A stretch of DNA of 34,200 nt, taken from contig JAJXYT010000129.1 in NCBI GenBank assembly GCA_021780375.1, forward strand, positions 1-34,200, written 5' to 3'. This document shows, piece by piece, positions 1-34,200 of the stretch. The notes under the pieces are model-generated. The model did not search any database. It was not told the origin of the DNA and was given only the letters and a program-made list of their open reading frames with translations. Origin of the DNA: a bacterium (GTDB taxonomy: Bacteria > Verrucomicrobiota > Verrucomicrobiia > Limisphaerales > UBA11358). Positions within the stretch are counted from its first letter, which is position 1, and every line of letters starts with the position of its first letter. Position numbers and translations under genes: made by a program.

Positions 1-657
1 GTGTTACTGGGCCAGCCGCCGGGCGCGTTGTTGGACGAAATGTCCGCCGGGAAACTCATTCCCATGACGCCGCCGGTCGTGCCGGTCGGGCTGCCGTCCG
101 ATTTGCTGGAACGCCGGCCCGACGTTCAGCGCGCCGAACGCGAACTGGCCGCCGCCACCGCGCGCATCGGCGTGGCCAAGGCGGATTTGTTCCCGAAATT
201 TTCCCTGACCGGCACGATTGGCTTGGAAAGCGGGTCCACCGGAAACTGGTTTAATTACGCCAGCCGGTATTGGTCCGCCGGGCCGACGCTGCAATGGGAT
301 ATTTTTGAAGCCGGTCGCATCCGCGCCAACGTCCGGGTTCAAAACGCCCGGCAGGAAGAGGCCCTGGACACCTACCAACAAACCGTGCTCGCGGCGTTGG
401 AAGACGCCGAAAATGCGCTCATCGCCTACGCCAAGGAACAGGTCCGCCGCGAATCGCTGGCGCGCTCGGCGCAGGCGGACCAACAGGCGCTGGATTTGTC
501 AAACCAGCTCTACAAAAGCGGCCTCGCCGATTTCCTGCACGTGCTGGATTCCGAGCGTTCGCTTTACGCGGCGCAGGACGCGCTGGTGCAAAGCGCCCAA
601 ACGATTTCCCTGGACCTGGTGCAGCTTTACAAAGCCTTGGGCGGCGGCTGGCAATGA
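1..657 (+). CDS. RND efflux system outer membrane lipoprotein, NodT/OprM (TolC) family, C-terminal part (5' end outside window)
   Basis: PSDLLERRPDVQRAERELAAATARIGVAKADLFPKFSLTGTIG is typical of NodT-family OM factors; the ORF is open at the window start. Confidence 0.9.
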   Translation: MLLGQPPGALLDEMSAGKLIPMTPPVVPVGLPSDLLERRPDVQRAERELAAATARIGVAKADLFPKFSLTGTIGLESGSTGNWFNYASRYWSAGPTLQWDIFEAGRIRANVRVQNARQEEALDTYQQTVLAALEDAENALIAYAKEQVRRESLARSAQADQQALDLSNQLYKSGLADFLHVLDSERSLYAAQDALVQSAQTISLDLVQLYKALGGGWQ

Positions 658-720
658 ATTATCATTGCGCCGGCCGCGGCCGTGGCCGCTGATTTCCGCG
701 ACCCGCGCCGGAGACGAACC

Positions 721-1521
721 ATGAACGCAAAATTAAAGCCCTGCGATTTGCTGCAAAAAATCCGCCGGGACAGCCCGGTGGTGCATCACCTGACCAACTG
801 GGTGACGATTTACGATTGCGCCCAGGTTGTCAAAACCCTCGGCGCGTCGCCGGTCATGGCCCACGCGCCGGAGGAAGTGGCCGACATGACCGGGATTGCC
901 TCGGCCCTCGTGCTCAATATCGGGACGTTGACCACGGACATGGTGGCAGCCATGAAGCTGGCGGCGGCGCGCGCGAACCGCAAAGGCATCCCGGTGATTC
1001 TGGACGTGTGCGGCGCGGGCGCCACGGAATTCCGCGACCGCAAAGCGTTCGAGCTGCTGGATCAGGTCAAAATCAATGTGCTCAAGGGAAACGCCTCCGA
1101 AATCGCCCGCGTCAGCGGAGCCAACGTCCGCACCAAAGGCGTGGATGCCGCTGAAGTCGGAACCGATTTGGCAAAGCTGGCGCAAACCCTCGCCGTTCGC
1201 CGCCAGACGACGGTGGTGATTACGGGCGAAGTGGACGTTGTCGCCGGCGAGCGGGGAGTTTACCGCGTCAGGAACGGCCACGAGTGGATGACGCGCGTTG
1301 TGGGGACGGGTTGCATGGCGTCTTCCGTCATCGGCGCCTTCGCCGCCGTCGAGCCGGATTACCGCAAAGCCGCCGCTTGCGCGCTGGCCTGCTACGGAAT
1401 TGCGGCGGAACTGGCCGCGAAAAAATCGCACGGCCCCGCGTCGTTCAAAGCCGCGTTGTTTGACTGCCTCTACCACCTGGACCGGCCGACCGTCAAAAAG
1501 ATGCAACGCCTCGAAGCATGA
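721..1521 (+). CDS. thiM: Hydroxyethylthiazole kinase
   Basis: PVVHHLTNWVTIYDCAQVVKTLGASPVMAHAPEEV, NVLKGNASEI and VVGTGCMASSVIGAF motifs. ATG at 721 preferred over the ORF start at 682; the stop overlaps the thiE start (ATGA). Confidence 0.93.
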   Translation: MNAKLKPCDLLQKIRRDSPVVHHLTNWVTIYDCAQVVKTLGASPVMAHAPEEVADMTGIASALVLNIGTLTTDMVAAMKLAAARANRKGIPVILDVCGAGATEFRDRKAFELLDQVKINVLKGNASEIARVSGANVRTKGVDAAEVGTDLAKLAQTLAVRRQTTVVITGEVDVVAGERGVYRVRNGHEWMTRVVGTGCMASSVIGAFAAVEPDYRKAAACALACYGIAAELAAKKSHGPASFKAALFDCLYHLDRPTVKKMQRLEA

Positions 1522-2207
1522 AAGGGTATTACTTCATCACGGACTCGAAATTGAGCCGGGCCGGCAATGTCAGCGACGTGCAAAATGCCGTCGCCGCCGG
1601 CGTGGAGGTCATCCAATACCGCCACAAGGATGCTTCCACGGCGGAATTGTTTGCCGAAGCCGCGGTCTTGAGAAAGCTTTGTCACCGGACGTTGTTCCTG
1701 GTCAATGACCGGGTGGACATCGCTCTGGCGCTTCCGGCCGATGGCGTTCATCTGGGTCAGGAGGACCTCCCGTTCCAGCACGCGCGAAAGCTGCTGGGCC
1801 GGGGAAAGACCATCGGCCTGACCGTCCACTCCCTCGCAGAAGCCCGGCAAGCGGAGGCGGCGGGGGCGGATTATTTGGGCGTCTCCCCGATATTCACCAC
1901 CCAAACCAAGGCGGATGCCGGACCGCCCGGCGGCATTCGGTTGATTCAAGAAATCAAGCGCGTGGTGAAAATTCCGGTCATCGCCATCGGCGGGATCAAC
2001 CTGGCGAATGCTGCAGACGTCGTTCGGGCCGGAGCCGACGGCCTGTGCGCCATCTCGGCGGTGGTTTGCGGAAAAGACGTTCGCGCGGAGATCGAAAAAT
2101 ATCAGGGGTTGTTCCCGCGGTTTGAAACCCCGGAACCCAGACCATGTGACGGCCCCCGCATCCAATCGGGGTTGCCCAGCACCCGGCAGAATTTCCAAAC
2201 GCCATGA
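1518..2207 (+). CDS. thiE: Thiamine phosphate synthase
   Basis: VIQYRHKDAST, LVNDRVDIALALPADGVHLGQEDLP, ADYLGVSPIFTTQTKADAG and PVIAIGGINLANA. Overlaps thiM. Confidence 0.93.
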   Translation: MKGYYFITDSKLSRAGNVSDVQNAVAAGVEVIQYRHKDASTAELFAEAAVLRKLCHRTLFLVNDRVDIALALPADGVHLGQEDLPFQHARKLLGRGKTIGLTVHSLAEARQAEAAGADYLGVSPIFTTQTKADAGPPGGIRLIQEIKRVVKIPVIAIGGINLANAADVVRAGADGLCAISAVVCGKDVRAEIEKYQGLFPRFETPEPRPCDGPRIQSGLPSTRQNFQTP

Positions 2208-2902
2208 GAGCCTTCTCCCACGTTGAACAACTACACGAACACACGCACGACGACGCAGGTGCTTGTGGCGAGTATCATTCACCTGCCCGTGTCCAACTCG
2301 TCCAGACCTTCATCGGCCTCACGTTCATCATCAATTCGTTTATCGGCGAGCGATTTTCCGCCGTGGACAGCAATATGGGCGGCTACAGCGCCATGATCGG
2401 CGCGTTCATTCTCGGATTTCCGATCGTCCGGGTTGCACTTGAAAACCTGCGCGGCGGCACGTTCAACACCAACGTCCTGGTAGCGCTGGCCGTACTTGCT
2501 CTTTTCGGGTCGGGGCACTGCCAGGAAGCCGGTATCGTTTCGTTCTTCATGTTGCTCGGGCAAATCATCGAAACGCGCACGGCGGAAGGTGCGCTGACCT
2601 CCATTCATTCCCTCAGCAAACCCACCCCCACCAGGGCGCCGCGCGTCACTGGCAGCGAGGAACAGGAGGTCGCCGTGCATGAACTGACTGTGGGCGACAT
2701 CATCCGGGTGCGACCGGGCGACAACGTAGCCGCCGACGGCGTCATCATCAGCGGCCAAGGCTCGTTCAACCAGGCCAACATCACCGGCGAATCGCTGCCG
2801 GTGGCCAAAACGCCGGAAGAAGAAGTGTTCGCCGGAACCATCAATCAGGAGTTCGTCCGGCAGATGCGCGCAAAGGGCTGCCGCGTAGCCGTGATTGGAA
2901 TA
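2204..2902 (+). pseudogene. Heavy-metal P1B-type ATPase remnant with internal deletion and missing C-terminus
   Basis: The actuator domain (GDIIRVRPGDNVAADGVIISGQGSFNQANITGESLPV) runs to EEEVFAGTINQ and is then joined directly to EFVRQMRAKGCRVAVIG, which resembles the stretch before GDGINDAP in the P-domain. The phosphorylation motif DKTGT is absent. Confidence 0.8.
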
Positions 2903-2914
2903 ATTGCACGGCTG

Positions 2915-3343
2915 CTAGGGTGGCAAATCCTTGCCGGTCATGGTCACGGTGAGCTTGCCGTGCTTCACGCCTTTGGCGGAAATCAATTCATCGGCGATTT
3001 TGCGGATTACCCCCGCCTTGCCGCGCACGAGCAATACTTCCAGGCAATTGTGATGGTCCAGGTGCACGTGAACCGTTGAGAGAATCACGTCGTGGTGATC
3101 GTGCTGGATGTCCGTGAGCGTGGCCTGGAGATGCGGCTTGTGGTGGTCATAGACCAGCGTGATGGTGCCGACAATATCTTCGTTGCTGAATTTCTGCCGG
3201 TGCTCAACCAGATGATTACGAATCATGTCGGCGATGGCCAGCGAGCGGTTGTCGTAACCCTTCTCGCCCGACATCTGATCCAATTGCCGCAGGAGCGACG
3301 GCGGCAGAGACACGCTGAAACGAGTGACGGTTTCTTTTTTCAT
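2915..3343 (-). CDS. nikR: Nickel-responsive transcriptional regulator NikR (RHH-ACT)
   Basis: RHH N-terminus TRFSVSLPPSLLRQLDQM; GTITLVYDHHKPHLQATLTDIQHDHHDVILSTVHVHLDHHNCLEVLLVRG with His/Cys metal ligands. Confidence 0.93.
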   Translation of the reverse strand: MKKETVTRFSVSLPPSLLRQLDQMSGEKGYDNRSLAIADMIRNHLVEHRQKFSNEDIVGTITLVYDHHKPHLQATLTDIQHDHHDVILSTVHVHLDHHNCLEVLLVRGKAGVIRKIADELISAKGVKHGKLTVTMTGKDLPP

Positions 3344-3422
3344 GCGAACGCATGTATCGTAGGCAGATGCCGCAAATTTTCAAAGAGACAAAACCGCGTT
3401 CGCCAGAAGTGACGTGAGGGTG

Positions 3423-4091
3423 TCAAAAACTGATTTGGGTTCGCACACCAACAACGATGGCCTCGGCCAGCGCCGTCGAGCCGCCGGGATGGGAGATGTA
3501 TTGAAAGTCCGGCTGCAACCGCCACCACGGCGCAATCACCAATCCGAACAGAATGAATTCAAAGCCCACGCCGCGTGCCTTTTCCTGAGGTTCCGGGTCG
3601 AGCAAATCGGGGCGGGTTCGCGCGATGGCCAGAATCACCAAGGACGTGATCAAACCTTCGCCGATGCCGATGAGCATGTGAACGCCTCCCATTGCCGGGA
3701 AAACCACGCCCGGCGGAAGTGTTCCAGACAGCGATAATTCCCCGGCGCAGGCCAGCGATGCCAACACCACTGAAAGCCACGCCGCGAAAAACACCGCCGT
3801 GATGCGTCCACGCAGCCCCGGCAGAAATCGCAGAACAGACTGGTCGATGGCGTAGCCACCTACCGCACCAACAAATGACATGTTGAAAATGTTCGCCCCC
3901 GGCGCCAGCACACCACCGTCGTTGAACAACCAAGATTGCACCGTCAACACGCACGCTATGACAATCGCCGCGGCACCCGGCCCGATCAACACACCCGCCA
4001 GCACACCACCCAACAGATGACCCGACGTGCCGCCCGCCACGGGAAAATTGAGCATCTGCGCGGCAAAAATAAATGCTGCGCTTAATCCCAT
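3423..4091 (-). CDS. Cobalt/nickel ECF transporter S-component CbiM/NikM, main part, lacking the N-terminal MHIPDGFL segment
   Basis: MGLSAAFIFAAQMLNFPVAGGTSGHLLGGVLAGVLIGPGAAAIV is typical of CbiM; the normal N-terminus is encoded in an upstream, differently framed ORF. Confidence 0.88.
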   Translation of the reverse strand: MGLSAAFIFAAQMLNFPVAGGTSGHLLGGVLAGVLIGPGAAAIVIACVLTVQSWLFNDGGVLAPGANIFNMSFVGAVGGYAIDQSVLRFLPGLRGRITAVFFAAWLSVVLASLACAGELSLSGTLPPGVVFPAMGGVHMLIGIGEGLITSLVILAIARTRPDLLDPEPQEKARGVGFEFILFGLVIAPWWRLQPDFQYISHPGGSTALAEAIVVGVRTQISF

Positions 4092-4216
4092 TAGTGGAAT
4101 TCCTTTTGCGGCAGGATGCGATCAACCTGTCGAACAGCCACGGCCAAACCGCCAATCGAAAGCGCGCCGGTGACTGCGATGGTTTTCGCGTCGAGGAATC
4201 CATCGGGTATATGCAT
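4091..4216 (-). CDS. N-terminal segment of CbiM/NikM (41 aa) separated by a frameshift
   Basis: Manual translation: MHIPDGFLDAKTIAVTGALSIGGLAVAVRQVDRILPQKEFH*. MHIPDGFL is the metal-binding start of CbiM; the stop overlaps the next start as TAATG at 4091. Confidence 0.82.
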   Translation of the reverse strand: MHIPDGFLDAKTIAVTGALSIGGLAVAVRQVDRILPQKEFH

Positions 4217-4242
4217 TGACGTTCTCCTGATGATTTTGTTAA

Positions 4243-4268
4243 TGTTACTTTTGATGATATTCGTAACA
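4243..4268. promoter_or_regulatory. Candidate NikR operator TGTTAC-N14-GTAACA
   Basis: Perfect 6-bp inverted repeat with a 14-nt spacer, 26 bp upstream of the nikM N-terminal start, between divergent nikM and nikQ and in the same locus as nikR. Confidence 0.65.
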
Positions 4269-4311
4269 CCACATTTGTTTTCGTCAAGGGTTTTTGGGGA
4301 TCAGTTTTGAC

Positions 4312-4845
4312 ATGGGCGTAAATCTTCTGCATAATCACCACCGCTTGGACAGCCCGCTCCGCCGGCTGCCGGCGGCGTTGAAGTTTGCCGTGGCGCCGGG
4401 GTTGGTGTTGACGACGGTTTTGCTGCCTGTGACGCAATTCATCGGGCTTGCCGTTGTCGCGGCGCTTCTGCTTGTGGCTGTAGTTCTCAGCCGGATTTCA
4501 CCGTGGTTTCTGTTGAAAAGACTGTTGCTGCTGGAACCGTTCGTGCTGGGCGTGGTGGTGCTGACCTTGTTCCAGGCTGGCGGCCTGCGGATTTTTCTGG
4601 CCGTCCTGTTGAAAGCCAATCTTTGCCTGCTGACGATGATTCTGCTGTCCAATACCACGCCGCCCGCCGAAATTCTGCGCGTGTTCAAGCGCCTGCGTGT
4701 ACCCGGGCTGATGATCAGCACGCTGACGCTGATGCACCGCTACCTGTTCGTGCTGGCGGACGAATCCGAGCGGATGCGCCGCGCGCGCGCCAGCCGCACG
4801 TTCACGCGCGGACGGCGTTATGGATGTTACAGATGGGTTCAGTGA
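4312..4845 (+). pseudogene. ECF transporter T-component CbiQ/NikQ, C-terminally truncated
   Basis: LDSPLRRLPAALKFAVAPGLVL...LKANLCLLTMILLSNTTPPAEILRVFKRLRVPGLMISTLTLMHRYLFVLADESERMRRARASRTF is CbiQ-like; it then ends in unrelated YGCYRWVQ* before the usual second coupling motif. Confidence 0.75.
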
Positions 4846-5015
4846 CGGCCTGAAACCGCAGGCCCATGCGGCGCAACGGCAGGAATTGTCCGCCTTCATC
4901 ACGCATGGCGGTACGGCCGGACATCCTCATGGCAAAATGCGCCACGGTCATGTATAATTTGACCCCTGAATCGTTTAAACCGATAAACCAGACAACCAGG
5001 AAAGGAAAAAAACAG

Positions 5016-5360
5016 ATGTCCGATACACTTGCGTTTTTAGAAAAATTCAAAGGCGCCAGCGAGAAGATGAAACAATCTGCGCCCGATATGATGAAGGGTT
5101 TCGGCGGGTTGTTCTTGAACGTCATGAAGGACGGCGCGCTCAAGACCAAACAAAAGGAGTTGATCGCGCTGGGCATCGCGGTCGCGCAACGCTGTGAGCC
5201 GTGCATCCACCTGCATGTCCCAAAATGCCTCGATGCCGGCAACACGCCCGCCGAAATTCTCGAGGCAGCCGGCGTGGCCGTAATGATGCAAGGCGGCCCG
5301 GCCTACGCGCACATCCCGGTCGTGATGGAGGCGTTGGAGGCGCTGGCGCCGAAAAGCTGA
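5016..5360 (+). CDS. Carboxymuconolactone decarboxylase / AhpD-like family protein
   Basis: KTKQKELIALGIAVAQRCEPCIHLHVPKCLDAGNTPAEILEAAGVAVMMQGGPAYAH, with CxxC and an HxxxC-like arrangement; ATG at 5016. Confidence 0.87.
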   Translation: MSDTLAFLEKFKGASEKMKQSAPDMMKGFGGLFLNVMKDGALKTKQKELIALGIAVAQRCEPCIHLHVPKCLDAGNTPAEILEAAGVAVMMQGGPAYAHIPVVMEALEALAPKS

Positions 5361-5815
5361 ACAGGCTATCCGCTGCGAACAACCAGGTCGGGAAGGAATC
5401 ATCAACCTGTGACCGTCGCCATTTCAATTGTTGAAAGCCGGCGCTTGGGGCATTTGGAGAAGCCCGGCAGTTCGCGTTGGCGGAGGTGGATCCGCAAACC
5501 CGCGCCATTATTCGCTCTCCAGTCGCCGCCGCGAGGCCGTTTTCCGAAGGCGACCGGCCGACGTGAGTCACGGCCGTTCCAAAGCGGTGTCACCGCCACC
5601 ACACTCCAGGACCCTGCCGCACTCTCGCCGGCGCCCTTCACTTCATGGCCCTGATGCGCGCCCAATTCTTGGAGGCCGAAGTTCCCCGGCGGGGACATGA
5701 CTGGTTTGTAACTTCTATCCGGTTCGCGGCTCGGTGGAAGTAGAATGATTATTTTGAGTGACGTGAAAATGGAGAGCGTTTGCCAGAAAACGGTTGTGGG
5801 AAAGGAGGCCGGACC

Positions 5816-6367
5816 ATGTGGGAACTGATTCTTTGGGCATTGATCGGCGGCGGCATCGGGGCGATGGTCGGCTATTTTGTCAAATGCTCCGCCGACAAGT
5901 GTCCATTAATTGCCAACTGGCGGCGCGGCGCGCTTTCCGGCGCGCTGTTCGGCGTCCTGTTTTATTTTCTCACCGGCGTTGGCGGGTCCGCCGCCATGAA
6001 CCAGTCCACCGCGAACGTGGAACGCATCACCGAAGCGGACTTTGATGCCGGGGTGGTTCATTCGCCCAGGCCGGTGGTGGTGGATTTTTATGCGACCTGG
6101 TGCGTTCCCTGCAAAATCCTGTCGCCCCGGCTGGACCAGCTCGCCGGTTCATTCACCAACGAAATCAAATTCGTCAAAATTAACGTGGACGAATCACCCA
6201 ACCTGTCCCGGCGCTTCAACATTCAAGGCATTCCCACGCTGTTGTTTTTCAAGGATGGCAAGGTGGTGGACCGCGTGGTGGGACTGCTGTCGTCCGATGC
6301 CTTGAGGGCGCGTCTGGAATCTTTGGCGGGGAGGAACACGACAGCCGGCCGCGCCCCAAATCAATAA
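5816..6367 (+). CDS. Membrane-anchored thioredoxin with N-terminal DUF6132-like TM domain
   Basis: ALIGGGIGAMVGYFVKCSADKCPLIANWRRGALSGALFG followed by a thioredoxin fold with VDFYATWCVPCKILSP and GIPTLLFFKDG; AAAGGAGG upstream of ATG 5816. Confidence 0.87.
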   Translation: MWELILWALIGGGIGAMVGYFVKCSADKCPLIANWRRGALSGALFGVLFYFLTGVGGSAAMNQSTANVERITEADFDAGVVHSPRPVVVDFYATWCVPCKILSPRLDQLAGSFTNEIKFVKINVDESPNLSRRFNIQGIPTLLFFKDGKVVDRVVGLLSSDALRARLESLAGRNTTAGRAPNQ

Positions 6368-6379
6368 GCCTCTGAAGCG

Positions 6380-7273
6380 ATGAATCATTTCGAACCATTC
6401 CTTCCAGTTCGAATCCTCTGCCCGGTGGATTTCAGCGGACTTTCGGATCTGGCCTTGAAATACGCCGCCGCCGGAGCGCGCGTATTTGACGCGACGCTGG
6501 TGGTGTTTCATGCGCACCGCTTTGAGCCGCCAGCCTATTTCACGAAGACCCAGGTCGCGGAGCTGATCCGCCAGCATCGGGCGGAACAGAGTCAGGCCAG
6601 GGATTTCCTGCGCCGCCACGTCCGCAAGCGGCTGGGCGCGGCGGCGGACCAGCTCCGGCTGCAATTTGAAACTGCCGACGCGCATCCGGTGGACGCCATT
6701 CTCAAAGCCGCCGGAAAGCATCGCACGGATTTGATTGTCCTGGGCACGCAAGGGCGCGGCGGCGCCCAACGGCTCTGGCTGGGGTCGGTGGCGGAAAACG
6801 TGATCCGCCGGGCGGAAGTCCCCGTGTTCGTCGTGCGGCAGAAACAGCACGAATTCATTAGCACGTCCGATCCGAAGGCCGCCCCGCGCCTGGCCACCAT
6901 TCTATGCCCGGTCAATTTCAGCCAGGCTTCGCGCGCCGCGCTGCGGCACGCGGTGTCACTGGCGCAACAGTTCAACGCGCAGCTGATCACGCCCTGCGTC
7001 ATTGAATCCGGTGATTCGCGCGGCATGACGGAAGCCAAACGCGAACTGGCGGCATGGCTGGTCGAAGCCGGCGCCGGCCAATGCGATACGCAGATCGTCG
7101 CGCGCAAGGGACAGGCCGCAGAACAGATCGTATCGCTCGCCGCCGTCGCCCGGGCGGATTTGGTGGTGTTGGGCGCGCACCGCCGCAGTTCGCTTCAAAC
7201 GTGGCTCTGGGGCGACACGACCGAACTCGTGCTGCGCCACGCGCCGGCCCCCGTGCTCGTGGTGCCGCACTGA
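6380..7273 (+). CDS. Universal stress protein with two tandem UspA domains
   Basis: Two repeats ending DLIVLGTQGRGGAQRLWLGSVAENVIRRAEVPVFVV and DLVVLGAHRRSSLQTWLWGDTTELVLRHAPAPVLVV. Confidence 0.92.
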   Translation: MNHFEPFLPVRILCPVDFSGLSDLALKYAAAGARVFDATLVVFHAHRFEPPAYFTKTQVAELIRQHRAEQSQARDFLRRHVRKRLGAAADQLRLQFETADAHPVDAILKAAGKHRTDLIVLGTQGRGGAQRLWLGSVAENVIRRAEVPVFVVRQKQHEFISTSDPKAAPRLATILCPVNFSQASRAALRHAVSLAQQFNAQLITPCVIESGDSRGMTEAKRELAAWLVEAGAGQCDTQIVARKGQAAEQIVSLAAVARADLVVLGAHRRSSLQTWLWGDTTELVLRHAPAPVLVVPH

Positions 7274-7274
7274 C

Positions 7275-8033
7275 ATGATGCTCGCGTTTGCTCTGGCCCT
7301 GGCGTTGCTGATTGGCCTTTCGCTGGGATTGCTGGGCAGCGGCGGGTCCATCATCACGCTGCCGGTGCTCGTCTATGTGGCTGGCATTCCGGCGCATGAG
7401 GCAGTGGGCATGTCGCTGGTCGTGGTCGGCGGCACCAGCATCGTGGGCAGCCTGCTGAACGCCCGCCGCGGCTCGTTCGACTGGAAAGCGGGCGCATTTT
7501 TCGCCGTGAGCGGCATGGTCGGGGCGTTTGTCGGGGCAAAATTCACCCATCTGGTTTCCTCATTGGTTTTGCTGCTGCTGTTCGGCGCGTTGATGCTGGT
7601 GGTGGGCGCGCGCATGTTGCTCAAAAACGAAACCGACACGCAACCGCAACAGTGCCGCCTCTGGCGGTGCCTCGGCGCTGGCGTGGCGGTGGGCATACTG
7701 ACCGGATTCCTCGGCGTCGGCGGCGGGTTTCTCATCCTGCCGGCGCTGGTATTGTTCGCCGGGCTGGAAATGAAACGGGCCATCGGCACGTCGCTGGCGA
7801 TTATTGCGGTCAACTGTCTCGGCGGGATCATCGGCCAATTGCACTACGTCAACTTGGATTGGCCCCTCACGCTGGCTTTTTTGGTCGCGGCCGTCGCCGG
7901 AATGTTCGCGGGCACGGTGCTCACCGGGCGGCTGTCCGCGGAGACATTGCGTCGCGGCTTCGCCTGGTGCGTGTTGCTGTTGGGCGTGGCCTTGGTGGGA
8001 TGGAACGGTCTGGCTTTGGTCGGCGCGCGTTAA
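7275..8033 (+). CDS. Sulfite exporter TauE/SafE family permease
   Basis: LLGSGGSIITLPVLVYVAGIPAHEAVGMSLVVVGGTS and FLGVGGGFLILPALVLFAGLEMKRAIGTSLAIIAVN. Confidence 0.9.
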   Translation: MMLAFALALALLIGLSLGLLGSGGSIITLPVLVYVAGIPAHEAVGMSLVVVGGTSIVGSLLNARRGSFDWKAGAFFAVSGMVGAFVGAKFTHLVSSLVLLLLFGALMLVVGARMLLKNETDTQPQQCRLWRCLGAGVAVGILTGFLGVGGGFLILPALVLFAGLEMKRAIGTSLAIIAVNCLGGIIGQLHYVNLDWPLTLAFLVAAVAGMFAGTVLTGRLSAETLRRGFAWCVLLLGVALVGWNGLALVGAR

Positions 8034-8164
8034 ATTGTTGGTGAAGCTTTTATGGCTGCCGGCGGTTTGGACAACTATGGCGCCCACAAACACCCCCGCG
8101 CGCAGCGCTTGCCCTCAAGAGTCAATTCCCACGCTGCCGTTAAACAGTTGCCAGCCGCGCCAAG

Positions 8165-8404
8165 ATGAGGTTTATTGACGCCATGAAGAAAAGTTCCGTT
8201 GTGAAGATAGACCCGGAGATTATGAGCGGGACGCCTTGCTTTGCCGGAACGCGGGTGCCGGTCCGCTCGCTGATTGACTACATTGAAGGCGGCGACACGC
8301 TGGACGATTTTCTGGAACAGTTTCCAACCGTTTCGCGCAAGCAAGCCGTGGCGTTTCTGGAGGAATCCGCCGCGAATCTGGAAAAATCGCTCCAGCCCGC
8401 CTGA
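8165..8404 (+). CDS. DUF433-like (VapB-type) antitoxin
   Basis: IDPEIMSGTPCFAGTRVPVRSLIDYIEGGDTLDDFLEQFPTVSRKQAVAFLE is typical of DUF433. An alternative ATG lies at 8183. Confidence 0.87.
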   Translation: MRFIDAMKKSSVVKIDPEIMSGTPCFAGTRVPVRSLIDYIEGGDTLDDFLEQFPTVSRKQAVAFLEESAANLEKSLQPA

Positions 8405-8490
8405 TGCATCTCCGGCTCGAGGAATGTTTGCCGAAAGACCTCGCCGGCGGGCGGGTCGGCCATCAGGTCAAAACCGTGCCGCAGGCGGGT
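8404..8490 (+). pseudogene. DUF5615 PIN-like toxin N-terminal remnant
   Basis: MHLRLEECLPKDLAGGRVGHQVKTVPQAGWA resembles M-LLLDECLP-L---L-GH-V-TV---GWA; homology stops after GWA. The start overlaps the antitoxin stop (TGATG). Confidence 0.7.
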
Positions 8491-8613
8491 TGGGCGTGGG
8501 CGAAAAGCCCGCCAAAGGAAACGGCTCGCCGCCGACCCACGGAAGTAATCCTTCGTTTTCTTTGTTTCCTTGGCGTAGAGCAGCCGGATACCGGGGAGGC
8601 GCGAAGTAGAGCA

Positions 8614-8716
8614 GGCGAAGTGGAGAGAGGCAGGTTGAACTGACCGCAGATGTCAGTCCGGCCTCACCACTTCGCCCCTCGTCGAACCGGCCGGGCGGAT
8701 TTCCCGCATCCGGCTC
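8614..8716 (-). ncRNA. Group II intron 3' fragment: domain V (8684-8716) and domain VI (8614-8676)
   Basis: Minus strand GAGCCGGATGCGGGAAATCCGCCCGGCCGGTTC matches the domain V hairpin layout; it is followed by a 10-bp stem GGCGAAGTGG/CCACTTCGCC typical of domain VI. Confidence 0.72.
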
Positions 8717-8967
8717 TCGCCAAGGTTTCCTCATCAGCAGCATTTACAGCGTGCGCAGCCTCATTCGGGCGAAGTAGTGGTATTGGCTCTCGTTTTCGGG
8801 CGCGTTCTAGCCGCGTTGACTTCGTCGCTTGAGGTGCTGCGCCGGTCGGCACAACACGCAGGCGTTGATGTCGCGCATGGCTTTGCGCGGATAATTGATT
8901 CGTGAAAATTGGCGTATTTGTGTTTTGCGGCTTCGGATTGAAATGAGACAGGCGGAAGCACTGTCCG

Positions 8968-9058
8968 ACGTATCAGCGTCAATCAGCGGATAAAATCGTT
9001 CTGACTTTTGCGCCTTTTTGCGGCAAAACTTTGCGTCTTGGCTTCTCTGCGTTAAATG
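8968..9058. repeat. Degenerate short-period intergenic repeat (TCAGCGTCAATCAGCGG... / TTTGCGCC...TTTGCGTCTTGGCTTCTCTGCG)
   Basis: Recurring ATCAGCG and TTTGCG/CTGCG units at about 9-10 nt spacing outside any credible CDS. Confidence 0.45.
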
Positions 9059-9216
9059 AATTTGGTTCGGCTCGCCGGTAGTCTCGCCCCACCGATCAAA
9101 GGCAAACGGGTTAATGAATTTGCTTCAGCGCCTCGCATGCACAGGCTGGCGGCGCGTTTCGAGCAAAAACTCCAGTCCAGGCTCGCGGGAATCCGGGGCG
9201 GCTGAAATTGGCCGGG

Positions 9217-9546
9217 TCAGTTTTCGACCGTGGTCCCGGCGCGGGCGGGGGAAAGCATCACCGGAATGTAGCGCGTCCTTTCAAGCACGGACGCCGGGGC
9301 TGCCACCCGGGCTTTCTTGAGAACGATTTCAATGTTGAATTGGTTCAGGCCGATGGCTTCCACGCCGATCACCTCATCGTTGGCATCAAGGTCAATGGCG
9401 ATGTGCATGGACGTTGCTCCGGTGTCCAGAGTGCGGGCGACTCTGGCGTTTTTGAACCGGACATAGACCGCCTGGGCGGCGGAATCAATCTCCACCACTG
9501 GCGGGCGGGTTGATTTCACAAAAAATTTATGCGTTTCAGCCTTCAT
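9217..9546 (-). CDS. DUF2283-like protein (putative antitoxin-like)
   Basis: VEIDSAAQAVYVRFKNARVARTLDTGATSMHIAIDLDANDEVIGVEAIGL has the DUF2283 pattern. Confidence 0.7.
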   Translation of the reverse strand: MKAETHKFFVKSTRPPVVEIDSAAQAVYVRFKNARVARTLDTGATSMHIAIDLDANDEVIGVEAIGLNQFNIEIVLKKARVAAPASVLERTRYIPVMLSPARAGTTVEN

Positions 9547-9775
9547 AATACGCGGTCAATAACCAGCAATCCGTGTTCCGAATTTCCGCCACCACCACCA
9601 GCGTGCGGCCATCCACGGTTTTCTTGAACTTTCACCGCTGGCCACCGTGCCTTCCCTGGCCGATCCGGGTTTTCTGGTGCGGCGCACATATCACTGCCTT
9701 TACGTTTTCCAACGTAAACTCGCGCTCAGTCTGACGGATAAGAACATGGTGCGTGTTGTGAAAGCGAAGTTTCAC
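9536..9775 (-). pseudogene. DUF4258-like toxin-type gene with in-frame TGA
   Basis: Manual translation: VKLRFHNTHHVLIRQTEREFTLENVKAVICAPHQKTRIGQGRHGGQR*KFKKTVDGRTLVVVAEIRNTDCWLLTAYYEG*. In-frame TGA at 9633-9635; its terminus overlaps the DUF2283 start. Confidence 0.65.
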
Positions 9776-9815
9776 TTCAATCGTGCCCTAAATTTAGGCA
9801 GGTAGCAGGTGGGCG

Positions 9816-9968
9816 TCAACCCGCAAAGACAGACACGGGAGCTCGGCCAGGAGCATCACTGTCATACATGTGTTCCCATGGTTTGAGCGCGGCGAAGTCC
9901 ACGGCCACGGCGAGCAGGGCGCGCCAGGTTTCGGGCGTGACGGGTGGTGGCGGGGCGAATTTGGGCAT
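9816..9968 (-). pseudogene. N-terminal fragment of a DUF7309-like protein
   Basis: MPKFAPPPPVTPETWRALLAVAVDFAALKPWEHMYDSDAPGRAPVSVFAG*; the PWE-MYD-D motif is followed by an abrupt end. Confidence 0.4.
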
Positions 9969-10027
9969 GGGTGTTAATGTGGTTGCGAACACTTCAAGAA
10001 TTATTCTTCACCCGTGTTCATCAATGG

Positions 10028-11362
10028 TCAAAGCCCCAATTTCTTGAACCGGTTGTTGACTTCCTTGAAATGAAAGTCGAGTGAACAAAGCTTCTCCAGC
10101 TCGCCGGACTTGAAGTGTCTGGCGATAGCCGGGTCCGCTTTTAATTGTTCGACAAAGTCCGCGTCATCACGCCCGGCGTGTTTAACTTCCCACGTTTTCA
10201 TGGCGGCGTCCTGGACCAGTTTGTAGGCGGCTTCGCGGGTCAGGCCTTTCCTGATGAGCGCCAACAGGACGGTCTGCGAATTCCACATGCCCAGGCTCAG
10301 GCCAAGATTCTTCTTCATGTTCTCCGGATACACCGCCAGACCGTCCATGAGCCGGGTGAGCAGGCCGAACATGTAATCGAGCAGCGTGCAGGAATCGGGG
10401 AAAATAATCCGCTCGACCGATGAATGTGAAATATCGCGTTCGTGCCAGAGGGCGACGTTTTCGAGGGCGGCGACGGCGTTGCCGCGGAGGACGCGGGCGA
10501 GGCCGGTGAGCCGTTCCCAGGTGATGGGATTGCGCTTGTGCGGCATGGCGCTGCTGCCTTTCTGGCCCCGGGTAAACGGTTCTTCCGCTTCGAGCACTTC
10601 CGTGCGCTGCAAATGGCGAAATTCAACCGCCCAGCGTTCAATGCTCGCGCCGACGAGGGCCAGCGTGGTCATGAATTCGGCGTGGATGTCGCGCTGGACC
10701 ACCTGGGTGGCGATGGGTGCGGGACTCAGGCCGAGTTGCCGGCACACGGCCAGCTCGACCTGTGGCGAAAGATGCGCGCTGGTGCCGACCGCGCCGCTGA
10801 GTTTGCCGACGGCGACGACTTCGCGAACCACCACCAGTCGGCGCAAGGCGCGCGTAAATTCATCATACATCAACGCGAGCTTGAGGCCGAACGTGGTCGG
10901 CTCGGCATGAATGCCGTGGCTGCGGCCGATGCAGGGCGTGAATTTGTATTTGCGCGCCTGTTTGGCGACGGACGCGCGAACCGCCCGAACGTCTTGAATC
11001 AAAATGTCGGCACTCTGCACCATCTGGACGGCGAACGCGGTGTCAATGACGTCGCTGCTGGTCAGGCCGAAATGGAACCAGCGGCTGGCGTGGTCGTGGA
11101 TTTTCTCGGCGACCGCGGTGGTAAAGCCGATGACGTCGTGGTTGAGCGTCTTTTCCAGCTCTTTCTGGCGCGCGACGAGGCCGGGCAAATTGGCGGACCA
11201 TTTGTCCGCGCCGCGTTTGATTTTGGCGAAATCGGCGCGCGGCACGACGCGCTCCTTGACCAGGGCTTCGCCGGCCAGCAGTTCGATCTGGAGCCAGAGC
11301 CGGAGCTTGTTTTCATCGGTCCAGATGCCCCGCATCTCCGGGCGGGAGTAGCGCGTAATCAT
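10028..11362 (-). CDS. purB: Adenylosuccinate lyase
   Basis: MITRYSRPEMRGIWTDENKLRLWLQIELLAGEA, HFGLTSSDVIDTA, and signature GQKGSSAMPHKRNPITWERLTGLAR. Confidence 0.97.
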   Translation of the reverse strand: MITRYSRPEMRGIWTDENKLRLWLQIELLAGEALVKERVVPRADFAKIKRGADKWSANLPGLVARQKELEKTLNHDVIGFTTAVAEKIHDHASRWFHFGLTSSDVIDTAFAVQMVQSADILIQDVRAVRASVAKQARKYKFTPCIGRSHGIHAEPTTFGLKLALMYDEFTRALRRLVVVREVVAVGKLSGAVGTSAHLSPQVELAVCRQLGLSPAPIATQVVQRDIHAEFMTTLALVGASIERWAVEFRHLQRTEVLEAEEPFTRGQKGSSAMPHKRNPITWERLTGLARVLRGNAVAALENVALWHERDISHSSVERIIFPDSCTLLDYMFGLLTRLMDGLAVYPENMKKNLGLSLGMWNSQTVLLALIRKGLTREAAYKLVQDAAMKTWEVKHAGRDDADFVEQLKADPAIARHFKSGELEKLCSLDFHFKEVNNRFKKLGL

Positions 11363-11377
11363 GAGGGAAGCCTAGAA

Positions 11378-11469
11378 CGTCGAAAGTCCAGAGTCGAGAG
11401 TCGAGTGCCATAGAAAGAAACCTCGACCCTCGTCCCTCGACCCTCGTCCCTCGTCCCTCGTCCCTCGTC
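11378..11469. repeat. Heptamer inverted-repeat element (locus i)
   Basis: Left arm CGTCGAA AGTCCAG AGTCGAG AGTCGAG (11378-11405); right arm seven units CCTCG[A/T]C (11421-11469), reverse complement GTCGAGG/GACGAGG. Confidence 0.85.
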
Positions 11470-11479
11470 CCGCAACCTG

Positions 11480-12379
11480 TTACCGTTTCGCCATTTTATT
11501 GCGGGCTTTTTCCAGGATTTCGCGTTCGTGCGCGGTCAGGCTTTGGATGCCGTGTGCGGAAATTTTGTCGAGGATGGGGTCCACCTCGCTTTTCACAAAT
11601 TCATCGGTGGACAATTCCTCGTCGGGTTTGCCTCCCGCCGAACGCCAGAATTTGCCCTGGCCGGCGCGGGTGACGGCAAATTCCCGCGGCGCGACCCGTC
11701 GCGGCGATGGGGTTCCCCAGGGCGGCCAGGGCCAGCGGCCTTGGACGAATTGCCGCACGAAAACAAAGCCCGTCAAAATCCCGCCCAAGTGCGCGACATT
11801 GGCGATGTTGCTATGGGACGTCAAAACAATGCCCACGGCAGCCAACCCGATGCTGCACCATAGCAGCGTTCGTCCCCGCATGGTGACAGGAATGAAATAA
11901 ATCAACAGCGTGAAGCGTTCCCACCAGTTCATGACCGCAAAAGCGGCGACCAGCCCGTAACCACCCGCCGAGGCGCCCACCACGGCGCCGCCGAAATATC
12001 CCGGCCACGCAAACGCGGCCGCCATCTGGCAAAGTCCGCCAATGACACCACTGGCCAAATACAGCGCCAGGAAGCGGGTGTGGCCCAAAGCCGCTTCCAC
12101 CGGACGCCCAAAGAAAAAGATGGCCAGCATGTTGAAGATCAGATGCAACCAGCCGCCGTGCAGGAATTGGTAAGTCAGCAATTGCCAGACGTAACCATGC
12201 CACAAGCCTTCCAGGCTCAAGGCCAAATAATTATCTATGAAGTCCGCGCCGCGCGGGTTATTGAAGGCCATCAATTCTGCAAGAAAGACCGCCGTGTTGA
12301 CAACCACCAGTGCCACGGTAAACGACCATTGCGGCCGGTAGTGATCCGGCTGGCGCATGTAATCACGATCTTCAAGCAT
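11480..12379 (-). CDS. Rhomboid family intramembrane serine protease
   Basis: LHGGWLHLIFNMLAIFFFGRPVE, GASAGGYGLVAAF and NVAHLGGILTGF. Confidence 0.93.
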   Translation of the reverse strand: MLEDRDYMRQPDHYRPQWSFTVALVVVNTAVFLAELMAFNNPRGADFIDNYLALSLEGLWHGYVWQLLTYQFLHGGWLHLIFNMLAIFFFGRPVEAALGHTRFLALYLASGVIGGLCQMAAAFAWPGYFGGAVVGASAGGYGLVAAFAVMNWWERFTLLIYFIPVTMRGRTLLWCSIGLAAVGIVLTSHSNIANVAHLGGILTGFVFVRQFVQGRWPWPPWGTPSPRRVAPREFAVTRAGQGKFWRSAGGKPDEELSTDEFVKSEVDPILDKISAHGIQSLTAHEREILEKARNKMAKR

Positions 12380-12412
12380 GGCGATGCAAGCTAATGGCCG
12401 GAACAACTGTTT

Positions 12413-13111
12413 TCAACGGTCATGTTGCTGCAACTCTTCGACAATGCGGCCGTCGGCGAGTTCAAAAACGCGGCGGGCGTGCGCCGCCACCTTGGCATCA
12501 TGCGTGGCAATAACCAGCGTGGTTTGTTTTTCCGCGTGCAACTTTTTGAGCAATTCGATGATTTCACCGCCCGTGTGCGAATCCAGATTGCCGGTGGGTT
12601 CATCCGCCAAGACCAGTTCCGGTTCGTTGATGAGGGCGCGGGCGATGGCGACGCGTTGCTGTTCGCCACCGGACAGTTCGAAGGGTTTGTGTTCCAGACG
12701 GTTGCTGAGACCGACGCGGGCGAGCAGTTCACGTCCACGCGCCGCGGCCCGGGCGGCCGGCACGCGGGCGACCCGCGCCGGCAGGCAGACGTTTTCCAGC
12801 GCGTCGAGTTCCGGCAGCAGATGGTACGCCTGAAAAACGAAACCGACCCGGCGGCTGCGGAAGTCGGTGAGTTCCCGTTCGGAAAACGCCGCGATGTTTT
12901 GTCCGGCAAAATGAATTTCGCCCCCGTTGGGCGAGTCCAATCCGCCGATCAAATGCAGCAGCGTGCTTTTGCCCGCGCCGGATGCGCCGCGCAATGCCAG
13001 GAATTCGCCCCGCGCCACCTGCAGATGGACGCCGCGCAGGACCTCGAGCGTGCGCCGGCCCATGGCATAGGATTTGGCGAGCGCGCGGACGGAGAGGAGC
13101 GGCTCGTTCAT
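12413..13111 (-). CDS. lolD: ABC transporter ATP-binding protein, LolD-like
   Basis: GASGAGKSTLLHLIGGLD (Walker A), LSGGEQQRVAIARALINEPELVLADEPTGNLD. ATG at 13111; adjacent to a LolC/E-like permease. Confidence 0.92.
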   Translation of the reverse strand: MNEPLLSVRALAKSYAMGRRTLEVLRGVHLQVARGEFLALRGASGAGKSTLLHLIGGLDSPNGGEIHFAGQNIAAFSERELTDFRSRRVGFVFQAYHLLPELDALENVCLPARVARVPAARAAARGRELLARVGLSNRLEHKPFELSGGEQQRVAIARALINEPELVLADEPTGNLDSHTGGEIIELLKKLHAEKQTTLVIATHDAKVAAHARRVFELADGRIVEELQQHDR

Positions 13112-13138
13112 GGCGGACCTCCGGCAGGAAAATGAAAA

Positions 13139-13232
13139 ACATTCAACATCCAACATTCAACATTCAAAGCCCAAGGAATCGCGCAACCGCCACCCACTGG
13201 ATGTTCGAGGTTGAATGTTGAATGGTGAATGT
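13139..13232. repeat. Heptamer inverted-repeat element (locus ii)
   Basis: Left arm ACATTCA ACATCCA ACATTCA ACATTCA (13139-13166); right arm TGGATGT TCGAGGT TGAATGT TGAATGG TGAATGT (13198-13232). Confidence 0.88.
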
Positions 13233-13240
13233 TCCCGAAT

Positions 13241-14518
13241 CTACTCATAGCGCAGCGCCTCCACGGGTTTCAGCCGGCCGGCGCGCCAAGCGGGCAGTAC
13301 GCCACCCAGAATGCAAATGATAAACGAACTACCGCAAATCAGCACGATGTCCCGGACATCAATGATCGCCGGCAATTCACTGAAACCGTAAATTTTGGCG
13401 GGGAAAAGCTCCCAGCCGGTCAACCGGTTCATGACATGCAGAAATTCATTGCGATAAGCCAACGCCAGGATGCCGAGTCCGTAGCCGGCGAGCACGCCGA
13501 GCACGCCGATGATGGCGCTTTGGGCGAGAAACACGCCGGAGATTTGGAGGTTGGTGGCGCCGAGCGCCTTCAACATGCCGATTTCGCGCGTCTTCTGGAC
13601 CACGAAGGTAATTTGCGCGCTGAGGATGCACAGCGCCGCCACGATGACGATGAAGAACAACAGATAAAACATCACATTTTTTTCAACGATCACCGCGCCG
13701 AGAATCGCGGAATTTTCCTGCATCCAGGTGGTGATGGTATAGCCGGGCCCCAGCACGCTCGCCAGTTGGCGGCTCACCGCGGGCGCCTGATAGGGATCGC
13801 GCAGCATGACCATCAGGCCATGCACACTGGCGCCGAGGTCGTAAAGCTCCTGCGCGTTTTCCAGCGAGGTGACGGCGATGGAATAGTTGTAATCATAATA
13901 ACCCACATCGAAAATGCCGGTGACGGTGTAATCATCCGGCAGGACGGCCTCTTCGTTCGATTTGCCCTGGTGTTCCTTCATTTTCTCCAACTCGTTCGGC
14001 GAATAAATCGCCACCCGGTCGCCCACGGCCAGATTCAGGCTTTGGGCCAGCGCGCTGCCGATGACCAGGCCGCGCCGGCTCAGGTCGAATTTCCCGGCGA
14101 TGATGCTTTTGGGCAACACGCTTACCGAACTTTCCAGAGCGGGATCCGCTCCTCGCAGATAAGGCACGGCGAAGTACGGCTGTTCATTAGTATCCGCCGG
14201 TTCGGTTTTCATGAGCACCGGGCCCAGGACATACGGCGCCACCCCGACCACATTCTGGTTGGACGCAACGAGGTTCATCACCGCGGCGTAATTTTCCATC
14301 GTTTCGCCGGTCGCCACGATCCGCAGGTGGGCGTTGAAACCGAGGATTTTCGAGCGCAAATCACGATCGAATCCGCTCATGACACTGATGACGATAATGA
14401 GCACGGCCACACCGAGCGCGACGCCGACGATGGAAATGAGCGTGATGATGGAGACGAACGTCCGTTTGGGCCGCAAATAACGCAGCGCGAGGAGCAATTC
14501 AAACGGCAGCCGAGACAT
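13241..14518 (-). CDS. ABC transporter permease, LolC/LolE family
   Basis: FELLLALRYLRPKRTFVSIITLISIVGVALGVAVLIIVISVMSGFDRDLRSKILGFNAHL; C-terminal FtsX-like region. Confidence 0.93.
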   Translation of the reverse strand: MSRLPFELLLALRYLRPKRTFVSIITLISIVGVALGVAVLIIVISVMSGFDRDLRSKILGFNAHLRIVATGETMENYAAVMNLVASNQNVVGVAPYVLGPVLMKTEPADTNEQPYFAVPYLRGADPALESSVSVLPKSIIAGKFDLSRRGLVIGSALAQSLNLAVGDRVAIYSPNELEKMKEHQGKSNEEAVLPDDYTVTGIFDVGYYDYNYSIAVTSLENAQELYDLGASVHGLMVMLRDPYQAPAVSRQLASVLGPGYTITTWMQENSAILGAVIVEKNVMFYLLFFIVIVAALCILSAQITFVVQKTREIGMLKALGATNLQISGVFLAQSAIIGVLGVLAGYGLGILALAYRNEFLHVMNRLTGWELFPAKIYGFSELPAIIDVRDIVLICGSSFIICILGGVLPAWRAGRLKPVEALRYE

Positions 14519-14571
14519 GATGCCGGGAGGCTAAAGACGCGACGAACAAGTGTCAACGAAGTGCGTGAGGC

Positions 14572-15393
14572 TTATTCGCGTTTTTGGCGCGGCGGGTGAA
14601 ACGGGTTGCCCCTGATGACCGGGGTTGGCGCGCGCGGCACGAACAGCAGGCTGACGAACAGATAAATCCAACCGATGACGAAATGAGCGCCGAAGATAAA
14701 CCCAAAGGAAATCAAATCAAGGAAGCCGCCGCCATAAAGCAGGATGGCGGCCACCATCAACAGGGCGCCCGGCAACAAAGCCGCGCCTGCCAACCGCCAG
14801 CTTTGACGAAAGTTCAAATCGCGGTTCGCAAAGAAGCCGAGCAACCAGACCGGCGGCAAATAGAGGGTTGCCAGCAACCACCAGCTCAACAGGCAACCCA
14901 TCACCACCGCCACGCCGGCCATAATGAGAAGTTCGATTGCCCACGCGCCCCAAAGCGGCTCGAGTGCGTTGCGATTGAAGGCAATGACATAGTCGGCAGG
15001 ATAATTCCATTCCAGATAGCCGAACAGGGAGAAGGCCCGGACGGTTTGCCTGCCAAATTCGATTTGCAGGTCGGCAGTCGGGCCGATTTGACCGGAGTGA
15101 TCCAGGTCCACATCCAGCGTCAGGATGCGACCGGTGGCCAGCAACTCCGGCGAGCGGCCGGGCCAGTCCAGTTTGCCCGAGCGGATTTCGCCGGTCGGCG
15201 GCAATTTGGGGATGGCGGCGGTCACCGCCGGGAAACCGACGGTGTCAACGAACCAGGCGACCGCCACCGCAGCCAGCAACGCCACGATGAACTGCACGAG
15301 CAGGAGGCGCCCGAATCTCGCGCCGGCAAACGCCGCCACGCCGCGCGGGGTGAAAGGTTCCCAGGCGGCAGTTGGTGCGGTCGGCACACTCAT
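14572..15393 (-). CDS. Hypothetical membrane protein
   Basis: Several hydrophobic segments (FIVALLAAVAVAWFVDTVGF, IELLIMAGVAVVMGCLLSWWLLATLYLPPVWLLGFF); ATG at 15393 preferred because the upstream extension is translated repeat. Confidence 0.7.
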   Translation of the reverse strand: MSVPTAPTAAWEPFTPRGVAAFAGARFGRLLLVQFIVALLAAVAVAWFVDTVGFPAVTAAIPKLPPTGEIRSGKLDWPGRSPELLATGRILTLDVDLDHSGQIGPTADLQIEFGRQTVRAFSLFGYLEWNYPADYVIAFNRNALEPLWGAWAIELLIMAGVAVVMGCLLSWWLLATLYLPPVWLLGFFANRDLNFRQSWRLAGAALLPGALLMVAAILLYGGGFLDLISFGFIFGAHFVIGWIYLFVSLLFVPRAPTPVIRGNPFHPPRQKRE

Positions 15394-15445
15394 GGACTGC
15401 AGATTACCTGAAAGGATCGAGCCGTTAAAGAAGCTCTGCCAAGCC

Positions 15446-15516
15446 GGAACGCCGGTCTCCGACCCGGCACGTTGGGAAAAACGGTTTCTTCGTGCCGGGT
15501 CGGAGACCGGCGTTCC
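15446..15516. repeat. Perfect 26-bp inverted repeat with 19-nt spacer
   Basis: GGAACGCCGGTCTCCGACCCGGCACG (15446-15471) and its exact reverse complement (15491-15516). Confidence 0.95.
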
Positions 15517-15552
15517 TGGCGCAAGCTTCAACCGGGCGCAATCCCGGATCCA

Positions 15553-16005
15553 TCAGGCCGGGTTTGCTTCCGGCGGCTCCGGCGGTTTGGGCAACGGGTT
15601 TTGCTCCGCCGACGGCGTGTGAATGACCGGGATGGGATAGCGCAATTTCATCACGTCATCCACGAGCACTTCGACGAAGTACGTTCCGGCGGTTTTGAAT
15701 TCGATCTGACCAAAAACCATGACATTGGTGGCGTGCAGCGCCGCGTCCTTCAACTCAAATTTCATCTCGCCTTTGCGCAGCACGGTCGTCTGGTCGGGCG
15801 CGATGAACTTGACGCTTTCGGTGAACTGGCCGATGCCCGCCGTCCAGCGGTTGAAAACGCACAGCCGCCCGGCGACAACGGGTAGTTGCGGCACGCGCAG
15901 GAAGTTGATGACGCCGACCAGGAAAAAATTCCCATTGGCTTCCTGGCGTACTTCTTCACACACCAGCGAGCATTGCAAATCCGGCAGAATTCGAGTGGGT
16001 TGCAT
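15553..16005 (-). CDS. Conserved hypothetical protein (DUF6941-like)
   Basis: LQCSLVCEEVRQEANGNFFLVGVINFLRVPQLP...LCVFNRWTAGIGQFTESVKFIAPD. Confidence 0.6.
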   Translation of the reverse strand: MQPTRILPDLQCSLVCEEVRQEANGNFFLVGVINFLRVPQLPVVAGRLCVFNRWTAGIGQFTESVKFIAPDQTTVLRKGEMKFELKDAALHATNVMVFGQIEFKTAGTYFVEVLVDDVMKLRYPIPVIHTPSAEQNPLPKPPEPPEANPA

Positions 16006-16018
16006 ATTTTATTCATGA

Positions 16019-16081
16019 TAGCGGCGTCCGGTGGGCGCCGCAGCTTCTTATTTCAAATCCGGCGGTCAGCGACCGCCGCTA
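16019..16081. repeat. Double-hairpin GC-rich repeat
   Basis: Outer IR TAGCGGCG/CGCCGCTA, with internal hairpins GCGGCG-N9-CGCCGC (16021-16041) and GGCGGTC-N3-GACCGCC (16061-16077). Confidence 0.85.
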
Positions 16082-16996
16082 CAAACTCATCTCCGCCGCG
16101 CGCACGGTGTTTTGCATCAACATCGCAATGGTCATCGGGCCGACCCCGCCGGGATTGGGCGTGATTTGACCGGCAACTTTCCGGACGGGGGCAAAATCCA
16201 CGTCGCCCACCAGCCGCGATCCGTTTTTCGCCTTCGGATCGCTCACGCGGTTGACGCCCACGTCAATCACGGTCGCGCCGGGCTTGACCATGCCGGCCTT
16301 TACAAATTCGGCCACGCCCATCGCGGCAATCAAAATATCCGCGCGGCGGCAATGCGCCGCGATATCGCGGGTGGCGGAATGGCAAATGGTCACGGTCGCG
16401 TTCGCATTTTTGTCTTTTTGGCAAAGCATCGCGGCCATCGGTTTGCCGACGATGTTGCCCCGGCCCAGAATCACCACCTCCGCGCCGCTGGTTTTCACCC
16501 GCGAACGGACCAACAACTCGCGGATCCCCGCCGGGGTGCAGGGCTGAAAGCCCGTTGGATCACCCAGCATCAATTTGCCGACGTTAACCGGATGAAAACC
16601 GTCCACATCCTTTTGCGGCGACACCGTCGAGTAAACGACGGATTCCCGGATTTGCTTCGGCAACGGGGCCTGGACCAGAATGCCGTGCACGCGCGCATCG
16701 GCGTTCAGTTTTTGCAGCAACGCGAGCAAATCACTTTCGTGCGTTTGGTCCGGCAAAACGTGGGTGGCGGAGGAAATGCCGAGTTCGGCGCAGGCCTTTT
16801 CCTTGCGCCCGACGTAAACCTTGGACGCGGGATCCTCGCCCACGCGCACAAACGCAAGGCCGGGTACGACCCCGCGTCCTTTCAACGCGGCGAGGCGCCC
16901 GGCCAGTTCGCGCTGGATTTGCGCGGCAATGGCGCGTCCGTCAATGAGCGTTCCCACGCTGTCTGGGGCTTCGGAGGTCAACGTGTTTGACCGCAT
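16079..16996 (-). CDS. folD: Bifunctional methylenetetrahydrofolate dehydrogenase/cyclohydrolase
   Basis: FVRVGEDPASKVYVGRKEKACAELGI, VHGILVQAPLPKQI, PCTPAGI and PNPGGVGPMTIAMLMQNT; start chosen at 16996. Confidence 0.95.
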   Translation of the reverse strand: MRSNTLTSEAPDSVGTLIDGRAIAAQIQRELAGRLAALKGRGVVPGLAFVRVGEDPASKVYVGRKEKACAELGISSATHVLPDQTHESDLLALLQKLNADARVHGILVQAPLPKQIRESVVYSTVSPQKDVDGFHPVNVGKLMLGDPTGFQPCTPAGIRELLVRSRVKTSGAEVVILGRGNIVGKPMAAMLCQKDKNANATVTICHSATRDIAAHCRRADILIAAMGVAEFVKAGMVKPGATVIDVGVNRVSDPKAKNGSRLVGDVDFAPVRKVAGQITPNPGGVGPMTIAMLMQNTVRAAEMSL

Positions 16997-17987
16997 TGGT
17001 GGCAACCACCTGGATGCTCTGGATGGCAACGATCGGACTGCTGGGCCAGCGCTGGTCAATCCCTTCCACCCCGGTGACAATGATGCGCATGTTGACATAA
17101 CGGCCCAGGTCAAGGTCCGGCGCCGTGGTGTAAAGATAATCAATCGTCTGATACGTGTCGGGATCGTACAACATGTATTTGGTCGGGGCGACCGGACTCA
17201 TGACCGGTCCCACCACACCTTCATGCGACACGACGCGGTCCACTGGCGGCGGCGGCGCTTGCGCGACCGGCGGAGCGGCCGGTTGGGCGGCGGCCGGCGG
17301 TTGCGGCTCCGGCACGGTGGTGGGTGTCGGTTGTGGCGCTGGAGCCGCCTGCGTCAAATACATGGCGGCGACAAAAGCGTAGGCGTTGGCCGGCGGCTCG
17401 ATTTCCATCCATGCGCCCCTGGTGCGGATGACATTCACCGACGTCCCGCGCTCAATGGTGCCGAGAATGCTGTAGTTTTCACCCGGTCCACCGCGGAGGT
17501 TCATTTTTTTCGCCGTAACCGTGTGGTTGGCCTTGTCAATGTATTTGGCAAAAACCCAGACATGAGCACCTGCGGGGTAAGCGATTTGCGCCCATTGCGC
17601 GGGTTCATTAGCCTTGTGTTTTTCCAGGTTGATCTGGGACAAAACCGTCACCGTCTCGCCTTGTTTGAGATGGGCCACCACCTCGCCCTTGAGGCCGGCC
17701 TGGCCGCGCGCGGTGAGGCTCTTGACGGCGACCTGCGCCGGGCCGGGTGTCAGTGTGACCGTCGGCTCGGAGAGCGGGACGATCCTGGCAGGTGCGGCAT
17801 GGCGTTTGTGTTTTACGGCCTTGGGTTTGGCCTCCGGCGCGGCGGCCCCGGTGGCCGGCGCCAGCGCGGGCGCAGCCTGGGCGGGCGGCGGCGCAGTTGG
17901 CGCGGCGGAAACCGCGTTGGTGTTGTCCTGCGCGACTGCGCTTGTTGCAAGCAGCACGCCCACCATCAACCAGCAATTCGTTTTCAT
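16941..17987 (-). CDS. Secreted protein with bacterial SH3 domains
   Basis: Signal-like MKTNCWLMVGVLLATSAVAQ, Ala/Pro-rich linkers, MNLRGGPGENYSILGTIERGTSVNVIRTRGAWMEI (SH3b). Confidence 0.75.
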   Translation of the reverse strand: MKTNCWLMVGVLLATSAVAQDNTNAVSAAPTAPPPAQAAPALAPATGAAAPEAKPKAVKHKRHAAPARIVPLSEPTVTLTPGPAQVAVKSLTARGQAGLKGEVVAHLKQGETVTVLSQINLEKHKANEPAQWAQIAYPAGAHVWVFAKYIDKANHTVTAKKMNLRGGPGENYSILGTIERGTSVNVIRTRGAWMEIEPPANAYAFVAAMYLTQAAPAPQPTPTTVPEPQPPAAAQPAAPPVAQAPPPPVDRVVSHEGVVGPVMSPVAPTKYMLYDPDTYQTIDYLYTTAPDLDLGRYVNMRIIVTGVEGIDQRWPSSPIVAIQSIQVVATNAVKHVDLRSPRQRGNAH

Positions 17988-18694
17988 ATTTCTGCAAGTA
18001 AAGTTTTAATCTCGGTTTCTGTCAATGTCCGCCATCGGCCGGGCTTCAATTCACCCAATTTGATTTTGCCGATTTGAATCCGCTGCAGCCGTTTGACCGC
18101 CAATCCCTGCGATTCAAACAGCCGCCGCACTTCGCGGTTTTTGCCTTCGGCCAGTTCAAGCTCCACCACACTGCGCATACGTCCGGCCGAAATGAATCTC
18201 GCCGCCTGCGCCTGGAGTTTTTCGCCTGCGTGCCATACGCCCCGCAGGAATCGTTCCAAAACTGCCCGATCGACGCAACCCTCAATCGTTGCAACGTATT
18301 TTTTGCCAACGCCATAGCGCGGATGGGTCAGGCACAGGGCGAATTGTCCATCATTGGTCAAAAAAAGCAATCCTTCCGTGTTAAAATCCAGACGGCCTGC
18401 AGAGTGAAGATTTTGCCATTCCTTGGGCAATAAATCATAAATCGTCGGCCGGCCCAACTCGTCCCGGCGCGAACAAACGCACCCGGCCGGCTTGTGCAGG
18501 GCAACGTACAATTTTCGTCGGGCCCGGACGGGTTTGCCGTCAACGGTCACCGTATCCCGGCCGGGATCCACCCTGGTGCCGAGCCCCGGGACCGGTTGGC
18601 CGTTGACCTGCACGCGTCCGGCCAGGATGATTTGCTCGGCCGCACGGCGGGAAGCGACCCCGGCTTCCGCCAGAAATTTTTGCAGACGAACCAC
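17984..18694 (-). CDS. rRNA pseudouridine synthase, RsuA/RluB family
   Basis: VVRLQKFLAEAGVASRRAAEQIILAGRVQVNG (S4), LHKPAGCVCSRRDELGRPTIYDLLP, AGRLDFNTEGLLFLTNDG. Probable GTG start at 18694; the longer ORF reads through a heptamer repeat. Confidence 0.92.
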   Translation of the reverse strand: MVRLQKFLAEAGVASRRAAEQIILAGRVQVNGQPVPGLGTRVDPGRDTVTVDGKPVRARRKLYVALHKPAGCVCSRRDELGRPTIYDLLPKEWQNLHSAGRLDFNTEGLLFLTNDGQFALCLTHPRYGVGKKYVATIEGCVDRAVLERFLRGVWHAGEKLQAQAARFISAGRMRSVVELELAEGKNREVRRLFESQGLAVKRLQRIQIGKIKLGELKPGRWRTLTETEIKTLLAEI

Positions 18695-18699
18695 GGAAA

Positions 18700-18775
18700 G
18701 TGACGGGTGACGCGTGACGAGTGGCGGGTGACGAGGTGAAATCCGCATCACGAGTCACCTGTCACCGGTCACGTT
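18700..18775. repeat. Heptamer inverted-repeat element (locus iii)
   Basis: Left arm GTGACGG GTGACGC GTGACGA GTGGCGG GTGACGA (18700-18734); right arm TCACGAG TCACCTG TCACCGG TCACGTT (18748-18775). Confidence 0.88.
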
Positions 18776-18931
18776 TTACACGCCCGGTTTGGTTTTACGG
18801 AGGCCGGTGATGCGGTCGCCGTCCTTCCATTGGCCGCGCTTTTTGAGAAGCTCAACGCGCTCGAAACGCTTGAGCACATTGCGCTTGCCGCCCAATACGG
18901 TTGCCGCGCGCAGACTGCGATGCTGTGACAT
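18776..18931 (-). CDS. Small basic protein of Verrucomicrobia/Chlamydiae type
   Basis: MSQHRSLRAATVLGGKRNVLKRFERVELLKKRGQWKDGDRITGLRKTKPGV. Confidence 0.88.
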   Translation of the reverse strand: MSQHRSLRAATVLGGKRNVLKRFERVELLKKRGQWKDGDRITGLRKTKPGV

Positions 18932-19076
18932 AAATTTTTTCTGGTTAAATGGTCGGTAAAAAACGAGCGCCAAATCTAACAGATTCAATCCTCCCGGCAA
19001 TCCTGAAATTTTGCCGCTTTGGCTCCGGCAAACGCCGCGCCGGCGAAACGAACCTTCAGGCTGAGACGAACAAAGC

Positions 19077-19481
19077 TCAAGCCTCCGGCAATCGCTGCAA
19101 TTCCAGGAGCAACCGCTCCGGATGGACCGGCTTGTGGAGCACCGGGGATCTCACCTGATTCAGGAATGAATGATATTTGGGATCGTCCGCCGCGCCGGTC
19201 AGAAAGATAAAACGGCGGCAAAGATAAGGCTTCACCCGCTCAATGGTGCTGTAAAACAAGTCGCCCTCGAGTTCCGGCATCCGGAGATCACAGATAATGG
19301 CGTTCACGTCCCGGCGGAGAATTTGTCCCAATGCCACTTTACCGTTGGCCGCGGTACTGACTTCGTAATTAAACGTCTCCAGGAGATGTTGATAAATCGA
19401 CGCCAGTTCGACGTCGTCGTCCACGATCAGCACGCACTTTTTGTGCGGCGCGGGTTGCCTGTCCACGACGGTTGTTGACAT
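19077..19481 (-). CDS. Single-domain response regulator (CheY-like receiver)
   Basis: KKCVLIVDDDVELASIYQHLLETFNYEVSTAANG...VNAIICDLRMPELEGDLFY...FIFLTGAA...VLHKPVHPERLL. ATG at 19481; the long ORF upstream is antisense to the dehydrogenase. Confidence 0.88.
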   Translation of the reverse strand: MSTTVVDRQPAPHKKCVLIVDDDVELASIYQHLLETFNYEVSTAANGKVALGQILRRDVNAIICDLRMPELEGDLFYSTIERVKPYLCRRFIFLTGAADDPKYHSFLNQVRSPVLHKPVHPERLLLELQRLPEA

Positions 19482-19805
19482 CGGTGCTTTGGATTGCCTG
19501 GCCCCGGAACGCCCCGATTTTTTAATCCGGCGTTGACAAGGCGGTCGCCGGCACGTTCTGCCCGTGGCCGGGAATCTTACGCCGAATATGGCACAACTTG
19601 TGAGAACGGACAAGCGCTGGTCGATGGGGCCGCCGGCTGAGTCCGGCGATGCGTGGCGGGTGGCGAGCCGGCGCGCGGGGACGCACGCCCCACCCAATCC
19701 ACCAAATGACCCACCCTGGATTCGAAAGAACCGAGACAACCCGACTTCGGCCGAATTTCGCAGAATTCGATTTGCGGGTCGTCCCCTCGCTTTTAAACTG
19801 GCGGC

Positions 19806-20951
19806 GTGAAAGCCGCCATCCTTCACGGCCGGGAAAATATCCAAATCGAGGACCTTGCGCCGCCGCCGTTGAAACCCGGGGAAGTTCGTGTCCGGGTCGA
19901 GGCCGCGCTGACTTGCGGAACCGATTTGAAAGTATTCAAGCGTGGTTATCACGCCAGGATGATTGTGCCGCCCGCTGTCTTCGGGCATGAGCTGGCGGGA
20001 ACAGTTTGTGAAATTGCACCACCTCTCCCCGGCCCTCTCCCCCGCTTCGCGGCGGAGAGGGAGGAGAATCAGGAAACGTCCGGCCGTCTCCCTTCTCTCC
20101 GCCCAGGCGGGGAGAAGGCGGCCGAAGGCCGGATGGAGGGGTTTGATTGGAGAATCGGCGACCGGGTGGTGGCCGCCAATTCCGCGCCGTGCGGTGAATG
20201 TTTCCACTGTCGTTGCGGGCAGGAAAATCTCTGCGCAGATTTGCTGTTCTTGAACGGCGCTTATGCCGAATCCATTGTCATTCCCGCGCGGGTCGTCCAA
20301 AAAAACCTGCTGCGGCTCAAACCGGAAACCGATTTCCGCGACGCGGCGCTCGTCGAGCCGCTCGCCTGTGTTGTCCAGGGAGTGGCCGACACAAATTTGA
20401 GTGCCGGACAGAAGGTGCTGGTCATTGGCGCCGGTCCGATTGGTCTGATGTTCGTCGCGCTGGCAAAAAAAACCGGTTGTGATGTGACGGTGGCCGGGCG
20501 GCGAGCGATACGGTTGGAAGCGGCCCGACGATTGGGTGCGGAACAGGTCATTGACATCGGTGACGGTCGGGAATTGGTGGCGAAAGTCCACCAAGCCACC
20601 AGGACACCATTCGACGCGGTGCTGGAAGCGGTCGGCCGGCCCGAAACGTGGGAAGCGGCCGCACAACTGGTGCGCAAAGGCGGCACGGTTAATTTCTTTG
20701 GCGGTTGTCCCTCCGGCGCCAAAGTGTCATTCGACACGGAATTGATTCATTATTCCAATCTGACTTTGCTGGCGAGTTTTCACCACACGCCGCACACCAT
20801 CCGGCAGGCGCTGGATTTCATCGAGGCCGGCGTGATTCACGCGCAGGATTTTGTGGACGGCGAATGTCCATTAAGCCGGTTGCCGGAATTGTTCCAGCAG
20901 ATGGCGGCGGGCAATCAGGCCATCAAGACCCTGATCCGCGTGCATGAATGA
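19806..20951 (+). CDS. Zinc-dependent alcohol dehydrogenase family protein with in-frame repeat insertion
   Basis: ALTCGTDLKVFKRG, FGHELAGTVCEI...IGDRVVAANSAPCGECFHCRCGQENLC, VLVIGAGPIGLMFVALAKKTGCDVTVAGR. Confidence 0.9.
   Translation: MKAAILHGRENIQIEDLAPPPLKPGEVRVRVEAALTCGTDLKVFKRGYHARMIVPPAVFGHELAGTVCEIAPPLPGPLPRFAAEREENQETSGRLPSLRPGGEKAAEGRMEGFDWRIGDRVVAANSAPCGECFHCRCGQENLCADLLFLNGAYAESIVIPARVVQKNLLRLKPETDFRDAALVEPLACVVQGVADTNLSAGQKVLVIGAGPIGLMFVALAKKTGCDVTVAGRRAIRLEAARRLGAEQVIDIGDGRELVAKVHQATRTPFDAVLEAVGRPETWEAAAQLVRKGGTVNFFGGCPSGAKVSFDTELIHYSNLTLLASFHHTPHTIRQALDFIEAGVIHAQDFVDGECPLSRLPELFQQMAAGNQAIKTLIRVHE
20019..20141. repeat. GC-rich palindromic repeat inserted inside the dehydrogenase CDS
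   Basis: CCACCTCTCCCCGGCC...GGCCGGATGGAGGGG imperfect ends with internal hairpins; shares CCCCGGCCCTCTCCC with the reverse complement of the 20952-21009 repeat. Confidence 0.75.
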
Positions 20952-21009
20952 CCCTCACCCGGCCTGCGTCCACCCGCTCCCAGCGGATGGGAGAGGGCCG
21001 GGGTGAGGG
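20952..21009. repeat. GC-rich inverted repeat, probable bidirectional terminator
   Basis: CCCTCACCCGGCC...GGCCGGGGTGAGGG between the stop codons of two convergent genes. Confidence 0.8.
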
Positions 21010-21010
21010 C

Positions 21011-22540
21011 TCAAGGTTCCAAAAACTTTTCCAGAACCGTATGCATTTTTTTCAGGTCCGGCAGGTTCACATACATCATGTGGCCGGCTTCGAAGGTGAC
21101 GTAGCTGATGTTCGTGCGATAGGCCGGGTCGAGTTGCATGTGGTCGAGCGCATAACGTATCGTGTCCGGAGGGCAGACCAGGTCGCGCATCCCGTTGAGC
21201 ACGAGCACCCGCATATACGGGTTTTGATTCATCACCGACGCGAGCTGGTCGCTCACGTTCGGATAATCGTTGTGCGCGCCGTAATTCCAGGGTTGCACGC
21301 CGGCAATGATTTCGTAAGGCAAATCATCCTCAAACTTCAATTCCTGGCGCGCATAGGCGTTCATCGCCGCCGCGAATGGACCATAAGTCGCTGCGTAAGA
21401 GGGGTCAAAATCGGGATACGGCGAAGCCGGGTCGTCATCGCGTCCGGTGATGCGCGCGTCATAAGCGCCAAGGATCAAGCCCTGGTCGTGCAGCAATTGC
21501 TTGCGGAAGACACCGCTGTCAATCCGCAGATTATTGTCCTCAATCACCTGCGGTTTCAAACCGGTGAGCCGCGCGAGTTCGGCGACGATTTTTTCCCGTT
21601 CAGCGGCCGGCAGCGCCGCGCCCTGTTGCAGGGCGGAGGGGTATTCGCCTTTCGCAAATTTGCGCGCTTCGGCCAGTGCCTTGGGCAGATTATCCTGCAA
21701 ATCCGGCGGCAGTTTTTTGAAGTAAAACGCCGTGGCGGTGTAATTGGGCAGGAACAGTTCAAACGGCAAATCGTTGCCCGACCCATCATCAATCGTGGCA
21801 AAGTCCAAAACGCCTGACACCAGAATCAAGCCGTTCAGATACATGCCGTAACGCGAACGCAGACGCTCCGCCAGCCCGGCGGCGCGAAACACGCCATAGC
21901 TTTCGCCGCAGAGATATTTCGGCGAGAGCCAGCGCTCGTGCCGCGTCGTCCACAGCCGGATGAATTCCCCGACGGAGTCCAGGTCGGCGGACTGGCTGAA
22001 AAATTGGTCGGGCTTTTCGTCCTTGGCCGCGCGGCTGAAACCCGTGGCCACCGGATCAATGAACACCAGATCGCTTCCGTCCAGAATCGAATACTGATTG
22101 TCCTCGAGACCAAACGGCGGTTTGGGCAAGGTGCCGTTTTCGTTCATCTTCACGCGGCGCGGACCGAGTGCGCCCAGGTGCAGCCACACGGAAGAAGAAC
22201 CGGGACCGCCGTTGAAACAAAACGTCACCGGCCGTTTGGCGGTGTCCGTTTCACCAACCCGCGTATAAGCGACGTAAAAAACCGAGGCGCGGGACGTGCC
22301 ATCGGGCTTGAGGATGGGCAACATGCCGGTTTCGGCCACGTAAGGCACGCGCTTGCCGGCAATCGTCACCGTGTTGGTGGTGAAGACCGGTTTGTGCGTC
22401 GCGTCGGGAATGGCGGGCACCTCCGACTTCTTCGCGGCCGGCGCATTGGTTTCTTCCGTCGGAGCATTGGTCCTGGTCATTTCCGCCGGGTGGGCATTCA
22501 TGGCCAGAGAGGTGAGTAACAGCCAGAGTGTTGCTTTCAT
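21011..22540 (-). CDS. Peptidase S10 (serine carboxypeptidase-like), secreted
   Basis: RPVTFCFNGGPGSSSVWLHLGALGPRRV, LVFIDPVATGFSRA, KYLCGESYGVFRAAGLAERL, LVLNGMRDLVCPP, FEAGHMMY. Confidence 0.93.
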   Translation of the reverse strand: MKATLWLLLTSLAMNAHPAEMTRTNAPTEETNAPAAKKSEVPAIPDATHKPVFTTNTVTIAGKRVPYVAETGMLPILKPDGTSRASVFYVAYTRVGETDTAKRPVTFCFNGGPGSSSVWLHLGALGPRRVKMNENGTLPKPPFGLEDNQYSILDGSDLVFIDPVATGFSRAAKDEKPDQFFSQSADLDSVGEFIRLWTTRHERWLSPKYLCGESYGVFRAAGLAERLRSRYGMYLNGLILVSGVLDFATIDDGSGNDLPFELFLPNYTATAFYFKKLPPDLQDNLPKALAEARKFAKGEYPSALQQGAALPAAEREKIVAELARLTGLKPQVIEDNNLRIDSGVFRKQLLHDQGLILGAYDARITGRDDDPASPYPDFDPSYAATYGPFAAAMNAYARQELKFEDDLPYEIIAGVQPWNYGAHNDYPNVSDQLASVMNQNPYMRVLVLNGMRDLVCPPDTIRYALDHMQLDPAYRTNISYVTFEAGHMMYVNLPDLKKMHTVLEKFLEP

Positions 22541-22883
22541 TTGCCCTGCAATTTAGGCGATTGGAACATGTTTCGACAACACTTTACGCCGATGGGGTAA
22601 AACCTGTGAATAAATTTCCAGAAAAGCGCCTTGCCGTCCGGGCGAATTGACGTTAGCAATATTCATTCTTATGTCACGTCAGGTTAGAGACCATCATCTT
22701 GTTTCAGTCAGAAGGTAAATGGAAACAGCGGGGCTGGCCGGTCAGGACAGGTTCGATTTCGCGGGCGCTTCCTCAGGGCACGGACTGACAACTGTTGCCT
22801 GGGCCCAAGGCTTCCGTCAGCGAAAACCTCCACCAGATTTCTTTCTTCGCACACGAAACTCAAACCCAAAAACCAAAACCAAA

Positions 22884-23831
22884 ATGAATAAACACGTTTC
22901 GCACCTCTGCGGCGCGGCCTTGTTTCTCGGCGCGGCCTTGTTCAACCAGTCCGTTCAAGCACAACTGATCCTCACCGGCACCAATTACGTTCAGGACTTC
23001 AACACCCTCAGCAACGGCCTGCCTTTCGGCTGGTCGGTCCGGCTCAATGCCAGCGTGACCAACCTCGGAACAAACGTGGATTTTCCGACCGTGCCCAAAA
23101 CATGGGGAGACTCCAAGGGCGGGTTTGGCAATTGCGCCTCCCCTATGAGCAATTCGGGCACGAATTTCATCGGCACCGAATCCACCAGCATCCAAAGCAA
23201 TTGTCCGAATCGCGCTTTGGCCATCCGTCAAACGGGCACCTTTGGCGATCCGGGAGCCTCGTTTGTACTACAGATTGCAAACACCATCGGCCTGAGCAAT
23301 TTGACGTTCCGTGTGGATTTGGACCTGCTGCGGACAAATTCTAATTCCACGACCTGGGTCATCCAATATGGAATTGGCGATTCACCCTCGTCGTTCACCA
23401 CCCTGGGTGATTATTCCGACCCGGGTGTCTTCGGCGCAACGACCCGGACTTACAACCTCGGCACGAATGCCAACAACACGTCATCCAACGTGTGGATTCG
23501 AATCGCCGCGCTCTCGCCAGCGAGCGGATCAGGCACGCGCGACACTTTCGGCATCGATAATTTTTCCCTGTCCTGGGACAACAGCAGCGCACCCGGCGCG
23601 CCGCTGGCCATCAGCCACTTTGCCGTCGCCAATGGCCAGGCGCAGATTGATTTCACGGGAAGTTCCAGCGACGGAGTCGGTGCATTCGTGGTTCAGGCCG
23701 CCGACCAGGTTTTCGGTCCTTACACGGAAATCGCGAGCGGGGCAACCATCACGCAAATGAATCCGGGAAATTTTCACGCCGCCGCTCCCTTAAAAGGTTC
23801 GCAGCAATTTTATCGGATCAAACGGCCATGA
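22884..23831 (+). CDS. Hypothetical secreted protein
   Basis: Signal peptide MNKHVSHLCGAALFLGAALFNQSVQAQ; Ser/Thr/Asn-rich body; C-terminus GSQQFYRIKRP. Confidence 0.7.
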   Translation: MNKHVSHLCGAALFLGAALFNQSVQAQLILTGTNYVQDFNTLSNGLPFGWSVRLNASVTNLGTNVDFPTVPKTWGDSKGGFGNCASPMSNSGTNFIGTESTSIQSNCPNRALAIRQTGTFGDPGASFVLQIANTIGLSNLTFRVDLDLLRTNSNSTTWVIQYGIGDSPSSFTTLGDYSDPGVFGATTRTYNLGTNANNTSSNVWIRIAALSPASGSGTRDTFGIDNFSLSWDNSSAPGAPLAISHFAVANGQAQIDFTGSSSDGVGAFVVQAADQVFGPYTEIASGATITQMNPGNFHAAAPLKGSQQFYRIKRP

Positions 23832-23840
23832 CCGGAGAAG

Positions 23841-24137
<297 letters not shown>

Positions 24138-24153
24138 TTTGTCACCTGCATAT

Positions 24154-24208
24154 AAGGGCCTTCTACCACGCTTACCCTCTCCACTGGAAGTGCAGCCAGA
24201 AGGCCCTT
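24154..24208. repeat. 11-bp perfect inverted repeat AAGGGCCTTCT/AGAAGGCCCTT
   Basis: Arms 24154-24164 and 24198-24208, just upstream of the truncated yjbQ. Confidence 0.85.
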
Positions 24209-24341
24209 AAAGCTCCTAAAACGCTCGGAGAGCACATATGGGCCGGTCACGGCGGGGACGGGCAAGGCCGGAGGCACAACAATGGAACAAATATTTCGCC
24301 GCGAGCGGCACAACATACTACTTGTCCGAAGGATTAATGTA

Positions 24342-24361
24342 AATCCCCGTTTTTGGGGATT
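24342..24361. promoter_or_regulatory. Palindromic element AATCCCC-N6-GGGGATT (copy 1)
   Basis: 76 nt between the element end and the GH2 ATG at 24438; two related palindromes at 31325 and 33226. Confidence 0.55.
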
Positions 24362-24437
24362 AATGCTCACTGTAAATTCATTAATCTATTCGTGTGAACA
24401 ATTATACACTAGCAGCGTTTTCTGCCGCTTTTTTAAA

Positions 24438-27400
24438 ATGAAACATTTATTTGTGTCTTTATCTTTAGCTCGAAATTGTCTGCTTGCTCTTGTCTCCCAG
24501 ACTGGTTTGTTCTTTTTCTTAATGGCCAATCCGGTAGATAGACAGACTAAAACTCATTTTGATATTCCCGGCGATTGGAGTGTCATTGGGAGGACAACGG
24601 TACGAACAAATTCAAATTCGGTGACAGTAGCAGGTGGTTTTTTAGTGGACCGGCAAGTTTGGACCAATGCCGAAATCACTTTGCGGGCCAGGGCGCCGCA
24701 AAGTACGGAGCAGGTGCAGATTTGGGGCGGCTTTCGTTACCGTGATCGGGACAGTCGTTACGTTTTTGCCCTGCGCGGCGGCCACGACGATGATCTTTAC
24801 ATCGCGCGTTACGCCCCGGATGGAGGGGCAAGATTTCTGGGCATCGCCCCGCTTGATTTCAAGCCGAAGCCGGGCGTTTGGTATCGTTTACGAATAGTCA
24901 TTTTGGGATACCGGTTTCAGATTTTCTTGAATGACGAAAAACTGCCCCGCATCAATGCGGTGGACCGCGACCCGCTTTGGGACAGGGGAAACGTGCTGGT
25001 GGGCGGTGGCTGGCTGCCTGCAGAATATTCTGACCTTCAGATAAAGTCCCTGACCGCTGCTGACGAGGCGGCGTTTCTCGCCATTGGCGACAAGCGTTGG
25101 AGCGCCCCGGCGATTGACAAGGAGGCTCTTCGCAAAAAGCAACGGGCTGAATACGCGCCCGCAAAGGTGACGGCTTTGAACCCACTGCGAATGGAAGTTT
25201 CACTCGATGGGAATTGGTTGTTCATGCCGGACTATCAATTGGCCGTCGGACAAAAGCCAATCCGATTGGATTACGACGACCAAAGCTGGCACGTTATGCA
25301 AGTTCCGTCGTTTTGGACGCCGGGTTTGTCCTGGCTGCACGGCGAGACGGGTTTCCCTGACTTGGATAAATTTTCCGCGACCAAAGGTGTGGCCGAGAGT
25401 TTGTATGTTCAACAAATCAAGCGTTGTGACGCCTATACTTTTGACTGGCGCAAGACTTCGTCCGCCTGGTATCGGCATTACCTCGATCTTCCGGCCGACC
25501 TGGGCAATCGGCGTTTTGAACTGACTTTTGACGCCATCGCCAAGGTGTCGAAGATCTGGGTCAACGGAACCGAAGTGGGAACGCACACGGGCATGTTTGG
25601 TCAGGTCAAATGCGATATAACCGAGTTTGTCAAACCCGGGCGCAATGTAATTGTCGTTCATGTCATCAGTCGTCCCGATGCGAACGGAACATCTGCCAAC
25701 AAAGTTGAAGGTGTTGCGGTAACAGTGGAAGTCACCTCAGCTATGCTCCATTCCCTGCCGCACGGCATGTTTCAGGATGACGTGGGCGGTATCTGGCAAC
25801 CGGTGAAGCTCACCGTGACTGCGCCAGTGTTGGTCAGCGACTGCTTTATCGAACCCGACTTGCACGGCGCCAAAATCAACCTGGATATTCTGAACAGCAG
25901 CAGACGGCCGGAGCAACTGGACGTTGGCTATTCGATAGTCTCCGCGCAAGCTGGCGCCCTGCTTTACTCCAACCCGGTGGCGCAACCCTTTCTGGCAGCC
26001 GCGGGCAAGACCGCACGTTTGAAACTGACGACCCCTCGCCTAAATCCAAAACTCTGGTCACCGCAAGATCCCGAACTTTACTATCTTGAAGTTCAATTAA
26101 AGAATGGAAATCAGGCAATTGACAGCTACAGAGTGCGATTTGGGTTCAGAACCTTCACGGTTGACGGAAACAAATTTCTGCTGAATGGGCATCCGTATTG
26201 GCTGCGAGGCGCGGATCCGTTTCCGAACACTTTGATGCCGAATGACGCGAGGCTGGCGCGCCGGTTTATGCAAATCGCCCACGACGGGAACGTTCAAGTC
26301 ACCCGCTCTCATATTGTGCCGTTCACCGCGACCTGGCTGGACGCCGCTGACGAAGCCGGTGTAGCTGTATCCTATGAAGGCACGTGGCCCTGGCTGATGA
26401 TTGAAGGCGACCCCCCGAGTGAACAACTGCTGCATGTTTGGAAAGAAGAGTTTTTATCCTTGATCCGTGAGTATCGGAATCACCCGAGCATTATCCTTTG
26501 GACGGTCAATAATGAGATGAACTTTGCCAGGTTTGACCAGAACAACCCGGAACTGTTGAAGAAAAAATGGGTCGTTCTCAATGACGTGATCACGGCCATG
26601 CGCAAGACCGACCCGACGCGGCCGGTGGTTGCCTATTCGGGATATACCCGCGAGGAGGCCGGCAAGGGTTATCGCGAAGTGGTCCAGCCGAACGGATTTG
26701 ACGATGGCGACGTGGATGACGTCCACCGGTATTACGGGTGGTATAACGAGTCTTTCTTTCATTATTACGACGGACAGTTTCAAAATTTGGCCACTGCCGG
26801 TCGCCCGCTCATCAGCCAGGAAATGTCCACCGGCTACCCAAATAATGACGATGGTCATCCAACGAGGTTTTATCTGTTCAAACACTATACGCCGCAAGCG
26901 CTCGCAGGAGACTACGCTTATGAAAATGCAGACCCGGCTCTTTTCCTCAAACGCCAGGCGTTTATGACCAAGGAATTGGCGGAAACATTGCGGCGGACAA
27001 GTCACGATGCCGCAGCGGGCATATTATACTTTTCCTACTTTACCTGGTTCCAAACTCCGTGGCTGGCGGATCAGATTGAACCTTGGCCCGCTTACTACGC
27101 ACTGAAAACGGCTCTCCAGCCGGTTTTGGTCAGCGCCGAGTTGTATGGCAGACATTTTTATTCCGGCGTCGCTTTTCACGAAAGGGTCTGCGTCATCAAC
27201 GATTCGGGAACCTATCAAGCGCTTCCGGCCAGTCATCTCATCTGGGAATTCACAGACGCCGGCCGAGTTTTGTCCCACGGACAAGTGGAAGTGCCGCCGG
27301 TTAATTATTATACAAATCATTGGCTCGACGTGAAATTCAAAACGCCGCAGAAACTGCCCACGCCACGAGTGGATGGCCAGCTTGTCCTGCGATTGGAGTC

Positions 27401-28109
27401 CGGCGGAATAGTCCTCTCTCAAAACAGTTACGACGTGGTGATGGCCACGTCCGATTGGGCAGCTGCTGGCTTGGGCAAAAAAGCGAGCTTGCTGCTTTGG
27501 AACCCCGGCAAAAGTCCCGTGGAAAGTTTGTCCCGGATTCCTTTTAACGACATTGACTTCCCCGGGGCGGCCAATCCCACGAATGTTTTGATTGTTGGCG
27601 ATCTGGATGGCGTGACATTGACATCATCCCAAACAAACCAACTGAAAGAATTTCTCTCCCAGGGCGGACGAGTGCTCATGCTTCATCCCGAACGAGCGCT
27701 GATTAAACTTTTCCCCGACCTGGTCAAGGCATACGAGGCGAAGGAAGGCGAGATTGTCACGATGCACGTGCCGGAATCACCCGCTTTTTCGGGAATCGAA
27801 CCGCTGGACCTGGCGTGGTTTGAACGTGGACACCGTCAGTTACCCCTCGCCTGCACAGGTATTTATAAAATTGCTTCTGACCGTAAACACGTGACCGCTT
27901 TGGCCGACCAATGCGACCTCCACGGCTATTTGCAAAATCCATCCGAAATCGCAAAGTACAGCGGGACTCCACTGGTGGAAATTCACATTGGCAATGGGCA
28001 TCTGATTGCCAGCGAAATCAACTTTGAATCCGATCAAAACGATCCAATTTCAAGGCGATTGTTAAGCAATATCATCAGGTATTTGCTGGCATCCGGGCGC
28101 AAGCAATGA
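24438..28109 (+). CDS. Secreted glycoside hydrolase family 2 protein with N-terminal LamG/DUF1080-like domain and C-terminal GATase-like region
   Basis: Hydrophobic N-terminus; WYRLRIVILGYRFQIFLNDEKL; GH2 WYRHYLDLPADLGNRRFELTFDAIAKVSKIWVNGTEVG; FLLNGHPYWLRGADPFP; acid/base ILWTVNNEMN; putative nucleophile PLISQEMSTGYP. Confidence 0.88.
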   Translation: MKHLFVSLSLARNCLLALVSQTGLFFFLMANPVDRQTKTHFDIPGDWSVIGRTTVRTNSNSVTVAGGFLVDRQVWTNAEITLRARAPQSTEQVQIWGGFRYRDRDSRYVFALRGGHDDDLYIARYAPDGGARFLGIAPLDFKPKPGVWYRLRIVILGYRFQIFLNDEKLPRINAVDRDPLWDRGNVLVGGGWLPAEYSDLQIKSLTAADEAAFLAIGDKRWSAPAIDKEALRKKQRAEYAPAKVTALNPLRMEVSLDGNWLFMPDYQLAVGQKPIRLDYDDQSWHVMQVPSFWTPGLSWLHGETGFPDLDKFSATKGVAESLYVQQIKRCDAYTFDWRKTSSAWYRHYLDLPADLGNRRFELTFDAIAKVSKIWVNGTEVGTHTGMFGQVKCDITEFVKPGRNVIVVHVISRPDANGTSANKVEGVAVTVEVTSAMLHSLPHGMFQDDVGGIWQPVKLTVTAPVLVSDCFIEPDLHGAKINLDILNSSRRPEQLDVGYSIVSAQAGALLYSNPVAQPFLAAAGKTARLKLTTPRLNPKLWSPQDPELYYLEVQLKNGNQAIDSYRVRFGFRTFTVDGNKFLLNGHPYWLRGADPFPNTLMPNDARLARRFMQIAHDGNVQVTRSHIVPFTATWLDAADEAGVAVSYEGTWPWLMIEGDPPSEQLLHVWKEEFLSLIREYRNHPSIILWTVNNEMNFARFDQNNPELLKKKWVVLNDVITAMRKTDPTRPVVAYSGYTREEAGKGYREVVQPNGFDDGDVDDVHRYYGWYNESFFHYYDGQFQNLATAGRPLISQEMSTGYPNNDDGHPTRFYLFKHYTPQALAGDYAYENADPALFLKRQAFMTKELAETLRRTSHDAAAGILYFSYFTWFQTPWLADQIEPWPAYYALKTALQPVLVSAELYGRHFYSGVAFHERVCVINDSGTYQALPASHLIWEFTDAGRVLSHGQVEVPPVNYYTNHWLDVKFKTPQKLPTPRVDGQLVLRLESGGIVLSQNSYDVVMATSDWAAAGLGKKASLLLWNPGKSPVESLSRIPFNDIDFPGAANPTNVLIVGDLDGVTLTSSQTNQLKEFLSQGGRVLMLHPERALIKLFPDLVKAYEAKEGEIVTMHVPESPAFSGIEPLDLAWFERGHRQLPLACTGIYKIASDRKHVTALADQCDLHGYLQNPSEIAKYSGTPLVEIHIGNGHLIASEINFESDQNDPISRRLLSNIIRYLLASGRKQ

Positions 28110-28152
28110 GGCGATAACAAAGAAGGTAACGTTCAGTGCCATTGCAGACTCC

Positions 28153-30336
28153 TCACGGTGGAGAGATGGGGATGGTAGTTTGCAAGGGAATCTCGCCCCG
28201 CAACATCTTGCCGGCTTGATTGGCCAGCCGCAAATACCAATCGCTGTTAAGAGTGATTCCGTCGCAGTTCAGGGCCAGAAATGCACCTTGAGCGGGTAGT
28301 TGAGCAGCCGTTGGGACCAGCTTGTACATGGCCGTCCCTTCATTCACCTCGTCAAACATCGCGCCGTAAATCATGTTACAGCCAGCCTGTACGTCATCAT
28401 AGACCTGCCTCCAATAAAACGACCCGCCGTTGCGCGGAATCTGGTTGAGCGGACCGCCATTCTCGTTGTACCAGGAAAAGCCGGGGAAAACCACGGGCAT
28501 ATAATCAATCCCGTTCGTTTTGCATTCGGCAAGGTCCGGCACGGTAATGTTCGCCGTATAACTGTCCGCACCCGCGTTGTTGCCAAATCGGCCAACCGCC
28601 CAGGGACTGACGACATCGAACGAAAGATAGACAGAGGTCCACGCGGCATTAGTGTACGAATCATTCTGTAGCGTGCGCCAATACGTCGGCACGCCGCCCA
28701 TCACGGTGACACCTTGCGATTTGAACCAATTTATCACCGTCTGTGCCTGCTGTGGGGAAGCCAGATGATTTCCATCGTTGAAACCAAACCCCCAGATGGC
28801 CACCACGGGTTTACCTTTGTGGTAAAGATACCGTGTGCTATTCGTAATGTGCATGGAATTTACAAGGTAAAGCCAGTCGTTGGTAATATTACTGACAAGA
28901 GTATTGGTAGGCTGTCCGCTGACGTCATACATAATGGCAAATACCCGCCCGTAGGCTTCTGCCCCTGCGCGGACATTGGCAGTAACCTGGTTGCGGAAAG
29001 AAAAGAATTGCGGACTGGAAAGATCGCTCAGGAAACGTTGAAGAAATACGCCGTCCAATTGATTTTCCTGCATCCATTGGAAATGGCGGAGGACGGTTTC
29101 CTGCACGGCGGATGAATAGAGTTGAACCGGACTGCCGTTGGAATAGGTCATCCGGGTATTAAAAAGCTCATTCGAGGCGAACTCGGATGTGTCTGGAAGA
29201 AAATCCATATTAGCGTTGGCCGCTGTCGGCGTCTGGTTATGGAACCAATGCCACCACTGGTTTGGCGCCGAGCCGTCATTCGGACACGCAAACCAACCCT
29301 GATAGCCCATCAACAATTTGCCATACATCGTGGTGGCATCAACCCCATGATTCAGACTGAAGAACGTGGTCTGGCTCAACAAAGGCAAAATGGCCTCGTT
29401 AGTCCCATTGGTCGTAATGACCGTGTTGGTCAAGGATTCCCAGACGACTGGCGCAAGGAGATTGGTAGTGGACTGCAATCCGTAATAAACAGAAGAAGTC
29501 GGCCAGGAGAGCACCAGATTGGTCCCCGATAGTTGGATGGAAAGATAAACCGCGCTGCTGGAGGTGCTGCCATTGGTTGCAGTGATTGTGGTGGTGTTGG
29601 CGGTTCCGTTGTAATTGCACGCAACGGTGCCAGCACCACCGTAAGCGCTAATTTTGCCGCTTGCGATGAAGCTGTCCACCGAGGCCACTTGATTGCCGGC
29701 AATGACCACCGTTCCACCTCCAATGTCCAGCACAGAACCGCTGCCCTGAATCGAGTTGGTGGCCCATTGGGAAAGAGTCAGCGTGCCGCCGTTGATGTGC
29801 GCGATGCCCGTGCCGCCGCTGAAACCCAACCCGAAGGCGCCCGCGACCGACGCCGTCCCGCCATTCATGATGAACGTGCCGGTTGCTCCCGCATTCAGAC
29901 CAATCCACAAGTGATAATTGAATGTCACCGAGCCGCCGTTCGCAATGTCCATTTCGCCGGTATTGTTGTAGCCAATTGCCGTCCAGGCATAATTGCCATT
30001 ATTGCCTGCCGTATTATCCCCGGCAGACAGGCTGCCCCCGTTGGTGACAATGAGGATTCCCCCCGGCCCGCCGTCACCGATGGAGATTTGGCATCCGCCC
30101 ACCGCCCTGTTCACAATGCACGGAGCGGTGCCGGCATTGAAATATGCCTTATACCCTGCGCCCGGCGCGGCGCCTCCGCTCCAGTTGCCAGCCGTGGTCC
30201 ACATGTCGTCTGATGGCTGATTGGGATTGCCGGCCGGGTTCCAAGTCGTTGCGGTGAGTTGCGCTTGCGCGGAAATCCCCGCGCAGAGCAGAACCCACAC
30301 CGCAAGCCCGCCACAAAGTTTGGGGAGGTTTTTCAT
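28153..30336 (-). CDS. Secreted protein: autotransporter-like beta-helix N-terminal module plus GH99/GH71-like catalytic domain
   Basis: [32 protein letters not shown]...; then GKLLMGYQGWFACPNDGSAPNQWWHWF, MQENQLDGVFLQRFLSDL, FAIMYDVSG, KPVVAIWGFGFND, GAMFDEVNEGTAMYK. ATG at 30336. Confidence 0.8.
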   Translation of the reverse strand: MKNLPKLCGGLAVWVLLCAGISAQAQLTATTWNPAGNPNQPSDDMWTTAGNWSGGAAPGAGYKAYFNAGTAPCIVNRAVGGCQISIGDGGPGGILIVTNGGSLSAGDNTAGNNGNYAWTAIGYNNTGEMDIANGGSVTFNYHLWIGLNAGATGTFIMNGGTASVAGAFGLGFSGGTGIAHINGGTLTLSQWATNSIQGSGSVLDIGGGTVVIAGNQVASVDSFIASGKISAYGGAGTVACNYNGTANTTTITATNGSTSSSAVYLSIQLSGTNLVLSWPTSSVYYGLQSTTNLLAPVVWESLTNTVITTNGTNEAILPLLSQTTFFSLNHGVDATTMYGKLLMGYQGWFACPNDGSAPNQWWHWFHNQTPTAANANMDFLPDTSEFASNELFNTRMTYSNGSPVQLYSSAVQETVLRHFQWMQENQLDGVFLQRFLSDLSSPQFFSFRNQVTANVRAGAEAYGRVFAIMYDVSGQPTNTLVSNITNDWLYLVNSMHITNSTRYLYHKGKPVVAIWGFGFNDGNHLASPQQAQTVINWFKSQGVTVMGGVPTYWRTLQNDSYTNAAWTSVYLSFDVVSPWAVGRFGNNAGADSYTANITVPDLAECKTNGIDYMPVVFPGFSWYNENGGPLNQIPRNGGSFYWRQVYDDVQAGCNMIYGAMFDEVNEGTAMYKLVPTAAQLPAQGAFLALNCDGITLNSDWYLRLANQAGKMLRGEIPLQTTIPISPP

Positions 30337-30442
30337 CTCAAAGTAAATTGCAAAGTAACGCGCCACGTCTCTAATCCAAAAAATCGAAGTGTCTCTGATC
30401 TCCCCCGCCCTGCAAAAGGAATGTCATAAGCCGTCACCGTCT

Positions 30443-31297
30443 TTAGTTAATACGCACACTACTTACCGATGAGAGCCATATCATATCGCTTATAAAAGCC
30501 GGGTCAGTGCATTGCCCATTGTGATATAATCCGTTGTAGGTCTTTGCTGACCTCCATTTGTGGATGATCGAATGTCCATCGGCGAATGCCATACCGGTCG
30601 CGCCATCATGACGCCCCCCTGGAGTATCTATTTGGTAACCAGTCGTCCAGCCAAGCGGCGTTATCTGAACTGCGAAGGCGGCATCGTTGATAGTTGCAGA
30701 CGATTCGTCAATGAAGACCCAGGTTTGCGATTGGTGTACGATAGTGCTCAGCTTATTGAATATTCTGTACCTCGTATTCGGAAGCCATTCACCTTGACCA
30801 AAGGTTTCGCTCATGGAGTAACTACGCACCCTGAGGGTGCCCCCTCCCCTGGGATCAGCGTCATGTTGAGTCGAATTATCCGCCGGGCAATGATAGACTT
30901 TTACATTATTGACATAGGGGTAAAGCTCCCCAGCCGTGAGTGGTTGCGTGTTGGTAGAGGTGTGATAATCGTTCATGATTCCACCGACCCAATTGGTGCT
31001 CCAAATGGTAAGATTTCCAGGCAAGCTGCCGTTGTCCAACAGCGCTGGAGTATAGTCGTTATGATCATTGGCGTACATGACCCAACCCAGCGCCAGTTGC
31101 CTTGTGCAGTTCATACATGCAATTCCCTGGGCTCGCACCTTTGCCGCGCTCAAGGCCGGCAATAACATAGCCGCAAGAATCGCAATAATGGCAATGACCA
31201 CCAGTAATTCAATCAACGTAAAGCCTTGTCGGGAGGGCAAGTAAAATTGTTTTCGATGTGAATAGATTTTTCTATTTGAATACATTGATAACGCCAT
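30443..31297 (-). CDS. Pseudopilin-like protein with prepilin N-terminal motif and H-X9-DG motif
   Basis: [36 protein letters not shown] and [15 protein letters not shown] (exact H-X9-DG). Start 31297 or 31285; the ORF extension to 31654 is antisense to the next gene. Confidence 0.9.
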
Positions 31298-31324
31298 TTT
31301 AGGCCCGCCCCAACCCGTTTTGCC

Positions 31325-31342
31325 ATCCCCGAAAACGGGGAT
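31325..31342. promoter_or_regulatory. Palindromic element ATCCCCG-AAAA-CGGGGAT (copy 2)
   Basis: Perfect 7-bp arms between divergent genes; 73 nt to the ATG at 31416. Confidence 0.6.
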
Positions 31343-31415
31343 ACCAATGCGCCCCAATTGTGTTAGCCTTACCCGGATTCCGCATACAATCCACAACCAT
31401 AACACAAACCCAAAT

Positions 31416-32729
31416 ATGAAAAGAAAAATAAACTTCTCTGGAGCATTCAAGGCCCTGCTCGTGGCTGGCCTGCTGGCGTCGCCGATGCTGGCCTCCAACG
31501 CTATCGCTGCAGACAATTCGTGGTCTCCGCTCGACCTCAATCCTGACGGCAGCGCTAATTTTGCCGATCCCAACAACTGGTCCCTGGCTGTAGTGCCCAC
31601 TAACGGCGATGGGAACCGGGTCATAATCATTGGAACTTTAGGAAGCACCACCAACTACGTTGCTTGCGTTATAACAAATAACATGGCCGATCTGTACCAG
31701 TTAATCATGGGCGATAACGGTACTGCTGGAGGCGGAATTCTGATTGTCACCAATGGTGCCCATGTGTCGTTTGGGGTTGCCAGTGGACAATGGACAGGAA
31801 TTGGTTTCCCGAACGGCCCTGGGACGTTGTACGTTGGACCAGGTTGCGATTTCACTTGCGGCAGCCATCTCTGGGTGGGGCAAGGAACCAATAACGGCGC
31901 TCCTGCTCAGGGAACAGTAATCATTGACGGCGGCTCGATTCATGTTCCAAACGGCCAATTGGGCGTGGGCTGGAGCGGGATAGGTGGCACCAACTATATT
32001 ACCCTCGAGAACGGCGGCCAATTGTACTTGACCACTTGGGCTTCCCAAACGCTTGGCTACCCGGGCAACACCAACTCGCTTGGTATTATGAACCTCGCCG
32101 GAAACACCTGCACTGTCGTCGTCACAAACAATCAAACCGGTTACATGAATACCTTGATAACAAATAACCAACTCATCGCCTACGGCGGCGCGGGCACGAT
32201 CCAGTACAGCTATAATCCAGCGCTGAACATAACTACCATCAGTGCCGTTGCGCCTGGCTCGCCCATCATCACTAGCCAACCGGCAAATGTGGTAACCTCG
32301 TTGGGCAGCACAGTCTCTTTCACTGTGACGAATAACAACGTGGCCGTCAACTATCAATGGATGTTCAATGGCAACCCGCTCTCGAACGGTGGTGGGATTT
32401 CCGGTGCCACCACGGCCACTCTTACTGTTACCGGGGTTACTCTCGCTCAGCTGGGAAGCTATTCTGTGAAGATTACCGCCCAGAGTGATTCTACCCTGTT
32501 TACCACGAGCAGTCCGGCCTCATTGAGCACCACCGGGATTAACCTCTATCCTGTCGTCACGGTCAACGGAGTTCCCGGCAATACATACGTGACCTCGTGG
32601 TCCGCCACGGTGAACGGGACTTATACTCCGTTTGCGACGAACACCGTCAACAGTTTCGCCCCGCTGTACGTCGTTGACACCGCTTCGCCGATGAGCGTCA
32701 CGCGGTTTTATAAGACGGTTCAGCAGTAA
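31416..32729 (+). CDS. Secreted beta-helix/Ig-like domain protein
   Basis: Signal [47 protein letters not shown]...HLWVGQG...; Ig-like [54 protein letters not shown]. Confidence 0.8.
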
Positions 32730-32816
32730 TGCCTGAGCGTTTGCGCCCCCGAAGGGGCTTGTGCCGCGTTGACACAAGTGAGGAGGCGCAGGGCGCTTAA
32801 AAATAGTTCGTATGAC

Positions 32817-32850
32817 GTGGCTGGCGCCCCGTGCGCCAGCCACCTTTTTT
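32817..32850 (+). terminator. Rho-independent terminator
   Basis: GTGGCTGGCGC-CCCGT-GCGCCAGCCAC (perfect 11-bp stem) followed by CTTTTTT, downstream of the stop at 32729. Confidence 0.9.
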
Positions 32851-32868
32851 GTCCAGTCTTTGCAGATT

Positions 32869-32987
32869 GAGACCTCTGCAAAAGTACTGTAGTGGCGCTC
32901 TGTGAATGCCCATGGAGGCGAATTTGCCGGGAAAACGACACGATCACAGAATGCTGCTGCAAGAAAAACGACTTTTGCAGAGGTTTC
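32869..32987. mobile_element. MITE-like or IS-derived remnant, 119 bp
   Basis: Near-perfect 17-bp terminal inverted repeats GAGACCTCTGCAAAAGT / ACTTTTGCAGAGGTTTC (one mismatch). Confidence 0.65.
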
Positions 32988-33225
32988 AGATCATGAGATG
33001 CTTTGTGGAATACAGCAATTATGTGGTGGCGGCGAATCCCCGTTGCTGGAGATTCTCAGGCGATTTGGGTCCAATCCCGACCACGACGAGGCGTCGCCAC
33101 CACCGTTTGGCCATCTTTTCCCCAAAGCAGCTATGAGAATCAAGTGTCGTGGGATCCTGCATCGTCGCATCAGTGTATGCTTATGCTGGAGCGGGCATTG
33201 GGCCGCCTTGTATTGGCGAAGGCGG

Positions 33226-33245
33226 TATCCCCGAAAGCGGGGATA
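33226..33245. promoter_or_regulatory. Palindromic element TATCCCCG-AAAG-CGGGGATA (copy 3)
   Basis: Perfect 8-bp arms; 71 nt to the ATG at 33317. Confidence 0.6.
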
Positions 33246-33316
33246 GTGACGCAGCCGCAAAACCGGTAGAATTGCGTAATTACCAAAATACCAAACCACA
33301 AACACAATTATTGAAT

Positions 33317-34200
33317 ATGCTCGCCGAGAAAAGGATTCCCAGGAAAGCCGGGTTTACGCTCATTGAGCTTCTGGTGGTGATTGCCATTATCGCCATTCTG
33401 GCCGCCATGCTTTTGCCAGCCTTGTCCAAAGCCAAGCAAAAGGCGCAGGCCCTGTCTGGACTCAGCAACATGCGTCAGTTGCAGATCGGCAGTATGCTTT
33501 ATGCAAATGACAACTTGGATGCTTTTCCTGGCCAGTGGCCTATTGCAGGCGGGTATTCCCCTGCTGGGGGAAACGGATATCCTAATTGGGTTGCAGGGAG
33601 CATGGGAAGCGGTCTCACTGGGAGCGCCGATGGCCCGAGGGGATGCTCGACCAATGCCAATTTTCTGGGAGTGAATGGAGACACCTTTACAGCCAATGGA
33701 ACAACAATAACACTGGCTGGCTCCATCGGGGAGTATGTCAAGAACGGGAGAGTCTACAGGGATCCTGCGGATACTTCCATAGATAAAACCTGGCATGTGA
33801 CTCGAGTGCGGTCGTGCTCTGCGAATATGTATGTTGGATTGACTACGCAGGAAGAACAATCTTCAACAATCAATTATGGGTTTGGCATTGATAAGCGATT
33901 CAGGTGTTTTCCGAAATACTCTGATCTTGGTCCTGGTGGATTCGGTCCGGCGGAGTGCTTTGAGTTTCTCAATGAGAATCCGCTCACGCTCAATGATGGA
34001 TGGTTTGAATACGTTGCTGCCGGTAACAGTGTTAATGACTATCCAGCGCCGAGCCAAGAGGGGGGCACTGCCTTTTCCTACTGCGACGGCCACGCCGCGA
34101 TTCATCAATGGCATGACACATTTGTCAATTATAATCCCTACCATGGGGGAGATCAGGATCCGAAATGGCTCGCCCAGCATGGAACTGTGGTAAATAGATG
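33317..34200 (+). CDS. Pseudopilin-like protein, 3' end beyond window
   Basis: Manual translation: [74 protein letters not shown]... open to the window end; not listed in the ORF track. Confidence 0.9.

Follow-up and report, generated by a model that had tools for sequence, protein, structure and literature searches.

Why should the gap between two genes of a verrucomicrobial genome be filled, almost to the last base, by two runs of seven-base units facing each other as an inverted repeat, and why should the same layout, spelled in other letters, occur twice more in the same stretch of DNA? The stretch in question (the window, 34,200 nucleotides) belongs to contig C177 of a metagenome-assembled genome (MAG) of Verrucomicrobia subdivision 3, 4.0 Mb in size and 85% complete; the genes and arms described here all lie on its minus strand.

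Locus i consists of an arm of four heptamers of the GTCGAG family (CGTCGAA AGTCCAG AGTCGAG AGTCGAG, 11378-11405), a loop of 15 nt (11406-11420) and an arm of seven CCTCG[AT]C heptamers (11421-11469); sequence and TRF agree with the first description of arms, loop and units to the base. It is placed 10 nt from the stop codon of the upstream rhomboid protease gene (11480-12406; Pfam PF01694) and 15 nt from the ATG of the downstream purB, encoding adenylosuccinate lyase (10028-11362; PF00206, Lyase_1, and PF10397, ADSL_C). Locus ii (13138-13234) is an inverted period-7 array pairing an AACATTC arm (13138-13167; TRF, sequence) with a GTTGAAT arm (13210-13234; TRF, comparison with relatives), and sits in the junction between a lolE/lolC-like permease gene upstream (13241-14518; PF02687 and PF12704, FtsX/MacB) and a gene for a lolD-like ABC ATPase downstream (12413-13111; PF00005, ABC_tran, and synteny). 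Locus iii (18700-18771), likewise an inverted period-7 array, pairs a GTGACGG arm (18700-18739; TRF, sequence) with a GTCACCG arm (18752-18771; TRF, relatives), upstream of a gene for an RluB-like pseudouridine synthase (17984-18694; PF00849, PseudoU_synth_2, and PF01479, S4). The initial annotation had ascribed to all three loci one layout with different units (GTCGAG, AACATTC and GTGACGG), set between co-directional genes whose gaps they nearly fill, and this is borne out; the distances to the flanking genes were also right, save that locus iii lies 3-4 nt, and not 0, from the upstream stop codon. Upstream of locus iii, an ORF of 51 aa (18776-18931) is 82-98% identical in relatives and has no Pfam match.

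Excess of the seven-base period and its unit families

In 0.80 Mb sampled from the 4.0 Mb of the genome there are 50 tandem segments with a lag of 7, against 0-6 for each of the lags 4-6, 8-13 and 15, and none at lag 7 in order-2 Markov shuffles; the 25 segments at lag 14 are a harmonic of lag 7. The sample includes regions picked for hits (parts of C72, C95, C105, C118, C123, C142, C183, C186 and C189), so that the array density is an upper estimate and the share of GTCGAG is inflated, the contrast between periods being unaffected. An inverted partner is found within 110 nt of 30 of 98 arrays, compared to 3 of 98 random control placements (same-strand partners number 6), while about 70% of the arrays have no detectable inverted partner. 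Period-7 inverted arrays are thus far above chance in the sampled 0.80 Mb, and the period controls, the shuffles and the inverted-partner control together rule out a chance origin. Extrapolation from the sample puts the hairpin-forming elements with seven-base units at several hundred in the genome. Genes were called with a simple home-made Markov caller, and most of the data are MAG contigs. This genome and the family f27 are rich in such elements; two genomes of the same order (G121 and G096) showed no excess of arrays in 80-100 kb each.

Within the sampled part of the genome, 72 arrays reduce to 35 canonical units, led by GTCGAG(G/A), AACATTC, GTGACGG and GATTTAC. Pairs of arrays with the same unit number 57 within the genome, with 5.1 expected when letters are shuffled (about elevenfold), and 12 between species, with 1.9 expected (about sixfold). 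The order of the arms is fixed across several species, namely 22:1 for GTCGAG..CTCGAC, 21:2 for GTGACG..CGTCAC, 9:0 for GATTTAC..GTAAATC and 7:0 for AACATTC..GAATGTT, counts that include overlapping pairings. In the GTCGAG family the edges of the loops resemble each other more than the middles; overall, loop conservation is poor, and some paired arms have lost complementarity. The idea of units free to vary under a constant period and architecture therefore stands in part: period and architecture do persist, genome- and clade-wide, while the sequence differs, but the units are limited in number and dispersed families of them recur within the genome. One dispersed consensus element is ruled out by the existence of several families with unrelated units.

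Heptamer dialects vary by genus. A case in point concerns the exact pattern GTCGAGN x3, with 28 copies in this genome (the shuffled control GTGCAGN x3 has 0) and occurrences in no more than 4 of the 294 genomes sampled from the rest of the phylum; two genomes from a single different genus abound in the reversed control GAGCTGN x3. In the phylum sample, G295 holds 111 copies of GACGTGNGACGTGNGACGTG, a reversed control pattern, which amounts to another heptamer dialect. Tandem arrays with a single arm can be strongly expanded (L015, 3021-3149; L041, 7200-7418). In one part of contig C142 (L041, 7174-10032) long GTCGAG/GGACGAG arrays are clustered; they show higher-order repetition, and the blocks that flank them are repeated as well.

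Empty and filled sites between genes and within them

The lolE-lolD junction, where locus ii lies, is an empty site in 52 of 110 deduplicated species, the two genes overlapping there by 8 nt (ATGARYGA). The site is filled by AACAT-family hairpins of 111-171 nt in 11 species, by a GATTT-family hairpin in G174 only, and by heptamer arrays of other units in three others; L293 and L308, of family f27, carry inverted elements with a hexamer period (GATTAC-like), hence the period is not always 7. In most filled sites a GGAGG Shine-Dalgarno motif immediately precedes lolD. On a tree of LolE and LolD, 9 changes are required to explain the AACAT state, and well-supported branches force no fewer than 8 of them; filled and empty sites meet in the sister pairs L147/L151, L160/L141 and L293/L294. 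Such a patchy distribution implies either recurrent gain or recurrent loss, which the pattern does not separate, and in either case a dynamic element. The junction of locus iii has GTGAC arms in five species (the same site being filled in L121, L122, L188 and L130) and GGAGTGC arms in two, L149 and L163.

At orthologous sites, then, presence is patchy with clean empty sites, and units differ even between closely related species at one site, which speaks against a single ancestral sequence and in favour of a process that recurs. Of the earlier proposal of a generating mechanism or structural function in place of common descent, the recurrent process is supported and a dedicated structural function is not. 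No target-site duplication free of reading-frame constraint was found at these sites: at lolE-lolD both genes need the 8-nt ATGA repeat to stay intact, so that it does not count as an independent duplication. Compared to MITEs, the terminal arms vary, and the one 8-nt repeat is forced by the overlapping reading frames.

The elements, first described as intergenic, are not purely so. Many arrays lie in frame inside genes, some of them essential (mfd, uvrA, dnaE, recG, thiC and the valyl-tRNA synthetase gene), others those for MiaA, TsaE, HpnK and a PanE-like protein, and the reading frames of mfd, uvrA, dnaE, recG, thiC, miaA, tsaE and the valyl-tRNA synthetase gene are intact despite them. Comparison with orthologues places the intragenic arrays in variable loops, and congeners carry different units in the same loops of UvrA and Mfd; in the Mfd loop near residue 57-75, for instance, the unit is GTCGAGG in this genome, TGCGGAG in G022, AAAGCCC with CCCAACT in G024, and AACCTTC in G018. 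Across 26 species Mfd contains 43 period-7 segments with 32 different units, against 0-4 segments for periods 5, 6, 8, 10 and 11, and 42 of these 43 arrays fall in regions of variable length that make up 21% of the residues (binomial p ~1e-27, the rows not being phylogenetically independent). Such repeats decorate core proteins of DNA repair and translation, and a word of caution follows for metagenomic proteins, many of whose odd linker peptides (ESRESRVE...LDPRPSTLD, VTRHPSPVTR) derive from repeat DNA.

A second palindrome, which is not heptameric (GGTGGGGCGAG...CTCGCCCCACC), is inserted in uvrA in L037 and in mfd, near residue 1060, in L049; the copy in uvrA of L037 has a direct repeat of ~30 bp on its flanks. 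In L032 (4323-9706) each of a series of prepilin-like genes has heptamer arrays in or before its leader peptide.

Known repeats and the origin of the elements

The GTAG- and CGTC-tagged REP elements and the Rickettsia palindromic elements (RPE) are dispersed palindromes, found mostly in unidirectional or convergent gaps near the stop codon of the upstream gene; they often form pairs of opposite orientation, and they also lie in frame within genes, notably genes of replication and repair such as uvrA, dnaE and recB. Palindromes of this sort abound in the verrucomicrobium Opitutus terrae (PMC3733652). The present elements share with them the habit of lying at gene ends and inside genes, uvrA and dnaE included, and, as with RPE, insert in frame without loss of the reading frame; unlike them, they have arms made of tandem heptamers, with many units that coexist in a genome and turn over between congeners. 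Classical REP elements mobilised by a RAYT were rejected on the tags as well as on the RAYT flanks: at 44 element ends GTAG is near 1 (1.4 at random) and CGTC near 11 (6.5 at random, the unit itself containing GTCG). A search of the genome for a mobilising gene found none, its 5 Y1_Tnp genes all being without flanking period-7 arrays.

Heptamer arrays of Xanthomonas (GGGAATC) and Nostoc (GGGGA(T/C)T) sit close to the upstream gene, for the most part where both flanking ORFs run the same way, and each Xanthomonas genome has 70-75 cases of inverted pairs, whose orientation is fixed as convergent (PMC4692102). Geobacter metallireducens has heptamer arrays in multiple copies, some intergenic and some inside genes (GGACCGG x4; class 3, MTYCTGA), its class 3 sites are shown as tandem heptamers looping between opposite strands, and the elements were read as sites of a global regulator or regulatory RNA elements (PMC2700814); MTYCTGA resembles a CTTCTGA family seen here. 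Inverted heptamer arrays as such are therefore already on record, from both systems (PMC4692102; PMC2700814). Tandem 7-bp units in inverted pairs near gene ends are common to these systems and to the present one, but no single unit prevails in this genome. Xanthomonas and Nostoc have one G-rich unit per genome, whereas here the units are many and unrelated, insertion into genes is frequent and one unit replaces another at the same site; the Geobacter elements have few fixed units, and the study of them did not set filled orthologous sites against empty ones. The Beggiatoaceae TAACTGA repeats and the cyanobacterial STRR are intergenic heptamer arrays of patchy taxonomic distribution (PMC4679880); they are direct, with one exception, have a single unit and lie mostly just upstream of start codons, in contrast to the inverted, multi-unit arrays of this genome. 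The open-access literature that was searched yielded no description of verrucomicrobial elements of this kind or of unit replacement at orthologous sites. The class is already known; its multi-unit form, with turnover of units, is new.

Loci i-iii probably belong to families of dispersed palindromic elements, non-coding and specific to the genome, which have tandem 7-bp arms and behave much like REP and RPE. The elements are numerous, inverted, of fixed polarity and mostly located at tolerated places, that is, co-directional gaps and variable loops of proteins. New elements would be copied into tolerated sites, after which their arms would lengthen, shorten and drift through 7-nt slippage, and elements would be lost through precise or near-precise deletion; the prevailing unit families of a genome may be replaced within roughly genus-level time. 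Related species differ in their 7-base units at corresponding sites, which suggests a recurring process that spreads the elements and quickly replaces their sequence. These repeats are recognisable by a 7-nt period, a palindromic layout and a location, and not by one sequence, and the empty and filled orthologous sites at lolE-lolD make testable both why heptamers dominate the long simple repeats of bacteria and by which route palindromic repeats enter genes.

The main rival, possible but on balance doubtful, is an origin in place, by which a chance 7-nt duplication expands through polymerase slippage, template switching at the growing palindrome makes the inverted copy, and the sites are merely those where extra DNA is harmless. 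It agrees with the report that, among long simple repeats, heptanucleotides rank first in most of the bacteria examined (Mrazek 2007, cited in PMC4679880), with the different units among species at the same loop, and with the many one-armed arrays and the strong expansion of some of them. Yet a given unit turns up at numerous loci within a genome, and again in other species, much more often than composition predicts, random template switching should yield both arm orders where a fixed polarity is seen, and related AACAT elements recur at lolE-lolD with empty sisters between them. It is unlikely that an active system writes inverted 7-nt arrays into tolerated sites from changing short templates, the unit being replaced within a genus as site and architecture persist; if true, what defines this mobile element would be its period and geometry, and not its sequence.

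Effects on transcripts and the region upstream of purB

At the level of RNA the elements are predicted to fold into long hairpins within operon transcripts. Compared to shuffles, 14 of 15 junction elements fold with z from -2.4 to -10.8 (the remaining one at -1.2), and z is near 0 in 9 of 10 control gaps of at least 60 nt without elements. Of the three loci in the window, ii (z -6.5) and iii (z -3.9) fold far better than shuffles, locus i only weakly so (z -1.8). In a covariation analysis of the arms, repeated insertion and the homogenisation of arms would look like compensatory change. In gaps of 60-400 nt, pooled from this genome and its relatives, arrays are present in 62 of 557 co-directional, 4 of 140 divergent and 4 of 87 convergent gaps (co-directional against divergent, p=0.002; against convergent, p=0.08).

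These hairpins and the preference for co-directional gaps, together with a T-rich stretch after element ii, would suit RNA devices of operons (attenuation, processing or stability) selected for their structure and not their sequence. Such a role is quite unlikely as the general explanation: the hairpin is absent from the same junction in sister species, the same elements occur inside protein-coding genes, convergent gaps are not enriched, and the orientation bias stems mainly from this genome (27 of 217 co-directional against 0 of 65 divergent gaps, p=0.001), not being significant in the relatives alone. The identity of an intrinsic terminator was rejected, none of the three loci being among the terminator-like sites scored, and Rfam gave no match within the window. 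Selection may nonetheless act on an RNA hairpin or a promoter at single loci, and effects on the host, be it the spacing of formerly overlapping genes, mRNA stability or a -35-like motif in the arm next to purB, are probably secondary.

It is very improbable that locus i is a promoter structure of tandem -35-like CTCGAC units before purB: many relatives do have upstream of purB a CTCGAC, 17-18 nt, TAnnnT and the ATG within ~10 nt, and an arm of locus i retains one CTCGAC 18 nt from TAGGCT, but most relatives have the motif without any array, a consensus promoter scan did not flag locus i, and such a reading leaves loci ii and iii, as well as the copies within genes, unexplained. The shared motif itself (window 11363-11400; L121-L200), with TAnnnT ~6-8 nt before the ATG, suggests from its spacing a leaderless purB transcript. 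In other lineages, pairs of TTTTTAATT are found upstream of purB in place of the CTCGAC/TAnnnT motif.

Follow-up and report, generated by a model that had tools for sequence, protein, structure and literature searches.

What is the inverted array of 7-nt units that separates the lolC and lolD genes in this stretch of DNA, and how do the two genes live with it? We analyzed the whole stretch of 34,200 nucleotides (the window), which belongs to a 4.0-Mb draft genome of Limisphaerales (Verrucomicrobiota subdivision 3). Genes were called with a home-made caller, and the genomes used were drafts of uncultured organisms. The original prediction described a period-7 inverted repeat between a LolC/E permease and a LolD ATPase, with units kept in register even where they had diverged. 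The inverted array was confirmed at 13138–13233 (AACATTC...GAATGTT). TRF returned a period of 7 in both arms, and direct reading of the sequence showed that all units of both arms hold the 7-nt register. On the forward strand, the left arm (13138–13167) reads AACATTC AACATCC AACATTC AACATTC AA and the right arm (13198–13233) reads TGGATGT TCGAGGT TGAATGT TGAATGG TGAATGT T; the repeat search paired the arms over 24 nt at 92%. The gene identities were borne out by Pfam, the best NCBIfam matches falling below their cut-offs. Since lolC and lolD lie on the minus strand, the array is downstream of lolC, at a distance of 7 nt from its stop codon. The features of the junction are as follows.

13241–14518, minus strand: upstream gene, LolC/E-type permease (Pfam MacB_PCD and FtsX; best NCBIfam match TIGR02212, below cut-off).
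13108–13248, minus strand: bridge ORF of 46 codons and a stop codon; it starts at an ATG inside TATGAGTAG that overlaps the lolC stop and ends at the TGA inside the lolD start ATGA.
13135–13236, minus strand: whole element, ~100-nt palindromic heptad type (covariance model R1, alignments A1 and A3).
13199–13233, minus strand: 5' arm, five heptads, in mRNA sense AACATTC ACCATTC AACATTC AACCTCG AACATCC (sequence, alignment A3).
13168–13198, minus strand: loop of ~31 nt, including a degenerate fifth 3' heptad (loop sequence varies between copies).
13138–13167, minus strand: 3' arm, in mRNA sense TTGAATG TTGAATG TTGGATG TTGAATG TT (sequence, TRF, repeat search).
13118–13122, minus strand: GGAGG, Shine-Dalgarno-like, ahead of lolD; in the predicted fold it is not part of the long hairpin.
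12413–13111, minus strand: downstream gene, LolD-type ATPase (Pfam ABC_tran; best NCBIfam match TIGR02211, below cut-off).

Is the array peculiar to this junction? A census of arrays was made over 685 kb of the genome, together with whole-genome pattern and model searches. Period 7 accounted for 54 arrays, while each of the other periods from 4 to 13 gave 0–9 at equal threshold, and period 14 appeared as a harmonic of period 7. With up to one mismatch, the 14-mer TTGAATGTTGAATG had 42 matches genome-wide and its reversed control none. A reverse-complement arm lay within 120 nt in 17 of the 42 strong arrays (controls: 0 for the reversed word, 1 for the same orientation). Several words build arrays in this genome, including AACATYS, AAATCRY, GTGACRN, GTCGAGR, and TTCAGCC. 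Across the phylum, the AAC word was present in 20 of the 145 genomes surveyed, representing 17 of 82 genera, and its controls stayed at zero except in one genome; AAATCRY was found in 29 of 40 relatives, with controls at zero.

The AAC type has a layout of five heptads, a loop of ~25 nt and five further heptads, ~100 nt altogether, with the grammar AACNYYS. Seven unlinked loci of the own genome (the window copy included) were aligned with six lolC–lolD sequences from other genomes, and all 13 matched end to end in this form. The covariance model built for it located ~20 distinct copies in the own genome and matched in 34 of 59 relatives and 11 of 24 genera; the window copy, which is in the training set, scored 89.6 bits (E = 1.4e-19) over model positions 1–102 of 102. 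Counts per genome were uneven: some relatives have many copies at the least, while others from the same genus have no match. G001, G010, G021, G030, and G031 are rich in elements, and G006, G008, G025, and G028 are free of them. Among 63 copies examined, nearly all measured 99–109 nt, the AAC/GTT positions were 97–100% conserved, the variable positions were mostly C/T or C/G, and the element ends were GGRAAC/GTTTCC. Over all arms of these copies, AACAACC made up 39 of 42 AACAA words, and AACATTG was rare (11, versus 114 AACATTC). With AACATTG, a TGA would arise in one of the frames of the sense 5' arm. The copies lay between co-directional genes in 59 of 63 cases, at a median of ~6 nt after the stop and ~11 nt before the start. 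In the two-armed copies of the own genome, the AAC arm always came first. A strand preference relative to transcription was tried and rejected: copies outside the training set often scored better on the non-coding strand, so the orientation of the element looks neutral. Judged by these matches, the lolC–lolD array is one copy of an abundant ~100-nt palindromic repeat of Limisphaerales and other Verrucomicrobiota from soil and water.

The strong preference for period 7 brings to mind ordinary heptameric simple sequence repeats, in which slippage would build the tandem arrays and template switching the inverted arm, and which would survive between genes as harmless there. Heptameric repeats are over-represented in many bacteria, mostly in intergenic regions, and slippage has been proposed for them (PMC4692102). 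A few long one-armed arrays, such as that of 14 units in L049, and the occurrence of different words at one junction in different species also agree with this origin. We consider it unlikely, however, because 5+5 units and a near-constant length recur in unlinked copies and across genera, the polarity is fixed with the AAC arm first, words are shared across the phylum, and there is a bias toward open frames (see below). The tandem 7-nt units of such repeats are present here, but the variable unit number is not, the 63 copies being mostly 99–109 nt with 5+5 units; one-armed arrays of other lengths exist beside them.

Two further arrays in the window are built from other words.

11375–11471, minus strand: sister array of the word GTCGAGG/CCTCGAC, between rhomboid and purB; G001, G030, and G031 carry GTCGAGG/CCTCGAC at the rhomboid–purB gap.
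18700–18772, minus strand: sister array of a third word, GTGAC/GTCAC, upstream of an rsuA-like gene; G022 has a GTGAC array at the corresponding place.

Upstream of purB, L184, L192, and L198 have arrays of 8-nt units (AACGATTT, AACATTTC) in place of the own 7-nt GTCGAG array, with an apparent inverted arm in L192 and L198. Downstream of lolD, L194, L196, and L198 (G028, G021, and G007) hold a different inverted repeat of ~60 nt, GACGTGAGGAGTCTC...GCCTCGT(C/T)ACCTCGGCTCCTAC, which is possibly another dispersed family. Several elements can occupy neighboring junctions ~1 kb apart (L252, L259, L260, L281), and successive gaps of an NADH-dehydrogenase-like operon are filled in G001; G021 has copies that appear to be orthologous.

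Searched against Rfam 15, the array had no match up to E = 1, and only two sub-threshold chance miRNA matches turned up elsewhere; the plasmid BLAST returned only short marginal matches, and a search of the open literature found no report of heptad repeats in Verrucomicrobia. In IMG/VR, 95 stretches of viral-called contigs hold GTTSRATG triple heptads, some contigs repeatedly (e.g., L389, L390, L371). Viral carriers were considered and rejected: no recognizable phage protein occurred in the copies checked, and six proteins yielded one Pfam match, to a methyltransferase, so that the phage nature of these contigs is doubtful.

What does the junction look like where the element is absent? Most relatives have an 8-nt overlap (TATGARTGA) of lolC with lolD, as against ~110–170 nt when the junction is filled. 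The expectation that orthologous gaps would share the period-7 structure was borne out at ten further lolC–lolD gaps: all ten contain heptads as an inverted array, built from the AAC word in nine and from a different one in the tenth. The AAC-type arrays at ten loci, the own included, have equal phase, and L052 uses the different word GATTYRY. On the lolC+lolD tree, the AAC insert requires at least seven gains or losses, at least five of them forced by well-supported branches, and there are filled and empty sister pairs (L081/L083 and L074/L163). So many changes, with exact empty sites, count against the reading favored below. In L099 and L109, from another verrucomicrobial lineage, the lolC–lolD gap is occupied by an inverted array whose units are 6 nt long (GATTAA/GATTAC...TTAATC); the unit length is therefore not always 7.

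Other junctions behave in the same way. Among 30 genomes, exbB and exbD overlap by 4 nt (ATGA) or stand 1–4 nt apart in 21 and lie 30 nt apart in one, and the junction is filled in eight (96–134 nt), four with AACATYS words and four with other words. At gspE–pilC, the array is AAC-type or drifting in seven genomes; an eighth has one that is longer and mixed. Different heptad words can thus occupy one orthologous junction in different species. In a check for target duplication, the 8-nt ATGAATGA flanked both sides of the insert in L052, and degenerate ATGA copies were present at both ends elsewhere. These flanking copies sit 10–25 nt from the array end and would be needed for function anyway.

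The filled junctions have a frame that crosses the element. It begins at an ATG at or just after the upstream stop, runs through the element for 32–60 codons, and usually ends on or beside the next start. At lolC–lolD, this bridge is open in all 11 filled orthologues (the own included); its stop is the TGA inside the lolD start overlap in nine of them and lies a few nt further in in two. At exbB–exbD, all seven ATGA-bounded inserts are open, although they comprise four kinds of word, and the stop falls −1 to +8 nt from exbD. For a wider test we used 59 junction copies with three frames each, sorting the frames by whether an ATG stood just upstream of the array. The frames with such an ATG were open in 42 of 48 cases, compared with 54 of 129 other frames (Fisher p = 2e-8), the copies being related and some orthologous so that these counts are not fully independent; antisense frames were open in 85 of 177. 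A frame-stratified test under equal conditioning gave a Mantel–Haenszel odds ratio of 6 (χ2 = 14.6). Within the own genome alone the effect had the same direction and was weak (χ2 = 2.5). With an independent detector, 51 of 55 ATG frames versus 59 of 131 others were open for the AAC type, and the effect was weaker for other word families (11 of 17 versus 21 of 61, p = 0.025). Of the 34 bridge ORFs that ended within view, 28 had an ATG in overlap or at most 5 nt away. A suitable ATG frame was absent in 12 of the 59 junction copies.

The 46-codon frame, open in all filled orthologues and with some peptide similarity (GNIEHSTFN..), could be read as a true gene for a small protein, placed between lolC and lolD. 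That similarity follows from the heptads, the bridge is absent from most related genomes, and the element is read in other frames at other loci, yielding unrelated peptides. A conserved peptide was rejected on this last ground, and we find a small-protein gene barely credible. Since the frame differs between copies, the constraint is on readability and not on a peptide. The encoded bridge peptide is probably not the point, and the element is probably kept readable so that translation can run from gene to gene across it.

Arrays within genes are also read through. Thirteen array clusters of the own-genome sample lay wholly within called genes, all without a stop; any array in a called gene is expected to be open, so this point rests on the genes being real. 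The host genes checked were recognizable, among them ArgS, PheT, RibD, and a YmdB-like protein. Examples are listed here.

L149:1602-3407: argS with an in-frame heptad array (codon ~502).
L150:5069-6301: ribD with an in-frame heptad array.
L150:13703-18208: one frame of 1501 aa, carrying domains of IMS (Y-family polymerase) and of DNA polymerase III alpha, with three different arrays.
L043:11135-13756: pheT with an in-frame heptad array.
L131:8364-9989: class II tRNA synthetase with an in-frame heptad array.

The ArgS insert, GNIQHPTFNI, sits in a length-variable linker, where similar heptad-coded peptides occur in G024, G021, and G003 and nothing alike in G023 and G020. Most in-gene arrays are one-armed, whereas the junction bridge ORFs are two-armed.

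Could the hairpin itself be what is selected? Every orthologous lolC–lolD array folds into a long hairpin (z = −1.3 to −6.6), and the junctions include those of complex subunits (LolCD, ExbBD). Both observations would suit a transcription terminator, an attenuator, or an mRNA-processing or stability site that sets the LolC:LolD ratio. The idea of termination, however, found no support: the terminator scan gave no site at the array, and the GC-rich stem followed by a U tract that marks an intrinsic terminator is missing, most right ends running GTTTCCC. Translation through the hairpin would, moreover, disrupt it. Arm-arm compensatory evolution was rejected, as chimeric duplexes (energy −37.7) were equivalent to cognate ones (−37.9, p = 0.52) and 31.6 of 38 positions paired for cognate arms against 31.4 for foreign ones, although RNAalifold found two-sided changes in 7 of 26 pairs. 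Foreign arms, from other species or loci, pair as well as cognate arms, which means that pairing is not finely selected; the folding potential stems from the shared word grammar. We saw no evidence of pair-by-pair selection: the arms are conserved, and not with each other. A hairpin with a dedicated role of this kind is improbable in our judgment, and an effect of the array on the LolC:LolD ratio is possible. As for the original prediction, its inverted repeat and gene identities stand and termination is unsupported; it had overlooked the dispersed family and the open frame that crosses the gap.

The restricted alphabets (Y, S), the near-invariant AAC, and the lack of arm-arm covariation suggest a unit-wise constraint. 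Each heptad of 7 nt might then bind one molecule of a nucleic-acid-binding protein. Cold-shock proteins are reported to bind in this way, one per heptamer, and CspB (discussed in PMC4679880) offers a precedent. Many unrelated words coexist in one genome, different words serve one junction in different species, and the idea comes without a candidate protein, all of which leave it only a slim chance.

At the level of sequence, this DNA folds back on itself, is retained at defined sites, and stays open in the frame set by the ATG at or just after the upstream stop. With moderate confidence, we favor a palindromic repeat family resembling the Rickettsia palindromic elements, tolerated at co-directional junctions because it relays translational coupling. 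Reporter experiments in E. coli and Haloferax showed that coupling is nearly abolished at gaps of about 20 nt (PMC10666635); on this basis, 100 nt of untranslated insert would be expected to break the coupling of genes that meet at ATGA. A junction without an element consists of an overlap (ATGA, TATGARTGA) or of a gap of very few nucleotides. Copies are found lodged there; they resemble MITEs in size and form and would have spread as non-autonomous elements. After terminating at the upstream stop, a ribosome would reinitiate at the bridge ATG, translate the 32–60-codon bridge through the hairpin, terminate at the second overlap, and reinitiate at the downstream gene. In this manner, the insert would relay the termination–reinitiation coupling that an untranslated 100-nt gap would abolish. 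In the own copy, independent initiation at lolD via the GGAGG is possible. Tentatively, and with clearly less confidence than in this relay, we also entertain an element class specialized for coupling junctions, with a bridge that is open between two overlapping start/stop signals in whichever frame the junction dictates, words made interchangeable by a word-copying mechanism, and wholesale gain or loss between sister species.

If the bridge frames are translated, they amount to hundreds of natural experiments on operons that survive an insertion between translationally coupled genes, in which sister species offer filled sites and their exact empty counterparts where genes of essential complexes (LolCD, ExbBD) meet. 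They would also be a case outside Rickettsia of palindromic DNA kept in frame. The unit-wise grammar, which goes beyond base pairing, raises the question of why bacterial repeats favor a 7-nt unit. The elements and their bridge ORFs are probably missed by annotation pipelines.

Among known systems, the Rickettsia palindromic elements are dispersed palindromes of ~100–150 nt found in frame even inside housekeeping genes (review PMC10969869). The present family likewise places a palindromic repeat in frame, mostly one-armed in ArgS, RibD, PheT, and others, and two-armed in the junction bridges. Likened here by description, it differs in phylum, in its arms of 7-nt words, in its several word families, and in its preferred site, a stop/start junction with a bridge ORF overlapping at both ends. 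Like MITEs, ERIC, Correia, RUP, and QMITE, the elements are small inverted repeats in tens of copies, intercistronic, RNA-folding, and patchy among relatives; they are shorter than 500 bp, with terminal inverted repeats and multiple dispersed copies, as MITEs are. Unlike these, they have heptad arms, a position at start/stop overlaps, and a retained open frame; no clean target duplication was seen, and a transposase survey that covered Y1_Tnp (PF01797) brought up no parent IS. REP, BIME, and REPIN sequences with their RAYTs are also extragenic palindromes, and Y1 transposases occur in the own genus, but the GTAG/CGTC-tagged 20–40-nt REP structure is missing here. RAYT as a driver was rejected because the Y1_Tnp count does not follow the element count: G003 has elements with only a fragmentary Y1_Tnp match, and G006, G008, and G012 have many Y1_Tnp and no elements.

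The heptamers of cyanobacteria (STRR), Xanthomonas and Nostoc (GGGAATC), and Beggiatoaceae (TAACTGA) share the 7-nt units, the imperfect copies, the intergenic location, and often a place between the same genes in related species; in Xanthomonas, some also form inverted pairs. They are chiefly direct arrays whose length varies and in which a single word dominates; the family described here has a fixed palindrome of 5+5 units, uses many words, and keeps a frame open across the junction. Exactly the ATGA/TGATG overlaps at which termination–reinitiation operates occur at the empty junctions and at both ends of the bridge ORF, except that here a third, inserted frame would carry the coupling. Palindromic repeats, heptads, and termination–reinitiation overlaps are each of a known kind and are combined in this family; what is new is the open bridge frame across the element.

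Follow-up and report, generated by a model that had tools for sequence, protein, structure and literature searches.

A candidate response-regulator operator at glycan-degradation and pseudopilin promoters in Limisphaerales

A short palindrome that precedes a glycoside hydrolase gene in a Limisphaerales genome is probably (about 0.8 by our own estimate) the operator of a NarL/LuxR-type response regulator, which would switch on a regulon of glycan-degradation and pseudopilin genes. This reading is carried by the site itself, its promoter position, a fixed distance to a predicted -10 element, the genes behind it, and the linkage and co-occurrence with one clade of response regulators, all of them taken from sequence. 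The window, that is, the whole stretch of DNA that was analysed (34,200 nt), covers the opening 34.2 kb of contig C177 (58.5 kb) in a 4.01-Mb genome (G000) that is 85% complete. The first-pass annotation had proposed a genome-wide motif search, and a pattern search over the whole 4.0-Mb genome gave seven good copies, five on C177 and two on C2, and the core nowhere else; both C177 and C2 are rich in CAZyme genes. The case for a new regulon in an uncultured bacterial group, as worked out from sequence, looks sound.

Sequence and distribution of the palindrome

The sequence AATCCCCGTTTTTGGGGATT is present at 24342-24361 of the window, upstream of the GH2 gene as had been annotated, and the three copies of ATCCCCG-N4-CGGGGAT in the window are listed in Table 1; copies 2 and 3 are better than copy 1. 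In the window these strong copies are confined to the CAZyme region, which agrees with the earlier view that they are restricted to an accessory island. A fourth near-match at 33036 has two mismatches, is without the AAA core and looks like chance. The gene-oriented consensus is about ATCCCC-G-N-TTT-C-GGGGAT, and 803 kb of loci with a putative regulator or palindrome contained 26 exact copies (arms and AAA core) and 33 copies with one mismatch, more than expected by chance. When hexamer palindromes were counted with no prior motif in 35 of these loci (506 kb), of which some had been chosen by the palindrome and 25 by the regulator, the commonest were ATCCCC-N6-GGGGAT and TCCCCG-N4-CGGGGA with 17 each, and the next reached 5. 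Regulator-chosen loci with an independent palindrome were L109, L111, L113, L116, L118 and L120.

Table 1 Positions of predicted operators, -10 elements and target genes (window coordinates), and of palindromes on whole contigs
Feature	Position	Strand	Remarks
Operator copy 1, ATCCCCGTTTTTGGGGAT	24343..24360	none	Predicted; upstream of GH2 gene
Predicted -10, TAATCT	24382..24387	+	21 nt after operator copy 1
Secreted glycoside hydrolase family 2 protein	24438..28109	+	Predicted target; Pfam; best NCBIfam relatives are beta-galactosidases, below cut-off
Pseudopilin	30443..31285	-	Divergent predicted target of copy 2; ATG 39 nt from operator; TIGR02532 above cut-off
Predicted -10, TAAAAT	31296..31301	-	23 nt from copy 2, for the divergent pseudopilin
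Operator copy 2, ATCCCCGAAAACGGGGAT	31325..31342	none	Predicted; between divergent genes
Predicted -10, TAGCCT	31364..31369	+	21 nt after copy 2
Secreted Ig-domain protein	31416..32729	+	Predicted target; Pfam
Operator copy 3, ATCCCCGAAAGCGGGGAT	33227..33244	none	Predicted; upstream of pseudopilin
Predicted -10, TAGAAT	33267..33272	+	22 nt after copy 3
Pseudopilin with prepilin N-methylation motif	33317..34200	+	Predicted target, open at window end; Pfam/NCBIfam
Palindrome copies on C177	24343, 31325, 33227, 42587, 52220
Palindrome copies on C2	39803, 41085
Sister palindrome	G098:C54:5020 and 5247 (L297), G090:C89:6901, G093:C31/C81, G076:C180/C386, G086:C10, G135:C31, G090:C29

An exact palindrome was found in 15 of 146 Limisphaerales-like genomes, and palindromes with an A/T-rich core recur at CAZyme or pseudopilin promoters in other genera and families. 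Exact palindromes with other cores (G045, G059, G067, G099, G115, G130, G133) had neither an AT core nor a close regulator and were treated as chance. The looser pattern ATCCCC-N{2,14}-GGGGAT gave mostly background over the 146 genomes, about 0-10 per genome, and its two outliers were unrelated: G083 is a mixture, and G084 carries a different repeat, ATCCCCTCATGGGGAT, a short REP-like palindrome with roughly 16-18 dispersed copies in a 7.5-Mb genome (e.g. G084:C1:5921-5936). In same-genus genomes that lack the regulator, the string ATC[AC]CCGAAACAGGGGAT was taken as coding: in a frame inferred from sequence it reads ATC-ACC-GAA-ACA-GGG-GAT (I-T-E-T-G-D). A tandem array at G130:C20:27445-27823 consists of four copies of ATCCCCTSCGGGGAT at a spacing of about 121 bp, with a palindrome in each unit. 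Two operator pairs stand 26-29 bp apart (G070:C24:114049 and 114078; G129:C87:3206 and 3232), and the pair in G070 lies in a divergent promoter region where each operator is spaced to its own -10.

Candidate activator and sensor kinase

One copy on C2 lies 147 nt upstream of a GH3 gene, which is followed on the same strand by a Y_Y_Y/HisKA_3 kinase and a Response_reg/GerE regulator. We count this arrangement, with the site ahead of three consecutive genes that share a strand, in favour of the response regulator as the activator that would use the operator. The regulator (C2:34467-35114) is a receiver domain (Response_reg, 93 bits) followed by a GerE helix-turn-helix (58 bits), both above cut-off, which is the architecture of a NarL/LuxR-type response regulator, and the adjoining kinase has HisKA_3 and HATPase_c domains, as expected for an HPK7-type partner. 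The structural model of the kinase shows a signal peptide, an all-beta portion in the periplasm, a single TM helix and a core like that of DesK; a PDB search with this model for naming the sensor fold returned matches dominated by kinase cores. The regulator is not NarL itself, since it scores 133 bits against an NCBIfam equivalog cut-off of 250 and the spacing and sequence of the site differ from the 7-2-7 site, and the pair is not a hybrid two-component system, since the kinase and the GerE regulator are separate proteins. Its close relatives come from records named Pedosphaera, Limisphaerales and Verrucomicrobia subdivision 3, and the recognition-helix region ETVRTYVKNICQKMHVR(S/N)R is common to this close clade and differs in other regulators. 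The regulator gene is on C2 and the three window copies are on C177, so action in trans is assumed.

With the C2 regulator as query, relatives of at least 60% identity were counted among the 146 genomes and were found in 15. All eight genomes with an exact AT-core palindrome fell inside this set (p=1.5e-9), and the motif density in the co-occurrence comparison was 1.09/Mb vs 0.13/Mb (p=9e-9), though these p-values treat related genomes as independent and are too small. The association extends over several families of the order, and it emerged both when the search began with the palindrome and when it began with the regulator. The regulator shares a contig with the palindrome in G000 (C2), G006, G020, G026, G070 and G120, and the contigs of the last five had been found from the palindrome alone. 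In a regulator-first scan of contigs, loci with a response regulator of 66-82% identity had 13 sites in 8 of 13 loci, and loci with one of 41-54% identity had none in 67 loci (1.12 Mb). A few genomes with the regulator, G014 and G071, are exceptions with no or one site.

It is unlikely, in our judgement, that the site is the operator of another DNA-binding protein common to these clusters, e.g. a LacI- or AraC-type regulator, or of a repressor. A perfect inverted repeat would suit many dimeric factors, and binding by the response regulator is a prediction. But the most widespread families in the 23 groups of site-bearing loci were the kinase (17) and the response regulator (16), and no other annotated regulator family recurred in these groups, although some of the loci had been selected by the regulator, which makes the count circular in part. 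The presence of the regulator clade also predicts the presence of the site across genomes, which we count against another protein.

Promoter position and predicted targets

Considering 61 sites, 55 were within 300 nt upstream of a start codon, compared with 17.7% of random positions (p about 7e-35), and three lay in genes away from any start. The first-pass annotation had reported a constant spacing of 76, 73 and 71 nt to the three start codons in the window. The figures agree with the gaps of 77, 73 and 72 nt that we measured from the end of the 18-nt core to the starts at 24438, 31416 and 33317, given that the element ends differ, but the spacing is not constant. Other copies in the same genome are 214, 107/108 and 147 nt from a start codon and the seventh precedes a truncated gene; over 56 sites in this genome and its relatives the distance was 5-279 nt (median 88), and 4 of the 56 fell within 66-81 nt. 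Start distances elsewhere thus do not cluster near 70-76 nt, an outcome that the first-pass annotation had itself named as a refutation, and the cluster in the window is a coincidence of three.

The true constant is the distance of 20-23 nt to a predicted -10. When flanks were aligned by the site, the only further conserved feature beyond its 18-20 nt was a spaced TANNNT, which starts 20-23 nt downstream in 30 of 70 gene-side flanks, while about half of these flanks have no clean TANNNT at this distance, among them those of the GH92 copy (42587, + side) and of the copy at 52220. All other 4-nt windows had a mean of 2.8 and a maximum of 7, and the maximum in 2000 shuffles was 14. The C2 GH3 gene also has such an element, TAAGTT. 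The distance from the centre of the site to the -10 is 29-32 bp, commonest 31, so if TANNNT is read as the -10, the palindrome would be centred near -43, over the -35 region and upstream of the predicted transcription start. Class II activator sites occupy this place (centre between about -41 and -44, covering the -35, with the distance to the -10 fixed).

Such a position points to a DNA site for an activator and not to the 5'-UTR hairpin that had been put forward as an alternative, in which the palindrome would be transcribed as a stability element, leader regulator or protein-binding hairpin. The palindrome can indeed fold as a 6-7-bp stem with a 4-nt loop, and its copies precede start codons, but with a predicted -10 fixed downstream it would lie upstream of the predicted transcript start. 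Stem-breaking one-base variants are common, with 33 uncompensated and 0 compensated: the arms are conserved as sequence and not as pairing. Moreover, a site can serve a gene to either side of it in divergent pairs, the AAA core points either way relative to the gene (20 same, 36 opposite), and there was no Rfam match in the window. We consider the hairpin very unlikely. Least probable of all is a REP/MITE-like element, a short palindrome that is mobile or amplified and owes its spread to transposition and not to promoter selection, since, although the copies are near-identical and clustered on two contigs and G084 has a REP-like palindrome in many copies, nothing but the spaced -10 is conserved past the site, which is not the dispersal regardless of promoters with conserved flanks that defines REP/MITE elements, the copies sit in promoters, and their distribution follows the regulator and not copy-number bursts.

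The putative targets in the window are given in Table 1. Copy 2 is bidirectional, with the secreted Ig protein on its + side and a pseudopilin on its - side; the earlier beta-helix call for the Ig protein was without Pfam support. C177 further carries GH43, pectate-lyase-like, GH31, GH92, GH3, DUF5703 and esterase genes, a divergent pair of pectate-lyase-like and GH43 genes and an alpha-1,3-glucanase-like protein. According to Pfam, the enzymes beside the 61 sites were of GH2, GH3, GH29 (fucosidase), GH31, GH43, GH92, GH95, GH97 and GH99-like families, together with DUF5703, DUF5010 with CBM35, alpha-1,3-glucanase-like, pectate-lyase-like, BD-FAE esterase and sulfatase proteins; the non-enzyme neighbours were Ig/laminin and PATR autotransporter-like proteins, DUF7133, pseudopilins, a PEP-CTERM protein and the kinase itself. 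In four genomes (G000 twice, G070, G120 twice and G044) pseudopilin genes stand beside 6 of the 61 sites as predicted targets. The proposal of a common operator defining a regulon therefore gains support, since the copies sit at promoters, recur before both CAZyme and pseudopilin genes across several families of the order, and follow a single response regulator in their distribution.

Three other genes were noticed in this analysis. A 737-aa secreted protein at window 28153-30366 (-) has no Pfam or NCBIfam name, and its family occurs in 14 of the 23 groups of loci with sites, so that only the kinase and the regulator are commoner. The GH31 gene at L030:6231-8565 (C177 about 40230-42564) is split over two frames, and the frameshift is either an assembly error or gene decay. 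At L032:11086-13363 (C2 41085-43362) an operator copy is followed by TATAAG at 22 nt and then by a DUF5703 gene missing about its first 90 profile positions, perhaps a recombination junction.

Proposed mechanism, related systems and meaning

In the proposed mechanism, a membrane sensor kinase with a periplasmic all-beta domain that includes a Y_Y_Y segment, one TM helix and a HisKA_3/HATPase core would sense carbohydrate outside the cytoplasm and pass the signal on by phosphorylating the response regulator. The dimeric regulator would then bind the inverted repeat directly, centred some 43 bp before the transcription start, and would act as an activator, not a repressor, by recruiting RNA polymerase to promoters with a -10 that can do without a good -35 (class II activation). 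The regulon would consist of secreted glycan-degrading enzymes, adhesin-like proteins and pseudopilins, and the regulator encoded on C2 would reach the C177 sites in trans. In several genomes the kinase and regulator genes may also belong to it, with autoregulation through the GH3-kinase-regulator run on C2.

Known systems offer partial parallels. At the E. coli ogt1052 promoter, activation needs no more than a NarL site at -44.5, which lies 32 bp from the -10; for a class II CRP site at -41.5 the corresponding distance is 29 bp (PMC9314961). The NarL operator is a 7-2-7 heptamer inverted repeat for a regulator of the same two-domain family, and the centre of the site here has a distance to the -10 in this range (29-32 bp), but ATCCCC is not the NarL heptamer, the inner spacing is longer (ATCCCC-N6-GGGGAT), and signal and targets differ. 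The operator of ComA in Bacillus subtilis, TTGCGG-N4-CCGCAA, is an inverted repeat of two hexamers with a 4-nt spacer (PMC4797271). ComA is a NarL-family activator and TCCCCG-N4-CGGGGA shares its operator geometry, whereas the sequence differs, the ComA inverted repeat lies further upstream (class I) with a direct repeat at the class II place, and ComA serves quorum sensing, not glycan use. The ComA inverted repeat activated poorly when moved to a class II position (PMC4797271), so an inverted repeat in that place does not guarantee class II action, though NarL at -44.5 does activate. The nearest solved relatives are DesR, VraR and NarL for the regulator and DesK and VraS for the kinase core; compared with DesK-DesR and VraS-VraR, the sensor domain, organism and targets differ.

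In Bacteroides HTCS a single protein combines a periplasmic Y_Y_Y sensor with kinase and receiver domains and an AraC HTH. They have a role in polysaccharide utilisation loci (PMC3404733). The present system resembles them in a periplasmic sensor containing Y_Y_Y and in the predicted control of co-located CAZyme genes, but its kinase and regulator are separate, its output domain is GerE/LuxR and not AraC, and there is no SusD. The SusD search (PF07980) found no match at E<=0.001 in this 85% complete genome, with a positive Bacteroides control; with no SusD homologue, this is not a Bacteroides-type locus with SusC/SusD.

A sister palindrome, GTCCCC[AC]N4TGGGGACTGG, had 10 exact copies in 6 of the 146 genomes and 0 for the reversed control. 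Some of these copies were also caught by the promoter search with TANNNT at the same distance of about 22 nt, and some adjoin response regulators of about 50% identity (G098:C54, G090:C89), as do TCCCC-N6-GGGGA variants in G083:C16, G110:C407 and G136:C17. The sister palindrome is probably the operator of a paralogous regulator. The general claim of a TCCCC palindrome near every regulator of about 50% identity does not hold, with a copy nearby at 5 of 39 loci, and was kept as no more than a lead. An order-wide operator grammar is possible, in which outer and inner bases vary (ATCCCCGAAA.. here, the sister form in other families). A broader proposal, to which we give less than even odds, is that Limisphaerales have an expanded family of carbohydrate-sensing NarL-type kinase/regulator pairs with clade-specific TCCCC-N6-GGGGA operators at a fixed -43, coupling each glycan-degradation cluster to its own pseudopilins. 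If this is true, the numerous pseudopilins would be part of extracellular glycan capture or enzyme secretion.

Little seems known about how CAZyme genes are switched in Verrucomicrobiota without SusD, and the literature that we searched described no operator from this group. Pseudopilins occur in very large numbers in the phylum, and the sites with a pseudopilin as predicted target tie them to glycan degradation. These targets agree with Verruconatronum, where a pseudopilin was induced on alginate and one pseudopilin has 67 homologues, the only proteome evidence that we found (PMC13274419). With a specific predicted operator, activator and sensor kinase, the regulon would become predictable from any genome of the group.
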